Below, piece by piece: positions 1 to 64,000 of a stretch of DNA of 64,000 bases. A model generated the notes under the pieces. That model did not search any database. It saw only the letters and a list, made by a program, of their open reading frames with translations, and had not been told where the DNA came from. The first letter of the stretch is position 1; every line of letters begins with the position of its first letter. Location: the NCBI GenBank assembly GCA_000972765.1, contig CP011265.1:1116001-1180000 (forward strand), written 5' to 3'. Source of the stretch: Verrucomicrobia bacterium IMCC26134 (GTDB lineage: Bacteria; Verrucomicrobiota; Verrucomicrobiia; Opitutales; Opitutaceae). The translations under genes and the position numbers were made by a program.

Positions 1-822
1 GCGCAAAACCAGCAAGTCGCCCAACCTCTGGCCTCGCCGGAGACGAAGAGTGACGCGCCAAAAATCGACGGAAAGCCCGATGAAAATACGACTGCGATCG
101 TGAGCGGCCAGTTGGAGGAGAAGTCGACTTCGACGACGGTCGATTTTCCGCCTGTGTTCACCCCTTCCCAGCCCGAGCCCTTTATCACTGAGCCGAGTCA
201 GACACCGGCAAAGCCAGCCCTCGAGTCGATACCCCTGCCCGGCACCGAGGAGTTGCTTGGCAAAGCGGACGGCAGCACGGGCAGCACGGTGACAAATCTG
301 CCGGGAAACCCCACGGAAAAACCGGGTCCGCGTGTCGAGGGCAAGCCCGATGGCCAGGCCGCCGGTAAAGGGTATTTCGCGGGGACGCCGCGGATTGAGC
401 GTGATCGACCGCAGACTCGGCCAAGTCTCGCGACCCGCGCGGTGAACGCCCGCACGACCGAGACCATCTTTAATGATCAAGGCACGAAGAATGTCGGCGC
501 GCTCGCCTACGACGCGAAGTGGAGCGCATACGGCGAATACATCCAGCGCCTCATCGACGCGGTGCAGGCGCAGTGGGAGCGGTTGATCATTCGCAGCCCC
601 GTATATCCCACTCGCGGCACTATTGTGCGCGTGACATTCAAGATCAGCTCTACGGGCAACATCTCGGAGATCGTAAAGGTTGAGAGCCCCCGGGAAAAAA
701 CCGCCGAATATCTCTGCATCAGCGCAATCACTGAACGCGCACCCTACGGAGAATGGAGCGAAGATATGATCGCGCTGCTCGGAAAGGAGCAGGAAATGAC
801 CTTTCGCTTCTTTTACCAATGA
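1..822 (+). CDS. TonB-like C-terminal domain protein, 5' end outside the window
   Basis: The reading frame is open from base 1 and has no convincing start inside the window (a GTG lies at 100), so the N-terminus is missing. About 170 visible residues form a Pro/Ser/Thr/Lys-rich low-complexity linker. The last ~95 residues (from about 530) resemble a TonB C-terminal fold: a helix ending in QWERL, then the strand VRVTFKIS, the turn TGNISEI and a closing strand. Known TonB proteins link an inner-membrane energizer to outer-membrane receptors through such a long linker. Two TonB-dependent receptors lie in this window, but no ExbB/ExbD is visible. The stop codon overlaps the next start (ATGA at 819-822), so the two genes are translationally coupled. 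It could instead be a periplasmic protein that merely carries a TonB_C domain. Confidence 0.6.
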   Translation, partial: AQNQQVAQPLASPETKSDAPKIDGKPDENTTAIVSGQLEEKSTSTTVDFPPVFTPSQPEPFITEPSQTPAKPALESIPLPGTEELLGKADGSTGSTVTNLPGNPTEKPGPRVEGKPDGQAAGKGYFAGTPRIERDRPQTRPSLATRAVNARTTETIFNDQGTKNVGALAYDAKWSAYGEYIQRLIDAVQAQWERLIIRSPVYPTRGTIVRVTFKISSTGNISEIVKVESPREKTAEYLCISAITERAPYGEWSEDMIALLGKEQEMTFRFFYQ

Positions 823-1649
823 GCACTTCTCCACGCAGTTCACGCCCCGCCGCCGCATCGGCCCTTAAACCAGCAACCAAAGCGGTAGCCAAAACATCGG
901 ACGCGACCGATGCCGACGATTTTCCACTTGGCGAAGGCGTGGAAGTGCTCGCGCGCGGCGCGGGCGGCCTCATCGCTTTCAACAAACCCGCCGGCATGCT
1001 TTCGCATCCCAATATGCGTAGCGAGCAACCGCGCTCCTTGCTCACCTGCGACTACTTGATTGAAGGAGAATTTTTCCGCTGGACCGCTCCCACCGGAGGC
1101 GAACGTCGGCTTTATTTGCTCAACCGCCTTGATTCGCACACCTCAGGCGTCATTCTTGGTGTCACCGACTCTGCTCTGGCCCAGCGCATCCGGGCGCTTT
1201 TTCGCGAAAAGCACATCACCAAAATCTACCACGCGCTCGTTTTTGGAAAACCCGCCCAAACAACCGCGATTTGGAAGGATCGCCTCGCGATTGAAAAACG
1301 AGCCGCCCAGGTGCGCACCGGCACGGGGGGCAACATCCCTGCCGAGTCGCAGATGCGTGTGTTGCGGCAACGACGCGATCCCGCCTTGTCCCTCGCTCTG
1401 ATCGAACTCACGCCGCGCACGGGTCGCAGCCACCAGTTGCGCGTGCAATGCACCCAACGCCACCTGCCCATCGTCGGCGACGCGACCTACGGCGACTTTG
1501 CCGCTAACCGCGCGCTGGCCAAAGCGACGGGATTGAAGAGACTATGCCTGCATTCGCACGAGACCCGTTTCGATTACGAGCACGGCGGTCGTGTGCATAA
1601 CTTCGTCGCCACGGCACCGACTCCGGCAGAGTTTTTAAAACTGCTTTAA
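819..1649 (+). CDS. RluA-family pseudouridine synthase
   Basis: A 276-residue protein if started at the ATG that overlaps the upstream stop; an in-frame extension to 753 is unlikely because it would lie inside the preceding gene. After a ~35-residue Ala/Ser-rich tail comes the catalytic core. LNRLDSHTSG (residues 101-110) holds the RLD motif, with D105 as the expected nucleophile, and a later segment reads TPRTGRSHQLRVQ, typical of the RluA/RsuA fold. The family isomerises uridine to pseudouridine in rRNA or tRNA. There is no S4 domain, as in RluA or TruC-like enzymes, so the target RNA cannot be assigned from sequence. Confidence 0.85.
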   Translation: MSTSPRSSRPAAASALKPATKAVAKTSDATDADDFPLGEGVEVLARGAGGLIAFNKPAGMLSHPNMRSEQPRSLLTCDYLIEGEFFRWTAPTGGERRLYLLNRLDSHTSGVILGVTDSALAQRIRALFREKHITKIYHALVFGKPAQTTAIWKDRLAIEKRAAQVRTGTGGNIPAESQMRVLRQRRDPALSLALIELTPRTGRSHQLRVQCTQRHLPIVGDATYGDFAANRALAKATGLKRLCLHSHETRFDYEHGGRVHNFVATAPTPAEFLKLL

Positions 1650-1706
1650 CCGCAGGCTTCGAAATGAGGCTTGGCGACGTCGGGCGTCCGGAGTGTGGTG
1701 TCGGGC

Positions 1707-2090
1707 ATGGAAACCGTGAATTTGACGGATGCGAAGACGACGGTGGGCGAGATCAAGGCGCGCGTGCTGGCCTTCGCGCGCGAACGTGACTGGGAGCAGT
1801 TTCACGCGCCCAAGAATCTGAGCATGGCGCTCGCGGCCGAGGCAGGGGAGCTGATGGAGCATTTTTTATGGGACTCACCGGAGTCCTCACGGAGCAAGGT
1901 CGCGGAGGACCCCGCACGCCGGGCCAAGATCGAGGAGGAGCTGGCTGATGTGGTGATTTACGCTCTGGAATTTGCGAACATGACCGGCATCGACGTGGCG
2001 TCCGCAATCGAACGGAAAATGGCGCACAATGCGGCCAAATACCCGGTTGAAAAGTCCAAGGGCCGGAGCGTGAAATACAACGAACTTTAA
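1707..2090 (+). CDS. MazG-like nucleotide pyrophosphohydrolase
   Basis: A 127-residue protein. The ATG at 1707 is preferred over the upstream TTG at 1671, whose extra residues are not conserved-looking. The all-alpha NTP-PPase signature is present: EAGELMEHFLW (an ExxE helix) followed by EELADVVIYALEFAN (an ExxD helix), the acidic residues that bind Mg2+. This layout matches the RS21-C6/dCTPase-like branch, which hydrolyses (d)NTPs to the monophosphate and pyrophosphate and cleans the nucleotide pool. It ends 36 bp from the convergent hemA stop, and no strong terminator separates them. Its substrate cannot be read from sequence. Confidence 0.82.
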   Translation: METVNLTDAKTTVGEIKARVLAFARERDWEQFHAPKNLSMALAAEAGELMEHFLWDSPESSRSKVAEDPARRAKIEEELADVVIYALEFANMTGIDVASAIERKMAHNAAKYPVEKSKGRSVKYNEL

Positions 2091-2126
2091 ACGGTCGCGC
2101 CTCCTTGTTGGAGACGTGGAGCGGTC

Positions 2127-3164
2127 TCAGCTGTGACGAGCAAGGAGCTGTTGCCAGAGGGCGTCGGCTTTTTCGGCAATCAATACCCGGGCGCGGGCGA
2201 CATCGGCCTCGCGGGTGGCGAGGTTTTGGGCGGCGATTTTCCCCAGGTCGTCCAAGTTGTAGAGAAACACGTTTTCCAAGTCTGCGACCCCGGTGTGGAT
2301 GTCACGTGGCAGGGCGAGATCGATGAAAAACAAGGGTCTGGCGCGCCGCTTGCGCATGGCGGTGGAGACGTGCGCGGGCAGGATGATCGCATCGGGTGCG
2401 GACGTGGCGCTGACGACGATATCGAAGGTTTCGAGATGGTTGTGGAAATGCTCGAAGGGGAGGGCGGTGGCGTCCAGCACACGGGCGAGTTCCATTGCGC
2501 GTTCGGCGGTGCGACTGCTGACGGTGAGGGCTGCGGCGCCGCGCGACAGGAATGCCTTGGCCGTTTTCTCCCCGATCTCTCCGGCGCCCAGCAGGAGCAC
2601 GCGGGCCTTGGTCAGGTCGCCGAAGATGGTGAGGGCGAGTTCGACCGCGACATTGGCGGTGCTGACCTGGCCGCCGGAGATACCGGTGTTGGTGCGAATA
2701 TGTTTGGCGGCCTGGAAGGCCTTTTGGAAAACACGGTTGAGAACGGGGCCGGTGGTGCCGGCGGATTGCGCAGCCTCGTAGGCGACCTTCACCTGGCCGA
2801 AAATCTCATTCTCGCCGAGCAACTGGGATTCCAGCCCCGCGGCGACGGCGATGAGGTGGCGTATGGCCTCCGGTCCGGCGGTGTGCTGGCGGAAGGCGGC
2901 GAAGTCGGCCGGGGCAATGGATTGAAGCTCGCAAAAGGCATTCTCTAGCCTGACGAGTGCGTCGGCGTCGGCGGCGACGGCGTAGAACTCGACCCGGTTG
3001 CAGGTGTTGAGCAACGCGACCTCGCGCAGCACGCCCACGGAGGCGAGCCGCGCGTGGAGCTCGGCGGCGCGCTCGGGGGGAAGCGCGAGTTTTTCCCGGT
3101 GCGCCAGAGGCGTAGTCTGGTGACTCGCTCCCAGATGGAAGAACAAGGGTCCGTGCGGCGTCAT
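2127..3164 (-). CDS. hemA: Glutamyl-tRNA reductase, unusually short
   Basis: Catalyses NADPH-dependent reduction of glutamyl-tRNA to glutamate-1-semialdehyde, the first step of C5 tetrapyrrole synthesis. The start at 3164 overlaps the ccsA-like stop (ATGA) and gives 345 residues; the longer frame to 3461 only reads through the neighbour. LLNTCNRVEF (51-60) carries the catalytic Cys55. ESQLLGENEIFGQVK (112-126) is the substrate-binding segment, and LLGAGEIGEK (191-200) is the NADP-binding Rossmann loop. Most HemA proteins have about 420 residues with a C-terminal dimerisation helix domain. Here the protein stops soon after the Rossmann domain, and the next gene leaves no room for the missing part. 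Confidence 0.9.
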   Translation of the reverse strand: MTPHGPLFFHLGASHQTTPLAHREKLALPPERAAELHARLASVGVLREVALLNTCNRVEFYAVAADADALVRLENAFCELQSIAPADFAAFRQHTAGPEAIRHLIAVAAGLESQLLGENEIFGQVKVAYEAAQSAGTTGPVLNRVFQKAFQAAKHIRTNTGISGGQVSTANVAVELALTIFGDLTKARVLLLGAGEIGEKTAKAFLSRGAAALTVSSRTAERAMELARVLDATALPFEHFHNHLETFDIVVSATSAPDAIILPAHVSTAMRKRRARPLFFIDLALPRDIHTGVADLENVFLYNLDDLGKIAAQNLATREADVARARVLIAEKADALWQQLLARHS

Positions 3165-4015
3165 CGTGGAGCGGCCTGTGATGAGGTCGAGGGCTGGGGT
3201 GAGCCGGCGGGGCGGCTGGAATTTACCGGCCACAAGGAGAGCAAGGCGGCGATGTAGAGCAGAGCGCACACCGCGGAGAAACGCTGGCCGACAAGCCTGC
3301 CGGCGATTCGGAGTGAAAATGTCGCCGTGTAGGCGAGCAGGATGCCAACCGTGGCTATCAGTTTGAAGGACGCGACGGAGGAAAAGTCGCGCAACCAGTG
3401 CACGGAGCCGACCGCGAGCGAGATGGCGAGAATGGCAACGCCCGCGCCCAGGAGACGGCAACCGATCTGATCAAGATCGCGGATCGTCGGCAAAAAGGCG
3501 AAGACGCCTCCAAGGCGTTTGTTTTTCAGGCTGTAATGCCGCAGCAGATAGAGGACCGAGGTAAGGGCGAGCAGGCCAAAAACACCGTAGCTGAAGAGCG
3601 CGAGCGCGGCATGAAACTCGATCCAAGGGTTGCCGCCAAAGATACCGATGCGGCGGGTGGTGTCCCATGCAGGAACGGCAAGGGCTGACAGCGTGAGGGT
3701 GGCACTGAGCAATGCGGTGAAATAGCCGAGCAAGCTCAGGCGAAAGGCCGGCCCGATGATGAGATAAAGGCAGGCTGCGGACCACGCTGTGAACTGGAAA
3801 AGCTCGAAGGTGTTGCCAAGCGGGCAGCCCTTTACCTCCAGGCCGCGCAGGTAGAGGCCGAAGGTTTGAAAGCTATAGCCGACCGCGACGATGGCATACA
3901 TGACGGCTCGGGAGTGGCGGCGTTCGCGCCAAAGGGCGATGGTGCCCAGCACCACGCCGGCCAGATAGCAGGCGGCTGCGAGCAAGAGGCAGGTTTTATC
4001 GGTGAGCGTGGGCAT
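3161..4015 (-). CDS. CcsA/HemX-type cytochrome c assembly membrane protein
   Basis: A 284-residue polytopic protein with about eight hydrophobic segments, matching the CcsA/HemX (cytochrome c assembly) family. The segment NPWIEFHAALALFSYG contains the conserved His of the family in a membrane helix, and a second conserved region reads GSVHWLRDF. Family members handle heme during cytochrome c maturation (CcsA) or modulate HemA levels (HemX in Bacillus). The 4-bp overlap with hemA downstream supports a joint heme-synthesis/heme-delivery operon, as in hemAX-type clusters. I prefer a HemX/CcsA-like label because no ResB/Ccs1 partner is in the window. The C-terminal ~20 residues are a Ser/Pro tail. 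Confidence 0.8.
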   Translation of the reverse strand: MPTLTDKTCLLLAAACYLAGVVLGTIALWRERRHSRAVMYAIVAVGYSFQTFGLYLRGLEVKGCPLGNTFELFQFTAWSAACLYLIIGPAFRLSLLGYFTALLSATLTLSALAVPAWDTTRRIGIFGGNPWIEFHAALALFSYGVFGLLALTSVLYLLRHYSLKNKRLGGVFAFLPTIRDLDQIGCRLLGAGVAILAISLAVGSVHWLRDFSSVASFKLIATVGILLAYTATFSLRIAGRLVGQRFSAVCALLYIAALLSLWPVNSSRPAGSPQPSTSSQAAPR

Positions 4016-4113
4016 GGTCGGAGTCCTGAATCGCGTAAATAAAGCGTCTCTTTACGATATGAAAAAAGGAATGTGCAGGGAAAGCGAGCTACGGTCGTGT
4101 ATTGACTCTAGAC

Positions 4114-4914
4114 TCAACTCGCTCGTGCGGCGACCCAGAAACGGCATTCGTCGGAGAACTCGCGCACGGGGCGGGATTCCTTGGTCAGTTCGCGGCGAAG
4201 GTGGTCCTCGACGTGCGTCCAGCCGCTGGCGGCGAGGTCGGCAAGAATCTCGGCGCGGTCCGGCAAATGCATGAAGGTGTCGCCACAGTGGTCTTCGAAA
4301 CGGCGGTCGCCGAATTCACGCAAACGCGGATCCTGTTTGCCCTCGGCCCAACGCCTGGCCTCCAGTCGCCAGGAAGCGCGTTCGAGTGGCGAGTGGTCGC
4401 GGTCGTGGGTGGTGAACAGCAGCGGTGCTCCCGGTTGGCAGACGGCGGCGATCTGGCGCAGGGCGCGGCGTCGGTTGCGCCGCAGAGGAATCTGCATGAG
4501 CCCGTTGAAGAGAAAAAGGGCGGCGGCGAATGAGGCTGAAGCGAAGGCGGGGTGTTGGCCGAGTTTGGTGGCGTCGGCATGGTGGAAGGTGATGGCGGCA
4601 CTGCGCGCGGTGGCGAGTGACACGGCCTGTTCGACGAGTTCGCCGGCGAAGTCGAAGCCGGTCAGGTTTTGATACCCAAGAGAGTGAAGGGCTACGGAGA
4701 TGCGACCGGCGCCGCAACCGGCCTCGAGAATGGGGAAGTTGGCGGCGGGTGGCGGTGGCAGAATGCGTTCAAGCATCAAACGTTCGGATGCCCAAAGTCC
4801 GAGATCATGCGCCGCCTTGGTGTAGTGCATGACGGCGCGGACATCGTTGAAATCAGCGCACACTTGGGCGGCGGTGACGGGACGCTGGGCGGAGGTTTTG
4901 GCTACGGGTGGCAC
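4114..4914 (-). CDS. Class I SAM-dependent methyltransferase
   Basis: A 266-residue protein starting at a GTG. ILEAGCGAGRIS (62-73) is the glycine-rich motif I that binds S-adenosylmethionine. FDFAGELVEQA is motif II with the acidic residue for the ribose, and FHHADATKL matches the motif that reads the adenine. The C-terminal half includes a DRDH segment and an arginine-rich helix. The fold is a Methyltransf_11/25-type small-molecule methyltransferase. No substrate can be assigned. It is co-directional with the ccsA-hemA pair but about 100 bp upstream of it, and co-transcription is uncertain. Confidence 0.78.
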   Translation of the reverse strand: MPPVAKTSAQRPVTAAQVCADFNDVRAVMHYTKAAHDLGLWASERLMLERILPPPPAANFPILEAGCGAGRISVALHSLGYQNLTGFDFAGELVEQAVSLATARSAAITFHHADATKLGQHPAFASASFAAALFLFNGLMQIPLRRNRRRALRQIAAVCQPGAPLLFTTHDRDHSPLERASWRLEARRWAEGKQDPRLREFGDRRFEDHCGDTFMHLPDRAEILADLAASGWTHVEDHLRRELTKESRPVREFSDECRFWVAARAS

Positions 4915-5152
4915 GGAGATCGGGCGGCGAAGTCAGAGAAGCGGAAAAGTTGAAAACGCGGAAATCGGAAAATGGAAAAGCTAAACAAAGGGATAAGGAG
5001 GCGGAACAGGGCTGGCTGGCGTGCTGTTGGCGGCGCAGCTGAGAAGCGAACGTCTGCGAAAAAGTGAAAGGCAACTAGTCAATCAATGATTTACCAGTTA
5101 CCCTTTCACGAAGATAGAAAGGCGGTGATGCGACGGGGCAGGGGAGCGCTGG
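4915..5152. other. Intergenic region with purine-rich low-complexity patch
   Basis: About 240 bp between two minus-strand methyltransferase genes. Roughly 4930-4985 is a degenerate run of short GGAAA-type units (gcggaaa, tcggaaa, tggaaa). A very similar patch occurs at about 57430-57525. No gene or clear terminator was found. Confidence 0.5.
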
Positions 5153-6331
5153 TCAGGCGGTTTTGGCGCGCCAGGCGGCGATGAACATGCCGTTGGCATT
5201 GAGCTCCTGGGGCCAGAGGAAATGGCCGGTGGCAGGGCCCGACTTGGGCGCGGGCAAACCGAGCAGTGGAATGGGTTCCAATTCGGGGTGGGCCAGGCTG
5301 AAGGCGCGAACGACGTCGGTCGTTTCCTGCCGGGTGATGGTGCAGACCGCGTAGATGAGGCGGCCGCCGGGCTTGAGGGCCTTGCGGGTGTTTTCGAGCA
5401 GCAGGAGCTGGATCTCGGCGAGTTCCTTGACGTCGGTCTCGGTGGTGCTCCAGCGGGCGTGGGGGTTGCGCTGCCAGGTGCCGACCCCGCTGCACGGGGC
5501 GTCGACGAGGATGCCGTCAAATTTTGTCTTGGTCGGGAGGATGGGGCCGCCGGTCCAGACTACGGGGCGGTAGTTGAAGGCCTTGGCGCGCCCGGCGCGT
5601 TTACGCAGGGTGGCGAGGCGGCCGGTATGGCGGTCGGAGGCCCAGATGAGCCCCTTGTTGTCCATTAGATCGGAAAGGTGGAGCATTTTTCCGCCTTCGC
5701 CAGCGCAGGCATCCCACCAGGTTTCGGAGGGGAGCGGGGCGCAGGCGTGGCCCACAAGTTGCGAGGCGAAGTCCTGAATCTCGAACAGACCTTGCTTGAA
5801 CTCGTCGGTGCGAAAAAGGTCAGTCTGGCCCTCGTAGCGAAGGGCGGTGGGGGAGAGGGCGGCGGACTGGAATTTAAAATTTAAGACTTCAGATTGCGGC
5901 GCTGAGTTGGGCTTGAGGATGCGCGCGAGAGATGAGGAGTAGGCGCGTTGAGGCCTCAGCCAGAGGGCGGGCTCGCGTTGGAGCTGCAGCAGGTAGGCGG
6001 TGCGCGCAGCTGAAGAGGGGAAATCAATGGAAGCGAGGGCCCAGGCGGGCAGGGCGCGCTCGGAGAGGTGGGCGGGGTTGACCGAGGAGGGGGAGGACTC
6101 GAACTTGCGCTGGAGATCAAGGGCTGTGTTGACGCGTGATGCGACGGCGGAGGTATGGTCAAACCAGCGGAACCAGCGGTAGTAGGCGAAGACGGCGCGG
6201 GTGAGGTCGCGTTTATCCTGCGGGGTGAGGTCGGGGTCGTTGGCGAATTCGCGCTTGAGAGCGAAGTCGGCGTGAACGTCGGGCGAGACTTGCGCGATGA
6301 TATTGGCGGCGCGGGTGGCGAGTGGAGACAT
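5153..6331 (-). CDS. RsmB/NOP2-family RNA cytosine-C5 methyltransferase
   Basis: A 392-residue protein. An N-terminal helical region (1-140) resembles the NusB-like/RNA-binding half of RsmB. The catalytic half has the SAM motif DACAGEGGKML (207-217). DAPCSGVGTW (277-286) holds Cys280, and YAVCTITRQE holds Cys330; these are the two cysteines used by m5C RNA methyltransferases for release and nucleophilic attack. The target is probably rRNA. Residues around 149-155 (VLNFKFQ) are coded by an AT-rich patch unlike the surrounding GC-rich sequence, and may mark a small insertion in the linker between the halves. The ATG at 6331 is the only sensible start. Confidence 0.85.
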   Translation of the reverse strand: MSPLATRAANIIAQVSPDVHADFALKREFANDPDLTPQDKRDLTRAVFAYYRWFRWFDHTSAVASRVNTALDLQRKFESSPSSVNPAHLSERALPAWALASIDFPSSAARTAYLLQLQREPALWLRPQRAYSSSLARILKPNSAPQSEVLNFKFQSAALSPTALRYEGQTDLFRTDEFKQGLFEIQDFASQLVGHACAPLPSETWWDACAGEGGKMLHLSDLMDNKGLIWASDRHTGRLATLRKRAGRAKAFNYRPVVWTGGPILPTKTKFDGILVDAPCSGVGTWQRNPHARWSTTETDVKELAEIQLLLLENTRKALKPGGRLIYAVCTITRQETTDVVRAFSLAHPELEPIPLLGLPAPKSGPATGHFLWPQELNANGMFIAAWRAKTA

Positions 6332-6435
6332 GTAGACCGGTTATCTTTTCCGAAAAACTGGAAAGGCTCTAGCGGAAAGATGTAGGAGCGAAAGAGACCT
6401 GAACTTACCAAGGCCAAGGATGCCTTGGGGGGCTT

Positions 6436-7455
6436 TTAGCGCTTGGGCACCCTGAAAAGCACGGCCGGAGCCTCTTCGGCTTTTGCCGGTGTGCCGGCGC
6501 TGGACGGGGGGAGCGGCGTCGCGGAAACCGGGGAAAGACCGATGGCGGGGCCGCCTAAGAAGACGGAGGTGGCGGGTATTTTGGGAAACCAGGTGTTGAT
6601 CAACTCGGTGACGCGGGCATCGCGGGTTTTGGCGTCCGGGCTGCCCATGACCACGACGATGAGGCGTTTGCCCTCACGCTGGGCAGTGGCGGCGAGGCAG
6701 AAACCGGCGGAGTTGGTAAAGCCGGTTTTGAGGCCGTCCACGCCATCGACTGCGCCGAGCAAGTGATTGTGGTTGCGCATGGCAACGGGGGCGGCGCGCA
6801 CACCGGTGCCGAAGGAGCGGACCTTGGTCGAGGTGTATTTGAGCGCGTCGGTATGGAGCAGCAGTTCACGGGCGAGCAAGGCGAGGTCGCGCGGGCAGGT
6901 GAGGTCGCCCTCTTCGATTTTTCGATTGGAGGGGGGGAGTCCGTGCGGGGTGCGGAACGTGGTGTGCTTGAGTCCGAGGGAGGCGGCGCGGGCGTTCATC
7001 TGGGCGACGAAGGCCTCGCGAGAACCTGCGGAGGCGCGGGCTAGGGCGGTGGCGGCGTCGTTGGCCGACTGGATCATGAGGGCGTAGATCAACTCCTCGA
7101 CCGGGAATGTTTCCCCGGGTTCGAGCCAGACCTGTGTGCCGCCCATTTTGTAGTCCTCCAAGGCTATGGGGACGGGCGTGGCGAGGTTCAGCTTGCCGGC
7201 GGCGATGGCATCGTGGACGACGAGATAGGTCATCAACTTGGTGACGCTGGCGGGCGGACTGACGACATCGGCGTTTTCCTCATAGAGGACGTTGCCGGTG
7301 GCGGCGTCCATGACGACGGCCCCCTTATAGTCGGCGCGCAGAGTGGTGGTCGCGGAGAAGACGAGTGTGGCGAAGGAAAAACTGATTATTCGGGCGAGGC
7401 TCATGCGGTCGCGAGTGAAACGGGTGGCGCGGGTCGGGCGAGGCGAAAACGCCAT
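6436..7455 (-). CDS. D-alanyl-D-alanine carboxypeptidase (peptidase S11, DacA/DacF type)
   Basis: Trims the terminal D-Ala from peptidoglycan pentapeptides in the periplasm. Started at 7455 it has 339 residues with an Arg-rich head and a hydrophobic signal segment ending near the ALRA-like site at residue 41. An ATG at 7404 would give a cleaner signal peptide and is equally possible; the frame back to 7656 is not supported. All three penicillin-binding motifs are present: SVTK (70-73, nucleophile S70), SAN (130-132) and KTG (243-245). The C-terminal ~80 residues fit a short version of the S11 C-terminal domain with a Pro/Ala-rich tail rather than a clear membrane anchor. Confidence 0.88.
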   Translation of the reverse strand: MAFSPRPTRATRFTRDRMSLARIISFSFATLVFSATTTLRADYKGAVVMDAATGNVLYEENADVVSPPASVTKLMTYLVVHDAIAAGKLNLATPVPIALEDYKMGGTQVWLEPGETFPVEELIYALMIQSANDAATALARASAGSREAFVAQMNARAASLGLKHTTFRTPHGLPPSNRKIEEGDLTCPRDLALLARELLLHTDALKYTSTKVRSFGTGVRAAPVAMRNHNHLLGAVDGVDGLKTGFTNSAGFCLAATAQREGKRLIVVVMGSPDAKTRDARVTELINTWFPKIPATSVFLGGPAIGLSPVSATPLPPSSAGTPAKAEEAPAVLFRVPKR

Positions 7456-7564
7456 GACCAAGCGAGCTACGCAGGATGATATTAACCCTAGGTGGTCGGT
7501 GTTATGGAGAGAGTGAGGGTCATAAACTCGTTGTATTGGCGTCAGCGGGCGCGGAGAGTCGCGA

Positions 7565-7915
7565 ATGGATACCAATAACAAAGCATGGCAGGAACGTTTC
7601 GGACTTACGGTTTGTAACGCAGACGAGATTGAAAAAACTATTCCGGCGAACCTCATGGGTATCGCGGTGATTTATGCCACGACGACGAGCGGGGATGTGG
7701 TTTATCTGGTCGTCGAATCCCGGGCTGGCAGCTTGATCACCCAAACCGCCCGTCGATTGCAGACCGCGAAGTTTCCGTTGGGCGTTAATCTGAGAGTGGC
7801 GTTTAAGACGGATCTATCGCCTGATAAGTCTCCGGCCGCGATCCATGAGGCATGTCGTGAGCAAGTCATTCTCGCCGGGGCGATGCGTCGTGAACTGCGT
7901 CCGGCGATGCGGTGA
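7565..7915 (+). CDS. Small conserved-looking protein of unknown function
   Basis: A 116-residue protein. A good ribosome-binding site (GGAGAG at 7553-7558) sits six bases before the ATG. The middle reads as an alternating beta pattern (GIAVIYATTTSGDVVYLVVE) followed by a basic helix and NLRVAFKTDL, then a C-terminal helix rich in Arg. It has no signal peptide or membrane helix and is transcribed divergently from the carboxypeptidase. I do not recognise the family; a GIY-YIG-like or small ligand-binding fold is only a guess. Its end converges on the DUF4450-type gene 24 bp away. Confidence 0.6.
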   Translation: MDTNNKAWQERFGLTVCNADEIEKTIPANLMGIAVIYATTTSGDVVYLVVESRAGSLITQTARRLQTAKFPLGVNLRVAFKTDLSPDKSPAAIHEACREQVILAGAMRRELRPAMR

Positions 7916-7939
7916 ATGGTGATGCGTCGGGTAATCGAA

Positions 7940-10900
7940 CTACTCAGGGCGCTCAAGTGTGACGGACATCAGTCCGATGACGACATCGTTGGCCAGGGCG
8001 CGAACCGTGATAGATTTCAACTCTTTCAGTGGATCAAGGGTTAGGTCCAGAACGGTCGCGGCGCCGCCGGCAACCCTGCCGCCTTGTCCCTTGAACTTTA
8101 TCGCATCGAGCACGCGGGTTTCCGCAGTCTTTAAGTTTACACGCAGCGGCAGAGGGCCGGGATTGGCAAAGGCGTAGTCGTCGATGAAGTAATCTTGGTC
8201 GATGGGCCACCATGTCTTGGGGTTTTCAAGCGCGAGACGCGTGGACGTGCCATCGGTGTAGGCGATTACGAGTTCGCCGTTGTCGATGCGGCTTTGCATG
8301 GCCCAAGTCGAACCGGCCATGAGCAGGTAGCTTTTTTGAGCGTGGCCGGTGAGCGGGACGGTGATTTCCCGTGGGTAATTGTCCCATTGCGAAACGAAGG
8401 CGACGTTGGGTTGTTCCGTTTCGCCGGGAGTAAGAAGCGGAACTCCGTTGGGCAGCGTGATGCGTCCGTGGTTTTTCCCGGCGGTGGCGCGGAGGCCGGA
8501 ATCGTCTACCTCAAAATTAGCCGCCGGTTTGCACCAAGCGCCATAGCCATGGGTCGGCAAGGCAAGGGAGGTGAACGGAGAGCGGGGTGAAAGATACGCG
8601 TTGCGGAAAATTTGTGTAACGCGGTCGTTGAAAATTGAAGAAAGCGGGATCGGATCGAGGCGTTCAGCGTTTGCTATGCGTTTGTTCCAATCGGTGGTAA
8701 AAATGATCGGCGCCGCCTGTTGTTTGGCCGGGATGTTGACGGCGAGGGGCTGCCACCAAACCAGTTTACCCTGTGAAACGCGGGCGAAAACGGTGCGGTG
8801 CCCTTCGGCTCCGGTAATCGTTCCGGAGACTACATCACCCTGGATGGTCGGATTCCCTAGGACGTTTTGCGGGTCAGACAGCTCCATGATCTTTGCCCCA
8901 GCAGTGAGCCGCCACGTTTTTGAATTTGATACGGTGGTCTCGGCTGGGGCGGAAACGGGAACGGAACCGCGCCATTGCACCGATATTTCGAATTTAGCGG
9001 AAGCAGGCGTGACGACACGAATGCGCGGTCGACCGACTGATTCCGAGAGTATTGAATAAGACGCTGGATGGCCGTTGATCGTAACCGAGGCGATGTCGTC
9101 GGCGCGGGCGACTAGATCTAAACGCAAACTTACAGGAAGTGAAAAACGGCTCTCCACTTTATACGAATCAGTAGCGTTGTGCCGGGTGTAGCCTACGTCG
9201 AAGTCAGGGTGATGAATGCTTGCATGATCCCAATCGGCTGGAAAGCCGGGCCGTATGTGGACTTCGCCGGCCAGCAAATTTGGAGTGATTCCGAAAACGC
9301 CCTCGAGCACCGTGCGGGAGAGGATGCCGATGCCATCGCCGAAATCCCGTTGGGACTCGCGACGGTTCGCATCATACCAGGTGCACATGCCAACGTTCCC
9401 CGGGCAAATCCCAAGATACATGCTGTCCAGAATCGCGCCGCCCAAAAGCGGATAGGCGGCATCGGGGCGCCCGGCCTGCCAGAGCCCTAGTGCAGTGTGG
9501 ACCGTCTCGGCCATGACTACGTTGTTCAGTGACCAAGTGTAGGGCAGCCAATTGGTCGTGGCGATGGTGCTCATACCGGTTGGGACTCCTTCGCCATAAA
9601 CCGGTAGATGGGGTAATCGGGTATCCACCTGACGGGTCATTTGCCAGGCTTGGAGCGGGGAAGGCACTTCTGAGTCAATGGTGTGATAAAATGTCCAAGC
9701 CGCCGCCTCGGGATGAACTTTCTGCAGGCCAAGCATATCTTTCCACTCGGCGAACCAGCCACGATCCTGAAGCCAGAGGTTTTGGTTCATGCCTCTTTCT
9801 AGCAAAGTGGCTTCTCGCTCGTAAGGGCCGGGGTCGAGTCCGAGCAGCCGGGAGACGCGGGAAGCCATGCGGTTATGGTATAAATTGTAGGCTGATGAAT
9901 GGGATCCTCCGCCTCCGTTGTAGCTCAGATCGTCGCTTGCCCAGATGCAGGCGTATGCTTCGTAGAGCGGTAGTTTTTCAGCGCCAAATTCGCGGCGAAA
10001 AAGTCTTCGCTCCCAGGCGAGGTGACGCTCGATCACCGGCCATTGCTTCCGGGCATAGTCGAGGTCTCCGGTCCAAAGCAGGTGACGAAAAAATGCGTCC
10101 ACACCCACGAGATTCATGTCGTAGTGCGAGGCGGTCATGTCGCCGTTGGTGTGGAGCGCCGGTTCGTTGCGGGATCGATTATCTTTTTCCGAAGCGCTCG
10201 GCAGTGAATCAGGAATGGAGGTGGTGTTTTGCTGGGAGGCATAGCCGTCGAAGTGTGCACGGGTTCGCTCATGCCAACCCAAGGCATCTCCTGCATAGCT
10301 TACCCTCCAACCGAGAAGACGCATGCGCCAGGCGACACCGCCATGCAGGTAGGCGGCTTTGTTTTCATCCCACACGGCATCAGCCGCGATGTTGAGCGCG
10401 GGCAGCGCGGCGTTCAAGAAGTTGTCCGGCGTATCCACCGTGACCCGACGGGCTATCTTCAGCAGCAACTCTTGCTCCTTATCAAACAGTTCCTTGAGGT
10501 CTGCCGGATCCCAACCCTGAGAGGAATCTGACGGGACGGTAGTGATTGTGCTGGTGGCGGCGACATCCTGATAGGTTTTAAGGAGTTCCTGTCCGTCGGG
10601 TGCGTTCGTTGTTTTACGCAGAGATACATAAGCCGGTTTCCCTGGGGTTAACTTAAAACGACCTAGCGCGACGGAGGGGGTTGCATCGGCTTGCGTCTTT
10701 GTGGCGGAGGAGAGCAATTGTGCCAGGTCGTTCCACTGGTTGGCGTTTCCGGTCACTATTTCCGATTGAGCGGGTAGCAACGCCGTCATTGTGGTGCGCT
10801 TGGATTGCACGGTAAACGAATCGGTCCCCGCAGTGATCGTGTTGGATTCGCAATACTCGGGTCTGAGCTGGAAGTAATTCCGGATGGCGATTTTTTCTGT

Positions 10901-11557
10901 CCCGATATCTCCGTCACGAGAGCCACGCACTGCCGTAATACCGCCATAGGCGACAACCAGTTTGGCGGGTATTTTCGCTCCCTTGATTTCGATGCTCAGG
11001 AGCAGTCCCTCCGCACTTTTGGGGGCAAGAGCGGTAATCAATAAAATGGCATCCAGCCCCAAGAGCGGATCTTTGACCGTGTAGCGCATCGTGCCTGCGT
11101 GATATCGAGTCTCGCAAAATAGAGCCTCGTGCAACCATTTCACACCGGCTTCGGCCTCGATGCCTAGGCGCAGGTTTCCACCTCGGCCCGGTAAATACAA
11201 CGAGAACTCGGGCTGATCTCCGGCGTCGACGCGAAAGGCACTCGAACCGCCATAGAGAGGGCGATTGAAAAATTCGGTGCCGTTTACGATTACGAAATCT
11301 TCGCCTTGCGGCCTATAGCGCAAGGGGCGTCCGATTTGGCCGGCTAGCATCGCTCTCAGTCCGGTGTCACCCGTAGTCTGTGTCTCAGCTTTGGCCTCAG
11401 ACTGGCATAGCACAAACAAGCCTAGACTCGCGCATACGGTCAGGAACAATAGGGCTTGGCGTGCAGGCGATGAGTGATGTGCAGTTGTCTTGTGGAGTGA
11501 ACGAGATGCTGGGCGGGCAGGATCTGATTTCGGGTGAACTTCGATATTAATAGTCAC
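7940..11557 (-). CDS. Exported DUF4450-type, six-hairpin glycosidase-like protein
   Basis: A 1205-residue protein from a GTG start, with a signal peptide (hydrophobic stretch about 35-52, AKA cleavage near 56). Residues ~65-250 resemble DUF4450: QGEDFVIVNGTEFFNRPLYG and LYLPGRGGNLRLGIEAEAG. This domain precedes catalytic (alpha/alpha)6 barrels in Bacteroidetes and Verrucomicrobia. The centre (about 380-780) has the Trp/Tyr/His-rich helices of six-hairpin glycosidases (HTNGDMTASHYDMNLVG, GEGVPTGMS, TWSLNNVVMAE), and beta-sandwich modules follow to the C-terminus. The likely role is periplasmic or surface polysaccharide degradation; substrate and catalytic residues are unknown. By eye the codon use is less GC-biased than in the neighbours. 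It lies downstream of the TonB receptor but beyond a terminator. Confidence 0.7.
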   Translation of the reverse strand: MTINIEVHPKSDPARPASRSLHKTTAHHSSPARQALLFLTVCASLGLFVLCQSEAKAETQTTGDTGLRAMLAGQIGRPLRYRPQGEDFVIVNGTEFFNRPLYGGSSAFRVDAGDQPEFSLYLPGRGGNLRLGIEAEAGVKWLHEALFCETRYHAGTMRYTVKDPLLGLDAILLITALAPKSAEGLLLSIEIKGAKIPAKLVVAYGGITAVRGSRDGDIGTEKIAIRNYFQLRPEYCESNTITAGTDSFTVQSKRTTMTALLPAQSEIVTGNANQWNDLAQLLSSATKTQADATPSVALGRFKLTPGKPAYVSLRKTTNAPDGQELLKTYQDVAATSTITTVPSDSSQGWDPADLKELFDKEQELLLKIARRVTVDTPDNFLNAALPALNIAADAVWDENKAAYLHGGVAWRMRLLGWRVSYAGDALGWHERTRAHFDGYASQQNTTSIPDSLPSASEKDNRSRNEPALHTNGDMTASHYDMNLVGVDAFFRHLLWTGDLDYARKQWPVIERHLAWERRLFRREFGAEKLPLYEAYACIWASDDLSYNGGGGSHSSAYNLYHNRMASRVSRLLGLDPGPYEREATLLERGMNQNLWLQDRGWFAEWKDMLGLQKVHPEAAAWTFYHTIDSEVPSPLQAWQMTRQVDTRLPHLPVYGEGVPTGMSTIATTNWLPYTWSLNNVVMAETVHTALGLWQAGRPDAAYPLLGGAILDSMYLGICPGNVGMCTWYDANRRESQRDFGDGIGILSRTVLEGVFGITPNLLAGEVHIRPGFPADWDHASIHHPDFDVGYTRHNATDSYKVESRFSLPVSLRLDLVARADDIASVTINGHPASYSILSESVGRPRIRVVTPASAKFEISVQWRGSVPVSAPAETTVSNSKTWRLTAGAKIMELSDPQNVLGNPTIQGDVVSGTITGAEGHRTVFARVSQGKLVWWQPLAVNIPAKQQAAPIIFTTDWNKRIANAERLDPIPLSSIFNDRVTQIFRNAYLSPRSPFTSLALPTHGYGAWCKPAANFEVDDSGLRATAGKNHGRITLPNGVPLLTPGETEQPNVAFVSQWDNYPREITVPLTGHAQKSYLLMAGSTWAMQSRIDNGELVIAYTDGTSTRLALENPKTWWPIDQDYFIDDYAFANPGPLPLRVNLKTAETRVLDAIKFKGQGGRVAGGAATVLDLTLDPLKELKSITVRALANDVVIGLMSVTLERPE

Positions 11558-11995
11558 TTGAGCGTGGGGTAAATCGTCGGTGAGGCGACGTGTTGAAAAG
11601 ACATCCTTTGCAGGTTCGTCTTTAAATCATGCAGCAATATGACAGTTAGAGTTTTGGCGTCAGTTTGACCTTTGGGATATGCGTTTCGTATCAAGAGTGT
11701 ATGACCACTGATTATTTCTCGCGGAATAATCCGTAAAAGAGCGTAACTGCTGTGATTTGTTATTTTTTTAAATTACAATCGGTTGCCTGACGACGCATAT
11801 GCATTGAAGGCAGGGGCGCATAAACGTGAGGTGGATTAAGCCCGATATGCTGCCCAGAAGGGGAGTTGCATCACTCTCACGCAAACTCCGTGACTGGAGG
11901 CAGGTAAGTCCAGTGCGCGCCGTGGAACTAGTGCAATAAAAAGGCCGCCGTTTGCACGGCGGCCTTGAGGCCGATCACTCTTTTCAGAGCAAGGC
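11558..11995. other. 438-bp intergenic region between receptor and DUF4450-type gene
   Basis: Holds the terminator of the upstream receptor gene at 11936-11966 and presumably the promoter of the downstream DUF4450-type gene. Its central part (11690-11800) is distinctly AT-rich for this genome, with a TTTTTTTAAATT stretch. I see no ORF with coding character, no tRNA and no good sigma-54-like element here. Confidence 0.5.
11936..11966 (-). terminator. Rho-independent terminator after the TonB-dependent receptor
   Basis: A perfect 10-bp stem (AAGGCCGCCG at 11941-11950, its complement at 11957-11966) with a 6-base loop. On the minus strand it is followed by TTTTTATT. It lies 30 bp past the receptor stop codon and separates the receptor from the DUF4450-type gene. 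Confidence 0.9.
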
Positions 11996-14389
11996 TTAGA
12001 ACTTGTAGGCTACGGTGAATTCGCCCCGGATTCCAGGCTGGAGGAAGATGGACTCGTTGCCGTAAACGGCGTTGTTGGGAGCCCAGTTCCATTCGTCGGT
12101 CAGATTGAAGATGGAGAGACGTGCACTCCAGCTCTTATAGGTGTAGAAGAGGCTCGTATTTATCTCATACTGCCAGGGGATCACGATGGTGCCCGCCCAG
12201 TTGCTGTTGATCTCGCTGTGCAGGGTGCCGTTGAGGGAAACGCCAAAGCCGTTGTCGAAGGTATAGCTGGCGAGGGCGTTGAACAGGTTACGTGGCAGGC
12301 CTTGCACTTTGATGTTTTTCACGTCGCCACCGAGTCCGAGGGGACCGGCGGTCGTGACCTCGGGTTCAACGGTTCCGATGTCGGTGCTCAGGGACTCGAA
12401 GCCTTCCGAAGCGGCATGGCCATCGATCAAGCTATAGCCAAACGTCGCGAAGAAGTTTTTGTTGGGCTGGTAGTTCAACTCGATCTCTGCGCCACGGTAT
12501 TGGTATTCCTTGGCGGAGTCGCCCTGACCCTTGCGGGTGAACTTCTGATCGAAGACGGAGAACCCGGCGAAGAGTTTATTTTCCATCAGCGTCAGTTTCG
12601 CGCCCGCCTCGAACAATTCGGCTGGAGTGCGGTAGGAATCCTTGTCGATGGCCTGGCCGAAGAGGCCGAAGGTGCCGCCCGTCTTGGTGAGGAGGTAGCC
12701 GCCACCATTACCTTCCGCACCAGCGGTGTTCTCACTGTAATTATAGGTGAAGTAGTTGGTGAGCTTGCTGGTCGTTTTATTAACCAAACTGAAGTTCACG
12801 TTCGGCAGCACCACGGTGACCTCGTCGGTGAGGCCGGAGAACGGTTCCTTGGCCTCGACGTAGAGAACATCTGCGCGGCCTCCGCTGACCACTGAGAGGG
12901 TGTCGGTGAACTTGTATTCACCCTGCACGAAGGGGGCGAATGATGTTCCGCTGGATTCATTCGCATCGCTTGAGGTCGTGTTCTGGCCGTAGTAACGGCC
13001 AGAGTGACCAGGGACGGGACTACGGCCAAAGCCGGAGCCGTTGATTGAAGCCAGGAACGCGGCGGACTGGTAGGCGTTGATCGCACTGCGCGGCTGGGTG
13101 AGGTCCCAGACGCCCGCGGGCTCGAAACCGTAGTCGCTATAGGCCTTCACGTTGATGTGGCGGAAATCCATGCCAGCGGTGACGTCGGCCTTGTCGAAGT
13201 TCATCTGGTATTCCCAGCGAGACTGCAAGGTGAAGGCCGGATCTATGACCTCGGAGTAGTAGTAAGAACTGAGCGTGTCGCGCTGGGTAAAGGTGAAGAT
13301 ATTATTGTTAACCAGCTTGCGATCGGGTGTGGCGGTGAAGGTTTGAATGGCCTGCAACTTAGCGTTGGTTCCGGTGGAATTGTCGCCCGGCTTGAGGGTG
13401 CGCACGCGACGGTCGAGAGCGACCAAAGGCCCCCAAGCGACGGTGTTGCCATGGTTGGGTGCAAATACGTCAGGTCCGCCTACGTTGACCGCGTTCTGAC
13501 CGGCGTCGCCGACGGGAGCGGGGGCGTTCACGTTCACGCCGGTGCGGTAGAGGTGATGGTCAATCAGTTCCTGGGTAGGACGATTGATACCCCAGTTTTC
13601 CGTATACTCCATGTAGGCGAAGGAGGCGTTTGCGAACAACTCGTAGGAGTCGCTGGGTTTATAGGCGAGAGCGGCATAGACGGACTGCGACTTGCGATAT
13701 TCGCTCTCGAAGTAGCCCTTGCTGTCTTCCCCAGAGTAGCTGACGCGGACGGCGAGTTTGTCGCTCACCGGTGCGTTATAGTCGACCGACCAACGATAAA
13801 TATCGTCCGAGCCGACGGTGCCGCTCACGGTGGTTTTCTGCGCGTCGAAGGTGGGGCGCTTGGTGATCAAGTCGACGAATCCGCCGATATATTGGGACGA
13901 ACCCTGAATGGCGGTTGCGGGACCTTTGACGATGTTGATCGATTCGACCGCATTGAAGTCGATAGGCATGCCGTTGCCATTCGAGGTGGTGCGCTCGCGG
14001 ACGCCGTTTTGAAAGAGGTCGGCGGTGGAACCGCGCAAGTCAGGATTTGAAGGGGCGCCGAAGTTGGTCTTGGTGTAGGAGCTGGAAGTGAGCTTGGAGA
14101 AATCGCGCACGTCTTTCACTCCGATGGCAGTGAGTTGCTCGCGGGAGATGATGGTGACGTTGCGCGGGATCTCGGTGATGTTCTGATCGGTGCCGAACAC
14201 CGAATTGAACGGTCGCGAGGACGGAATGATGTTTTTCTCGATCGCGATATCACTTACATCAAGTTTTTCCAGTGTAACTACCTCGTCGGATGGCTTGGCG
14301 GTGGAGGCAGGAGGCGTTTGGGCCATCAATGGATAACTGAGACAACCCATTGCGGCCAAAAGGGTAAGGCTATGGAGGCGTATGTTCAT
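11996..14389 (-). CDS. TonB-dependent outer-membrane receptor, candidate purine/nucleoside uptake
   Basis: A 797-residue protein using the ATG at 14389, which puts a normal signal peptide (LTLLAAMGCLSYPLMAQ) at the N-terminus; the longer frame starts inside a promoter-like element. A plug domain follows (EIPRNVTIISREQL, then ESINIVKGPATAIQG and GGFVDLITKRPTF). The beta-barrel ends in a terminal aromatic (VAYKF), as outer-membrane proteins do. The sequence style is that of siderophore-type receptors. Its neighbours are adenine deaminase and exported nucleosidases, so I infer a purine or nucleoside substrate. The 88-bp gap after the deaminase holds its own sigma-54-like element, so it may be both co-transcribed and independently expressed. 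Confidence 0.85.
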   Translation of the reverse strand: MNIRLHSLTLLAAMGCLSYPLMAQTPPASTAKPSDEVVTLEKLDVSDIAIEKNIIPSSRPFNSVFGTDQNITEIPRNVTIISREQLTAIGVKDVRDFSKLTSSSYTKTNFGAPSNPDLRGSTADLFQNGVRERTTSNGNGMPIDFNAVESINIVKGPATAIQGSSQYIGGFVDLITKRPTFDAQKTTVSGTVGSDDIYRWSVDYNAPVSDKLAVRVSYSGEDSKGYFESEYRKSQSVYAALAYKPSDSYELFANASFAYMEYTENWGINRPTQELIDHHLYRTGVNVNAPAPVGDAGQNAVNVGGPDVFAPNHGNTVAWGPLVALDRRVRTLKPGDNSTGTNAKLQAIQTFTATPDRKLVNNNIFTFTQRDTLSSYYYSEVIDPAFTLQSRWEYQMNFDKADVTAGMDFRHINVKAYSDYGFEPAGVWDLTQPRSAINAYQSAAFLASINGSGFGRSPVPGHSGRYYGQNTTSSDANESSGTSFAPFVQGEYKFTDTLSVVSGGRADVLYVEAKEPFSGLTDEVTVVLPNVNFSLVNKTTSKLTNYFTYNYSENTAGAEGNGGGYLLTKTGGTFGLFGQAIDKDSYRTPAELFEAGAKLTLMENKLFAGFSVFDQKFTRKGQGDSAKEYQYRGAEIELNYQPNKNFFATFGYSLIDGHAASEGFESLSTDIGTVEPEVTTAGPLGLGGDVKNIKVQGLPRNLFNALASYTFDNGFGVSLNGTLHSEINSNWAGTIVIPWQYEINTSLFYTYKSWSARLSIFNLTDEWNWAPNNAVYGNESIFLQPGIRGEFTVAYKF

Positions 14390-14426
14390 GTGGTGGTGGT
14401 TTTGTTTGCTATGACAAATTATGCAT

Positions 14427-14442
14427 AGCAACGCATGTGCCA
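14427..14442 (-). promoter_or_regulatory. Sigma-54-like promoter of the TonB-dependent receptor
   Basis: On the minus strand TGGCACATGCGTTGCT has the sigma-54 pattern TGGCAC-N5-TTGCT, with GG and GC exactly 10 bases apart. The predicted transcript would start near 14416, giving a ~27-nt leader before the ATG at 14389. It is part of a 19-bp block (14423-14441) found again, with one difference, upstream of the NUP-like gene. This is the best of four such elements in the locus. An alternative is a binding site for a shared regulator. Confidence 0.6.
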
Positions 14443-14477
14443 GCCTTTGTTTTGTTCCATAGATGCTACAATATTTA

Positions 14478-16277
14478 TTAATAAAATAATGGCACTTGTT
14501 GCATTCCTGGCACGGTTACCAATCCCTTGTCGGTGATACGGATCTCAGGGATAACCGAGAGCGGTATCAAATTGAAGCCCATGTAAGGCAGGACGCAACC
14601 GGCTGCCGTCCAGGCTTTTTTGAGGCGAGTGGTTTCCTTCGCGACCGCCTTGGCCCTGAGTTCAGAGATGAGGCCCGCGATCGGAAGCGCGACCTTCGCG
14701 ACGACACGGTGTTTTTGCACCACGCAGACGCCGCCGCGCATTTCTTTGAGGGTATCGAGGGCGAGCTGCATGTCGGCCTCGTCGGTGCCGGCGATGATGA
14801 TGTTGTGTGCATCGTGCCCGACCGAGCTGGCAACCGCGCCCTCGCGCAGGCCGAAATCCTTGAGCAAGCCGTGTGCAACCGCGCCGGAACGGCCGTGGCG
14901 CTCGATGACGGACACGAAGCAGAGGCCGTGATTGACGAAGTGCTCGCCCCATGAAGTGGTGGGCTCTAGGCGGACTTTTTCGTGGAAAAGGATGATGCCC
15001 GGTAGCGCGGTGCGTATCACGTTGGCTGTGACTGTCTCGGCGGGCAGGGCAGGGGTGAGCGGGCGTTTGCGGCCTAGCTTGATGGTCTTATAGGCCGCCG
15101 CCGGATAGCGATAAGGCCGGCTGAGCGCTTTTTCCAGGATAGGGGTGATCTTGCGGTTTTTGACAACGAGTTCGCCGCCATACCAAGTGCATTGCGGCAC
15201 GAGCTCATCGTTGAGCAACACGAGGTCGGCGCGGCGGGCGGGGGCGATACCACCGATTTCTCCGTCCATGCCGTATCGGGTGGCGGGGTGAAGCGAGCCG
15301 AGACTCCAGGCGGTGACAGGGGGAAGTCCGGCTACGACCGCCTGCCGGGCTACCCAATCGAGGCCAAAGAGGAAAAGATCGTCGGCGTCGCGGTCGTCGG
15401 TGCAGATGCAGACACGCTTGGGGCTGGCGCCAAGTTCGGTGACCGCCTTGATCGCGTGCGGCAGGGAGTGCCAGGGGGTAGTGGGCGGGCCGCCGCGCAG
15501 GAACATCCACACTCCATTTTCGAGGAAATCGTCACCGATTTCACGATCAATGGCTTCGTGGGTGTCGGTGATGCCGCTGGCTGCTCCGGCGGCGACAAAC
15601 TCACGACCGTAGACGTGGCCGCAAATCGGGCGTCCGCGCTTAAGCGCGGCGGCCATGATGGCGTGGCTGCGGGGATCGCCCATCGCGACCTGGACGAAGT
15701 CCATTTTTTCGCCGAGAGCGACGGCTTCGGGCCAGCGGTCGAAGAGTTTGCCGATCTTTGCGGCGGTGAGATCGCCGCCGGCGGTTTCAAATTGCGGGCC
15801 GGTGGCGGGCACGGTGCTTGGGACGGTGAGGAAGATTGAGAGAGGCGCCTGTCGGGCGTCTTCCAACATCCACTCGATGCCGGCGGAGTCGCAAACGTTG
15901 CCAATCTCGTGGCTATCACAGAAGATGGTCGTCGTGCCATTGAGCAAGGCGCCTTCTGAGTAGGCGCAGGCAGTCATCATGCTGCTCTCAATATGGACAT
16001 GCGGATCGACGAGGCCGGGCGCGATCAACCCACCGGCGGCGTCGTAGGTCTTGATCCCCTTGCCGTGCAGGACGAGAGCGGTGCCTGCAGGTTTCACGGC
16101 GGCGATGCGTCCAGCCTTGATCCACACTTCTCGCGAATCGTGGATGCGTTCGGTGTAGGTGGATAGGATGCGCGCACCTGTGATGACGAGATCGGGAAGC
16201 TCGCGCCCCATCGCTACGGCGGCGAGGGTGCGGGTGAGCGTATGGAGCGGGGCGACACTGAAGCGGGTAAGATTCAT
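14478..16277 (-). CDS. ade: Adenine deaminase
   Basis: A 599-residue member of the AdeC/Ade amidohydrolase family, which converts adenine to hypoxanthine and ammonia with a Mn/Fe centre in the cytoplasm. The N-terminal helix and [18 protein letters not shown] are typical. Metal ligands are visible in DPHVHIESS (91-99) and [10 protein letters not shown] (119-128, where most homologues read DPHEIANV). Further family markers are [11 protein letters not shown] and the C-terminal domain motif GHDAHNI. There is no signal peptide. It lies between nucleoside-cleaving enzymes and a TonB receptor, which fits use of imported purines. A sigma-54-like element lies directly upstream. Confidence 0.92.
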
Positions 16278-16291
16278 GGTGGCTGATCCCT

Positions 16292-16307
16292 AGCACTGAT
16301 GATGCCA
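16292..16307 (-). promoter_or_regulatory. Sigma-54-like element upstream of ade
   Basis: On the minus strand TGGCATCATCAGTGCT keeps TGGCA, then TGCT, with GG-N10-GC spacing. The predicted start of transcription is near 16281, only about four bases before the ATG at 16277, so the mRNA would be almost leaderless. It is weaker than the receptor element and needs 5'-end mapping. Confidence 0.4.
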
Positions 16308-16328
16308 GCTAGCGAGACGGCGCGAGAC

Positions 16329-16344
16329 TGGCCTCCAATCTGCT
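16329..16344 (+). promoter_or_regulatory. Sigma-54-like element upstream of the amidohydrolase
   Basis: TGGCCTCCAATCTGCT shows GG-N10-GC spacing with TGGC and TGCT kept. The predicted transcription start is near 16355, a ~9-nt leader before the ATG at 16364. It is the weakest match of the four and is convincing only because the other three units of the locus have the same arrangement. Confidence 0.33.
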
Positions 16345-16363
16345 TTCCTGCCAGTCATTAACC

Positions 16364-17593
16364 ATGCCTGAAATCCGCGACTGCATCGTCCTCCACGGTC
16401 CTGAACTCCTCCCTATGCGCTGCGCGCGTTTCGCGTGGAAGCACGACACCATCACGGCGATGGAGCTCGGCGCCCCCTGCACTCAACTCGACGCCGGCGG
16501 ACTCGTGGTCATACCCGGCCTGACCAACGCACACACTCACATGGGAGATAGCGCCCTGCCTGACGGCGCCACTGGATTGACCTTGGAACAGGGCTTTTTC
16601 CGGCCCGACGGCTATAAATACCGCGAACTTGCCAAACTCACCGAGCAAACCCACCTCCCGCACCTCATCGCGCATTTACGCTACATGGCGCGAACGGGCA
16701 CGGTGAGGCACATGGATTTTCGCGAGCAGGGAGCCTACGGCGCCGCTTTGCTGCGCAAGGCTGCGCAAGCGACAGGGGTGGACTCCGTGATCCTCGCGCA
16801 ATTCAACGGCGTGCCTTTCACCCAAGGGGAACTGCGCGCCAACCAGATCGGCTTCCGTGCGGCCGACCTCGCGGATCTCGATGAGTTGCTCGCCGTCGCC
16901 GATGGTTTTTCGGAAAGCACGATGAACGACCTCACGGACGCGGCCTGGCGCGAACTGCGCGCCATCACGAACTCACAAGGGAAGCTCCGCGCCATCCATT
17001 GTCTCGAAAACGCCGGCTACCGCGACCTCTCCCTCGCCACCACCGGTCGAGGTGATTTGATCCGTGCGATCGAGCTCTATGATCCGCACCTCATTATCCA
17101 CCTGACCGTGGCCGATGCCGCCGAGATAGCGCTGCTGGTGCGCAGTGGCAAAACCGGCGTGCTCAATCCCCGTGCCAATGCCAATCTTGGCCTGCCCTTG
17201 CCGCCGGTAGCGGCCTTGCTGCGCGCCAAGGCGAACCTGCTTCTCGGCACCGACAACGGCATGCTTAACTCGCCATCCATGCTCGCCGAAATGGACTTCA
17301 CCTACAAGGTGGCGAAGTCCCAGTTCGGCGACGCGATCTCGCCCGATCCGGGGGCGATTCTAAAAATGGCCACATCCAACATCCATGCGGTGTTGGGCGG
17401 CGATAATTACGGTTACCTCCAAAGCGGATTGCCGGCGGATTTCGCGGTGCTCGATTTTAACCAGCCACAACTTCGCTCAACGCGTCACGTGACGGCCAGC
17501 GTGGTCACGCGGGTGACGCCCGAGGACGTGCTGGCGACCTACCGGCAGGGGCGCGAGCTGTGGCGCGACACTCGCTTCGTCACAGCTCCTTGA
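16364..17593 (+). CDS. COG0402-type amidohydrolase, probable purine/nucleobase deaminase
   Basis: A 409-residue cytosolic amidohydrolase. PGLTNAHTHMGDS (51-63) supplies the HxH metal ligands H57 and H59. Later ligands are in the HCLEN and IIHLT segments, and LLGTDNGML is the conserved Asp motif of deaminases of the guanine/SAH/atrazine group. It is transcribed divergently from ade and converges on the exported nucleosidase, whose stop it overlaps by 14 bp. Known relatives deaminate or dechlorinate purine, pterin or triazine rings. From context I infer a purine or nucleoside substrate, but the exact substrate is unknown. Confidence 0.75.
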   Translation: MPEIRDCIVLHGPELLPMRCARFAWKHDTITAMELGAPCTQLDAGGLVVIPGLTNAHTHMGDSALPDGATGLTLEQGFFRPDGYKYRELAKLTEQTHLPHLIAHLRYMARTGTVRHMDFREQGAYGAALLRKAAQATGVDSVILAQFNGVPFTQGELRANQIGFRAADLADLDELLAVADGFSESTMNDLTDAAWRELRAITNSQGKLRAIHCLENAGYRDLSLATTGRGDLIRAIELYDPHLIIHLTVADAAEIALLVRSGKTGVLNPRANANLGLPLPPVAALLRAKANLLLGTDNGMLNSPSMLAEMDFTYKVAKSQFGDAISPDPGAILKMATSNIHAVLGGDNYGYLQSGLPADFAVLDFNQPQLRSTRHVTASVVTRVTPEDVLATYRQGRELWRDTRFVTAP

Positions 17594-18494
17594 GGATGGC
17601 GCGCAGGACGCGCACCGCGTTGACCGACGAGGTCGATTCGTTGTCGTCGATTACGTTTTTCCCCTCCTGTCCGCCGGCGAGATCGCTGAGTGCCCGCACG
17701 GCCAGGAAAGGCACGCCATTCGTGTAGCAAACGTGGGCGTAGGCGGTGGTTTCCATGTCGAGGCAGCGTGCTTTCCAGACTTCGAACACAAATTTCCGAT
17801 AAGCGGCATTGTCCATGAAGACGGGTCCGGTCACGCCGGTGCCTCCGACCTCGATGGTGAGCACGCGTCCGGAACGATCGCCTTTAACTGGGCCGAGTTT
17901 GGCGATGGCCTGTTTCGCTAACGCGAGCAACGAGGGGTCGGCGGGGAAGGTCGGCACGCGATCGAATTTATCCAGACCGGATCGGGTGGCTACGACGTCA
18001 TCGGGAAACATCATGCCGAAATTGGGATACTTTTGCTTAAAATACTCCGCGATGTGGTGGCCGCCCTTGCCGTCCGGATTGAAGTAAGCCGCTTCGCAGT
18101 GGTAAGCCCACTGATCAGGGATAACCACATCGCCGACATGTAACGCCGGGTCGATGCCGCCGGCTACACCGGCAAAGAGCACGTGTGTGATGGGGAAATG
18201 GTCGAGCGCCAGCTGGAGTGCCATCGCGGCATTGACCATGCTCATGCCGGTCTCGACCACGAGCACGTCCTTGCCTTCGACTTCTCCGCGATAAAAGCGG
18301 AAGCCCTTGATGCTCTTTTGCGCGAAGCGTGGATCGTCGAGACCGAACTCTTTCACCATCGCATCCATCTCGGGTGGGTAGGCGTTGAGCACTGCGATCA
18401 GAGCCTGGGGTGTCTTCGGCGAGGCGTCTGGTTCGACCGCGCGAGCCAGAGGCAGGATGATGAGAAAAGCGAACAGGAGGCGGAGGTGTTTCAT
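17580..18494 (-). CDS. Exported MTA/SAH-nucleosidase-like (PNP_UDP_1) protein
   Basis: A 304-residue protein with a clear signal peptide (LLFAFLIILPLARA, residues 6-19), so it acts outside the cytoplasm. This is odd for the family, which is normally cytosolic. The phosphorylase/nucleosidase fold is marked by VLNAYPPEMDAMV, HVLFAGVAGGIDP (the glycine-rich substrate loop), ARCLDMETTAYAHV (the ME-T motif that binds the ribose) and VRALSDLAGG (catalytic Asp). Family enzymes split nucleosides such as methylthioadenosine, SAH or inosine into base and sugar. It follows the NUP-like gene by 16 bp, so the two form an operon. Confidence 0.82.
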   Translation of the reverse strand: MKHLRLLFAFLIILPLARAVEPDASPKTPQALIAVLNAYPPEMDAMVKEFGLDDPRFAQKSIKGFRFYRGEVEGKDVLVVETGMSMVNAAMALQLALDHFPITHVLFAGVAGGIDPALHVGDVVIPDQWAYHCEAAYFNPDGKGGHHIAEYFKQKYPNFGMMFPDDVVATRSGLDKFDRVPTFPADPSLLALAKQAIAKLGPVKGDRSGRVLTIEVGGTGVTGPVFMDNAAYRKFVFEVWKARCLDMETTAYAHVCYTNGVPFLAVRALSDLAGGQEGKNVIDDNESTSSVNAVRVLRAILKEL

Positions 18495-18510
18495 TTCGTA
18501 AAAGGAATAA

Positions 18511-19554
18511 TCAGGGTTTGGGCAACTCGGTGGCGTAGCAGTCCCAGCCTTTAAGCAGGGCGCTCACGACGCGACTGCCGACTTTATAAGCAGCTTCGAC
18601 CGAAGGAAGGTAGCCGCCGAGGGGGCCGTCCTGTTCTCCGCTGAGGCTGGCAAGGGCTGTGCCTTCCGGCCACTGCATATCGAAGTTGCTTGCGGTGCGG
18701 AGCACGAGCACTCGCTTTACGTCCGTCTTGCCCGCACGGGAGAGCCAGGTGAGTGCCTGAAGCGTGCCGGTATCCTCCATCGCGGTGGTGACGTAGTTGC
18801 CTCGGCCTTCGGTGTGGTAGGCGACCCAGTCGTTGGCCCATTGGTTGAGGAGTTTTCCATGCCAAAAAGTGCTGCTGGCGAGGTTGTCGCCTTTTAGCAC
18901 GAAGGGCGGACGTTGTGCGTTGGGGAAACCATCGTAACGCGTGCGGCGTTTGAGCATCTCGGGATTATCGTCGAGCGGAGTATCTTTGGTGAGTTGATAC
19001 GCCCAATCGACGAGACCGGGTTGCAGGTGGTAAACTTCACCGATTTTATCGTCTTTCCGGGGCTTGGCGTAAGGCTCGTAGCGTCCGTAGGGCAGATAGC
19101 CGGTCGGCCAGCCGTCAGGTATCTCGCGTGCGTCGATTTCGTAGCCGAGGTCCCCCTCGACCAGTGAGTTTGCCCAGACTGCCGAGCCCAAGGTGCCGTC
19201 AGCCGGGTCGATGCCGGCGATGCCGGCAACCAGCCAGTAGGCCTGGGAAAAATCAAAACGAGCGTCGAGCCCGAGTGCCATGATCGAGGCGGCGGAGCGG
19301 GTGTTGCCCATGCCGGTAACAATGCCTATTACCGAGCCATCGGCACTGGCTCTTACGTCGTGGTAGGCTTGGGGAAGCGGTATCACGCGGTCGAGTTTTT
19401 CGCGTTCGACCCAAAGTTGAAATTCCCCTGGCACGTCGCCGCTATCCGCTCCGACTTCAAACATCGATACGACCACCACCTTCACTTTCAGCGGGGCTTC
19501 GCTTGCGGCTAGGGCCGTGCATGTAAGGGCAAACAAAAGGGCGGAGGAACGCAT
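18511..19554 (-). CDS. Exported purine nucleoside permease (NUP)-family protein
   Basis: A 347-residue protein. The ATG at 19554 is chosen because it places a signal peptide (SALLFALTCTALAASEA) at the N-terminus; the frame to 19623 adds unrelated residues. The body matches the NUP family first described as Candida nucleoside permease, which shares the purine nucleoside phosphorylase fold: IGIVTGMGNTRSAAS, VAGIAGIDPADGTLGSA, TAMEDTGTLQAL and VLRTASNFDMQWP. No transmembrane helices follow the signal peptide, so in this bacterium it is more likely a periplasmic nucleoside-binding or nucleoside-cleaving enzyme than a channel. It is the first gene of an operon with the exported nucleosidase. Confidence 0.82.
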   Translation of the reverse strand: MRSSALLFALTCTALAASEAPLKVKVVVVSMFEVGADSGDVPGEFQLWVEREKLDRVIPLPQAYHDVRASADGSVIGIVTGMGNTRSAASIMALGLDARFDFSQAYWLVAGIAGIDPADGTLGSAVWANSLVEGDLGYEIDAREIPDGWPTGYLPYGRYEPYAKPRKDDKIGEVYHLQPGLVDWAYQLTKDTPLDDNPEMLKRRTRYDGFPNAQRPPFVLKGDNLASSTFWHGKLLNQWANDWVAYHTEGRGNYVTTAMEDTGTLQALTWLSRAGKTDVKRVLVLRTASNFDMQWPEGTALASLSGEQDGPLGGYLPSVEAAYKVGSRVVSALLKGWDCYATELPKP

Positions 19555-19564
19555 ATCCGCGCAT

Positions 19565-19580
19565 AGCAACTCATGTGCCG
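19565..19580 (-). promoter_or_regulatory. Sigma-54-like element upstream of the NUP-like gene
   Basis: On the minus strand CGGCACATGAGTTGCT shows GG-N10-GC spacing and lies in a 19-bp block (19561-19579) identical at 18 positions to the one before the TonB receptor. The predicted transcription start falls at the A of the ATG (19554), implying a leaderless mRNA, or else a different function for the block such as an activator or repressor site. Confidence 0.5.
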
Positions 19581-19682
19581 TCAGGCCGGGCATCTGGCAC
19601 CCGTTAGTGGGCAAGAGGCACATTGCTTATTAATGACGATGGGCTCGCACTCTCGTCTTCTATACTTTGGAGTTCGATTCAT

Positions 19683-22652
19683 ATGAGACGCACCCCCGCC
19701 TCTTCCGGTGATCAACTTGTTACCACTGAACTTCACCAACTCGCCATAGAGCTGGAGGGTGAGTTGCATTTAGACGCAGCAATGCGCCGGCTTTATTCGA
19801 CCGATGCCTCTGAATACCAGGAGATGCCGCTGGCGGTGGCGCTTCCGAAAAACGAGGCTGATTTACGTCGCTTGCTGGCGTTCGCCGTTCATCGCGGCGT
19901 TGGAGTCATCCCGCGCGCCGCCGGCACCTCGCTGGCCGGACAAGTTGTCGGCAATGGTATTGTCGTGGATATCGGTCGGCATCTCAACCGTATCCTGAGC
20001 TACGATCCGACAACCCGCCGGGTGAGAGTTCAACCGGGCGTGATTCGCGATGAACTCAACTTATTCCTCAAACCGCACGGCGTCTTCTTTACCCCTGAGA
20101 CGTCCACTGCGAACCGCGCCATGGTGGGCGGCATGGTCGGTAATAACTCCTGCGGCGCGAACTCCATTGTTTACGGTGCCACGCGCGACCATCTCGTCTC
20201 CGCCCGTGGCTACTTGAGCGATGGTTCCGAGGCGACATTCAGTCCGCTCACCCGCGAAGGGTTTGCCTCGAAATGCGCCGCGCCAGACTCGCTTGAGACC
20301 CGCATCTACCGCTGTGTGCGCGATCTGCTTGGCGACGCCGGGAATCGGGCACTCATCCGCGAAAACTTCCCCAAGCCCACCGTCACCCGGCGTAACACCG
20401 GCTACGCGCTCGATCAGTTGCTCGATAACGTTGTATTCGACCCCGCCTCGGCGACTCCGTTCAATCTCTGCCGGCTGATCGCTGGCTCCGAGGGCACTCT
20501 CTTTCTCGGGGTCGAGTTCGAGCTCAATTGCGAACCTATCCCGCCCGCCGGCGCGCTCATGTGCGTCCACTTTCCCAGCGTCGTGGACTCGCTGCAGGCG
20601 GCGGTAATCGTGATGAAGCACCGCCCCTTTGGTTGCGAACTCATCGACCGTCACATCCTCGAATGCACCAAGTCTAATCTCACTCACGCGAAGAACCGCT
20701 TTTTCGTGCAGGGCGACCCTGGTGCCGTGCTGGTCGTGGAGATTCGTCATGCGGATCGCGCCCATATCGAAACCGAGATGGCGGCGATCGAGGCAGAGTT
20801 GCGCACTGCCGGCCTTGGCTACGCCTTCCCTGTGCTTTGGGGCGACGATTGTGCGCGCGTCTGGGACCTGCGCCGTGCCGGCCAGGGTTTGATGAACATC
20901 GTTCAGGGTGACGCCAAACCCCGCGAGATCGTGGAGGATACAGCCGTAGCGATTGAGGATCTGCCTGCTTACATCACAGAGTTCGACGCCTTGATGAAGG
21001 GTAAATACGGCATCAGTTGCGTTTACTACGCGCACGCCGGTGCCGGGGAACTTCACACCCGGCCTCTGTTTAATCTAAAAACGCCCGAGGGTCTTGCTAT
21101 GTTTCGCGCCATCGCCACCGACGTGGCGGTGTTGGTGAAGAAGTATCGCGGTTCCCTCTCCGGCGAGCACGGCGACGGTCGCCTGCGCGGTGAGTTCATC
21201 AAGTTCATGGTTGGCGAGGCCTGTTACATGATGATGCGCCGAGTAAAGGAAACCTGCGATCCGCACAACATCCTCAATCCCGGCAAGGTCATTGATACTC
21301 CGCCGATGGATTCGCATCTGCGCCATGCAGTCGGTCACGTTGAGCCCGATTATAAAACCATCTTTGATTTCAGCGCCACACAGGGTGTTCTCCGTGCCGC
21401 CGAGGCCTGCACCGGTGTCGGCGAATGCCGCAAAACACATCTTTCGGGCGGCACGATGTGCCCGAGCTACATGGCCACGCGCAACGAGCAGGACAGCACC
21501 CGCGCCCGCGCCAACATGCTCCGACAGGTGCTGACTCATCCGCGTGATGTCGCCAATCCATGGGACAGCGAGGAGGTCAAAGGCGTTATGGACCTCTGCC
21601 TCTCCTGCAAGGCCTGTAAATCCGAGTGTCCGTCGAACGTCGACGTCGCCCGCCTCAAGGCGGAGTGGCAGCAGCACTATTATGACACTCACGGCGTGCC
21701 GCTGCGTTCGCGATTCATCGCCGGCTTTTCGCGCACTATGTTTCTGGCTGCGCTGGTCCCCGGAGCCTACAACTGGGCGGCCACCTCGCCGCGAGTGTCG
21801 GGTTGGATCAAGCGACTCGCCGGTTTCGCTCCAAGTCGCAGCCTACCGACCTTGTATCGCACCACACTCACCGCCTGGCATGCCCGTTTTGCGAATCCGA
21901 GGAGGTTCAATTATACAAACGGACGGGTATTTCTCTTTTGCGACGAGTTCACCAATTACAATGACACAAGAGTGGGCATTCAGGCGGTCGAATTGCTCAA
22001 CCGGCTCGGCTACGAGGTGATGATCCCGAAGCACGTCGAGAGCGGTCGGGCGCATTTCTCGAAGGGACTGGTCCGTGACGCGCAGAAAATAGCGATTCGA
22101 AACGTCGAACTGCTGGCGGATGTTGTCACTGACGCTATGCCGCTGATCGGTATCGAGCCCTCGGCGATTCTCGGTTTTCGTGACGAATACCTTTCGTTGA
22201 TGCCGGACCACCTAAAAGCTGCGGCTCAGACGCTCGCCAAGCGGGCCTTGCTCGTTGACGAGTTCATCGCGCGGGAAGCGGAGGCGGGGCGGATTACCAG
22301 TGCTGCGTTCGTGCCTGGTTCGCGTGTGATACGCTTGCACGGACACTGCCATCAAAAGGCACTCTCGTCGATGGTGCCGACGGTCAGAATGCTGGAGCTA
22401 CCCGTAGGTTACAAGGTGACGATGATCCCTTCCGGTTGCTGTGGGATGGCGGGTTCGTTTGGGTATGAAACTGAACATTTCGACGTCTCCCAAAAGATTG
22501 GTGAACTCGTTTTGTTTCCAGCGGTAAGGTCGACTCCGCTCGCAACACTTATCGCCGCGCCCGGAACGAGTTGTCGTCATCAAATCAAGGACGCAACCGG
22601 ACGTCCCGCTCTGCACCCGGTGGAAATTCTACGCGAAGCCTGCCGTTTTTGA
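19683..22652 (+). CDS. YdiJ-like FAD/Fe-S dehydrogenase (probable D-2-hydroxyacid oxidation)
   Basis: A 989-residue fusion. The ATG at 19683 is preferred because TTGGAG lies ten bases upstream; a TTG at 19623 also opens the frame. An FAD-binding PCMH domain (about 40-260; RAAGTSLAGQVVGNGIV and MVGNNSCGANS) is followed by the FAD-oxidase C-terminal domain (YYAHAGAGELHTRP, SGEHGDGRLRGEF). Then comes a 4Fe-4S ferredoxin-like region (CTGVGEC, CLSCKACKSECPS), and two cysteine-rich CCG domains end in GHCHQKALS and GCCGMAGSFGYE. E. coli YdiJ of this layout oxidises D-2-hydroxyglutarate. The shared divergent promoter region with the NUP-like gene does not prove a functional link. Confidence 0.85.
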   Translation: MRRTPASSGDQLVTTELHQLAIELEGELHLDAAMRRLYSTDASEYQEMPLAVALPKNEADLRRLLAFAVHRGVGVIPRAAGTSLAGQVVGNGIVVDIGRHLNRILSYDPTTRRVRVQPGVIRDELNLFLKPHGVFFTPETSTANRAMVGGMVGNNSCGANSIVYGATRDHLVSARGYLSDGSEATFSPLTREGFASKCAAPDSLETRIYRCVRDLLGDAGNRALIRENFPKPTVTRRNTGYALDQLLDNVVFDPASATPFNLCRLIAGSEGTLFLGVEFELNCEPIPPAGALMCVHFPSVVDSLQAAVIVMKHRPFGCELIDRHILECTKSNLTHAKNRFFVQGDPGAVLVVEIRHADRAHIETEMAAIEAELRTAGLGYAFPVLWGDDCARVWDLRRAGQGLMNIVQGDAKPREIVEDTAVAIEDLPAYITEFDALMKGKYGISCVYYAHAGAGELHTRPLFNLKTPEGLAMFRAIATDVAVLVKKYRGSLSGEHGDGRLRGEFIKFMVGEACYMMMRRVKETCDPHNILNPGKVIDTPPMDSHLRHAVGHVEPDYKTIFDFSATQGVLRAAEACTGVGECRKTHLSGGTMCPSYMATRNEQDSTRARANMLRQVLTHPRDVANPWDSEEVKGVMDLCLSCKACKSECPSNVDVARLKAEWQQHYYDTHGVPLRSRFIAGFSRTMFLAALVPGAYNWAATSPRVSGWIKRLAGFAPSRSLPTLYRTTLTAWHARFANPRRFNYTNGRVFLFCDEFTNYNDTRVGIQAVELLNRLGYEVMIPKHVESGRAHFSKGLVRDAQKIAIRNVELLADVVTDAMPLIGIEPSAILGFRDEYLSLMPDHLKAAAQTLAKRALLVDEFIAREAEAGRITSAAFVPGSRVIRLHGHCHQKALSSMVPTVRMLELPVGYKVTMIPSGCCGMAGSFGYETEHFDVSQKIGELVLFPAVRSTPLATLIAAPGTSCRHQIKDATGRPALHPVEILREACRF

Positions 22653-22690
22653 AACGTCGCAACCATCCTTCCCGGCGCAAACCATGCCGG

Positions 22691-24226
22691 TCAGGGGAAA
22701 AGCGTGATACGGTAGCGGGCGAGGGCGCTGCCTTCCAGCCGGTCTAGGTTGGCCTGGGCGACGCGGAGATTGATGCCGGCTTGGAGTTCGGAGAGCCGAG
22801 CCAGGTCGAGATCGTCCTGGGATTGCTGGACGGCGCGAAAGGTGGAGAGGCCTGATTCGTAGCGGGCTTTTTCGAGCTCGAATTGGCGGGCGCTGAGCTT
22901 GGTGGAAAGAGCGGAGAGACGAAGGTTTTCCTGGCTGGTTTCCAAGGCGCGCACGGCGTTGCGGACCTGGACGATCAGGTTCTGCTCGATCTGGCGCAGT
23001 CTTATGTTTTCGCGTTCCAGGCCGGAGCGGGACTGGCGAATACGGGCGTTTTCTTCGCGAAAGCCCCAGGGAAAAGATAGGGTGAGGTCGAGTTGCCAGT
23101 TGTAGATATCGCCGGTGCCGAGATCAGTCACGGCGCGATCGGCGGTGCCGGATTTTCCGTTAAAGCCTGCGGAAGCGCCGAGATCGAGTTGCGGCAGGCG
23201 GGCGTTCTTGGTGGTGGAAACGTCTATCTCCTGTTGACGCACGGAGGCGCGGGCGGAGGCATATTCCGGGGTGTTGGCGAGGGCGCGGGTGAACACGGCC
23301 GCGGGGTTGTGAGCGGTGTATTCGATGGCGGGTAAAGAGACGGGACCGAGGGGTGCGTCAAATTGTTCGCGTCCCATGAGGCGCAGCAGCTCGTCGGCGC
23401 GGTCGCGAGTGGACTGGCGTGAGAGGAGTAAATCGCGGGAGGCGTTCGCCACGCCGACCTCGGCCTGCAGGACCTCCAGATCGGTGGCTACGCCGGTATC
23501 GCGGCGGGCGCGGTTTTCTTCGAGAAGCTTTTCCCTGACTTGAAGCGAAAAAGCGCGAACGCCGAGTTGCTCGCGCGACAAAGAGTAGTTGGCGTAGGCG
23601 ACCTCGATATCGTGAATCACCGCGAGGACGGCCGAGGTGAGATCTGAGCGGCTGCGCAGGGTGCCCAGGCGTGCGCGCTCGATGCCTGCGAGGTTTTGCT
23701 CGCGACCGCGACCCTTGAGGAGGGGCTGGCGGATTGAGAGACCTAGATCGGAATTATAGGCCGGGTTAAGGCCGGTGCCGGAGGGGGCGCGTTCGTTGCG
23801 GTCGAGACGGGAGGTGGCGGTGAAGGTGGCGCCGGTATCGATCTTTTTAGTGGCTGAAATATTCGTGGCGCGTGATTCGTCGCGCAGGGCGGGATTTTCG
23901 TTAACTCCGGTGGCAACGCTGGCGGAAAGGCGAGGGTCGAAGGTGGCGCGGGCAATCTCCTCCGAGTCGGCGCTGGAAGAAGTGGAAAGGCGCTGCAGTT
24001 TGACATCGAAGTTAGCGCCGAGAGCCTGGGCGACGGCAATTTCCAGAGTAAGGGCCGGGGCGTTTGGATCTTCGGTGGGATCAGGGGACGCTAGGGCGGA
24101 CGCCGTAGCCACAGTGGTGGAGACGGGTGCCGGGGTATGGACGGCGTCAGTCGCGTAAAGGGCTGAAACGCTGAGGACCAGCGTCGAGGTAAGGAGCGAG
24201 ATGAGAGACTGGCGAAGGGTGGTCAT
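22691..24226 (-). CDS. TolC-family outer-membrane efflux protein
   Basis: A 511-residue protein with a signal peptide (LISLLTSTLVLSVSALYA) and two copies of the outer-membrane efflux repeat: helical hairpins around 90-290 and 300-500, with SIRQPLLKGRGREQNLAG before a long coiled helix. It probably forms a trimeric exit duct for a type I secretion or RND/MacB pump, but no pump or adaptor gene is adjacent. Its start overlaps the stop of the upstream zinc-ribbon gene (ATGA). It converges with the YdiJ-like gene. Confidence 0.88.
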   Translation of the reverse strand: MTTLRQSLISLLTSTLVLSVSALYATDAVHTPAPVSTTVATASALASPDPTEDPNAPALTLEIAVAQALGANFDVKLQRLSTSSSADSEEIARATFDPRLSASVATGVNENPALRDESRATNISATKKIDTGATFTATSRLDRNERAPSGTGLNPAYNSDLGLSIRQPLLKGRGREQNLAGIERARLGTLRSRSDLTSAVLAVIHDIEVAYANYSLSREQLGVRAFSLQVREKLLEENRARRDTGVATDLEVLQAEVGVANASRDLLLSRQSTRDRADELLRLMGREQFDAPLGPVSLPAIEYTAHNPAAVFTRALANTPEYASARASVRQQEIDVSTTKNARLPQLDLGASAGFNGKSGTADRAVTDLGTGDIYNWQLDLTLSFPWGFREENARIRQSRSGLERENIRLRQIEQNLIVQVRNAVRALETSQENLRLSALSTKLSARQFELEKARYESGLSTFRAVQQSQDDLDLARLSELQAGINLRVAQANLDRLEGSALARYRITLFP

Positions 24227-24471
24227 TGGCGTTCGAATTCACCGCCGGAGGTGCGTTTAAAAATTTTAAAACCGGCGGACTTTGCTTCAGAGACGGAGAT
24301 GGGCTTTAAAAGTTTCGGGGTATAAATATCCTGTAATGCAGCACGCGACACCTTTTGGCCGCAGGTAGGACATGCGGTGAGGTCAGGTTTACCCGGCGAC
24401 TGGCGGTGGTCGAAGCCATCGCCGCACAGTTTGCAGGGAGATTGCTGCGGTGTGTAGCGGTGGATGGGCAT
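24223..24471 (-). CDS. FmdB-type small zinc-ribbon protein
   Basis: An 82-residue protein. The N-terminal strand MPIHRYTP and paired cysteines (CKLC and CPTC, 24 residues apart) form a zinc ribbon of the FmdB/putative regulatory protein class. A C-terminal half rich in Lys, ending with KIFKRTSGGEF, follows. The function of the family is unclear; some members were proposed as regulators of amidase or formamidase genes. Translational coupling to the TolC gene by a 4-bp overlap is visible. Confidence 0.7.
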   Translation of the reverse strand: MPIHRYTPQQSPCKLCGDGFDHRQSPGKPDLTACPTCGQKVSRAALQDIYTPKLLKPISVSEAKSAGFKIFKRTSGGEFERQ

Positions 24472-24552
24472 CTGAGTCTAGAGTGGTGAAAGCGAGAACA
24501 TGCATTGAATGAGTGGATAGCTCAACGCGGATTCCCGATTAATGAACTGGCG

Positions 24553-24582
24553 AAAAAAAGCCCCGGCGCATTGGCCGGGGCT
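24553..24582 (-). terminator. Rho-independent terminator after the PpiD/SurA-like gene
   Basis: A nine-base-pair GC stem (AGCCCCGGC, 24559-24567, with 24574-24582) and a 6-base loop; on the minus strand a run of Ts follows at 24553-24559. It is placed 31 bp after the foldase stop codon. Confidence 0.9.
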
Positions 24583-24613
24583 AAAGAGGCGGTGCGGGAT
24601 ATCTGCTGGCAGA

Positions 24614-26266
24614 TCAGGGGGCTACTGGAGCGGATTTAGCGAGCTCGGCGCTGGCTGCGTCCGCGAGTAAGGAGGCGGCTGCCTGAGCGCCCAGGTAGTT
24701 ACACAGACGCTCCTTGAGCTCAATATATGCAGGTGAAGCCGGGTCAGCAGCAGGAGTGTTTTTTTCCACGACCTGAACGAGCACGCCATTGGCGCCGCGC
24801 GTGGTTATAAATTGGCTCATGCCGCCTTGGGCTAGTTTATCAAGTGCGCCGAAAACCGAGTAGTCGAGGTCCTTGGGGGGATCGGACATGGTGAACGGCG
24901 CGATGGTTTTGATGTCTGCCTTGAGCCCGGCGGTCGTGGCCGCAGCGGTGACAGAGTCAGTAAACGGTTTGCCGGCGGTAAGCGAGGCTTGGACGGCGGC
25001 GCGAAGATTCTGCCCGGCCTCGTTGAAGAGGCGATGTTGCTCGGCGGAGCGGTAAGCGGAAAGCACAAGGGTTCGAACCTCATCCAGGGAGGGGGAGTGG
25101 GCGGCGATATTGTCACGCCAGACGAGCAGTGCCGCGCCCGATGGCGTGGCAACCGGGTCGGAGTAGGGCGAATCGGGGCCAAGACGCTGGGCAATCGGGG
25201 CTAGGCGGCTAATGGCACCCTGACCGCCGAGAGTCCCCGGCGCGGTGTCGCGGCCAATCTGGCCGGCTTCGGACAAGGTGAGCTTTTCTTTGGTCACAAA
25301 GGCAGGAAGGTCGTCCAGCTTCACGTTTTGCTCGACCAGTTTGACGGCCACATCGCTGGCGGAGGCGAGGGCGGAGCGGTTGGCGCGGTCGAGGCGGAGC
25401 GACGTCTCCACTTTGGCACGCACGGCTGCGAAGGCGGCGTCGGTGCCAGCGGTCTGGCCTTCGGCGGTAAAACGCGAGGTGTTGGCGTCGTATATGGCGC
25501 GGAGTTCGGCGTCGGTAAACTTCAGGGATTCGTCCGGCTTTGCGGTGAACTGGATCGCGGCGACTGTGACGCGTGCTGGAATTTCGAAGCGGCGTGCGTT
25601 GGTGGCGAACCAGGCGGCCAGTTTTGTATCTGAAGTATCGATACTGGGGGAGAATGCGTTGGCGTCGATAGTCGCGACGGCGAGGCTCCAGCGGGTGGAG
25701 CTGCGGGCGAGCTCCTCTGCAACGTCGGCGGGGAGGACGTAGCCAGGGCCGGCGAGCAGCTTGCGGTAGGCGGCGAAGCGGACGTCTCCGAGCATGATGC
25801 GGGCGATGTCGGCCTCGGTCATACGGGGGTTGGTCTTCAGGGTGTCACGGAAGTCGGAGTAACGCTTGGCGTCGAATTTGCCGTCGGTTCCGGTGAATGC
25901 ACCCAAGCTGCGGACGTGGTTTGCAATGTCCGCATCGGTGGGATCGGGCAGCCCAAGCTTGTTGGCGAAGTGTATGCCTGCATAGCGCTGCTTGGCGTAT
26001 TCCTCGACTTGGGCGGAGTTGATGCCTTCGACGGAACCGCGTTGCAGCATGATGCTGAGCTCCGCGTCACCCATGAGACGCTGCTGGTCGGAGGCGACGG
26101 TGAGGTTAAGGTCGAAAAACGGCCTGTCCGGAAGCTTTTGTCCCGCTTGATGCAGACCGCCGGACGTGTTCGTGATAAACACGAATGATACGATGACGGT
26201 GCCGAGCAGAATGAGGAACAGCCATTTGAAGTGCTGTTGGAACGTGCGTTGGATCCAGGATATCAT
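24614..26266 (-). CDS. PpiD/SurA-like membrane-anchored periplasmic foldase
   Basis: A 550-residue protein. A short cytoplasmic head (MISWIQRTFQQHFK) precedes one transmembrane helix (WLFLILLGTVIVSFVFI, 15-31), as in PpiD. The periplasmic part has a SurA_N-like helical domain (about 60-190; ADIARIMLGDVRFAAYRKLL). The expected parvulin-type PPIase domain (about 290-400) is weak: I see LGGQGAISRLAP where parvulins read a GGDLG/F-type motif. It may therefore be a chaperone with poor or no isomerase activity. The likely client set is outer-membrane proteins. It has its own terminator downstream. Confidence 0.75.
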   Translation of the reverse strand: MISWIQRTFQQHFKWLFLILLGTVIVSFVFITNTSGGLHQAGQKLPDRPFFDLNLTVASDQQRLMGDAELSIMLQRGSVEGINSAQVEEYAKQRYAGIHFANKLGLPDPTDADIANHVRSLGAFTGTDGKFDAKRYSDFRDTLKTNPRMTEADIARIMLGDVRFAAYRKLLAGPGYVLPADVAEELARSSTRWSLAVATIDANAFSPSIDTSDTKLAAWFATNARRFEIPARVTVAAIQFTAKPDESLKFTDAELRAIYDANTSRFTAEGQTAGTDAAFAAVRAKVETSLRLDRANRSALASASDVAVKLVEQNVKLDDLPAFVTKEKLTLSEAGQIGRDTAPGTLGGQGAISRLAPIAQRLGPDSPYSDPVATPSGAALLVWRDNIAAHSPSLDEVRTLVLSAYRSAEQHRLFNEAGQNLRAAVQASLTAGKPFTDSVTAAATTAGLKADIKTIAPFTMSDPPKDLDYSVFGALDKLAQGGMSQFITTRGANGVLVQVVEKNTPAADPASPAYIELKERLCNYLGAQAAASLLADAASAELAKSAPVAP

Positions 26267-26407
26267 GAGGGGGAAAAAGGGTGAACTTTGCGGTTAAGGA
26301 GTCGGGGGGCAAGGCGCTAAACAAGGATCTCTGAGGCAAAAAACCGGCGGTATTGGCTGGGGAAAGGAGCGCGATTGATGGAGTGGACTTGTTATATGAC
26401 TGCTAAA

Positions 26408-28024
26408 TCAAGGCGTTAAATCAGACGATGCGGGCATGGGGTAGATGGTGATGAGCTCATCCAGGTTTTTTTTGAAAAAGTCACTATTTTGAATGGCTTC
26501 CAATTGATCATCGTAGGCGCGCACGATGGGATCGATATCAGTCAGGGTTGGGCCGGTGGGGTCGCCGCCATGGTCGTCGTCCAGGCGTTTGAAGTCAGCC
26601 AGGGTGGTGTGGTTGAGCGGGCGGGCGGGTTGGTAGCGGAAGTCGTTGGCGGTCTCATGTGCGCCCGGGGGGACTGGAGACAGGAGGCGCATGGTGACGA
26701 GGCGGTTGAGGCACTCATTGAGGATCTGGGTGGGGACACCGAGTTCGGCTCCGAGCTCGCTGGCAGTGCAAGGCGGGTGGCAGCCGCGGAAGCGTCGGCC
26801 GATGCGGAGAAGCACGGTGAGGGAGAGTCGTTCTCGCATCGATTCGGCGAGTGTATTCCAAGCTGCCTGGCTGTTGCGGAAGTGGACGTTCTGGATGGCG
26901 TAGCTGACTTGGCCGCCCAGCAACAGGAAGAACCAGAAGACGTAGAGGCCGAACATCAGGATCGGCAGGATGCCAAGCGAGCCGAACAGACTGCGTTGCT
27001 GGACAACTTTGGAGAGGTAGAGGAAGGCGAGGTAATTGTTGGCTACCACGAGAAGACCGACAAGCACGGCGCCGGCGGCGGCACTGCGCCACAGCACGCG
27101 TGTGTTGGGGATGAATTTATAAAAGAGCGCGAGCACCGCCATAAGGATAAGGGCGGAGAGGGAGGGGAGCATCCAGCGCAGGAAGTCGACGAGGGTCTTA
27201 CCTAGTCCGAAGGGAAGGTTTTCCTCGAAAAAGTTAAGGTAGGCGCCGGCTGAGAGACTGGTGACAAGTGCGAAGAATAAAACGGCGCCCAAGGTGAGCA
27301 CGGTCCAGTAGAAGACGACTCGCATCAGCCAGGTTCTGCCCTGGCGGACGCCCCAGATCTCGTTGAAGGCGTTCTCCACCGAGGTGAAGAGCTGGAGCAC
27401 AATGACAATGAGGGTTATCACTCCTACTATGCCAGCGGTGGACGATTTGGAGCCGGCGATGAAGCCGTCGATGAGCTCTATGAGTTCTGGATTTACCGGG
27501 GGGGGGGCGGCGGCAGCGTAGGCCGATGGCTGGGGAGGGGGGGGGGGGCTGGTTTGCGGTGTGTTGGCGGGCGGGGGTTGAGTGGGTAATGAAGGGACGG
27601 TGGAACGGGGGAGGTTGAGTTTGGCGGCGGTAACGACATCGGTTTTTGGGGACGCCGATGTTTCCGAGGGGGCATTACGTTTTTCGAGCTGCTCGTATTG
27701 GGTGACTTGCGGTGCGACGAACTTAATGAGCCGATTTAGGGTGTTTACCGCCAGGTCGGGTTCTTGGCGATCGAGCACGAAGCCGGCGACAAGGACGGCT
27801 ATGGCCATGAGAGGCCCCAAGCCTAGCAGGGTGGAGAAACTGAGAGAGGCGGCGCGACTGGCGGATTTGGTTTCGTTTATCCCTGTGATGGTAATCGATA
27901 TGATACGAAGCAAGGCGTAGCTGCGACCGCGAAGGGAGCGGTCATCCAGATACTTGTTGCACCAAATGTCTCGCGTGTAGATCCGATGCGCACGACGCCA
28001 AAAGGCTGGTCCTTGAGCGGGCAT
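26408..28024 (-). CDS. BrkB/YihY-family membrane protein with poly-G tracts
   Basis: A 538-residue inner-membrane protein. The first hydrophobic segment lies at about 55-85 (SFSTLLGLGPLMAIAVLVAGFVLD). At least four more follow after residue 190, including the family segment ENAFNEIWGVRQGRTW. Between them is an unusual insert of about 70 residues rich in Pro, Ala and Thr. It is encoded in part by runs of 10 G (27498-27507) and 12 G (27537-27548) on the plus strand, read as proline codons. The C-terminal ~130 residues resemble a winged-helix regulator-like domain seen in some BrkB proteins. BrkB/YihY function is unsettled. Slippage in either tract would truncate the protein before the later helices. 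Confidence 0.8.
   Translation of the reverse strand: MPAQGPAFWRRAHRIYTRDIWCNKYLDDRSLRGRSYALLRIISITITGINETKSASRAASLSFSTLLGLGPLMAIAVLVAGFVLDRQEPDLAVNTLNRLIKFVAPQVTQYEQLEKRNAPSETSASPKTDVVTAAKLNLPRSTVPSLPTQPPPANTPQTSPPPPPQPSAYAAAAPPPVNPELIELIDGFIAGSKSSTAGIVGVITLIVIVLQLFTSVENAFNEIWGVRQGRTWLMRVVFYWTVLTLGAVLFFALVTSLSAGAYLNFFEENLPFGLGKTLVDFLRWMLPSLSALILMAVLALFYKFIPNTRVLWRSAAAGAVLVGLLVVANNYLAFLYLSKVVQQRSLFGSLGILPILMFGLYVFWFFLLLGGQVSYAIQNVHFRNSQAAWNTLAESMRERLSLTVLLRIGRRFRGCHPPCTASELGAELGVPTQILNECLNRLVTMRLLSPVPPGAHETANDFRYQPARPLNHTTLADFKRLDDDHGGDPTGPTLTDIDPIVRAYDDQLEAIQNSDFFKKNLDELITIYPMPASSDLTP
27498..27548. repeat. Two long G homopolymer tracts inside a coding region
   Basis: Ten consecutive G at 27498-27507 and twelve at 27537-27548, separated by 29 bases, in the brkB-like gene (as C runs on its coding strand). 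Tracts of this length are classic slipped-strand sites. The reading frame is intact in this copy. Confidence 0.9.
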
Positions 28025-28048
28025 GAATGGCGCGACGAGCTTTGCGGC

Positions 28049-28801
28049 TTAAGAGTTGAAGTAATGCACCGCAAGTCCAACGCTGCCAAGCAAATCGAGT
28101 GTGGCCGCCAGCATCGCACCTGGTATGTTTATCAAAATGGTCGATAAATACAGCCCTATGGCGGCGGAAGCGGCGGACAAAACGGGAAAGTGGTGACCGT
28201 CAAAGTAGAGCAGGGTGCCGACAAAGCCCAAGCTCAGCATGGCAGTGAAACGAACATAAGGATATGCCTCGGTCGAGCCCAGCGCGAGAATGATACCGAG
28301 GGCTAAAAACAAAATCCCCAGGAAAACAATCGGCGCATTCAGCATGGCACCGAGGTCCAGGCTGAGGACCAGTGCAATGTGCGGCAGTGTGAACGCCGCG
28401 CCACAGATCACCGTGCAGGCCAGCGCCGAGTATAGACCTATCTGGGCTGCTTGTGCCTGGGCTATGGCCGGATCGGCGTGGTCTTTAGTTTCCTCGGTGC
28501 GACCATCGGCTGCGGCGAGCATGTCGCCCACTGTGATGGGACGGTCATCAACACTGACGGTATTAAGTGTGGGGATATTCTCCTTCGAACGAACACGGAG
28601 GTTCTTTTTGGCGGGGAAAAGCGTATCAAACAGGGCTTTGTCGTTACTCACCGGAGACCATTCCTCCCTGGCCGCATCATAGTAGAGGGTGGAGTCATCA
28701 ACCTGGCCGTTTTCAGCCAGAGAAGTGAGTTGTTCCATGTTGAATGGGCCGCGGGCTTCGTTCTCTTCGAGTTTTCGAATGTAGTATTCCTGATTAGACA
28801 T
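28049..28801 (-). CDS. GYF-domain membrane protein
   Basis: A 250-residue protein. Residues 5-60 fit a GYF_2 domain (YYIRK, then GPFNMEQL, and the strand STLYYDAAREEWSPV), a fold that binds proline-rich peptides. Residues 120-250 contain about four transmembrane helices. The GYF domain is cytoplasmic by prediction. It lies 24 bp upstream of the brkB-like gene, whose product carries a proline-rich insert, so an interaction is conceivable but purely an inference. Confidence 0.72.
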   Translation of the reverse strand: MSNQEYYIRKLEENEARGPFNMEQLTSLAENGQVDDSTLYYDAAREEWSPVSNDKALFDTLFPAKKNLRVRSKENIPTLNTVSVDDRPITVGDMLAAADGRTEETKDHADPAIAQAQAAQIGLYSALACTVICGAAFTLPHIALVLSLDLGAMLNAPIVFLGILFLALGIILALGSTEAYPYVRFTAMLSLGFVGTLLYFDGHHFPVLSAASAAIGLYLSTILINIPGAMLAATLDLLGSVGLAVHYFNS

Positions 28802-28889
28802 GCGGCAAAATTGGATTTCGTAAAAATGCGCAATAGCGCGATGGCGAGCAAGGGTGAATCTGCGGGTGGACGGGTTGAGGTTCCTTGAC

Positions 28890-30680
28890 TTACATGCGTG
28901 CGAGCGTCCGTAGACCGAGGAGATGCAGTCCGGTTTCCAAAATCAGGAGGGTGCGGGCGCAGAGACGTAAGCGGCGGGCGCGGACTGCGGGGTCGTCCAC
29001 CGCGACTTTGTCGGCGGTGTAGAAGGCGCTGAAGGTGCCTGCGAGTTCGTAAAGGTATAGGCAGAGGAAGTGGGGGCGCAGGGTGGCGACCGTCTGCTGC
29101 TGGGCGTCGGCGAATTGGACGAGCTTTCGAGCGAGGGCTAGTTCTGTGGCGGTTTCGAGAGGTGAAGAGTCGCTCTCCACGGCCGGATCACCGGGGCGAG
29201 CGTCGAGCTTGCGGAATAGGGAGTGGAGGCGGGCGACGGCGTAGAGAAGGTAGGCGGCGGTGTTGCCCTCCAATGAGATCATTTTTTCCCAGGCGAAGGT
29301 GTAGTCGCTGGAGCGGTTTTGGGAGAGGTCGGCGTATTGGACGGAGCCGACGCCGACGATCTCGGCGATGGTGGCGCGCTCGTTCTCGGGAATATCTGCA
29401 CTGCGCTCGTCCACCAGGCGGCGGGCGCGGTCGGTGGCCTCCTGGAGGAGGTCCTTGAGCTTTATGTTTTCACCGTTGCGGGTTTTGAGCGGGCGGCCGT
29501 CTTCTCCGAGAACGGTGCCGAAGCCGAGGTGTTCGAGTCGGGGGAGTTTGCGACCGGTGGCGGTGAACCATTTTTGCGCGGTGAGGAATAGCTGTTCGAA
29601 GTGGTCGCCCTGGCGTTTGTCCACGACGTAGAGGGCGGCGTCGGCCTTAAAGTGCGTGTAGCGATAGAGGATGGTGGCGAGGTCGGTGGAGGCGTAGTTG
29701 GCGGCGCCATCGGCCTTTCGGATGATGAAGGGATTGGGGCGCTCGGCGTGGCGTGAGTAGCGAGGGTTTTCGTCGTGGAAAACGATGAGGGCTCCTTGAC
29801 TCTCTTCGGCGACACCGCTGGCGAGCATCTCGGTGTAAACGGCGGGGACTTTGTCGTTGTAGAAACTTTCGCCGAGGGTCTCGTCGAAATGAATCCCAAG
29901 CAAGTCGTAGATTTTCTGAAAGGCGTTGACGGAGACTTCTCCAATGCGGCGCCAGATGACGATATTTTCGGGGTCTCCGGATTGGAGTTTGACGAGCTCG
30001 GAGCGGGAGGCGTCAAGCACGGCGGGGTCGGCGTCGGCGGTGGTGTTGCCGATTTTGTAGAGTCGTTCGAACTCTTCCAGCGGTGTGGCTGCAAGGGCGG
30101 CTTCTAGTGCGATGCGGTCGGTGGCGAGAGCTTGCTTGTAGGCCCAGATGATTTTGCCGAACGAGGTGCCCCAGTCGCCGATGTGGTTGTCGCGCACGAC
30201 GCGTGCGCCGGCAAAAGCGACGATACGGGAGACCGCTTCGCCTATGACGGCGGAGCGCAGGTGTCCTACGTGCATTTGCTTGGCGGTGTTGGGGGAGCTA
30301 TAGTCCACGACCCAAGTCTGGCCGGAGAGGGTGCCAGAGGCGGAGTTTCGCAGTGCCGCCTCGTTGGGGAATGCGGTCAGCCAGGTCTCGATTGCCAGAG
30401 GTAGCAGGGTGAAGTTGAGGAAACCAGGACCGGCGATCTCGACCTTGGAGATAGCGAGTATTTCGGCAGGCAGTGCGGCGACGAGGGTCTGGGCGGCGGC
30501 GCGGGGGTTTTGTTTGGTCTGTTTGGCGTAGGCGAGGATGCCGTTGGCCTGAAAATCGCCGTGTTGAGCGGCGGCGACGCGGACGTCGGGAGTGAAGAGC
30601 GCGAGGTCAAAACCAGCGGAGATGGCGGCAGTCTGGAGACCCTTATCGATAGCGGCGGCGAAGTGGAAACAAGCGGACAT
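28890..30680 (-). CDS. argS: Arginyl-tRNA synthetase
   Basis: A class I synthetase that charges tRNA-Arg. The ATG at 30680 gives 596 residues and starts with a normal N-terminal additional domain; an in-frame start at 30749 adds an unlikely leader. The HIGH motif appears as SPNTAKQMHVGHLRS, with FHDE and GDWGTSFGKII following. The region LKTRNGENIKLKDLL replaces the KMSK loop, as in many ArgRS that lack the canonical lysine motif. A C-terminal anticodon-binding DALR domain ends in RRLRLCARTLLILETGLHLLG. It is transcribed divergently from the thymidine-phosphorylase-family gene. Confidence 0.95.
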   Translation of the reverse strand: MSACFHFAAAIDKGLQTAAISAGFDLALFTPDVRVAAAQHGDFQANGILAYAKQTKQNPRAAAQTLVAALPAEILAISKVEIAGPGFLNFTLLPLAIETWLTAFPNEAALRNSASGTLSGQTWVVDYSSPNTAKQMHVGHLRSAVIGEAVSRIVAFAGARVVRDNHIGDWGTSFGKIIWAYKQALATDRIALEAALAATPLEEFERLYKIGNTTADADPAVLDASRSELVKLQSGDPENIVIWRRIGEVSVNAFQKIYDLLGIHFDETLGESFYNDKVPAVYTEMLASGVAEESQGALIVFHDENPRYSRHAERPNPFIIRKADGAANYASTDLATILYRYTHFKADAALYVVDKRQGDHFEQLFLTAQKWFTATGRKLPRLEHLGFGTVLGEDGRPLKTRNGENIKLKDLLQEATDRARRLVDERSADIPENERATIAEIVGVGSVQYADLSQNRSSDYTFAWEKMISLEGNTAAYLLYAVARLHSLFRKLDARPGDPAVESDSSPLETATELALARKLVQFADAQQQTVATLRPHFLCLYLYELAGTFSAFYTADKVAVDDPAVRARRLRLCARTLLILETGLHLLGLRTLARM

Positions 30681-30818
30681 CCTTTCACTCAACTGTCCGG
30701 CAGGCAGCGCTCGCAAGCGCGGATTTACCGTGAGTGACTGGGAAGCCAAGTAGTGAATTGCCCAGTAATTGGCTCGACTTTTGCATCGAAAATGTGCTTG
30801 CTAGACCGCTTCTGACCC

Positions 30819-30842
30819 GCTGACCGGGGCCAGCACTTTTTT
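30819..30842 (+). promoter_or_regulatory. Leader hairpin with T-run before the thymidine phosphorylase-like gene
   Basis: GCTGAC and GCCAGC (30819-30834) can pair with one mismatch around a CGGG loop, followed by ACTTTTTTAT directly before the ATG at 30849. It looks like a weak intrinsic terminator in the 5' leader, so attenuation is possible. The stem is short, and chance formation in GC-rich DNA cannot be excluded. Confidence 0.3.
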
Positions 30843-30848
30843 ATACAC

Positions 30849-32192
30849 ATGTCTAAACGTAATATCCCGCAACGCCGTTTCATCAAGCCCTCCTTCACTG
30901 CCCTGATCGAGAAAAAGCGTGATGGTCAGGAGTTTACACAAGAGGAAATCCGCTACATTATCGATAGCACGCTGGACGGCGAGATGCCGCACCACCAGCT
31001 GTCGGCCTTGTTGATGGCGATCTATTTCCAGCAAATGTCGGCCCAGGAGACCGCCATTCTTACCGAGGAGATGATGCTCTCCGGCGAAGTGATCGACCTT
31101 TCTCACATTGCTAAGCCGAAAATCGATAAATACTCGACCGGCGGTGTGGGTGACAAAACCTCCCTCGTGCTGGTTCCCCTCGCCATGGCGGCCGGAGTAG
31201 TGGTGCCCATGATGTGCAGCCCCGAGCATGACTATGTGATCGGCACCCTAGAGAAGCTCTCCTCGGTTCCTGGTCTTAAAACCCATCTTACCGTTGACCA
31301 GTTCACCCATCAGCTAGCGAAAATTAACGGTGCCATCATCTCGCAGACACCCGACCTCGCGCCCGCCGACGCCAAGTTCCTCGAGATCCGCAAGGAGACC
31401 GGCACTATCCCCAGCCTCCCGCTGATCACCGGCAGTGTTCTTTCCAAGAAACTTGCCGAAGGCTCTGAAGGCCTCGTGATCGATGTAAAGTGGGGCAACG
31501 GATCCTTCATCAAGGATCTTGAGCAGGCCAAGCAACTCGCCCGCGCCATGACCCGCGTCGGCCGCTCGCTGAAGCGCCGCTGTGTCGCGCTTGTTACAGA
31601 CATGAACCAACCGCTTGGCGACACCGTCGGCACCTCGCTCGAACTCAAGGAAGCCATCAAGCTCCTCAAGGGCGAGGGTCCCGAGGACATGAAGGAACTC
31701 GTGCTCAAGCTCGGCATGGAGATCGTGCGTCTCGCCGGCGTGGCGGGCTCCACCCTCTCGGCCAAGCAGACTGTCGAGCGCCACCTTACCGATGGCACCG
31801 CGCTCGAGAAACTCAAGGAGCTCGTCAAGGCTCAGGGAGGCGACCCGTCCTACATCGATGACCCCGAGAAATTCCCCAAGGCCAAATATATCCGCAAGCT
31901 TCCCGCGCCCAAGCGCGGCTATGTGCACACCATCAACGCGGCGATGATCGCGCGCGGTGTGCATCTCCTCGGTGCGGGTAAGGAGAAGACGGGCGATAAG
32001 ATTGATTACGCGGTCGGCGTTTCGGAAATCAAGAAGGTCGGCACCCAAGTCAAACAGGGCGAACCGCTGATGATGATCCACTACAACGACGAGGCGAAAC
32101 TCGAGCAGGCGCTCAACTACTTCAAGGATGCCTATCGTTTGGCGCCGAAGCGCCCCACGCCTCCGCCGCTTGTCGTCGAGCGAGTCGCGTAA
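30849..32192 (+). CDS. Thymidine/pyrimidine-nucleoside phosphorylase family protein with altered active site
   Basis: A 447-residue protein with the full three-domain layout: an N-terminal helical domain, an alpha/beta domain with a glycine-rich loop, and a C-terminal PYNP_C domain near 350-430. The family splits thymidine or uridine with phosphate. The phosphate loop reads KYSTGGVGD (94-102) where enzymes such as E. coli DeoA have KHSTGGVGD, so the proposed catalytic His is Tyr. The next signature, SGRGLGHTGGT in the family, is replaced by CSPEHDYVIGT (123-133). The pyrimidine-binding Arg/Ser/Lys region (RKETGTIPSLPLITGSVLSK) is kept. It may be a variant phosphorylase with a changed acceptor or substrate. 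Convergent with the next gene through a bidirectional terminator. Confidence 0.82.
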   Translation: MSKRNIPQRRFIKPSFTALIEKKRDGQEFTQEEIRYIIDSTLDGEMPHHQLSALLMAIYFQQMSAQETAILTEEMMLSGEVIDLSHIAKPKIDKYSTGGVGDKTSLVLVPLAMAAGVVVPMMCSPEHDYVIGTLEKLSSVPGLKTHLTVDQFTHQLAKINGAIISQTPDLAPADAKFLEIRKETGTIPSLPLITGSVLSKKLAEGSEGLVIDVKWGNGSFIKDLEQAKQLARAMTRVGRSLKRRCVALVTDMNQPLGDTVGTSLELKEAIKLLKGEGPEDMKELVLKLGMEIVRLAGVAGSTLSAKQTVERHLTDGTALEKLKELVKAQGGDPSYIDDPEKFPKAKYIRKLPAPKRGYVHTINAAMIARGVHLLGAGKEKTGDKIDYAVGVSEIKKVGTQVKQGEPLMMIHYNDEAKLEQALNYFKDAYRLAPKRPTPPPLVVERVA

Positions 32193-32215
32193 GTCTCAGG
32201 CGCTTCTTTATCAGC

Positions 32216-32249
32216 AAAAAGCCCCGGCCATTTTCGGCCGGGGCTTTTT
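32216..32249. terminator. Bidirectional rho-independent terminator
   Basis: AAAAA-GCCCCGGCC-ATTTTC-GGCCGGGGC-TTTTT: a perfect nine-base-pair stem (32221-32229 with 32236-32244) flanked by an A run and a T run. It serves both the thymidine-phosphorylase-like gene (+) and the unknown membrane protein gene (-). Confidence 0.95.
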
Positions 32250-32265
32250 CACTCTCTAAACGCGT

Positions 32266-33273
32266 TCAAGCTTGCGGAGGTGGCGTTTGTTGCGGCTGCG
32301 GTTCTCCTGTTGCAGCTGTGGCCGGAGGGGATTTACGCTTCAACTTCAGCAGGGGTTCTGCGCTGCCTTCGGGTGGCACAAAAGGCGAGGCTGTGGTGGC
32401 GCGGGAGTCTTCATCGGAGTGCGCCGGGGCTACGGGAGGTTTTGCCCCTGACGGCATGGCGATGGTTTTTTTGGGCATGACGATGGGAGCGGATACGACC
32501 GCTTCCGCGTTAGGTTCCGCTTCGCGTGCAGCGGGTTTAAAGGCGATGGGTTTGGTGCGCTGCTCCGGTGCATCTGGGTCGATACGGCGTTGCGAGGGAT
32601 GCACGAAGTCAGCTCGTTCGGATCCGGCGCGACGATTGAAAAACGGAGTGATCCACGCGTGGATAAACACCATCTGCAGCACCAGCAGCCAGCCCCCTAC
32701 GATGAGGCACTCGCCGAGCGTGCAGTTGTTCCAGGTTATCTCGAACGTGCTGTCTTTGGCTCCAGCCAGATAAAAGGGGACGGTGGGTTTGTTGTGATCA
32801 GGCCCAGCCTCCGCCACCGGCCGCGGCGCGACATAGACGCCCTTGGCGGGAGGGCCCATCGCTTTATCCACGAAGTGATCCATCAGATCCGTGTCGGCGA
32901 GTTTAACCGGTGTGCCGTCGGCTTCGGATTTTAAGCGTATATCGCTGACGAGCGGGCGTAGGGAGAATTCACGCCCGGCGCTCGCCACATCTCGCGTGAG
33001 GAAACGGATGAAGTAGTCTTTGCCTTTGTCCAGCTCCTGGTCGGTCTCGATCAAAACCTCGTGGTCGGGTAGCAAAACAGCGGCGTAGGCGTGGATTTTT
33101 TTTATCGGCAGCGGCTCCGCCCAACGGGATGCATTGTATTTGTTCCCGATCCGCAGTGTCGCCATGGTGCCTTGTTCCTGGAAATACTTTGTGGTGAGCC
33201 ACGAGTTCCAGAGTAACGAGCCTAGGCTGGCGGCGATCGCGAGGCTGACGAGAAACCAGAAGATTTTTTTCAT
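32266..33273 (-). CDS. Membrane protein of unknown function with proline-rich tail
   Basis: A 335-residue protein. A signal-anchor helix (IFWFLVSLAIAASLGSLL, 4-21) is followed by a ~170-residue extracytoplasmic domain containing GKDYFIRFL and DITW-like strands. A second membrane helix lies at about 190-212 (LIVGGWLLVLQMVFIHAWI). The cytoplasmic tail of ~120 residues is rich in Pro, Ala, Lys and Arg and ends in a Gln/Pro stretch. I do not recognise the family; the extracytoplasmic part faintly resembles GDYXXLXY-type membrane proteins. An inverted repeat lies 63 bp upstream of the start. Confidence 0.7.
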   Translation of the reverse strand: MKKIFWFLVSLAIAASLGSLLWNSWLTTKYFQEQGTMATLRIGNKYNASRWAEPLPIKKIHAYAAVLLPDHEVLIETDQELDKGKDYFIRFLTRDVASAGREFSLRPLVSDIRLKSEADGTPVKLADTDLMDHFVDKAMGPPAKGVYVAPRPVAEAGPDHNKPTVPFYLAGAKDSTFEITWNNCTLGECLIVGGWLLVLQMVFIHAWITPFFNRRAGSERADFVHPSQRRIDPDAPEQRTKPIAFKPAAREAEPNAEAVVSAPIVMPKKTIAMPSGAKPPVAPAHSDEDSRATTASPFVPPEGSAEPLLKLKRKSPPATAATGEPQPQQTPPPQA

Positions 33274-33335
33274 GCCGGGTGAAGAGAGAGGGGGATGCTG
33301 TTAATGCCTGCTTGGCTACTTCCGTCAACCCGCAG

Positions 33336-33355
33336 CTAAGTGCGTTCACACTTAG
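33336..33355. repeat. Perfect inverted repeat, possible operator
   Basis: CTAAGTG (33336-33342) and CACTTAG (33349-33355) around six bases, in the 209-bp gap upstream of the unknown membrane protein. There is no T-run, so it is not a terminator. Its position fits an operator for a dimeric regulator, but no regulator is adjacent. Confidence 0.4.
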
Positions 33356-33482
33356 GCACGGTCACCATGCCGGTTTCAGTCTACTGAAATACGCCACACC
33401 CTAGTTAAGCCGTGGTCCGCAGTCATGAAGCGAGGGGCTGGACGCACTTCTCTGACCGGGCATTACGGATCGCTGGATTGAC

Positions 33483-34373
33483 TCAGGCTCGGGAGCGCTT
33501 TTCGCGGCGACTCTTGACGGCTTTTTCAGCCTGGGTGTCGAGCCAGCGGATCAAGAAGAAACTCGGGCGCGGGCTGATGAATTGGGTGGGACAGGTTTCC
33601 TTGCCGTGAAGATACAGCGTCTCCGGGTCGACGTAGGTGCCAAAGAGGAAATCGTAGATCGGGATGCCAAAGACTCCCGATATGCCCTCGTTGCAGCGGA
33701 TGTCGGCATGGTGACGAAGGTGAAAGGCGTAGGCCTTGCGCCAAAAACGACCGGTAAAGCGCCGGGCGATCAAGGCGTGCCAGCGATGCTCAGGCCAGTG
33801 TTCCACCGCGTGAACCAGTTCGTAAAGCGCAAGCGAGAAAGCCAGTCCGCTCCAGCCTGCGAGTAAAAAGGGGGCGGCGGGCCAGATGCTTTGGCCTAGG
33901 GCGAGCAAGGGGGTGAGCAGCAGCGCGAAGACGATCAACGTATACCAGGGAAAGAAGGACGCCTCGTGTTGTTTTTCTTCGACGATCGGGTAGCGGTTCT
34001 CTACCTCCACGAGTGCGGGCATCGACTCATGCAAGGTGGCGGAGGGGCGGTAAACTATGCGGGTAAGCGCGTGGTGAAGGGTATGCTGTTTATAGAAATA
34101 AGTGAGGATATTGAAGAGCGGGGCGTGCAGCACGTAGCGATGGAAAAAGTATTCCACGAAGCCTCCGAAGGCGTGAGTGAGCGCGAATATGACTGCAAAA
34201 CTCAACGCAGAGGCCGACAATTGGGCCTGCCAGACTGCGGGTGCCGCGAGCATTAATGCACCTATCAAGACTGCGAGGGTGGCGACAATGGTGAAAATGA
34301 ATAGAGCGGGCGAGAACGGCGCATCGATCTGCGGCGTGGACGACGTCTTGGCGGGGGATGTTTTGCTGGACAT
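33483..34373 (-). CDS. Sterol desaturase/fatty acid hydroxylase-family membrane protein
   Basis: A 296-residue di-iron membrane oxygenase. It has about four transmembrane helices and the three histidine clusters that bind the two irons: FFHRYVLH, KQHTLHHAL, and HLRHHADIRC. The loop AVEHWPEHRWH also carries histidines. The C-terminus has a segment FGIPIYDFLFGTYVDP like hydroxylases of this family. Substrates known for the family include sterols, carotenoids, ceramides and alkylglycerols, and the substrate here is unknown. It stands alone, with gaps of about 120 and 210 bp on either side. Confidence 0.82.
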   Translation of the reverse strand: MSSKTSPAKTSSTPQIDAPFSPALFIFTIVATLAVLIGALMLAAPAVWQAQLSASALSFAVIFALTHAFGGFVEYFFHRYVLHAPLFNILTYFYKQHTLHHALTRIVYRPSATLHESMPALVEVENRYPIVEEKQHEASFFPWYTLIVFALLLTPLLALGQSIWPAAPFLLAGWSGLAFSLALYELVHAVEHWPEHRWHALIARRFTGRFWRKAYAFHLRHHADIRCNEGISGVFGIPIYDFLFGTYVDPETLYLHGKETCPTQFISPRPSFFLIRWLDTQAEKAVKSRREKRSRA

Positions 34374-34496
34374 GAACAGGTAGAGAACTCTGCAATATTA
34401 GAAATGGACAGGGTAAAAAGCGGGCACATTTTGGCCAGGTAGATATTAAACCCTAAATCATCCGGATTCTGAGGGTCTCAAAATGCACACTAATGG

Positions 34497-36575
<2,079 letters not shown>

Positions 36576-36663
36576 GATAAGCCAGCAACGAATGCCCTCG
36601 CGCCCCGCCTCGCAAGCGCGGAGGCGAGCCCCGGTCAGAAAGTCCGGGCGCGGCGGATCGGCA

Positions 36664-38670
36664 TCACCAGACGTAAGTGGCGCCGACACTCCACTCGCGG
36701 CGGGCGGCGGGCACGCCGGGCACCTCTTGGAAGCCTTGGTTCCAGAGGTTGTCCGCCAGGGCGTTCAGGCGCAGTCCGGATACTTCGGGGACCTGCCAGG
36801 AGAGGCCGAGTGAAGAGTTGACGACCTCGTTGGAACCGTGGCGGAGGAGGTTTTCCTCCTGAACGCGCGCTTCATTGTCCAGGCGGACCTCGAAGCCTGC
36901 GCCCAGACGTGCGACCACGGCGGCGGTGAGGCGATGGCGCGCGTAGTTGAGGGCGTAGAAACTGGCGTCCACCGCGGACGTGCCGTAGTCCTCGCTCTTG
37001 GCAAGCCAGGTGTAGCCTAGCACGAGGTCGAAGGCGCGCCAACTGCGACGGGCTCCGAGCTCGATGCCGGCGGTGTCGATATCGACGGCGTTGGCTTTGC
37101 GGGAGTTGGGGAGCGCGTTCGAGTAGGTCCAGTCTACGAGGTCGTTATCGATGCGGTAGAAGGCGGCGGTTTTGAAGCTCCATCCGTCGGCGCGGGTGCC
37201 CACGGCCAGTTCGAAGTTATCCGTAGTCGAGCGGTCGAGGTCGCGATTGCCGGCAAAGAGACCGTTGGGACGCGAGTTGAGCGCGGTGTAGGTGGGAACC
37301 TGGGTGCTGCGCGCATAACCAAGGCTTACGTTTTCCAGCACCCCTTTGGACTGCTCGTAAGCGAGCTCGGCCAAGGGCGACACGCCGTCGTCATGACGAT
37401 CGCAGTAATCGAAGGCTGCGCCGGTTTTTACGCGCACGGCGCGATTGTCGTCGAGTTCGTGGCGAAACTCGGGAAAGAGACCGGCATAAGTCTGGGTGCG
37501 GTTATCGAAGCGACCGGTGCCAAGCGGCGTCGGAGTTGCGGGCACGGGGTGGCCTTTGCCCAGACGTGCCGAATCGATCTTGTCCGCCACCACGCCTGCG
37601 CGGTAGCCGAGCGCGAGCTCGCCGGCCTGCGCATTTAAAAGGGTGGAGCGGCCATCAAGAGCGAATGTCTCTACCACGGTTTCATGCTGGAAAGGGACTA
37701 CACGGGAGACGGGAGCCGGGGAGGCGGCGAGGGGAGCGAGGCGATTGAAATCGTAGAGGTCGTTATTGCGGCGGTTAGAGGCGCCGAACTGCAAATAATC
37801 GCCGCCGGCGCCAAAAATGACGCGGTGGTTGAGGGCAAAGAGGCGGGTTTGGATATCCTCGGTTTCCTTCAGTTTTCCGGACGGGGCGGTGTAAAGGCTG
37901 GGCCAGCCAAAGAACTTGTTCTGGTAACCGGCGAATAGATCGGTTTGCGAGGTCGATCCGACAAGCTGGAGGCGGCCGTTGTAACGAGAGAAGTCGTGGT
38001 CGCCGAAGCTGCGCGCGCCTTCGCCCTGGGATGCTGCGGCGGATACGTCGAGCCCCGCGGTAAGGCCGCCGAGAATTTTTTTCGAAGAGGAGAACGAGGT
38101 ATAGAGCTCGCCGGCGTTCAGGGTGTTGTCACCGGCAGTGGCATTGATGCAACCGTGAGCGCCTTCGCGGATACGTTGCCAGCCATAGAACACTCCTCCG
38201 GCGGTGGCGTTGAAGCCACGCGATGCTTGATCTGTGCCGGTGTGCACTTCCGGGGACGTCAGCATGGCCGGAGCGATGGGCAATTCGGCGGAGTAGTGGC
38301 CGGTTTGGGGGTCTGAAAGCGCTACCGCACCTATCGAGAAACCGGTATTTTCAAAAGTGCCGCCACGGATCGAAATGTCCGACTGGGCTTCGGCGAAGCC
38401 GCGTCCCTGGACGTCGACGCGCGGTTCGTAGCGTAGAAGTGAAACCGGCATGGTGAAAGTGGCCACTGGATTCTGGTTCGCCACGGCGTTCGAATAAACG
38501 TCCAGACGCTCGAGCTCGACGACTTCAGGTGCGAGCGGTTCAGTGGGACTTGCCGGGCTTGCCGGAGAGGGGGGCGCAGGCATGGCGTTTTGCTCCGCGT
38601 GCGAGGCTAGAGCTGCTGAGATCAAGATGGTGCCTAGTTTTACGCTGCGAATAATTCTATTCATGAGCAC
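36664..38670 (-). CDS. TonB-dependent outer-membrane receptor (BtuB-like size)
   Basis: A 668-residue receptor. The GTG at 38670 is preferred because AGGAGG (38680-38685) lies nine bases before it; an ATG two codons later is the alternative. The signal peptide is LGTILISAALASHA. The short plug domain (about 55-160) reads VDVQGRGFAEAQSDISIRGG and lacks a long SusC-type extension. The barrel closes with VGATYVW. Size and the plug style suggest a cobalamin/metal-chelate type receptor, but no cobalamin riboswitch is present upstream and the substrate is unknown. It is followed by the M3 peptidase gene in the same direction. Confidence 0.85.
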   Translation of the reverse strand: MLMNRIIRSVKLGTILISAALASHAEQNAMPAPPSPASPASPTEPLAPEVVELERLDVYSNAVANQNPVATFTMPVSLLRYEPRVDVQGRGFAEAQSDISIRGGTFENTGFSIGAVALSDPQTGHYSAELPIAPAMLTSPEVHTGTDQASRGFNATAGGVFYGWQRIREGAHGCINATAGDNTLNAGELYTSFSSSKKILGGLTAGLDVSAAASQGEGARSFGDHDFSRYNGRLQLVGSTSQTDLFAGYQNKFFGWPSLYTAPSGKLKETEDIQTRLFALNHRVIFGAGGDYLQFGASNRRNNDLYDFNRLAPLAASPAPVSRVVPFQHETVVETFALDGRSTLLNAQAGELALGYRAGVVADKIDSARLGKGHPVPATPTPLGTGRFDNRTQTYAGLFPEFRHELDDNRAVRVKTGAAFDYCDRHDDGVSPLAELAYEQSKGVLENVSLGYARSTQVPTYTALNSRPNGLFAGNRDLDRSTTDNFELAVGTRADGWSFKTAAFYRIDNDLVDWTYSNALPNSRKANAVDIDTAGIELGARRSWRAFDLVLGYTWLAKSEDYGTSAVDASFYALNYARHRLTAAVVARLGAGFEVRLDNEARVQEENLLRHGSNEVVNSSLGLSWQVPEVSGLRLNALADNLWNQGFQEVPGVPAARREWSVGATYVW

Positions 38671-38692
38671 GCACCCAAACCTCCTGTGCTCA
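38664..38692 (-). promoter_or_regulatory. Ribosome-binding site in the loop of a start-codon hairpin
   Basis: GAGCAC and GTGCTC (38687-38692 and 38666-38671 on the minus strand) can pair. The start codon GTG (38668-38670) lies in one arm and AGGAGG (38680-38685) in the loop. This is the strongest Shine-Dalgarno in the window and could be masked by the hairpin, suggesting translational control of the receptor. Confidence 0.4.
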
Positions 38693-38769
38693 AGCCTGGC
38701 AACACATTAGTTAATTGGTTTTAATTATGTATTAACAAGCGGGCTTGGCTCGTCTTAGTCTGCGGGCGC

Positions 38770-38801
38770 AAAAAGACCCAGACCGGGCGGTCTGGGTCTT
38801 T
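38770..38801 (-). terminator. Rho-independent terminator after the ferredoxin gene
   Basis: A perfect 13-bp stem (AAAGACCCAGACC, 38772-38784, with 38789-38801) around GGGC; the minus strand continues with Ts. It lies 30 bp past the ferredoxin stop and insulates it from the receptor downstream. Confidence 0.92.
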
Positions 38802-38830
38802 GGAAAAGGATCAAACGTGCGACCGTTTAC

Positions 38831-39067
38831 TTACTCATCGCCGTCTTCACCGATGGCCTCGACCGGGCAACCTTCCAAGGCCTCGCGGCAAAGGGCGACA
38901 TCTTCCTCGGTGGTGGGTTGCTTGTGGACGAAGGAGTAACCGCCTTCGTCATGACGCGTGAAAAACGCCGGAGCGGTTTCGCGACATAGATCGCAGTCGA
39001 TGCATTGCTGATCGACGTAGAATTTACCTGTGATGTTGTTTTCCCACTTGTCCGTTTTGTTGGCCAT
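38831..39067 (-). CDS. Small [4Fe-4S] ferredoxin
   Basis: A 78-residue protein from the ATG at 39067. One cluster-binding set is visible: CIDCDLC at about residues 23-29 and a distal CP in EGCPVEAIGED. This is the single [4Fe-4S] Fer4_13-type ferredoxin with a longer spacer, as in small soluble electron carriers. The C-terminus is acidic. A partner is not adjacent; a 2-oxoacid:ferredoxin oxidoreductase subunit lies at the right end of the window, and the family also serves cytochrome P450-type enzymes. Confidence 0.88.
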   Translation of the reverse strand: MANKTDKWENNITGKFYVDQQCIDCDLCRETAPAFFTRHDEGGYSFVHKQPTTEEDVALCREALEGCPVEAIGEDGDE

Positions 39068-39202
39068 GACGTCATACAGCAATTGCCGTGCTATCCTTGC
39101 TGTCAAGCGGTCTGAGTTTATAGGACAGACGCTGTCACATCGTCGCGCCCTTTTCTAGAGCCGCCTTGTGTTTGTCTAAACGGAGCCTTTATTGGTGAAA
39201 AT

Positions 39203-40099
39203 ATGTTGTCAGACCGGTTCTACATGCGCGGACGTCAAGGAGGTGCCTCTTTCACCTTCATCCCTTGGTTTTTAGGCGTGTTGGTCGGAGTGTTTGTGCT
39301 GCAGAATCTGCTCGAACGCTGGTTTCCCGGACTTGGTTCCTATTATCAATACAGCGCGTTAAGTGGTTCGGGTATCCGACATGGTTACGTATGGACATTG
39401 GTGAGCTACGGTTTTTTGCATGGCAGTTTCACCCACTTGTTATTGAACGGATTGGGCTTGTTTTTTATCGGCAGGCAGCTGGAGGTAACCCTCGGTCCGC
39501 CTAAGTTAATTATGCTTACCCTGATCTCGGCTCTGATCTCGGCGGGCTTTTGGCTGGCGGTGAATTATAACCGTCCGGGACAAGTGGTCGGGGCATCCGG
39601 GGTTGTGATGGCCTATCTTATGGTTTTTGCGTGCCTCAATCCGAGCAGGCCTATCACGTTCCTCATCTTTTTCGTCATCCCGGTGACCATGAAACCGTTT
39701 TGGATGGTTGCGATTGTAGGCGGAATCGATCTGGTCGGTTTCTTTTGGGATGAGCTGCCGGGCGGTCAAAATGGTTGGATCGCGCACTCAGCGCATCTTG
39801 GTGGATTGGCTGGAGGCTGGATGTTCTACCGAGCTTTTATCCTCCGCGGTTTTCTGTTTTCCATGCCAACCATTGAGGCTCCTCGTTGGGTGGGAAAGAC
39901 GGCAGCGAGGCCACCGGCTTACAGTGTTAATCTAGCCGGTCGATCATCACCGTCCGCACCTGCACCCTCCAGCCGCCAACACCTCCGCGTCGAGGTGGAT
40001 CGCATTCTGGATAAAATCAACGAGCGCGGCTTTGGCTCGCTCACAGCTGATGAGAAGCGCGTGCTCGACGAAGCCCGCGAGGTGCTCGGCCCTCGTTGA
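39203..40099 (+). CDS. Rhomboid-family intramembrane serine protease
   Basis: A 298-residue membrane protein with about six helices. The catalytic dyad is visible: VVGASGVVMAY (the GxSG serine) and AHLGGLAGG (the histidine). SYGFLHGSFTHLLLNGLGLF gives the conserved HxxxHxxxN-like helix of rhomboids. The C-terminal ~60 residues are cytoplasmic, with a helix of the form found in many Verrucomicrobial and Planctomycete rhomboids (VDRILDKINERGFGSLTADE). Rhomboids cut single-pass membrane proteins. The substrate is unknown. The gene is transcribed divergently from the ferredoxin. Confidence 0.88.
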   Translation: MLSDRFYMRGRQGGASFTFIPWFLGVLVGVFVLQNLLERWFPGLGSYYQYSALSGSGIRHGYVWTLVSYGFLHGSFTHLLLNGLGLFFIGRQLEVTLGPPKLIMLTLISALISAGFWLAVNYNRPGQVVGASGVVMAYLMVFACLNPSRPITFLIFFVIPVTMKPFWMVAIVGGIDLVGFFWDELPGGQNGWIAHSAHLGGLAGGWMFYRAFILRGFLFSMPTIEAPRWVGKTAARPPAYSVNLAGRSSPSAPAPSSRQHLRVEVDRILDKINERGFGSLTADEKRVLDEAREVLGPR

Positions 40100-40194
40100 C
40101 GCTCGCGCGTCCCACTCCCTTCTCGGCTTCGCTCATTTTAATAAGCTATTTTTAAAGCAACATTTCCCTCCGCCTGTTTTCTCAACCCTTCTCG

Positions 40195-42504
40195 ATGCGT
40201 ATTTTCCGCCGACTGTTCGCTGCTCTGTTAATTGCACCCTTGCTGGTTTTGGCCGAACCGGTCGCGCCCGCTTCTCCGGCTTCGCCTGCTGCACCTGGCG
40301 GCACAGTGCCTGGCAGTGAGCCAATCACCAAGAATCCACTTGCAGCAAATTCAGTCGCACCAGCCGCAACGACCTCCGCATTAACGCGGGATATCCTCGC
40401 CGCGCTGCCCGCGGATAAAAAAGAAGCACTTCAAATGGAGGTGCGCGCGCTCGTGAAAATCCTCGAGGAGTATCATTACAACCGTGATGTCGTCAGGCCT
40501 GCCAGCTATTCCGAGGTCATTCCCGACACCTTGCGCGCCTTTGACGGCCAAAAGCTTTTCTTCATCGGCACCGATCTTGCCGAGTTTCAGGATCAAAATC
40601 GCCCTGAAACCCTCTATTGGAATCTCAAGACCTTGGGTCGCCTGGAGCCCGCTTTTGTGATGTTCAATCGCTACCAAGAGCGCGTGCGGGATCGTATCCA
40701 GTGGATAAAGACGAGGCTCGCCGGCGACTTTGATCTCACCACCAACCAGACCTACGAACTCGATCGACGCGAGTTGGAGTGGCCGGCCGATGCCGCCGCC
40801 GCCGATGCGCTTTGGGAACATCGCTTGAAATTCGAAATTCTTCAGGAGGTTCTGAACAAGAAGACCCTCGATGAATCACGCGTCGTTATTTCCAAGCGCT
40901 ATGACCGTCTGGCCAAGAATCTCGACGACTTCGCCGCCGGCGACATCGCCGAGGCTTTTCTGACGGCCATTGCCGGTCTCTACGATCCACATTCGACTTA
41001 TTTTTCCCCGGATAACTACGAGGAATTTGGCATCACCATGCGGCTGCAACTCTTCGGCATCGGTGCTTTGCTTGGCATCGATGACGATGTCTGCGTGCTG
41101 AAGGAAATCATCCCCGGCGGCCCCGCCGATCTCGGCCGCCAACTCAAGCCCAACGACAAGATCCTCGCGGTGGCCCAGGCTGACGGAGAGTTCGTCGACA
41201 TCGTGGGTATGAAGCTGCGCCGCATCGTGCAGCAAATCCGCGGCCCCAAAGGCACGCGTGTGCGCCTGCTTGTCCAGCCCGCCGCCGCCGCTGACGCCGC
41301 AGCGCGCCGCGAGGTCGTGCTGGTGCGCGATCTCATCAACCTGGATTCCGCCCGCGCTCACGGTGCGATTTTCCAAGTGCCGGACGCCGCTGGAGCCCTG
41401 CAGCCTCTTGGCGTCATCACCTTGCCCACCTTCTACGGTCGCGAACGTGCCGATGCCAAGGATCAGAACAGCGCCACCGCTGACATCGCCGATCTGATCA
41501 AGAAAATGGAGGCGGCGGGCATCAAGGGTCTGGTGCTCGATCTCCGTCGCAACGGCGGCGGTTTGCTTAATGAAGCGGTCGCCCTGACCGGTTTGTTCAT
41601 TCCCACAGGGCCTGTGGTTCAGGTCAAAGGTTACGATGGCGATGTGAAAATCGATTCCGACACCGATCCCGCCGTCGCCTATGCCGGGCCGCTGGTCGTG
41701 CTCACCTCCCGCTTCAGCGCCTCTGCATCCGAGATCGTGGCCGGGGCTTTGCAGAATTACGGACGCGCCGTGGTCGTTGGCGACACTTCCACCCACGGCA
41801 AGGGCTCCGTGCAAACCGTGCTGGAGATGGGCCGCCTTTTGCCCGGCGTGACTCGCAAGGGGCTCACCACCGGTGCCGCCAAGGTCACGATCCAGAAATT
41901 TTATCTGCCCAACGGTGCCTCGACCCAGCTTAAGGGCGTCGTGCCCGACATCGTTATTCCTTCTATTGACGAGTATCTCCCCATCGGCGAGAGCGATCTG
42001 CCCCACGCCTTGGTTTGGGACGAGATACCCACCAGTCTCTTCGATGCGACGGTTATCCCGCCCGACACACTTGGTGATCTTCGATCCAAGAGCACGCTTC
42101 GCCAAGGCTCCCTGCCTGAGTTCTCCTTGCTCAAGCGTGGCATCGAGCGTTTCAAGGAGCGTCAGGCCGAAAAGACGGTTTCGCTCAACCTCGAAACCCG
42201 TCGAACCGGAAAAGATTCCGACAAGGCCTTCCGCGATGAGTCCCGCACCGCGCGCAAGGCGCTCGAAGCCACCGATGCCTTTGCCTTCAGTGAGCTTTTT
42301 GTCTCCCCGCCGCCAGCACCCCGTATCAAAGCCGCAGCCAAGGCCGATGACGATTCCACCCTCGATCCTGACGAGGCAGCGGATGAAGCTGAGGCTGGCG
42401 ATCAACGTTACGCCAAGATGGATATTTATCTGCGCGAAAGCCTGCGAGTCCTGCAGGACATGCTTAGCGGTCCAGCAACTGTGGCCGTCGTTAAAACTCC
42501 CTGA
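40195..42504 (+). CDS. Tail-specific C-terminal processing protease (S41)
   Basis: A 769-residue periplasmic protease with a signal peptide (LFAALLIAPLLVLAEP). It resembles Prc/Tsp rather than short CtpA. An N-terminal helical domain (about 60-270) contains YDPHSTYFSP. A PDZ domain follows (about 290-370; VCVLKEIIPGGPAD). The S41 core has the catalytic Ser in RFSASASEIVAGA (near 508) and Lys in THGKGSVQT (near 535). A DUF3340-like C-terminal domain ends in an acidic, Asp/Glu-rich stretch. Prc-type enzymes degrade periplasmic proteins marked by C-terminal tails and control peptidoglycan hydrolases. It lies 95 bp after the rhomboid gene, and whether they share a transcript is uncertain. Confidence 0.9.
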   Translation: MRIFRRLFAALLIAPLLVLAEPVAPASPASPAAPGGTVPGSEPITKNPLAANSVAPAATTSALTRDILAALPADKKEALQMEVRALVKILEEYHYNRDVVRPASYSEVIPDTLRAFDGQKLFFIGTDLAEFQDQNRPETLYWNLKTLGRLEPAFVMFNRYQERVRDRIQWIKTRLAGDFDLTTNQTYELDRRELEWPADAAAADALWEHRLKFEILQEVLNKKTLDESRVVISKRYDRLAKNLDDFAAGDIAEAFLTAIAGLYDPHSTYFSPDNYEEFGITMRLQLFGIGALLGIDDDVCVLKEIIPGGPADLGRQLKPNDKILAVAQADGEFVDIVGMKLRRIVQQIRGPKGTRVRLLVQPAAAADAAARREVVLVRDLINLDSARAHGAIFQVPDAAGALQPLGVITLPTFYGRERADAKDQNSATADIADLIKKMEAAGIKGLVLDLRRNGGGLLNEAVALTGLFIPTGPVVQVKGYDGDVKIDSDTDPAVAYAGPLVVLTSRFSASASEIVAGALQNYGRAVVVGDTSTHGKGSVQTVLEMGRLLPGVTRKGLTTGAAKVTIQKFYLPNGASTQLKGVVPDIVIPSIDEYLPIGESDLPHALVWDEIPTSLFDATVIPPDTLGDLRSKSTLRQGSLPEFSLLKRGIERFKERQAEKTVSLNLETRRTGKDSDKAFRDESRTARKALEATDAFAFSELFVSPPPAPRIKAAAKADDDSTLDPDEAADEAEAGDQRYAKMDIYLRESLRVLQDMLSGPATVAVVKTP

Positions 42505-42806
42505 GGCAAGCGCCGATCGGGCGGAACGACGCGGGTGCCATGGTTACGAATTTAGGCAGTTGGCATTTGGAATAAAGGCGGCGAGGAAGCTGCCTGGATA
42601 TTTAAATGCAAACGAGTGCGCATTTATCAACCTCCTGGTCTAGGGCGATACAGGGCTTACGATTGCTTTGGCTCAACCTGCATTTGTGACGTTTTATAAA
42701 ATGCTAGTGTATGTTGGATAATCGAATGCATATCGAATCGGTTGGTGAAGTAAGGTTGCTTTGGGATAATATTTGACATGCCTAATATTGTTATTTGTTT
42801 CAAAAT
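42505..42806. other. 302-bp intergenic region before the iron-transport operon
   Basis: Mostly AT-rich for this genome, especially 42640-42800. It holds a candidate operator (42772-42785) and presumably the operon promoter. No ORF with coding character, tRNA or strong hairpin was seen. Confidence 0.5.
42772..42785. promoter_or_regulatory. Candidate DtxR-family operator
   Basis: TTTGACATGCCTAA is an imperfect palindrome (10 of 14 bases agree) 22 bp before the regulator start, resembling in layout the TTAGG-type half sites of DtxR/IdeR operators. This is weak evidence that the regulator controls its own operon. Confidence 0.3.
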
Positions 42807-43775
42807 ATGATGAAGCGGGAGAGCATTTCCTCCGACGAAGCCTTGGCCAAGCTCAAGCTGGTGGAACGCGAGGCGGTCGAGGATGTGTTGCGTGCGCTTT
42901 TGGAGTGTGAGCATCGACGGCATGAGGCGACCGAGGCTCATCTGGGTGCCTTGGGTGGTTTGGGCCGCGAGGAGGGTTTGCGTGCCCTTGGCCGTGCGAA
43001 GGAAGCGGGGCTCGCAGATGAGTCCGCCCAGGCCTGGCGTCTGACGGATGCCGGGCGCGCGGTGGCAGTGCGCATCATGCGTGCCCACCGGTTGACGGAA
43101 ACACAGCTCGCTCGCACCACCAGTTTACCGGCGGCGGAGTGGCACGGTCGTGCGCACCAGATCGAGCATGTTTTGAGTGATATCGAGGTGGATCGCCTCG
43201 CGGATGCGCTGGGCCATCCACGCTACGATCCGCATGGCGATCCGATACCGACACGCGAGGGCGATTTTCCCGCTCCCGAGGGTCAGGCGCTCCTTTCCTG
43301 GCCCGAGGGTCGTCCGGGTGTGATCGCTCATATCGAAGACGAGCCACCCGCGCTCTTTGCGCGTCTGGCCGCTAGAGGCATCTTCGCCGGGATGAGATTT
43401 GTGCGACTGGCCTCTGCGGCGAACACGGGCTGTGTCCTGGTGATCGAGGCGCGGCGCGAAGAGATGCCCTCGGAGCTGGCGGCTTTGATCCGGGCGCGGG
43501 CGCTGCTGGCCGACGAAGACGAAGTGCCATCGGGGGCATGCCGGTTGAGCGATATTGCGCGCGGCGCGTCGGCCGAGGTGCTGGCCCTGCTTCCGGGGTG
43601 CATCGGTGCGGAGCGCTCCAGGTTGCTCGATCTCGGCTTCGTGCCCGGCAGCCGGATCGAGCACGAGCTCGACAGCCCGCTGGACGGACCGGCGGCTTTC
43701 CGGGTGCGCGGCACCTTGATCGCGCTGCGTCGCACCCAGGCCGAGCAGGTGCTTGTTCAACCGGAAAAAGTGTAA
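42807..43775 (+). CDS. DtxR-type metalloregulator fused to two FeoA-like domains
   Basis: A 322-residue protein from the ATG at 42807 (an ATG follows directly at 42810). Residues ~1-75 form a winged helix, and 80-150 resemble the DtxR/MntR dimerisation and metal domain (RIMRAHRLTETQLAR, HQIEHVLSDIEVDRLADALG). Residues ~165-235 form a degenerate FeoA-like SH3 domain (GVIAHIEDEPPALFARL). Residues ~240-320 form a typical FeoA domain (LPGCIGAERSRLLDLGFVPG). DtxR proteins have one SH3 domain; two make it long for the family. As the first gene before split FeoB it may both regulate the operon and supply the FeoA function. Confidence 0.8.
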   Translation: MMKRESISSDEALAKLKLVEREAVEDVLRALLECEHRRHEATEAHLGALGGLGREEGLRALGRAKEAGLADESAQAWRLTDAGRAVAVRIMRAHRLTETQLARTTSLPAAEWHGRAHQIEHVLSDIEVDRLADALGHPRYDPHGDPIPTREGDFPAPEGQALLSWPEGRPGVIAHIEDEPPALFARLAARGIFAGMRFVRLASAANTGCVLVIEARREEMPSELAALIRARALLADEDEVPSGACRLSDIARGASAEVLALLPGCIGAERSRLLDLGFVPGSRIEHELDSPLDGPAAFRVRGTLIALRRTQAEQVLVQPEKV

Positions 43776-43798
43776 CTATTTTTAATCACGTTTCGCTC

Positions 43799-44641
43799 AT
43801 GTCCTCCGCCTGCCCTCCATCCGCCTGTGACACCTGCGCCGTGCCGCGCGGTCCCGCGCAGCGTCTCGGGCTCGATGTCGGCAAGGCTGACTACGTGGTC
43901 GCGCTTGCGGGCAACCCCAATACCGGCAAGAGCACGGTCTTCAATCGGCTCACCGGTTTACGCCAGCACACCGGCAACTGGCCGGGCAAGACCATCGCGC
44001 GCGCCGAGGGCGGCTTCGCTTACGGGGGCAAGCGCTTTAAAATCGTGGACCTCCCCGGCACCTACTCTTTGCGCTCGGCCAGCCCCGATGAGACGGTGGC
44101 GCGCGAGTTTATTCTCTTCGGCAAGCCCGACGTCACCGTCGTGGTGGTCGATGCGAACTGCCTGGAGCGCAATCTGAACCTCGCCTTGCAGATACTGCAG
44201 ATCACCGATCGCGCCGTGCTTTGCCTGAATCTCATGGACGAGGCCCGCGCCAACGGCGTCGAGATTGATGCGCGCGGCTTGTCCCGTGAGTTGGGCATAC
44301 CGGTCGTGCCTTGCACGGCGCGCTCCGGCGAAGGGTTGCCGCAACTGCTGGCCGAGATGCACGCGGTGGCGTCGGGGGCGTTCAAGCCCAGCCCCTATCG
44401 GCTCAAGCTGGCAGTCCCCGGCCTGCGCGAGGCACTGGGGCGGGTGGTCGCCCGTCTGCGTGCTCGTTTTCCCGGCCTGGCTAACGCGGAGTGGATCGCG
44501 CTGCGCTTGCTGGAGGGAGATTCCGCGGTCGGCGAGATGGTGTCCACCGGCACCCTAGGCAGCCTGTCCGCCGATCATGCTTCGCAAGAAGCCGCAGCCA
44601 CCGGCACGACCGGCGCGGCGTCCAAGGAGATTCGCGCATGA
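43799..44641 (+). CDS. FeoB N-terminal G-domain protein (split FeoB)
   Basis: A 280-residue cytosolic GTPase from the ATG at 43799, 23 bp after the regulator. G1 is GNPNTGKST, G2 lies around HTGNWPGKT, G3 is DLPGTYS and G4 is NLMDE. A helical GDI-like extension follows (residues ~180-260). In most bacteria this domain is fused to the FeoB membrane channel, but here it ends with its own stop. The next gene starts inside that stop (ATGA at 44638-44641), so stoichiometric synthesis by translational coupling is likely. It would gate Fe(II) uptake by GTP binding. A cysteine-rich N-terminus (ACPPSACDTC) is unusual. Confidence 0.85.
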   Translation: MSSACPPSACDTCAVPRGPAQRLGLDVGKADYVVALAGNPNTGKSTVFNRLTGLRQHTGNWPGKTIARAEGGFAYGGKRFKIVDLPGTYSLRSASPDETVAREFILFGKPDVTVVVVDANCLERNLNLALQILQITDRAVLCLNLMDEARANGVEIDARGLSRELGIPVVPCTARSGEGLPQLLAEMHAVASGAFKPSPYRLKLAVPGLREALGRVVARLRARFPGLANAEWIALRLLEGDSAVGEMVSTGTLGSLSADHASQEAAATGTTGAASKEIRA

Positions 44642-46056
44642 GGCTTCCGGTCGAGACCGATCCGCTCCTGCGCGAGGCACGGGACCTACGCTGGCAGTTG
44701 CCGCGTAATTTCAATGACCGTCTGACCGAGGCCATCTACGCCGAGTCCGCCCGTATCGCCGAGCGCACCGTGACGCGGCAGGGCACCTCGCGCCGGCTGG
44801 CTTTTCAGCGCCGCGTAGATCGTGTGCTCACCAATCCGTGGACAGGGTTTCCCGTGATGGGACTCCTTTTCGCCATCGTGCTCTGGCTCACCATCGCGGG
44901 CGCTAACGTGCCGAGTGCGATGATTGCCGATGTGTTGTTGGATAAAATTTATCCTGTCTTGCGCGCCGCCGCGCTAGGGACGCTGCCCGCCTGGCTGGCG
45001 GGTTTGCTGGTGGATGGTATGTATCTGGCCACGGCATGGGTCATCAGCGTGATGCTGCCGCCGATGATGATTTTTTTCCCCGCCTTCACCTTGCTGGAGG
45101 ATCTCGGTTACTTGCCACGCGTCGCCTTCAATCTCGACCGCTTATTTCAAAAGGTTGGCGCGCACGGCAAGCAGGCCTTGACCATGGCCATGGGCTACGG
45201 GTGCAACGCAGCGGGGGTGATCGCCGCCCGTGTCATCGACTCGCCACGCGAGCGACTCATTGCGATCGTGACGAATAACTTCGCCCTGTGCAACGGCCGC
45301 TGGCCGACGCAGATCCTCATCGCGACGATTTTTCTCGGTGCGATGGCCCCCGCCAGTCTCACCGGCGTGGTCGCGGCCGGCGCGGTGTTTGCGGTGGCCT
45401 TGCTGGGCTTCGGCTTGAGCCTGCTCTGCTCCTGGGTGCTGAGCCGCACGCTCCTTCGCGGCGAGGCTTCGACCTTCAGCCTCGAGTTGCCTCCTTACCG
45501 GCCGCCGAATGTGTTGCGCACGCTCTACACCTCGTTGATCGATCGCACCCTGTTCGTCCTGTGGCGTGCGGTGGTCTTCGCTCTGCCCGCCGGAGCGGTC
45601 ATCTGGCTGGTTTCCAATCTGCACGCAGGCGACCACACGTTGGCGTATTGGGCGGTGAGTGGTATGAATCCCTTCGCCGTTCTGATCGGCCTTAATGGCA
45701 TCATCCTCCTTGCCTACATCATCGCCATTCCGGCCAATGAGATCGTGGTGCCTTCCGTCCTCATGCTCACCGTGCTGCTCACCGGACAGGCGGGTGGCGA
45801 ACACGCGGCGGGAGTGATGTTCGAGACCGGCGATGAGGGCGTGCGGTCCTTGCTCACCGGAGCGGGTTGGACCGCCCTGACCGGAGTTTGCCTGATGATC
45901 TTCAGTCTTTGCCATAACCCCTGCAGCACTACGCTCTACACCATCTACAAGGAAACCCGCTCCTTCAAATGGACCGTCGTTTCCGCACTTATGCCGACCG
46001 TGATTGGCGTCGTGCTGTGCGCGCTGATTGCTTTGGTTTGGCGCACCTTGGCGTGA
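44638..46056 (+). CDS. FeoB C-terminal membrane channel protein (split FeoB)
   Basis: A 472-residue polytopic protein with two gate regions. The first reads MGYGCNAAGVIAARVID, then NNFALCNGRWPTQ. The second reads SLCHNPCSTTLYTIYKETRSF, matching the FeoB gate motif with its conserved cysteines and the KRE-type helix. In canonical FeoB the first gate continues FMSCGARLP; the NNFALCNGRW version keeps the Cys but changes the pocket. Together with the upstream G-protein it forms a complete FeoB-type Fe(II) transporter. Annotation pipelines often call such proteins nucleoside-recognition-domain (Gate) proteins. Metal specificity other than iron is possible. Confidence 0.83.
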   Translation: MRLPVETDPLLREARDLRWQLPRNFNDRLTEAIYAESARIAERTVTRQGTSRRLAFQRRVDRVLTNPWTGFPVMGLLFAIVLWLTIAGANVPSAMIADVLLDKIYPVLRAAALGTLPAWLAGLLVDGMYLATAWVISVMLPPMMIFFPAFTLLEDLGYLPRVAFNLDRLFQKVGAHGKQALTMAMGYGCNAAGVIAARVIDSPRERLIAIVTNNFALCNGRWPTQILIATIFLGAMAPASLTGVVAAGAVFAVALLGFGLSLLCSWVLSRTLLRGEASTFSLELPPYRPPNVLRTLYTSLIDRTLFVLWRAVVFALPAGAVIWLVSNLHAGDHTLAYWAVSGMNPFAVLIGLNGIILLAYIIAIPANEIVVPSVLMLTVLLTGQAGGEHAAGVMFETGDEGVRSLLTGAGWTALTGVCLMIFSLCHNPCSTTLYTIYKETRSFKWTVVSALMPTVIGVVLCALIALVWRTLA

Positions 46057-46166
46057 GCGCCGGTGGCTTCGTGTCGGGGCGATTTTTTTAACGCGGAACT
46101 CTCTTCACGGTTGCTCCGTCCACGGGGACGTATTCGATTCGAACTAAGTTAACCCACATACCTAAC

Positions 46167-47141
46167 ATGGCACGTATCTATAACGACATCACCGAAACGA
46201 TTGGTAACACGCCGCTCGTGCGTCTGAATCGCACCGCCGCCGCCCATGGCGCCCAAGCGACCATCCTTTTGAAGCTCGAATTCTTCAACCCGCTGTCATC
46301 GGTCAAGGATCGCATCGGCAACGCCATGATTGACGAGGCATTGAAGAGCGGTCGCATCAATCAGAGCACCATTCTCATCGAGCCCACCTCCGGCAACACC
46401 GGTATCGCGCTCGCTTTCGTTGCGGCGGCCAAGGGCCTGAAGCTCATCCTCACCATGCCCGAGACGATGTCCATCGAGCGCCGCAAGCTGCTCAAAATCC
46501 TCGGCGCAAAACTCGTCCTCACCGAGGGGCCGAAGGGCATGAAGGGCGCTATCGCCAAGGCCGAGGAACTCAACGCCAAGATCCCGAACAGCGTGGTTCT
46601 GCAACAGTTCGCCAATCCCGATAATCCCGCCGTGCATCGCATGACCACCGCCGAGGAAATCTGGCGCGATACCGATGGCGCGATCGACATTCTCGTCTCC
46701 GGTGTCGGCACCGGCGGCACCATCACCGGCGTAGGCGAGGTTTTGAAGGCCAAGAAGCCCGGAGTGAAGATCGTCGCAATCGAGCCCGCCGGTTCCCCGG
46801 TTCTCTCCGGCGGCGCCCCCGGTCCGCACAAGCTTCAAGGCATCGGCGCCGGCTTCGTGCCTGCCGTCCTTAACACCAAGGTGATCGACGAGATCATCCA
46901 GGTGAAGGAGACCGATTCCGGTCCCATCTCCAAGGAGGTCAGCACGACCGATGGCATTCCCCTCGGCATCTCCTCCGGTGCCGCCGTGTGGGCTGCCCTC
47001 GAGCTAGCCAAGCGCCCCGAGAACAAGGGCAAAACCATCGTCGTGATCATTCCCTCCTGCGCCGAGCGCTACCTGTCTTCGTGGCTCTTCGCCGACATCG
47101 ACGTCGAGAGCGACAATATCGAAGCGCTCTTCGCCAAGTAA
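46167..47141 (+). CDS. cysK: Cysteine synthase (O-acetylserine sulfhydrylase)
   Basis: A 324-residue PLP enzyme that makes cysteine from O-acetylserine and sulfide. [15 protein letters not shown] holds the PLP lysine. [12 protein letters not shown] is the substrate-binding loop, VGTGGTITG the phosphate-binding loop, and [12 protein letters not shown] follows with the conserved Ser. It is full length with no CBS domain. It has its own upstream gap (110 bp) after feoB and a terminator downstream, so it is probably a single-gene unit. Confidence 0.95.
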
Positions 47142-47171
47142 TTCGCACGCGCTGCTGATCGCTTGCGTTCC

Positions 47172-47204
47172 AGCCCGCCCGTCGCAAGACGGCCGGGCTT
47201 TTTC
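47172..47204 (+). terminator. Rho-independent terminator after cysK
   Basis: A 12-bp stem with one mismatch (AGCCCGCCCGTC at 47172-47183 with 47188-47199) around GCAA, followed by TTTTT. It lies 30 bp past the cysK stop and faces the convergent sugar dehydrogenase gene. Confidence 0.88.
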
Positions 47205-47244
47205 GTTTTAGATTCCGTAAACCGGACGTAGCGGCTGTCTGGGC

Positions 47245-48657
47245 TCAGTTCGCGGGGATAAGACGGACGATGCGGTCGGGGGCGTTCGTGATCAGGTAGA
47301 GATAGCCGTCCGGTCCGCAGCGGACGTCGCGGATACGGCCGATATCTTTCAGGATAATCTCCTGCTCGGCGACCTTGCCCTCGGCCATGCGAAGCCGCAC
47401 GACTTGTTGTCCGGCCAGTCCGCCGGCGAAGAAATCGTAACGCCACTTCGGAAACTTCGTGCCATCGTAGCAGGCGAGGCCGCAGGTCGCGATGGACGGC
47501 AGCCAGTAGGTCAACGGTTGCTCCATGCCCTCCTTGGCGGTGATCGCGCTGATGGCCGTCCCATTGTAATCCATGCCATAGGTTATCACTGGCCAGCCGT
47601 AATTGCGGCCCTTGAGGATGAGGTTAAACTCGTCGCCGCCGCGCGGGCCGTGCTCGGTCTCGTAAAGACTGTGGTCGCGCGGATCCATGGCTAGACCCTG
47701 CGGGTTCCGATGCCCGTAGCTCCAGATCCCTTTCTCCGCGTTGGGCGTTTCCACGAACGGGTTGTCGGCGGGGATGCGCCCATCTTCATGCAGACGGAAT
47801 ATTTTACCGTTCGGGCGCGTCACATCCTGCACTTCCATGCGACCGCCGCGCTCGCCGACGACGAAGTAGATGTAGCCCTGATCAAAAACGATGCGGGAGC
47901 CGAAGTGAACTCCGGCACTGGTGTAATACTTGGCGTCCGCCTTGTAGATCGTTTCCTGATCGGTCCACTGGTGGTCTTTGATGCGGCCGCGCACCAATGA
48001 GGTGAGTGCCCGGGCTTTATTGTCCTCGCCCTTCCATCCGTCGGAAAACGACAGGTAAACCCAGCCGTTCTTGGCGTAGTCAGGGTGGGGCGCTACCTCG
48101 AGCATTCCGCCCTGGCCTACGGTCTGGACTGCCGGGGTGCCGGCGAGAGGGACCGGATCGAGCGTGCCGTCGCGGGCTACGATGCGCACCGGACCAGCTT
48201 TTTCGGTGACGAGCATTTTGCCGTCGGGGAGAAACGCGAGCGACCAGGGGGCCTTCAGGCCTTCGGTGACGATTTCGATGCGGTAGGATTCATGGGTGGT
48301 GGCCGTGACCTTGCCGGGCTCCGGTTTGGGGGGCGGAGTGGCGCCGCGAGCTTTTTCGCGTTTTTCGTTTTCGCGGAGAAACACCACCATGGTGCGGATC
48401 TGATTGGCGGACAGCACGTTTTCCCAAGGCACCATGCCCAACTCGGGTTTACCTTTGGTGATGGTGCGGGCGATTTCCTCGTCACTGCCACCGTGCTTCC
48501 AAATCCCATCCACCAGGCTGCCGCCCTGGCCGCCCTCGAATTTAGCACCATGGCAGGCCGCGCAGTAGGTGGCGTAGATTTCCTCGATTTTGGTCTTGGG
48601 GGTGATTTGTGCCGAGGCGGTGATCGTGCCGAGCAGGGCGATTAACAGGATACGCAT
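47245..48657 (-). CDS. Cytochrome c / PQQ-type sugar dehydrogenase (sorbosone dehydrogenase-like) fusion
   Basis: A 470-residue exported protein with a signal peptide (ILLIALLGTITASAQ). A cytochrome c domain comes first (ATYCAACHGAKF, CxxCH near residues 33-37; distal Met near MVPW). A six-bladed propeller of the glucose/sorbosone dehydrogenase family follows (from ~120; GLKAPWSLAFLPDGKMLVTEK, YGHRNPQGLAMDP, TEHGPRGGDEFNLI). The known family oxidises aldose sugars with PQQ and passes electrons to a cytochrome, here covalently attached. Periplasmic location is inferred. An A7G9 homopolymer tract lies about 36 bp upstream of the start. Confidence 0.85.
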   Translation of the reverse strand: MRILLIALLGTITASAQITPKTKIEEIYATYCAACHGAKFEGGQGGSLVDGIWKHGGSDEEIARTITKGKPELGMVPWENVLSANQIRTMVVFLRENEKREKARGATPPPKPEPGKVTATTHESYRIEIVTEGLKAPWSLAFLPDGKMLVTEKAGPVRIVARDGTLDPVPLAGTPAVQTVGQGGMLEVAPHPDYAKNGWVYLSFSDGWKGEDNKARALTSLVRGRIKDHQWTDQETIYKADAKYYTSAGVHFGSRIVFDQGYIYFVVGERGGRMEVQDVTRPNGKIFRLHEDGRIPADNPFVETPNAEKGIWSYGHRNPQGLAMDPRDHSLYETEHGPRGGDEFNLILKGRNYGWPVITYGMDYNGTAISAITAKEGMEQPLTYWLPSIATCGLACYDGTKFPKWRYDFFAGGLAGQQVVRLRMAEGKVAEQEIILKDIGRIRDVRCGPDGYLYLITNAPDRIVRLIPAN

Positions 48658-48692
48658 GGTAGGGCGGGCTTTGGGTGAGTGTGAACGTAAAC

Positions 48693-48708
48693 AAAAAAAG
48701 GGGGGGGG
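48693..48708. repeat. A7G9 homopolymer tract upstream of the sugar dehydrogenase
   Basis: Seven A (48693-48699) directly followed by nine G (48700-48708), 36 bp upstream of the minus-strand start at 48657. It lies in the probable promoter/leader and could change spacing by slippage. Confidence 0.75.
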
Positions 48709-48844
48709 TAGGGCCGTGCATCATGGCATTTGAGCGTGATTCTGGCAAGTCATGCACAGGTCCTATATCAAAGTCTCCCGGGATAGCCGCCAGGAAGGCC
48801 GTAGAGTATGTCTGGCCCGTTGGCTTGACGGATTCTGATTATAT

Positions 48845-48919
48845 TGGTGCCCCCACGGAGAGTCGAACTCCGCTTTGGTGGATGAGAACCACCCGTCCTA
48901 ACCGATAGACGATGGGGGC
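48845..48919 (-). tRNA. tRNA-Glu, anticodon CTC
   Basis: A 75-nt gene with encoded CCA. The acceptor stem pairs GCCCCCA with TGGGGGC. The anticodon stem GGTGG/CCACC encloses TTCTCAT, giving anticodon CTC (reads GAG). The T arm CGGAG-TTCGACT-CTCCG is intact. It is a single gene with no neighbouring tRNA. A promoter with a good -35 box lies upstream. Confidence 0.93.
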
Positions 48920-48937
48920 AAACCCAACGGAGGTGCG

Positions 48938-48965
48938 AAGATTGCGCTCGGTTTGTTCGCGTCAA
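48938..48965 (-). promoter_or_regulatory. Probable sigma-70 promoter of tRNA-Glu
   Basis: On the minus strand TTGACG (48960-48965) and AATCTT (48938-48943) are separated by 16 bases, and transcription would begin about 10 bases before the tRNA. The -35 box is good and the -10 box is weak. Confidence 0.4.
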
Positions 48966-49015
48966 GCCTCGGTTTTTTAAAAACCGCCGGCCTGCCTGCC
49001 CCGAATGGCTCCGGT

Positions 49016-49441
49016 TTACTTCAGGAGGAAACGCACCGCCGCAAAGTAGCCTTCCAGTCCCAGGCCGCTGATCACGGCGGTGCAGACGGGGGCGGTGAGC
49101 GATTTATGCCGGAACTCCTCGCGCTTGTAGATGTTGGAGATGTGGACCTCGATGGCGGGAAGGGCCGCGCCAGCCAGGGCGTCACGCAGCGCGACGCTGG
49201 TATGGGTGAAGGCGCCGGGGTTGATGACGATGCCGTCGACCTTGGCGTCGGCCAAGGCTGCGATCTTGTCGATGAGCGCGCCCTCGTGGTTGCTTTGAAA
49301 GCAGTCCAGCCGCACGCCGGCACCGAACTCGGCGCCGAGCTGCGCCTCCAGATCGGAAAGGGTGGTGCTGCCGTAGAGGTGGGGCTCGCGTTTGCCGAGG
49401 CGGTCGAGGTTGGGGCCGTTGAGAATGGCGATGGTTTTCAT
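49016..49441 (-). CDS. aroQ: 3-dehydroquinate dehydratase, type II
   Basis: A 141-residue protein, typical length for the dodecameric type II enzyme of the shikimate pathway. The ATG at 49441 gives the family start [20 protein letters not shown]. The mobile active-site loop, with its Arg in the [11 protein letters not shown] segment and the expected Tyr, is present. [11 protein letters not shown] and [17 protein letters not shown] with the catalytic His follow, and [18 protein letters not shown] completes the site. It lies 32 bp after the Nif3 gene, probably co-transcribed with it. Confidence 0.95.
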
Positions 49442-49473
49442 GCGGTTGGGCGGGTGGGGCGGCGGCGTTGGCT

Positions 49474-50232
49474 TCAGAGCGGATTGTCGGTGGTGATGAA
49501 GGTCCACGGCAACCCAAACTTGGCGGCTGCCTCGGCGGCCAGGGCGCGCACGCCGTGGACCTCGGTGGCGTAGTGGCCGCAACAATACAGGTTGAGCCCG
49601 TTTTCCTCGGCGAAGTTATACCACTCCTCGCGCAGTTCGCCGGTCACGAGGGTATCGGCCCCGGCGGCAAGCAGCTCGGGCACGGCGCTGTTGCCGCTGC
49701 CGCTGCAAAAGGCGATGGCGCGGGGCGCGGCGGAGCCGTGGCGCACCGGCACCACGCGGTCGTAGTGGCGCGAGAGGCGGGCCTCGAGTTCTTCGCGGGT
49801 GCCATCGTAGTCGGCGACCCAGCCGACCGGTTCGCCGCCTTCGCGGGGTTGCAGGAAGGTGCGCGACGGCACCAGGCCGAGCTGGCGGGCGAGCAGGGCG
49901 TTGTTGCCCAGCTCGGGATGGCCGTCGAGCGGAAGGTGGCAGCCGTAGACGGCGAGGTTGGAGCGCACGGCGGTGGCGAGGCGGGCGTAGGTCTGGCCGG
50001 TGAAGGGAGGCAGCGGCGCCCAAAACATGCCGTGATGCACGATGAGAAAATCCACGCCCTCGGCGGCGGCGCGTTCGAAGGGCACGCGACCTGAATCCAC
50101 GGCGGCACCGATCTTGGTGACGCGGCCGTCGTTGGCGAGTTGCAGGCCGTTGAGCGCTCCCGGATGGTCTTTCCAGGCGTTGCGGCGGCTGCGTTCGTCG
50201 CAATAGGTGACGATGTCGGCGAGGGTTGGCAT
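49474..50232 (-). CDS. Nif3/YbgI-like dinuclear metal-center protein
   Basis: A 252-residue protein of the Nif3 (DUF34/NIF3) family, hexameric toroids with two metal ions per subunit. Metal-binding features are [10 protein letters not shown] (the HH motif) and [14 protein letters not shown], with a C-terminal [11 protein letters not shown] motif supplying Glu/His. The YbgI homologue has been linked to GTP cyclohydrolase I-like activity, but the cellular role of the family is unsettled. It sits between the pectin locus and aroQ. Confidence 0.87.
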
Positions 50233-50334
50233 GTTGCGCTCAGAGCCGCAGATTCTGCCGCCAGGTGCAAGCCGCGGGGTGAAATCCTGGCGCGGCAGCC
50301 AGGAGCCAAAGGGTTTCTGCGTTGGCGGGCCGGG

Positions 50335-51171
50335 TTACTTCGCGGCGAGGTAGGCGGCGAGGGGATCGTCGGGGAGCTGGCGAAGGCCGGAGAGAAGGGC
50401 GCGGGCGTTGAAGAGGGAGCCGGCGGGGGTGGTGTGGGTGCCCTTGTCGGCGAAGAAGGACTCGACCTCGGCTTGGGGGAGTTTGTCGTAGCCGCGGCCG
50501 ATGAGTTCGCTGAGGTCGATGTAGCTCGCGCCTTCCGCCTTGGCGCAGGTCTGGATGTTTTCGCGCCAGCCGGCCCAGTCGTGGATGAACCTGCCGGTGG
50601 CATCGAATTTCTTGTGCGGGATGGGGGAGCAGAGGATGACGTTGGCGCCCTTGGCGCGGGCGGTGCGGACGTAGGTTTTGAGATACCAGCCGAAGCTGTG
50701 GACGGTCTCGACCGTGCCGTCGGGCTTGGTGACGTCCTCGGTGTTGTCGCCGATGCCTTTGACGGAACCACGGAACTTGCTGGTGGCGTCGGTGCGGCCG
50801 ACATCGTTGTGACCGAACTGGATCACGACCCAGTCGCCGGGCTTGATCCCGTCGACGATTTTTTGCCAGCGGCCCTCAGTGTAGTAGGTGCGCGAGCTGC
50901 GGCCTCCGATGGCTCGGTTGACGACGTTGAGTTTTTTGGCGTCGAAGAACTGTCCGAGGTCCTGGGCCCAGCCGCGCATGGGGGCGTTGCTGTTCAGGGT
51001 GGAGTCTCCGGCGAGCCAGAGTGTCGGAAGGGTCCCGGCGGCGGGTTTCTCGGGGGGTATGCCAGAGTCGTTGACGACAGGGCGTTCGTCATCGGCGGGC
51101 GCGGCGCGGAGGGCGGGGCTGGTGAAGGCGAGCAGGCCGGTGCAGGCAACGAGAAGGCGAAGGAGGCGCAT
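50335..51171 (-). CDS. SGNH hydrolase, probable rhamnogalacturonan acetylesterase (paralogue 1)
   Basis: A 278-residue exported protein from the ATG at 51171 (signal peptide LLRLLVACTGLLAFTSPALRA). Catalytic blocks: LAGDSTLNS (nucleophile Ser), AIGGRSSRTY (the Gly block), FGHND (Asn), and DKGTHTTPAG with the Asp/His pair. This matches the rhamnogalacturonan acetylesterase branch (CE12 type), which removes acetyl groups from RG-I galacturonate residues. The PL22 lyase lies upstream. A paralogue is encoded about 4 kb upstream in the same locus. Confidence 0.82.
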   Translation of the reverse strand: MRLLRLLVACTGLLAFTSPALRAAPADDERPVVNDSGIPPEKPAAGTLPTLWLAGDSTLNSNAPMRGWAQDLGQFFDAKKLNVVNRAIGGRSSRTYYTEGRWQKIVDGIKPGDWVVIQFGHNDVGRTDATSKFRGSVKGIGDNTEDVTKPDGTVETVHSFGWYLKTYVRTARAKGANVILCSPIPHKKFDATGRFIHDWAGWRENIQTCAKAEGASYIDLSELIGRGYDKLPQAEVESFFADKGTHTTPAGSLFNARALLSGLRQLPDDPLAAYLAAK

Positions 51172-51229
51172 GGGGAAAGCAGAAGTTTTGAAATCGAACA
51201 GCGGAGACGCGGGGAGCGGCGACGGGGGG

Positions 51230-52561
51230 TTATTTGGCGGCGGGCGCGAGGTCGACGGCGTAGACATGGACTTCGCCGTGGAGGTTGCTGCGGAAGATGA
51301 GTTTTGTGCCGTCGGGGGTGAAGACGGCGTTGGGCTCGAGGCGGTAGTCGTGGGTCTTCATGTTGACCAGGCGTTCGGCGCGGAGGACGCCGGGGCGGAT
51401 GAGGCTGCCGGAATCCGGAGCGCTCAACTCGGCGACATCGGGGATGGGCGTGGGTAGGAAGAGGTAGAGCCATTTGCCGTCGGGGGCGTGGGCGACCATC
51501 TCGGCGTCGCCGCCGTCGCCGGAGAAGCGGGTGCCATCGGGTGATGAGTTGTAGTGGACGGACCAAGCGTTGCGGTCGAGTTGCAGGCGGCTGCGCGCAC
51601 CGGTGGCGAGCTCGTAGCCGGCGAGCCAGAAGCTCTCGCCGCGCGGGGTCTGCAAGTCATACCAGACGGTGCGGCCGTCGGGGGAGAAGAACTCATGGCC
51701 GGCGATCTCCATGTTCATGGTGCGGGTATGGACCTTGGTGAGTGAGGAGCCGTCGGTGCGCACGAGCCAGAGGCGATCCACCATGTGCCAGGGGCCCTCG
51801 TGGCAAAACATGAGCTGGCCGGGGTCCTTGGGCGAGAACTGGAGGTGGTTGAGCCAGTCGGTGGAGCTATGGACGGTGCGCAGCTCGCCGGTGGCGATGT
51901 CCAAGGTGAAAATCGACATGGGCAGGCGTGCGGCGAGGCGGCGGGCGAGGCGGCGCTCCTTTTGCTCGGCGAAAGTGAAGACGCGTCCGTCACTGGCGTG
52001 TTCGTTGCCAGCCTTCATCCATTCGCCCTGCGGGGTGTTTTTCGCGGAGGCGCCGGAGTTGGGCGGAAAAAGTTCGCCGGCTGGCGGCTCGGCCTCGGTG
52101 AGGGTGCCGCCGAGGAGGGTTTCGTCGGCATTGACGGTGGAGACGGTGGCGCGCGGAGGCAGGAGGGCGATGCGGTGTTCGGTGCGGGTATCAAGCGAGA
52201 GGGAGAAGACGGCGAGTTGCTCGCCCTCGGTCCGGGTGAAATAGACCGAACCGGTGCGGCGGCCGAGCTGGATGATATGGGTATCGGGGCCGACGAGAGG
52301 GGTGAGGGCGCGGGTGGTGAAGTCGAGCGTGGCGATGCCCTTCGGGCTGGTGACGACGACGGAGCGGCCGTCGGGGGTGAAGGACCACTGGTGGAAGTAG
52401 AGGCTGGAGGTGCCGGGCTCGTCGGAGAGGCGGACGACGCGGTGGCCGGTATCGGCGTCGATCCATTCACGCGGGACCTCGGCGTTAGCGGAGGCGGGCG
52501 CAGTCAGGGCAAGGACGAAGGGCAGGGCGAGGCGGAGGCAGGGCATGGGAATGAGGGGCAT
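51230..52561 (-). CDS. Oligogalacturonate lyase (PL22 family)
   Basis: A 443-residue seven-bladed propeller enzyme with an N-terminal signal-like segment (LALPFVLALTAPASANA). Family signatures: RLSDEPGTSSLYFHQWSFTPD with the N-terminal His, NHLQFSPKDPGQLMFCHEG, EIAGHEFFSPDGRTVWYD, and H/N residues near YNSSPDG. Known Ogl enzymes bind Mn2+ and cleave unsaturated oligogalacturonides by beta-elimination. Most are cytoplasmic, but here the signal-like N-terminus suggests export. It follows the 942-residue protein by 5 bp and lies upstream of SGNH paralogue 1. Confidence 0.85.
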   Translation of the reverse strand: MPLIPMPCLRLALPFVLALTAPASANAEVPREWIDADTGHRVVRLSDEPGTSSLYFHQWSFTPDGRSVVVTSPKGIATLDFTTRALTPLVGPDTHIIQLGRRTGSVYFTRTEGEQLAVFSLSLDTRTEHRIALLPPRATVSTVNADETLLGGTLTEAEPPAGELFPPNSGASAKNTPQGEWMKAGNEHASDGRVFTFAEQKERRLARRLAARLPMSIFTLDIATGELRTVHSSTDWLNHLQFSPKDPGQLMFCHEGPWHMVDRLWLVRTDGSSLTKVHTRTMNMEIAGHEFFSPDGRTVWYDLQTPRGESFWLAGYELATGARSRLQLDRNAWSVHYNSSPDGTRFSGDGGDAEMVAHAPDGKWLYLFLPTPIPDVAELSAPDSGSLIRPGVLRAERLVNMKTHDYRLEPNAVFTPDGTKLIFRSNLHGEVHVYAVDLAPAAK

Positions 52562-52566
52562 GGGGA

Positions 52567-55395
52567 TTAATTGACGGGAGCCTGATGATAGAAGTCGAGG
52601 AGGTCGCGACCGTGTTGGCGGAACTCCAGCGCGAGCAGGGGTAAGACGTAGCGGCCCGGGTCGGGATTGGTGGAGTGCTCCGCGGCGGCGAAGAGGAGTT
52701 TATCGGATGCGGCGGAGCGCTGACGAAGGCGAAGGAAACGGCTCGCGAAGTAGAACAAGTCCGGAGCGTAGCGATCGAGGGGGGCGCGGGTGAGACCTTG
52801 GTCACGGATGATCTGGTCAATGCGGGCGGTGAAGTCCGCGTCGGAAAGAGGGGTATCGAAATCGGCGATAAAAACGGAGGCGAGGCGATGGTTGGCTACG
52901 CGGGTGACGTCTTTGGCGCGATTTTTGGCGAACTCGGCGGGCAGGCGTGCGAATAGTTCGCGGGCTTTGGCGGCGTCGCCGGATTCGAGGGTGACGAGGC
53001 CCGCCAGCATCAGACTGTAATTGTCGCCGGTGTGGTCGTAGTTCGCGAGGTGAAGGTCGCGGGCTTCCGTGGCGAGGCCGAGCAGTTCGAAGTTGCGCGG
53101 ACGGTCGTTGCGGTGGGGGGCGTCGGCGCGGAGAGCGGTGATCAGGGACTCGCGTTCGCCGTAGCCGGCGAGGGCGTGCCAGGCGATGCGGTCGGTGAGT
53201 TTATCGCCGTAGCGTTCGACGTTGCGCTCGATCCAGAGGCGGGCGCGGACGTGGTTTCCGGCGACGGCCTGGGCAAAGGCGGCGGAATCCATGGCCCAAG
53301 CGGCCCAGCTCTCCCCCGCGCTTTCGGCGTGAGGAAGGGCGAGGGCGGGGCGATGGGTGGCGACGTAGCGGTTGGCGATCTTTTGGGAGTTGCGGGCGTG
53401 GGAGAGGCCTGCGTCGGGCAGCTTGTTGAACGCGAGACGGGTGGCGAGCCAGGAGGGCTCGTCGCCAACCTTCAGGTAGGCGTCCGCGAGGTCGTTGTAG
53501 ACAGTGGATTCGTCGAGGTTTCGGCTGGCGAGCACGAGGTAGGGAATGGCTTCACGCGCGCGTTCCGAGGCGAGGAGGCGTTCCCCGGCGGCGGCGGCGA
53601 TGAGCGGGTGGTCGGGCTGGAGTTTTTGCGCGGTCGCGAGGCGTTCCTGCCAGTCTTTTTGGTAGCGAATAGCGTCCGCGTTGAGGGAGGGATTGGCCGG
53701 GCTGATGGCGAGTTGTTCGAGGGAGGCGCGGCGGCGGGAAGTGAAGCCGGAATTCAGGAAAAGACGGCCTAGCGAGTGCATGTCGTTGTTGCTTTGATAC
53801 CACAAAAGCCCGCGAGCCTGGGCGGTGGTGAGCCCGGCGAAGGAGTTGTTGGCGTGCTCCGCCCAATTCACGTAAGACGTCATGCCTTCGACCACGTCGC
53901 CGATGCGCACAAGGTTGAAGGCGGCGGGGCGATCGACAGGGCTGTCGTCGTTGTGCAAAAGGGTGTTGATCGCCGGTGCGTAGGGATGTCCGGCGAACGC
54001 GGGCGCAAAGCTGGTGACTTCGTCCTTAGTGGAGACGCTCCACATGGCCACCATGAAGTGGAGGCGATTCATGGTGAAAGCGAACTGGGTGTCCCACAGG
54101 ATACGGCCGAGCGTGCCCCAGGAAGGATACGCGCCATCGGACAGGGCCTGGCTGGCGAGAGCGAAGGTCCGGATCGTAGCGGCATCCGCGCCCTTGGTGG
54201 CGAGGGCGCGCAAGTTCGGAGGCAGGCTGGGGAGGGATCCGACCTCTTGCGCTAGCCAGTCCGGCGCGAGGGTCAGGCCCTGCGCAGTGGAGTCGTGCAG
54301 GCCGCCGACGCCGAACACTTGGTTGGCCGCGTAGAGCGGGCGCGGGTTGTGCGGGATGAGCGGGGCGAACTCCTCCAGGTAACGTTGGTAGAGATTGGGA
54401 GTGCGCTGGTTTTCGACGCTGATCAGGACGAGCCACGCGGCGAGGGGGCTCAACGGACCGCGGGCGCGAGCATAGCCGGTCAGGCGGTCGGTCTGGTAGC
54501 GGACGGACGCATCTAGTAACGGGTGCCAGGCGGGGGCCTTCCCGCGCTCGGCAAGAGCGTCTAGATCGCGCAGGGCGGCGGCGTGGTAGCCACCGAGGGC
54601 GTAAACCCAGGCGTGGGTTTCCAAGGTGAGGGCGTTGCCGGGGTAACGAAGGCGAAGGAGTTCGCAGTAGAGCAGGGCGCGGGCGGTGCAGGTGCTGGAA
54701 AGTGCGGACCACTGGTGACGGGTCGATTCGGCGAGCAGGGTGTAGGCGCGCGCGAGTCCGGCAAGGGCCTCCGGTGCGGGGGCGGTGCGCGCCGCGCCGT
54801 GCCAATGACGCAGAAGGGCGAAGCAGTTGACCGGATCGGGATGGGCCTCGAGCCAACGGAGGCGATCGGCGGGAACATTGCCGGAGGCGGTGGCGTGCTC
54901 GAAGGCAGGCGCGGCGGGAAGGGCGGTGCGCAACCAAGCGGCGATCGGTCCGGAGAGCAGGGGGGCGAGGGACCGGGCCAGCGCTTCGGGGCGCTCGTGC
55001 GGGGCGCCAGTGGCATCGAGGTGCAACTCCAGCGGCGTGACGGTGGAGGCCGGATCGTCGACGGCGAGTGTGAGTGTGACGAAGTTGTTCTCCCACGGGG
55101 CGTTGAGCCTCAGGCGGGGGAGGGTGGGGCTTGAGTCCGTCCGATAGGCGTCAAAAACCTCGTCACCGGGGGTCTGTCCGGTCTCGTGCAAGGCGGCGAG
55201 GACGACGGCCTGGCGCGCGAGTTCACGCAGGACGAAGGCCTGGTCGCCGAGCACCTTTTTCGGGGCCTGGGTCGTGGTGGCGGTCAGCCAGAAGTCGGGC
55301 GCGGCCGGCAGGGAAAGCGAGGCCAGGAAGGCAGCGCAGCAGCCGAGAGATTTGAGCAAGCTCGGCAGGCTGCGGCCGGTCAGGGGTAGGATCAT
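52567..55395 (-). CDS. Exported 942-residue helical-repeat protein in the pectin locus, unknown function
   Basis: An exported protein (signal peptide LLKSLGCCAAFLASLSLPAAP, ending near residue 33). Most of it is alpha-helical. Scattered TPR-like pairs are visible, for example in ALLYCELLRLRYPGNAL and the Ala-rich run around residues 660-740 (AIPYLVLASRN, DLADAYLKVG). No catalytic motif, lipobox or membrane helix was found. It lies 5 bp upstream of the PL22 lyase and 15 bp downstream of the second SGNH esterase, so it is almost surely co-transcribed with carbohydrate-active enzymes. A scaffold, binding or secretion-assisting role is possible, but I do not recognise the family. Confidence 0.75.
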   Translation of the reverse strand: MILPLTGRSLPSLLKSLGCCAAFLASLSLPAAPDFWLTATTTQAPKKVLGDQAFVLRELARQAVVLAALHETGQTPGDEVFDAYRTDSSPTLPRLRLNAPWENNFVTLTLAVDDPASTVTPLELHLDATGAPHERPEALARSLAPLLSGPIAAWLRTALPAAPAFEHATASGNVPADRLRWLEAHPDPVNCFALLRHWHGAARTAPAPEALAGLARAYTLLAESTRHQWSALSSTCTARALLYCELLRLRYPGNALTLETHAWVYALGGYHAAALRDLDALAERGKAPAWHPLLDASVRYQTDRLTGYARARGPLSPLAAWLVLISVENQRTPNLYQRYLEEFAPLIPHNPRPLYAANQVFGVGGLHDSTAQGLTLAPDWLAQEVGSLPSLPPNLRALATKGADAATIRTFALASQALSDGAYPSWGTLGRILWDTQFAFTMNRLHFMVAMWSVSTKDEVTSFAPAFAGHPYAPAINTLLHNDDSPVDRPAAFNLVRIGDVVEGMTSYVNWAEHANNSFAGLTTAQARGLLWYQSNNDMHSLGRLFLNSGFTSRRRASLEQLAISPANPSLNADAIRYQKDWQERLATAQKLQPDHPLIAAAAGERLLASERAREAIPYLVLASRNLDESTVYNDLADAYLKVGDEPSWLATRLAFNKLPDAGLSHARNSQKIANRYVATHRPALALPHAESAGESWAAWAMDSAAFAQAVAGNHVRARLWIERNVERYGDKLTDRIAWHALAGYGERESLITALRADAPHRNDRPRNFELLGLATEARDLHLANYDHTGDNYSLMLAGLVTLESGDAAKARELFARLPAEFAKNRAKDVTRVANHRLASVFIADFDTPLSDADFTARIDQIIRDQGLTRAPLDRYAPDLFYFASRFLRLRQRSAASDKLLFAAAEHSTNPDPGRYVLPLLALEFRQHGRDLLDFYHQAPVN

Positions 55396-55410
55396 GTGGG
55401 CGGCGCGGGA

Positions 55411-56325
55411 TCAGGGCTGGAAGGCCTCGATGGCTTTGCCCTCTTTGGAGAGGAAAGGGGCGAGCGGGTTTTTGTCGCCGAGGCCGTTGAGGCCGGAGAC
55501 GACGGCACGGGCGTTGAACTGGGCGCCGGCCACCGATGTGTGCGTGCCCTTGTCGGCGAAAAGCGGATCGACTGCGGCGGCGCCGAGCGTTTCGTAGCCG
55601 CGGGCGATGATCTCGTTGAGGTCGATGAAAAGGGCGTGCTCCTGCCCGGCGGCCTGGCGGGCCCAGAGCCCGTAGCTGCCGGAGGCGCGGTTGACCTTGC
55701 CCTCGGGCGACCAGCTCTTGCGCGGGATGGGCGAGCAGACGATGGAGCCGACGCCCTTGGCTTTGGCGTCGGTGATGTATTGGCGCATATACCAGCCGAA
55801 GCTGTGAACCGTCTCGGACTTCTCGGTGAGGATGTTTTTCGCAACGAAAACGGACTCGTCGCCGTTGCCCTTGATGGTGCCGCGGGCGCGGGTGGACTTG
55901 GTGACGGGCGGATCCTCGTTGATGGGGCTGGCATCGTTGTGGCCGAACTGCATCAGCACGAAGTCGCCGGAACGGAGCTCGCCAACGATGCCCGTCCAGC
56001 GGCCCTCGGTGATGAACGTGCGGGAGCTGCGGCCGCCGATAGCGCGGTTGACGACGTTGATTTTTTTGGTGTCGAAAAACGGTGCGATTTCATCACCCCA
56101 ACCGCGCTGGCCGGGGGTGCCCACCTTGACGGTGGAGTCGCCGATGATCCAGAGGGTGGGGAGCTCGGCTTTCGTTTTTGTCTGAAGGCCGGCCTTGGCG
56201 GCGTCCTCGACGGGACGGTCGTCAGATGCGGGGCCGGTGGCGGGAGCGGCGCAGGCGCCGAGTAAAAAGGTCGCGAAGCCGACGAAAGAGAGCGCGAGGC
56301 GTCTGATCACACAGGGGGAAGACAT
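55411..56325 (-). CDS. SGNH hydrolase, probable rhamnogalacturonan acetylesterase (paralogue 2, lipoprotein)
   Basis: A 304-residue paralogue of the esterase at 50335-51171, sharing WIIGDSTVK, NVVNRAIGGRSSRTF, FGHND and DKGTHTSVAG. Unlike paralogue 1 it has a lipobox (FLLGAC, cysteine at about residue 25), so it is likely anchored in the outer membrane. It carries an insertion after FGHND (ASPINEDPPVTKS) not present in paralogue 1. Family enzymes deacetylate rhamnogalacturonan. Confidence 0.82.
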   Translation of the reverse strand: MSSPCVIRRLALSFVGFATFLLGACAAPATGPASDDRPVEDAAKAGLQTKTKAELPTLWIIGDSTVKVGTPGQRGWGDEIAPFFDTKKINVVNRAIGGRSSRTFITEGRWTGIVGELRSGDFVLMQFGHNDASPINEDPPVTKSTRARGTIKGNGDESVFVAKNILTEKSETVHSFGWYMRQYITDAKAKGVGSIVCSPIPRKSWSPEGKVNRASGSYGLWARQAAGQEHALFIDLNEIIARGYETLGAAAVDPLFADKGTHTSVAGAQFNARAVVSGLNGLGDKNPLAPFLSKEGKAIEAFQP

Positions 56326-56421
56326 AGGGGAGCTGTGAGCTTACTCCAGTCTCGCCGCAACCGGAGTGTGGCGTGTTCAGACAGTAAGAACCCCGTGGCG
56401 CTGCGTCCTCCGCGGGCTTGC

Positions 56422-57423
56422 TTAGCGGCGGGTGCGGAAGCGGTCGAAGAGCACGGCGCTCAGGAGAATGGCTCCGCGCACGATGTATTGGTAAAACGAG
56501 TCGATGCTCAAGAGATTCATCGCGTTTTCGACGATGCCCATGATGAAGACGCCGGCGATGACGTAGCTCATGCGACCGACGCCGCCAGTGAGCGAGACGC
56601 CGCCGAGCACGCAGGCCGAGATGATGGAGAGCTCGATGCCTTGGGCGGTCTTGGGATCGCCGATACCCATGCGTGAGGCGAGCAGCACGCCGGCCAGGGC
56701 GGCGATCGCGCCTTGCAGGACGAAGATGGTGATCTTTACCCGGTCGACCGGGATGCCGGCGAGACGGGCGGCCTCCTCATTGCCGCCGATGGCTAGGGTG
56801 TTGCGGCCGAAGATGGTGCGGTTGAGCAGGAATCCGAAGAGGAAAAACAGTGCGAAGCAGATCCACACGGGCGCGGTGATTTGGAACAAGACGCCGCCGC
56901 GCTCGTTGTGGAAGACAGGGAATGCGGCGTTGGCGAGATTGAGGACGGCGTCGTTGGCGATGCCGATGGATTTGCCGTCGGCGAACACGAAGGCCACGCC
57001 CTTGACCATCATCATGGTGGAGAGCGTGGTGATGAGCGGGTTGATTTTGCACTTGGCCACGACCACGCCGTTGATCAGGCCGACGAAGGCGCCGAAGCCG
57101 AGGGCGGCGCTGATCGCGAGCACGAGGTTGCCGGTGTCCTTTAGCACGAGGGCGCAGAGCACTCCGCCGGCGGGGATGAGGGTGCCGACGGAGAGATCGA
57201 AGTTACCCGAGGCTAGGCAGAAGAGCATCGTGGTGGCGACGATACCGACGGTCGAAACCTGCAGGAGCACGCTCTCGGCGTTGTTGGGCGAGGCGAAGTT
57301 CGGCACCGTGAACGAGCAGACGATCACCAGCAAGGCGAGGATCAGCAGCATGCCGGCGCGATCAAGGAGGGCGGCGGCACCGCCGGATTTGAGCGGGGAG
57401 ACGGAGGAGGAGCTGGCGGTCAT
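56422..57423 (-). CDS. araH: L-arabinose ABC transporter permease
   Basis: A 333-residue RbsC/AraH-type inner-membrane permease with about nine hydrophobic segments. Characteristic: SGNFDLSVGTLIPAGG, TTLSTMMMVKG and LAGVLLASRMGIGDPKTAQG, with GGVSLTGGVGRM near the end. AraH moves L-arabinose across the inner membrane with AraG and AraF. It is the last of the araFGH genes and lies 96 bp upstream of the lipoprotein esterase. The family also includes ribose, xylose and rhamnose permeases, so specificity rests on the AraF and AraG similarity. Confidence 0.88.
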   Translation of the reverse strand: MTASSSSVSPLKSGGAAALLDRAGMLLILALLVIVCSFTVPNFASPNNAESVLLQVSTVGIVATTMLFCLASGNFDLSVGTLIPAGGVLCALVLKDTGNLVLAISAALGFGAFVGLINGVVVAKCKINPLITTLSTMMMVKGVAFVFADGKSIGIANDAVLNLANAAFPVFHNERGGVLFQITAPVWICFALFFLFGFLLNRTIFGRNTLAIGGNEEAARLAGIPVDRVKITIFVLQGAIAALAGVLLASRMGIGDPKTAQGIELSIISACVLGGVSLTGGVGRMSYVIAGVFIMGIVENAMNLLSIDSFYQYIVRGAILLSAVLFDRFRTRR

Positions 57424-57613
57424 GAGGGAAGTGCGAAATTTGGAAACGCGGAAAATTTGAAATTTGGAAATGCGGAAAAACGGAATTCAGGAAATGCGGA
57501 GATTGGGAAGGGCGGAAAATGAACGACGGAACTCTTTGCGGGGGCGGCTCAATTCTTAATTCATCATTCCTAAATCTTGGTTTTTAATTCCCGACGCGGA
57601 ACGCGCGGAAGGG
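57424..57613. other. Intergenic region with purine-rich low-complexity patches
   Basis: The araG-araH gap. About 57430-57525 is a degenerate run of GGAAA/GCGGAAA-type units, similar to the patch at 4930-4985. About 57550-57590 is AT-rich with repeated taattc/ttaattc words. Neither part codes for protein, and no terminator was found. Confidence 0.55.
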
Positions 57614-59128
57614 TCAGGCGGCGGCGGTGTCGATCGGCAGGGCGGCGGCGAGAACGCGTTCGGGAGCGGCGTCGGCGCGGGAAAACTCGGCCGCGAGCCG
57701 GCCCTGGCGCATCACGAGCACGCGGTCGGCGAGGCCGAGCACCTCGGGAAGGTCGCTCGAGACGACGAGCACGGCCATGCCCTCGGCGGCGAGTTTGAAC
57801 ATGAGCTTGTAGATCTCGCTTTTGGCGCCGACGTCGATGCCGCGCGTGGGCTCGTCGAGCATAAGAACATTCACGTCCTCGGACAGCCAGCGGCCAAGGA
57901 TCACCTTCTGTTGGTTGCCGCCGGAGAGGTGCTTGATCAGTTGATCGAGCGAGGGGGTCTTGACCGCGAGGGCGGTGGTTTGAGCCCGGGCGTTTTCCCG
58001 TTCCCAGCGATCGTCGATGACTCCGCCCAGGCTCACGTGGCGGCGGCGGGCGGAGAGATTGCAGTTCTCCATCACAGAGCGGATCGGGACGATTCCTTCC
58101 TTCTTGCGGTCCTCGGTGCAATACACGACGCCGGCCCGAATGGCGTCGGCCGGGCTTCGCACCGTTACGGGCGCATCGTGGACCCGGATCGAGCCCGCTG
58201 TCGCGGGGGTGGCGCCGAAGAGAAGCTTGAGCAACTCGGTGCGGCCCGCGCCGACCAGCCCGAAGAGGCCGAGGATCTCGCCGCGGGCGATGGAGAACGA
58301 GGCCGGGGCGAGCACGCCGGGGCCGGTTAATCCCGAGACCTGGAGGGCGACGGAGCCGTGGGAACGAGGTTGGTAGCCGTAAACGTCGGCGATGTCGCGG
58401 CCGACCATGTCCTTCACCAACACGTCCGGCGTGATGGTTTGGAGGGAGGGGTGGGTCCGCACGTGGGCGCCGTCGCGCAGGACGGTGCAGGCGTCGCAGA
58501 GGCGGAAAACCTCTTCCATGCGATGAGTCACGTAGAGGATGGCGCAGCCCTCGCGGCGCAGATCGCGGATGACGGTGAAGAGCTTTTCGATTTCGCGGGC
58601 GGAGAGCGAGCTGGTGGGCTCGTCGAACGCGATGACCTTGGCTCCGCGGGTGAGGGCCTTGGCGATCTCGACCATCTGGCGCTGGCCGATGGGCAGCCGG
58701 GCGAGCTTGGTGGCGGGATCGATATCCTCGCCCAGGCGGCGGAGCTGGATCGCGGCGAGTTCGTTGAGGCGCGTCCGGTCAACGATGCCGCCGTGTTGAG
58801 GGAGGTGGCCGAGGTAGATGTTTTCCGCCACGGTCATCTCCGGCACCAGATGAAGCTCCTGGTAAATCACGGCTACGCCGGCGGCCATCGCGGCGGAGGT
58901 GGAGGCAAAGACGTGCTCGATTCCGCCGATGCGCAGGCAGCCGGTGGTCGGCTGGTGCGCGCCGCTGAGGGCTTTGAGGAGGGTGGATTTGCCCGCGCCG
59001 TTCTCGCCCATCAGGGCGTGGACGGTGCCCTCCTCCACGCCGAAGCTGACGCCGCGCAGCGCCTTCACGCCCGGATAGGTTTTCGTGATGTCGTCGAAGA
59101 CGAGGTAGGGCTGGGCGGCGGTGCTCAC
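57614..59128 (-). CDS. araG: L-arabinose ABC transporter ATP-binding protein
   Basis: A 504-residue tandem ATPase, the same length as E. coli AraG, from a GTG start. The first domain has Walker [10 protein letters not shown] (about 39-47), the segment [21 protein letters not shown], the signature PIGQRQMVE and the Walker B AFDEPTSS. The second domain has a degenerate Walker A (GLVGAGRTE), the signature LSGGNQQK and [17 protein letters not shown]. The sequence follows E. coli AraG closely, including [15 protein letters not shown]. It energises arabinose import with AraH and AraF. Confidence 0.9.
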
Positions 59129-59188
59129 GGTGAAGCGGGAAACGGGAGGGAGGGGCGGGCGAGAGTCGAGGCGGCGGCGACTATAACC

Positions 59189-60199
59189 TTAGTTGATCCC
59201 TTCCTTCTTGAGGATCTCCTCGAAGTTCTCGCGGGTGATCAGGATGCCCTCGGAGCGGGTGTCGAGGGGCGGCTGGGTGCCGTCCTTGATCCACTTATAG
59301 AGCATCTCGGCGGAGGCGAAGCCTTCCTGCGGGGCGGAGGCGAGCATGGAGCCGAAGAACGGCGTGGGCTTGGGCTTGCGCAGTTCGTCGATGCAGTCGG
59401 TGCCGTTGATGCCGACGCCGATGGCGGTCTCGGCGGTGAAGCCCCGGCCCTCGACCGCGCGCACGGCGCCGAGCACGGCGCTGTCGTTCATGCCGAGGAT
59501 GAGCCAGTGCTTGACGTCGGGGTGCTGGGTGAGGAGCACGCTGACGGCGTCGAAGCTGCCGGGGATGTCGGTGGTCTTTTGCGGCGCTTTGAAGATGCGG
59601 TCGGCGGGGAAGCCGGCGGCCTTGAGGGCGGCGATGGAGCTGTCGGTGCGCTCGCGGGCGGTATCGAGTTCCTCAAAGGTCACCGCGCAGACCGCAGTGT
59701 CCTCTGCGGACCAGCCGCGCTTCTTGAACTCGGCGGCGAGCGTGTCGCCCTGCTTGGCGCCGATGCGGCTGGCGGACATGCCGACATAGGGCACCTCGGT
59801 CATGAACTTGCCGTCCTTCACAAATTGGTCGTCCACGATCACCACTTTAAGGCCTTTTTCGGTGGCGCGTCGCATGATCTGCGGCCCTAGGCGGACGTCG
59901 GGGGTGCAGATCACGAAGCCGCTGGCGCCGGCGACTGCGAGATTGTCGATCGCGGACATGGTTTTCTCTCCGTCCTGCACGCCGAGTTTCATGACCTCGA
60001 AGCCGTATTGGGCGGCGGCCTTGTCGGCGCCCTTCCATTCATACTGGAACCAGGGCTCCTCCGGCTGTTTGACGAGGAAGCCGATTTTGATTTTGGCGGC
60101 GGCGGGCTCGGTGCCGGCGGAGGGAGAGGCGGACTTGGAGCAGCCGCTGGCGAGGGCAAGGCCGAGCAGGGATAATACGAGCAGGGGGATCGATTTCAT
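59189..60199 (-). CDS. araF: L-arabinose-binding periplasmic protein
   Basis: A 336-residue substrate-binding protein with a lipoprotein-type signal peptide (LALASGCSK, Cys20), so it is probably lipid-anchored, unlike E. coli AraF. The mature part follows AraF closely: IGFLVKQPEEPWFQYEWKGA, FVICTPDVRLG, VVIVDDQFV, FEELDTARERT, HPDVKHWLILGMNDSAVLG and GINGTDCIDELRK. It delivers L-arabinose to AraGH. Together with the rhamnosidase upstream this points to use of arabinan- or arabinogalactan-decorated rhamnogalacturonan. Confidence 0.9.
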   Translation of the reverse strand: MKSIPLLVLSLLGLALASGCSKSASPSAGTEPAAAKIKIGFLVKQPEEPWFQYEWKGADKAAAQYGFEVMKLGVQDGEKTMSAIDNLAVAGASGFVICTPDVRLGPQIMRRATEKGLKVVIVDDQFVKDGKFMTEVPYVGMSASRIGAKQGDTLAAEFKKRGWSAEDTAVCAVTFEELDTARERTDSSIAALKAAGFPADRIFKAPQKTTDIPGSFDAVSVLLTQHPDVKHWLILGMNDSAVLGAVRAVEGRGFTAETAIGVGINGTDCIDELRKPKPTPFFGSMLASAPQEGFASAEMLYKWIKDGTQPPLDTRSEGILITRENFEEILKKEGIN

Positions 60200-60262
60200 G
60201 GTTTCAGGGTTGGGTAGGGTGGTGGAGATTGGTTTGTTGGCGGTTGATAGGAAAGCGCGATG

Positions 60263-62929
60263 TTAGAGTTCGGCGTCGAATTTGTAGACGCCGGAGCCGA
60301 CCGTGAATACGGCGAAGCCGGGTGAAGAGGGCTGCGGGGTGAGGCCGGGTGCATGGGCGGCGAACGCATCTCCCTCGTGCACCGATTCGAGATTGGAGGT
60401 GGGAACGTGGATGGTTGAGGAGGTGTTCGGAGGCACGACGACCGAGAGGGAGACACGGCCGGCGGATCGCCGCCACTCGACCGAGATGCGACCGGCGGCT
60501 GAATCATGCGCGGCGCGCACAAAGGCGAGCTCGCCGACGACGGCCGGTTTGATGATGAAGTGGCAAAAACCCGGCTCGGCGGGGTCGGGTTGGATGCCGG
60601 CGAGGTCGTGGTAAAACCACTCCATGATCTGGCCGAGCATGAAGTGGTTTTGGGACGCGCCGCCGGCGGCACCGGTAAGGTTCCAGGCCTCGCCCAGACT
60701 GGTGGCTCCCTTTGCGAGTTGATAGCCGTAGCCAGGGCGCTCGGACTGGTTGTTCATCGCGTAGACGACATCGGAGCGACCGGAGTCGGCCAGGGCGCGC
60801 AACAAGTAGCGGTAGCCCACGTCACCGGCGGTGATGGAATCCTGCCGTGCGTGGATGTCGGCGACGAGCACGGCGAGCACGGCCTCGCGATCCGCGGGGG
60901 GCACCAGACCCAGCACGAGCGGCATGGATTGGGCGGTCTGGCTGCCGGTCGCGTAGCGATGAGCGGCGGGGTCGTAGAGCTGCCGGTTGAAGGCCTCCGC
61001 GACCAGCCCGGCGAGCTTGGCGTGGGCGGCTGCCTCCTCGGGCAATCCGAGGCGCGCGGCGATTTTTTCCAGCGCCAGCAAGTCTTCGTAATAAATCGCG
61101 GAGGCGGTGAGTGTGACCGGCGTGAGCTGGGCGGGGCCGGGACGTTTCGGTCCGAGGTCGAACCAGTCGCCCAGGCCGTGGCCGACGAGGTGGTCGTGCG
61201 CCTTGGTGCCGAGGTAGGCGGCGTAGCGTTTCATGCCTGCGTAGTGACGCCGTAGGACAGCGTCGTCGCCGGTGAAAACGTATTGCTGCCAGGCCGCGAG
61301 GATGAAGGCGCTGCCCCATTCGGGGGAATCGAGAAAGCCGTCTTTGAAAACGGTGTATTCGGGCGCGATGCAGGGCACGAGGCCGTCGGCGCGCTGGGCA
61401 TCCGCCATGTCGTCGAAGCACTTTTCGAAAAGCGCGGACAAGTCGAAACCGTAGCGCAGCGAAGGACCGTTCAGGTGGTATTGTTCCAGCCAGCCGAGGC
61501 GTTCCCGGTGGGGGCAGTCGGTGATCACGCTGACGAGATTGCTGCGCTGCGCCCAGCGCACCAGGTCGCGGATGCGGTTGAATAGCGGATTGGAGCACTC
61601 GAACTCGCCGATGTAACGCGACGAGGTGTGGACTACGACGCCGGCGAGCGAGATAATTACGGGCAGTTCGCCGCCCTCGGAAGCGGCGGTCAGCTCGACC
61701 TGCAGGTAACGCGAACCGTGGTAGTAGAAACGGGGGAACCAGGTTTCGTCAGCCCCCGTGCCGGCGAGCGTGAATTGCCACCAGGCGTCGTGACCGCCGC
61801 ATGAGGCGCGATCGGCGGAACCGTCCGCATGCACGAGCTCGGCGGGGATGAGGCGCACGCGCGCCCCGGCTGGGCCGCGCACGACGAGGCGCGGCATGAG
61901 GGAGGCGTTTTGCCCCAGGTCGTAAACCGAGGCGCCCGGATGGAGTTGTTTTACCACGACGGGTGCGAGCGTGTCGTGGGTGCGAAGCGGAGGCGCGGCG
62001 TGGGAAACACCGCGCAGCTCGCCTCCGGGCGCGGAGCGGGTGACCGCCGGCGACCAGGCGGAAGCGTCGAAGCCAGGCGCATCCCAGCCGGATAAATCGA
62101 GGCGGGCATCGTGATCCTCGCCGCCGTAGACGCAGCAAAACGTAATCGGTCCGGCAGCGGTGCGCCAGTCGGAGTCAGTGCCTATAAACTCCGTGGTGCC
62201 GTCAGCGTAGTCGAGACGCAACCGGGCGATGGCCATGAGCGGTCCGAAGCTGCCGGTGAACTTGGTGTAGCGACCGCCGCTGACGTTATACATGCCGTTG
62301 GCAAGGAGGAGACCGAGGACGTTTTCGCCTCGTCGGAGGCCGGCGGTCAGGTCGAAGGTATCGTAGAGGACGGTGCGGCGGTAGTTGGTCCAGCCGGGGG
62401 CGAGCAGGGCTTCGCCGATTTTGAGCCCGTTGGCAGTGAGCTCGTAGTGGCCTAGGCCGGTGACGTGCAGCAGCGCGCGTATGAGGCCGGGGCGCACGGT
62501 GATGGAGCGGCGCAAACGCACGGTGGCGTCGGCGCCCTCCCGGCCGATCCAGGCGGCGGGCGACCAGTGGGTTGGGGCAAGCACGCCCATGGTCCAGCGG
62601 GCGGGCGGGCTCCATGGCGAGGTCACGCCGTCCTGGTCCCAGACTCGGACCGTCCACCAGCAGATCTGATCGGTGGAGAGGGGCGCGCCGGCATAGACGA
62701 TGCGGCACGCGGAGTGGTTCTCCAGCCGGCCTGTGTCCCAGAGGTCGCCTTGTCTGGCGGCGAGCAACTCAGGCGCGGAGGCGACGAGCACCTGACAGGC
62801 CGTCTGGCGCAGACCCCGTGCGTCTTTGACGACCGCTTCAAGAAACCAGCCGAGAGTCGGATCGGGCCGGTCGATGCCGAGCGGAGCCTCTCGACGGTCG
62901 GTTTGCAGGCGAACGGCTTGGAGTGACAT
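60263..62929 (-). CDS. GH78 alpha-L-rhamnosidase
   Basis: An 888-residue glycosidase without a signal peptide, so it is likely cytoplasmic and acts on imported oligosaccharides. N-terminal beta-sandwich modules (LRTDR-type start, DPTLGWFLEA; GHYELTANGLKIGEALLAPGW) precede the (alpha/alpha)6 barrel. SVITDCPHRERLGWLEQYH contains the Glu of the family catalytic pair, and GATSLGEAWN contains the second conserved Glu. A C-terminal beta-sandwich follows. It removes terminal L-rhamnose from pectin or glycoside oligosaccharides. It is the first gene of the arabinose/pectin locus. Confidence 0.88.
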   Translation of the reverse strand: MSLQAVRLQTDRREAPLGIDRPDPTLGWFLEAVVKDARGLRQTACQVLVASAPELLAARQGDLWDTGRLENHSACRIVYAGAPLSTDQICWWTVRVWDQDGVTSPWSPPARWTMGVLAPTHWSPAAWIGREGADATVRLRRSITVRPGLIRALLHVTGLGHYELTANGLKIGEALLAPGWTNYRRTVLYDTFDLTAGLRRGENVLGLLLANGMYNVSGGRYTKFTGSFGPLMAIARLRLDYADGTTEFIGTDSDWRTAAGPITFCCVYGGEDHDARLDLSGWDAPGFDASAWSPAVTRSAPGGELRGVSHAAPPLRTHDTLAPVVVKQLHPGASVYDLGQNASLMPRLVVRGPAGARVRLIPAELVHADGSADRASCGGHDAWWQFTLAGTGADETWFPRFYYHGSRYLQVELTAASEGGELPVIISLAGVVVHTSSRYIGEFECSNPLFNRIRDLVRWAQRSNLVSVITDCPHRERLGWLEQYHLNGPSLRYGFDLSALFEKCFDDMADAQRADGLVPCIAPEYTVFKDGFLDSPEWGSAFILAAWQQYVFTGDDAVLRRHYAGMKRYAAYLGTKAHDHLVGHGLGDWFDLGPKRPGPAQLTPVTLTASAIYYEDLLALEKIAARLGLPEEAAAHAKLAGLVAEAFNRQLYDPAAHRYATGSQTAQSMPLVLGLVPPADREAVLAVLVADIHARQDSITAGDVGYRYLLRALADSGRSDVVYAMNNQSERPGYGYQLAKGATSLGEAWNLTGAAGGASQNHFMLGQIMEWFYHDLAGIQPDPAEPGFCHFIIKPAVVGELAFVRAAHDSAAGRISVEWRRSAGRVSLSVVVPPNTSSTIHVPTSNLESVHEGDAFAAHAPGLTPQPSSPGFAVFTVGSGVYKFDAEL

Positions 62930-63228
62930 GAGGGTATGGGGCGGGCGGTGGGGCGGGGGAGAGGCTTGCGACTTCAGCTGATTGAATACGCAGGTGGTTT
63001 AATGCGGATGATTGATGCCGCCTCTGCGGACAGATGCGAGGATGGGTAATTTTTACAGTCATGCAGGAGAGACGATTGCGTTCTCTCCGTCGGGGGTGGC
63101 CTTCAGGAGGAGGACGCCCGGTGCGGGGCTTCGTATTATTCGTTAAACTAATGTCAGGCGCAATTATCGCGCAGTATTTGTGGAAATGGCGGCCTGACTC
63201 CGGACCGATCGAGCATCACGCTACGGCC
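62930..63228. other. 299-bp divergent intergenic region
   Basis: Lies between the rhamnosidase (-) and the oxidoreductase subunit (+), so it holds both promoters. No clear -35/-10 pair, terminator or operator was found. An in-frame ATG at 63151 could extend the right-hand gene, but the added residues look noncoding. Confidence 0.45.
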
Positions 63229-64000
63229 ATGGTCACACCCAATAACCCCACCTCGGGCGACCGGCCCGTCACCCCTCAATCTCTCGCCGTCGAAGCTACC
63301 GTGCCTGATGTCGTAATCCGCCTCGCCGGCGATTCCCAAGACGGCATCCAGGCCGTCGGCGGCTTCCTCGCCCGGCTTGCCGGTCGTTCGGACCAGGAAG
63401 TCATGACTTACATGACGATTCCCTCCACCATCTCGGGCGGCGCCTCGATTTTCCAGGTGCGCATGGGCTCCGGCGACATCCTTTCTGCTGGCGACCGCGC
63501 CGATGTGCTGGTGGCCTTTTATCAGCACAGCTACGACGGCCACCGCGAGTCTTTGCGTCCGGGCGGCGTGCTGCTTTACGACTCGGATCATGTTACAGCC
63601 AACCCCGACGACCACGACGTAACCGCCGTGGGTGTGCCGATGACTTCCGCGACCGTCGAGGCCGTGGGTGGATCGAGCAAGGAGAAGGGAAAAAACATCT
63701 ATGTGCTCGGCCTGCTCGCGCGTATGTTCGACCTGGATGTGCCGAAGCTCACGCAGCTCATTCACGAGCGTTTTGGCGGCAAGACCGAGGACCTCGTGCG
63801 CAACGCCCTTCTGGCCTTCGACGCCGGCTACGCCTACCCGGCGGAGCACCTCCGCCATATCCTTTACCGACTCGAAAAACCCGCTCATCAATCCGGTTCG
63901 AGACCCAACGTCACCTGCGACGGCAACACCGCCCTCGCCTACGGTCTCATCGCCGCAGGCGTGCGTCATGGCGCCGCCTATCCTATCACACCCTGGTCAT
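63229..64000 (+). CDS. korA: 2-oxoacid:ferredoxin oxidoreductase subunit alpha, 3' end outside the window
   Basis: An open frame from the ATG at 63229 to the window edge (257 codons), with no stop. The N-terminal part matches the gamma/alpha fusion of 2-oxoglutarate:ferredoxin oxidoreductase: VVIRLAGDSQDGIQAVGG, MTIPSTISGGASIFQVRMG, RADVLVAFYQ and RPGGVLLYDSD. The alpha domain begins near CDGNTALAYGLIAAGVRHG, running into the substrate/CoA-loop region (AYPITPWS) at the edge. The enzyme oxidises 2-oxoglutarate (or a related 2-oxoacid) to the acyl-CoA and reduces ferredoxin. The beta subunit should follow beyond the window. Confidence 0.88.
   Translation, partial: MVTPNNPTSGDRPVTPQSLAVEATVPDVVIRLAGDSQDGIQAVGGFLARLAGRSDQEVMTYMTIPSTISGGASIFQVRMGSGDILSAGDRADVLVAFYQHSYDGHRESLRPGGVLLYDSDHVTANPDDHDVTAVGVPMTSATVEAVGGSSKEKGKNIYVLGLLARMFDLDVPKLTQLIHERFGGKTEDLVRNALLAFDAGYAYPAEHLRHILYRLEKPAHQSGSRPNVTCDGNTALAYGLIAAGVRHGAAYPITPWS

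Follow-up and report, generated by a model that had tools for sequence, protein, structure and literature searches.

The purine locus within the 64-kb window (the whole stretch of DNA analysed) raises the question of whether its genes are transcribed from sigma-54 promoters, as an earlier reading made from the sequence alone had proposed. Sigma-54 regulons are less explored outside the Proteobacteria and Firmicutes. In the Proteobacteria, glutamine synthetase and genes for nitrogen scavenging have RpoN promoters and form the NtrC/sigma-54 regulon. The locus (Table 1) had been described as four units; those genes are present, but there are five in all, with an MTAN/PNP-type nucleosidase gene behind the NUP gene. 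The TonB-dependent receptor is a putative outer-membrane port, presumably for purine compounds, and in several relatives its orthologues are neighbours of ade, NUP or NCS2 (judged from the coordinates of matches). The adenine deaminase scores 347 bits against TIGR01178, below the cut-off of 472.5. Its gene forms a divergent pair with that of a COG0402-type amidohydrolase, which matches NF005552 (2.3e-64, below the cut-off of that family). The MTAN-like protein scores above the TIGR01704 cut-off and matches MTAN entries in the PDB. Its gene starts 16 nt behind NUP, and the two are presumably carried on one transcript. Both proteins of this pair have N-termini that look like signal peptides, as judged by eye. 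Between positions 11900 and 19800, no sigma-70-like promoter was found (2.5 expected) and an Rfam scan gave no match. Terminator-like sites in the region number 8, against 7.3 expected.

Table 1. Genes, sigma-54-type elements and a possible terminator at the purine locus (window positions)
Feature	Coordinates	Strand	Evidence	Predicted +1	Predicted leader
Possible intrinsic terminator 3' of the TonB receptor gene	11941..11966	-	stem of 11 pairs, 8 G-C, T-rich tail		
TonB-dependent receptor gene	11996..14389	-	Pfam Plug domain 1.2e-10		
Sigma-54-type element TGGCACATGCGTTGCT, TonB receptor	14427..14442	-	11/12 consensus letters	14416	27 nt
ade, adenine deaminase	14478..16277	-	TIGR01178 1.6e-103, Adenine_deam_C 5.1e-49		
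Sigma-54-type element TGGCATCATCAGTGCT, ade	16292..16307	-	9/12 consensus letters	16281	4 nt
Weak, uncertain sigma-54-like element TGGCCTCCAATCTGCT, COG0402	16329..16344	+	8/12 consensus letters	16355	9 nt
COG0402-type amidohydrolase (chlorohydrolase/deaminase-like)	16364..17593	+	Amidohydro_1 4.2e-22		
MTAN/PNP-type nucleosidase gene	17580..18494	-	PNP_UDP_1 2.7e-45		
PF06516 'NUP' gene	18511..19554	-	PF06516 9.5e-116		
Sigma-54-type element CGGCACATGAGTTGCT, NUP	19565..19580	-	10/12 consensus letters	19554 (A of ATG)	0 nt (leaderless)

NUP, which scores 386.8 bits against PF06516 (Pfam gathering score 27), bears the name of a purine nucleoside permease. Because a PDB sequence search gave no match, a predicted model was made and submitted to a fold search. 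The AlphaFold model (pLDDT 85) has its best PDB matches among MTA/SAH nucleosidases, and every one of the 50 matches listed is an MTAN or a futalosine hydrolase (TM about 0.5 by query, 0.65-0.76 by target). The predicted fold is thus alpha/beta and nucleosidase-like, not that of an integral membrane transporter, and because it is MTAN-like, NUP is probably a nucleosidase and not a permease.

Sigma-54 promoters have the consensus TGGCACG-N4-TTGCW, in which GG and TGC are the most constrained letters, and transcription starts about 12 nt past the -12 box; +1 was set here 12 nt downstream of the C in GC. An E. coli form of this consensus is quoted in a passage of PMC5243855. All four elements that the sequence-only reading had described, with exact GG-N10-GC spacing, are present where it placed them, and its predicted leaders of 27, about 4, about 9 and 0 nt were reproduced on recomputation (Table 1); the -24 box of NUP, given there as TGGC, actually reads CGGC. 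The bare GG-N10-GC pattern occurs 1122 times in the window, no more than the 1134 expected, and counting it is uninformative. TGGCAYN5TTGCW with at most one mismatch has 8 matches in the window, three of them the elements described here, against 3.4 expected; this number was reached in 2 of 100 shuffles (first-order resamplings). In the 4.0-Mb genome, GGCACNNNNGTTGCWATGC occurs without mismatch exactly twice, both times at this locus; when up to two mismatches are allowed it has 6 matches, and the reversed pattern has 15. The decisive case for the elements standing above chance is their conservation among the sequences compared.

Orthologues were drawn from a 120-genome sample of the family, which is the Opitutaceae to judge by named relatives, and an element was scored as GG-N9-TGC with at least 9 of 12 consensus letters. 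Such an element precedes 20/30 NUP loci, 24/30 ade loci and 24/29 TonB receptor loci, as well as 18/21 loci of an NCS2 (xanthine-type) permease that is unlinked to the locus. The background is 15 of 402 mechanically called starts (ORF calls in 40 regions, some target genes among them). These figures cover 30 of 66 match rows for NUP (44 genomes), the best 30 of the ade matches in 65 genomes, and all matches for the TonB receptor (29/29), COG0402 (27/27) and NCS2 (21/21). Counted by genus at a threshold of at least 8/12, the element is found before the TonB receptor in 16/17, ade in 15/17 and NUP in 17/19. It is missing at that threshold from 6/30 NUP, 6/30 ade, 3/29 TonB receptor and 2/21 NCS2 loci, and within the window's own genus it is missing before ade in G044 and G098 and before the TonB receptor in G098. 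Among all 80 named NUP loci, elements of at least 9/12 occur in 17/27 titled Opitut*, 0/13 from other Verrucomicrobia and 2/40 from other phyla, some of these matches being far from the start and perhaps not promoters. Conservation of the GG and GC positions in orthologous loci, proposed earlier as a check, was therefore found for NUP, ade and the TonB receptor, and by this comparison their elements are of a promoter type that the family conserves. It is likely, with a probability of roughly 80%, that these three genes are transcribed by sigma-54 as part of a common regulon. A second proposed check, an rpoN gene in the genome, also gave a positive result (PF04552, E-value: 5.3e-56), and rpoN is present in 110 of the 120 family genomes. 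The proposal of sigma-54 control is thus supported by both element conservation and rpoN, with the COG0402 gene excepted.

The element also precedes glutamine synthetase GlnII in 30/30 loci, which are the 30 best matches among those from 97 genomes. Purine scavenging thus appears to belong to a sigma-54 nitrogen regulon; with GlnII and NCS2 sharing the promoter type, the earlier rationale of nitrogen release from purines is strengthened. Of the 20 genomes having NCS2, 11 place it no more than about 12 kb from NUP, the TonB receptor or ade. Strict TGGCAYN6TGCW sites show no genome-wide excess: there are 25, and the reversed pattern has 28. Nine are intergenic with a start within 100 nt; seven of these precede purine or nitrogen genes, and the other two precede parA-like and rpsO-like genes (named by eye). 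The genome has eight matches to the AAA+ activator domain PF00158, five of them below 1e-20, of which three have the loop motif as GAFTGA, GSYTGA or GAYTGA and the other two lack it. An NtrC-like response regulator has TIGR01818 as its best family (491.9 bits, below the cut-off of 558.6). Its gene lies at about 1,619,000 of G000:C1, and that of an AtoC-like regulator at about 1,968,000. No activator motif shared among 93 upstream regions was found. Two candidates were not accepted as activator sites, a conserved GCAAG upstream of GlnII and, in one subgroup, a GCAAGAACCAATTTGC preceding NUP; either may be the -35 box of a divergent gene, and both are absent before the other genes.

The regulon proposed for the Opitutaceae would operate in the following way. 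Under nitrogen limitation, an activator encoded elsewhere, for which an NtrC-like or AtoC-like response regulator is no better than a guess, would open RpoN promoters that are widespread in the family, transcribing the TonB receptor, ade and the NUP/MTAN-like pair together with NCS2 and GlnII. Purine nucleosides or bases would enter the periplasm through the TonB receptor, NUP and the MTAN-like protein would free the bases, and NCS2 would then import them. Ade, and perhaps the COG0402 protein, would release ammonia for assimilation by GlnII. Purine compounds, entering by way of a TonB receptor and nucleosidases predicted to be secreted, would thus serve as a nitrogen source, and a large environmental verrucomicrobial family would possess a compact, testable nitrogen regulon. 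Like the proteobacterial NtrC regulon, this one has an RpoN-type promoter before GlnII and nitrogen genes, and the genome encodes an NtrC-like regulator, albeit one below the family cut-off. It differs in its phylum, in having at its core the scavenging of purines through a TonB receptor and nucleosidases predicted to be secreted, in the near-leaderless messages predicted below, and in that no activator sites were found. A cross-phylum survey of sigma-54 promoters (PMC12316311) includes the class Opitutia among those having them, with a lesser enrichment of some nitrogen-fixation genes; its main text makes no mention of purine, nucleoside, xanthine, adenine or leaderless.

The promoters may be real and yet answer to a purine-specific, DioR-like activator instead of general nitrogen control. 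This is possible but unlikely, and its odds overlap those of the nitrogen regulon. As tabulated for the Clostridiales (Nie et al. 2019, PMC6615313), the predicted DioR sigma-54 regulon comprises pbuX and purine/xanthine-type genes together with the activator gene dioR itself, its function being listed as 'Unknown'. Predicted sigma-54 control of purine-type genes is thus common to both cases, although that table row has no ade, NUP, TonB receptor or GlnII. The genome does encode an orphan activator without a receiver domain (L179:7199-8659, at about 3,522,600), but a sequence-motif search of ORFs of at least 150 aa, in 115 loci surrounding NUP or the genes associated with it, found no activator gene. 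The promoter type is also common to GlnII, which could have another activator, and in G000 there are strict sites ahead of the genes for a glutaminase and for an SsuA/urea-type ABC binding protein.

The composition of the element bears on an improbable alternative, that it is not a promoter core but the operator of a dedicated purine-responsive repressor or activator binding GCA-N7-TGC. GGCA...TGCT does hold this partial inverted repeat, and the lack of a genome-wide excess of strict matches would suit such an operator. Among the 86 of 110 loci with at least 9/12 letters (best window freely chosen), mismatches fall on the first T of TTGC (64), A (41), G (31), C (25), the first T (23) and the second C (11), but hardly at all on GG (4, 0) or TGC (0, 2, 1). 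Since the A of GCA varies and GG and TGC do not, the symmetry of the repeat is not kept. The element also has a single orientation, a preferred distance to the start of NUP, ade and NCS2, and a place before GlnII, all of which argue against an operator. That the elements are chance matches in a GC-rich genome, flattered by picking the best, is very improbable, for although bare GG-N10-GC is everywhere and the COG0402 site has few consensus letters, GG-Nx-TGC[AT] peaks only at x=9 (89/110 loci, where no other x between 4 and 15 exceeds 18), the controls are low, and the boxes are 70-88% identical among orthologues between diverged upstream flanks (25-29%) and spacers (32-36%), conservation that speaks against chance for the TonB receptor, ade, NUP and NCS2.

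As sigma-54 promoters, the elements also predict where messages begin. In 13/24 NUP, 15/24 ade and 10/19 NCS2 loci, 12-14 nt separate the C of the -12 box from the first in-frame ATG, so that the mRNA should commonly begin at the start codon or 1-2 nt ahead of it. Messages with no leader, or almost none, are accordingly predicted for the three genes in many genera. The near-leaderless placement noted earlier thus recurs across genera for NUP and ade, and for NCS2 as well, but the COG0402 element to which it was also applied is poorly supported. The TonB receptor is mostly leadered (start 15-46 nt after the C in 19/26 loci), and GlnII has a predicted leader of about 29-97 nt. SD-like 4-mers at -15 to -5 were found before 0/30 ade and 0/30 GlnII genes, and 213 family starts gave no Shine-Dalgarno positional peak; leaderless messages would therefore fit translation in this family. 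Messages with a start at or near the start codon are described, for example, in Leptospira, Sinorhizobium and the -10-adjacent genes of Deinococcus-Thermus (PMC5243855, PMC3616915 and PMC12340547). The present case differs in its -24/-12 promoter and in a 12-14 nt placement that recurs across genera for one pathway. Whether the purine-nitrogen promoters of the Opitutaceae have been selected to lie at this distance, RpoN thereby producing a conserved class of leaderless mRNA while GlnII stays leadered, is evenly balanced. If so, promoter position would also set the mode of translation. Leaderless messages, if borne out, would tie activator-dependent transcription directly to leaderless translation, in a lineage whose genes show no Shine-Dalgarno sequence. 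The recurrent distance makes the leaderless prediction testable gene by gene.

Two further genes were considered as members of the regulon. An element had been assigned to all four units; those of the TonB receptor, ade and NUP are conserved, but that of the COG0402 gene recurs in only 4/27 loci (at least 9/12; 3/15 genera), and the gene was rejected as a firm fourth member. The CNT nucleoside transporter, which has a site in G000, was likewise rejected (5/29 loci at 9/12 or better; 30 of 47 rows covered, one without upstream DNA dropped), and because its site is unconserved the CNT set was used as a control. The COG0402 and CNT sites may be chance matches. In G020 and G064, which belong to one genus, the COG0402 sites reach 11/12.

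The purine locus comprises genes for a TonB-dependent receptor, adenine deaminase (ade), a COG0402 amidohydrolase that is divergent, a "NUP" protein (PF06516) and, 16 nt downstream of NUP, an MTAN/PNP-type nucleosidase. The window occupies G000:C1:1116001-1180000 of the source genome (G000), a single contig (C1) of 4.0 Mb. Among the matches listed, the closest named relative of its NUP protein is from an Opitutaceae MAG (89% identity; records of the genome itself may have been excluded). The sequence-only reading placed a sigma-54-type -24/-12 pair (GG-N10-GC, here called the element) directly before each of the four transcription units. This observation is real: a pair is found immediately 5' of every unit, with the correct spacing and strand, and the predicted leaders match the lengths given by that reading. 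Bare GG-N10-GC is not enriched in the window (1122 observed vs 1134 expected) and is uninformative alone, so the case depends on position and conservation. Additional short-spaced copies of the box letters (TGGCACTTGTTGC, GGCACATTGC and repeated GTGCC) flank the real sites.

Coordinates of the purine locus and of sigma-54-like sites elsewhere in the source genome
Feature	Coordinates	Strand	Predicted leader (nt)
TonB receptor	11996-14389	-	27
ade	14478-16277	-	4
COG0402 amidohydrolase	16364-17593	+	9
MTAN-like gene	17580-18494	-	
NUP (PF06516)	18511-19554	-	0
Additional box-letter copies	14480-14510; 19580-19625		
ABC binding protein cluster (L153, L154)	G000:C1:436855-440559		
NCS2 opposed elements (L163, L164)	G000:C1:1416282-1416326		
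Glutaminase site (L173)	G000:C1:3595953-3595968		

Orthologues were taken from a sample of 120 Opitutaceae genomes, and the 150 nt 5' of each match were scanned for GG-N9-TGC with at least 9/12 letters of the sigma-54 consensus. The element is found at 24/29 TonB receptor loci (reverse strand 2, shuffle mean 0.6), 24/30 ade loci (4 and 0.8), 20/30 NUP loci (5 and 1.3) and 18/21 loci of the NCS2 xanthine-type permease (6 and 0.6). Three of the six NCS2 reverse-strand matches are the element of a divergent phosphoribosyltransferase or its counterpart. Controls at the same threshold gave 4/27 for COG0402, 5/29 for the CNT nucleoside transporter and 15/402 for mechanically called starts. With the spacing left free (GG-Nx-TGC[AT] at most 100 nt from the start), 89 of 110 loci have x = 9; no other x between 4 and 15 occurs at more than 18. 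The corresponding count in the 56 CNT and COG0402 loci is 10 at x = 9 vs at most 2 at other x, so a few of those sites may be real.

When the best window is chosen freely per locus, 86/110 loci reach at least 9/12. Mismatches in these windows number 4 and 0 at the GG, 0, 2 and 1 at the TGC, 2 at the last W and 11-64 at each of the remaining box letters. Orthologue identity is 70-88% in the boxes, 32-36% in the spacer and 25-29% (near random) in the upstream flanks. At 8/12 or better, the element is present in 17/19 genera for NUP, 15/17 for ade, 16/17 for the TonB receptor and 13/13 for NCS2; for COG0402 it is present in 3/15 at 9/12 or better. Within the window's own genus it has been lost from ade (genomes G044 and G098) and from the TonB receptor (G098). 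Among all 80 named NUP loci, 17/27 that are Opitut-titled reach at least 9/12, but none of 13 from Verrucomicrobia with other titles and only 2/40 outside the phylum do; the promoter is therefore a trait of the lineage, not a property of the gene family. The proposal of sigma-54 control over the whole purine set is strongly supported for the TonB receptor, ade and NUP, where the GG and GC positions are conserved in orthologous loci as that proposal anticipated, but is doubtful for COG0402.

An rpoN gene, looked for on the suggestion of the sequence-only reading, is present in the source genome and in 110/120 family genomes (92/96 of those of good quality). Strict sites show no overall genome-wide excess (25 vs 28 for the reversed control). 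Nine strict sites are intergenic and no more than 100 nt from a start. Seven of them lie before ade, the TonB receptor, the NCS2 permease, the CNT transporter, glutamine synthetase GlnII, a glutaminase and an ABC binding protein of SsuA/urea type, and the other two before parA-like and rpsO-like genes. These names come from profile matches or inspection by eye, and curated cut-offs are not reached for GlnII, the CNT transporter and the binding protein. Because GlnII, used as a yardstick, carries the element (TGGCAY-N6-TGCT) in 30/30 loci read, a nitrogen regulon is the natural setting of the purine-gene elements. The binding-protein cluster has two strict sites and also encodes a protein that by eye resembles those associated with urea carboxylase, which suggests further nitrogen-scavenging members. 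In the source genome, a hypoxanthine-phosphoribosyltransferase-like gene, divergent from and adjoining NCS2, has its own element, which lies opposite that of the permease. The -24 boxes of the NCS2 element and an opposed one are 13-14 nt apart in three genomes (also L308, L309), and both polymerases could hardly bind simultaneously.

A sigma-54 nitrogen regulon is a known kind of system; the one proposed here differs in having purine genes at its centre and in the recurrent prediction of near-leaderless messages. To judge from the portions available of PMC6615313 and PMC11448449, the closest published system is the DioR regulon of Clostridiales. PMC12316311 covers Opitutia, and purine terms are absent from its main text as available. 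Neither a sigma-54 purine regulon in Verrucomicrobia nor conserved leaderless sigma-54 messages were seen in the paper listings and open-access passages covered on sigma-54, RpoN, purine regulons and leaderless messages, and no literature pairing adenine deaminase with NtrC was found.

Measured from the C of the -12 box, the first in-frame ATG is most often 13 nt away for NUP (8/24), ade (8/24) and NCS2 (7/19). An ATG lies 12-14 nt after this C in 13/24, 15/24 and 10/19 loci, respectively, with GTG in one more NCS2 locus; starts at 11-14 nt, GTG counted, occur in 9, 12 and 9 genera. The distance is mostly 15-46 nt for the TonB receptor (19/26) and 41-109 nt for GlnII. As transcription usually starts 12 nt after the C of a sigma-54 -12 box, the NUP, ade and NCS2 mRNAs would often start at the start codon itself or 1-2 nt 5' of it, and near-leaderless messages are predicted. 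No Shine-Dalgarno signal was found at family starts of ade (0/30) or GlnII (0/30), and there is no positional peak at 213 sampled starts from the window and related loci. This, together with the start placement, makes leaderless translation a plausible prediction. Some Verrucomicrobia are classed as SD-scarce in the available part of a published survey (PMC10783764). At the glutaminase site, an in-frame ATG directly follows the C; a second ATG is 36 nt further, and the frame reads into glutaminase.

The genome has eight PF00158 matches, and three of the five strong ones contain a GAFTGA-type loop. One is an NtrC-like response regulator, which scores 491.9 bits against TIGR01818 without reaching its cut-off. 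Another is AtoC-like and sits beside an AtoS-like kinase, each of the two likewise falling short of its cut-off. The third is an orphan activator lacking a receiver. Two activator-domain proteins (L005, L006) have no GAFTGA loop on reading and so probably do not open sigma-54 promoters. No activator gene is found near NUP or its partner genes in 115 fetched loci, and no common activator motif emerged 5' of the elements. In one NUP subgroup (L019, L023, L026, L027, L032, L033), GCAAG lies at a constant place just 5' of the -24 box, within GCAAGAACCAATTTGC or a near copy, and could be an activator site or the promoter of a divergent gene. GCAAG is present in most GlnII loci (L328-L357), mostly ~60-105 nt 5' of the -24 box, possibly as the -35 box of a divergent gene.

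NUP has a hydrophobic, signal-peptide-like N-terminus (by eye). All 50 PDB matches listed for its predicted model (pLDDT 85) are MTA/SAH nucleosidases or futalosine hydrolases, and the gene that follows NUP is likewise MTAN-like. In the proposed model, NUP and the MTAN-like protein would act as periplasmic nucleosidases on putative substrates and supply their products to the NCS2 permease. Of 20 genomes with an NCS2 gene, 11 carry it no more than ~12 kb from ade, NUP or the TonB receptor gene; in the source genome it is unlinked.
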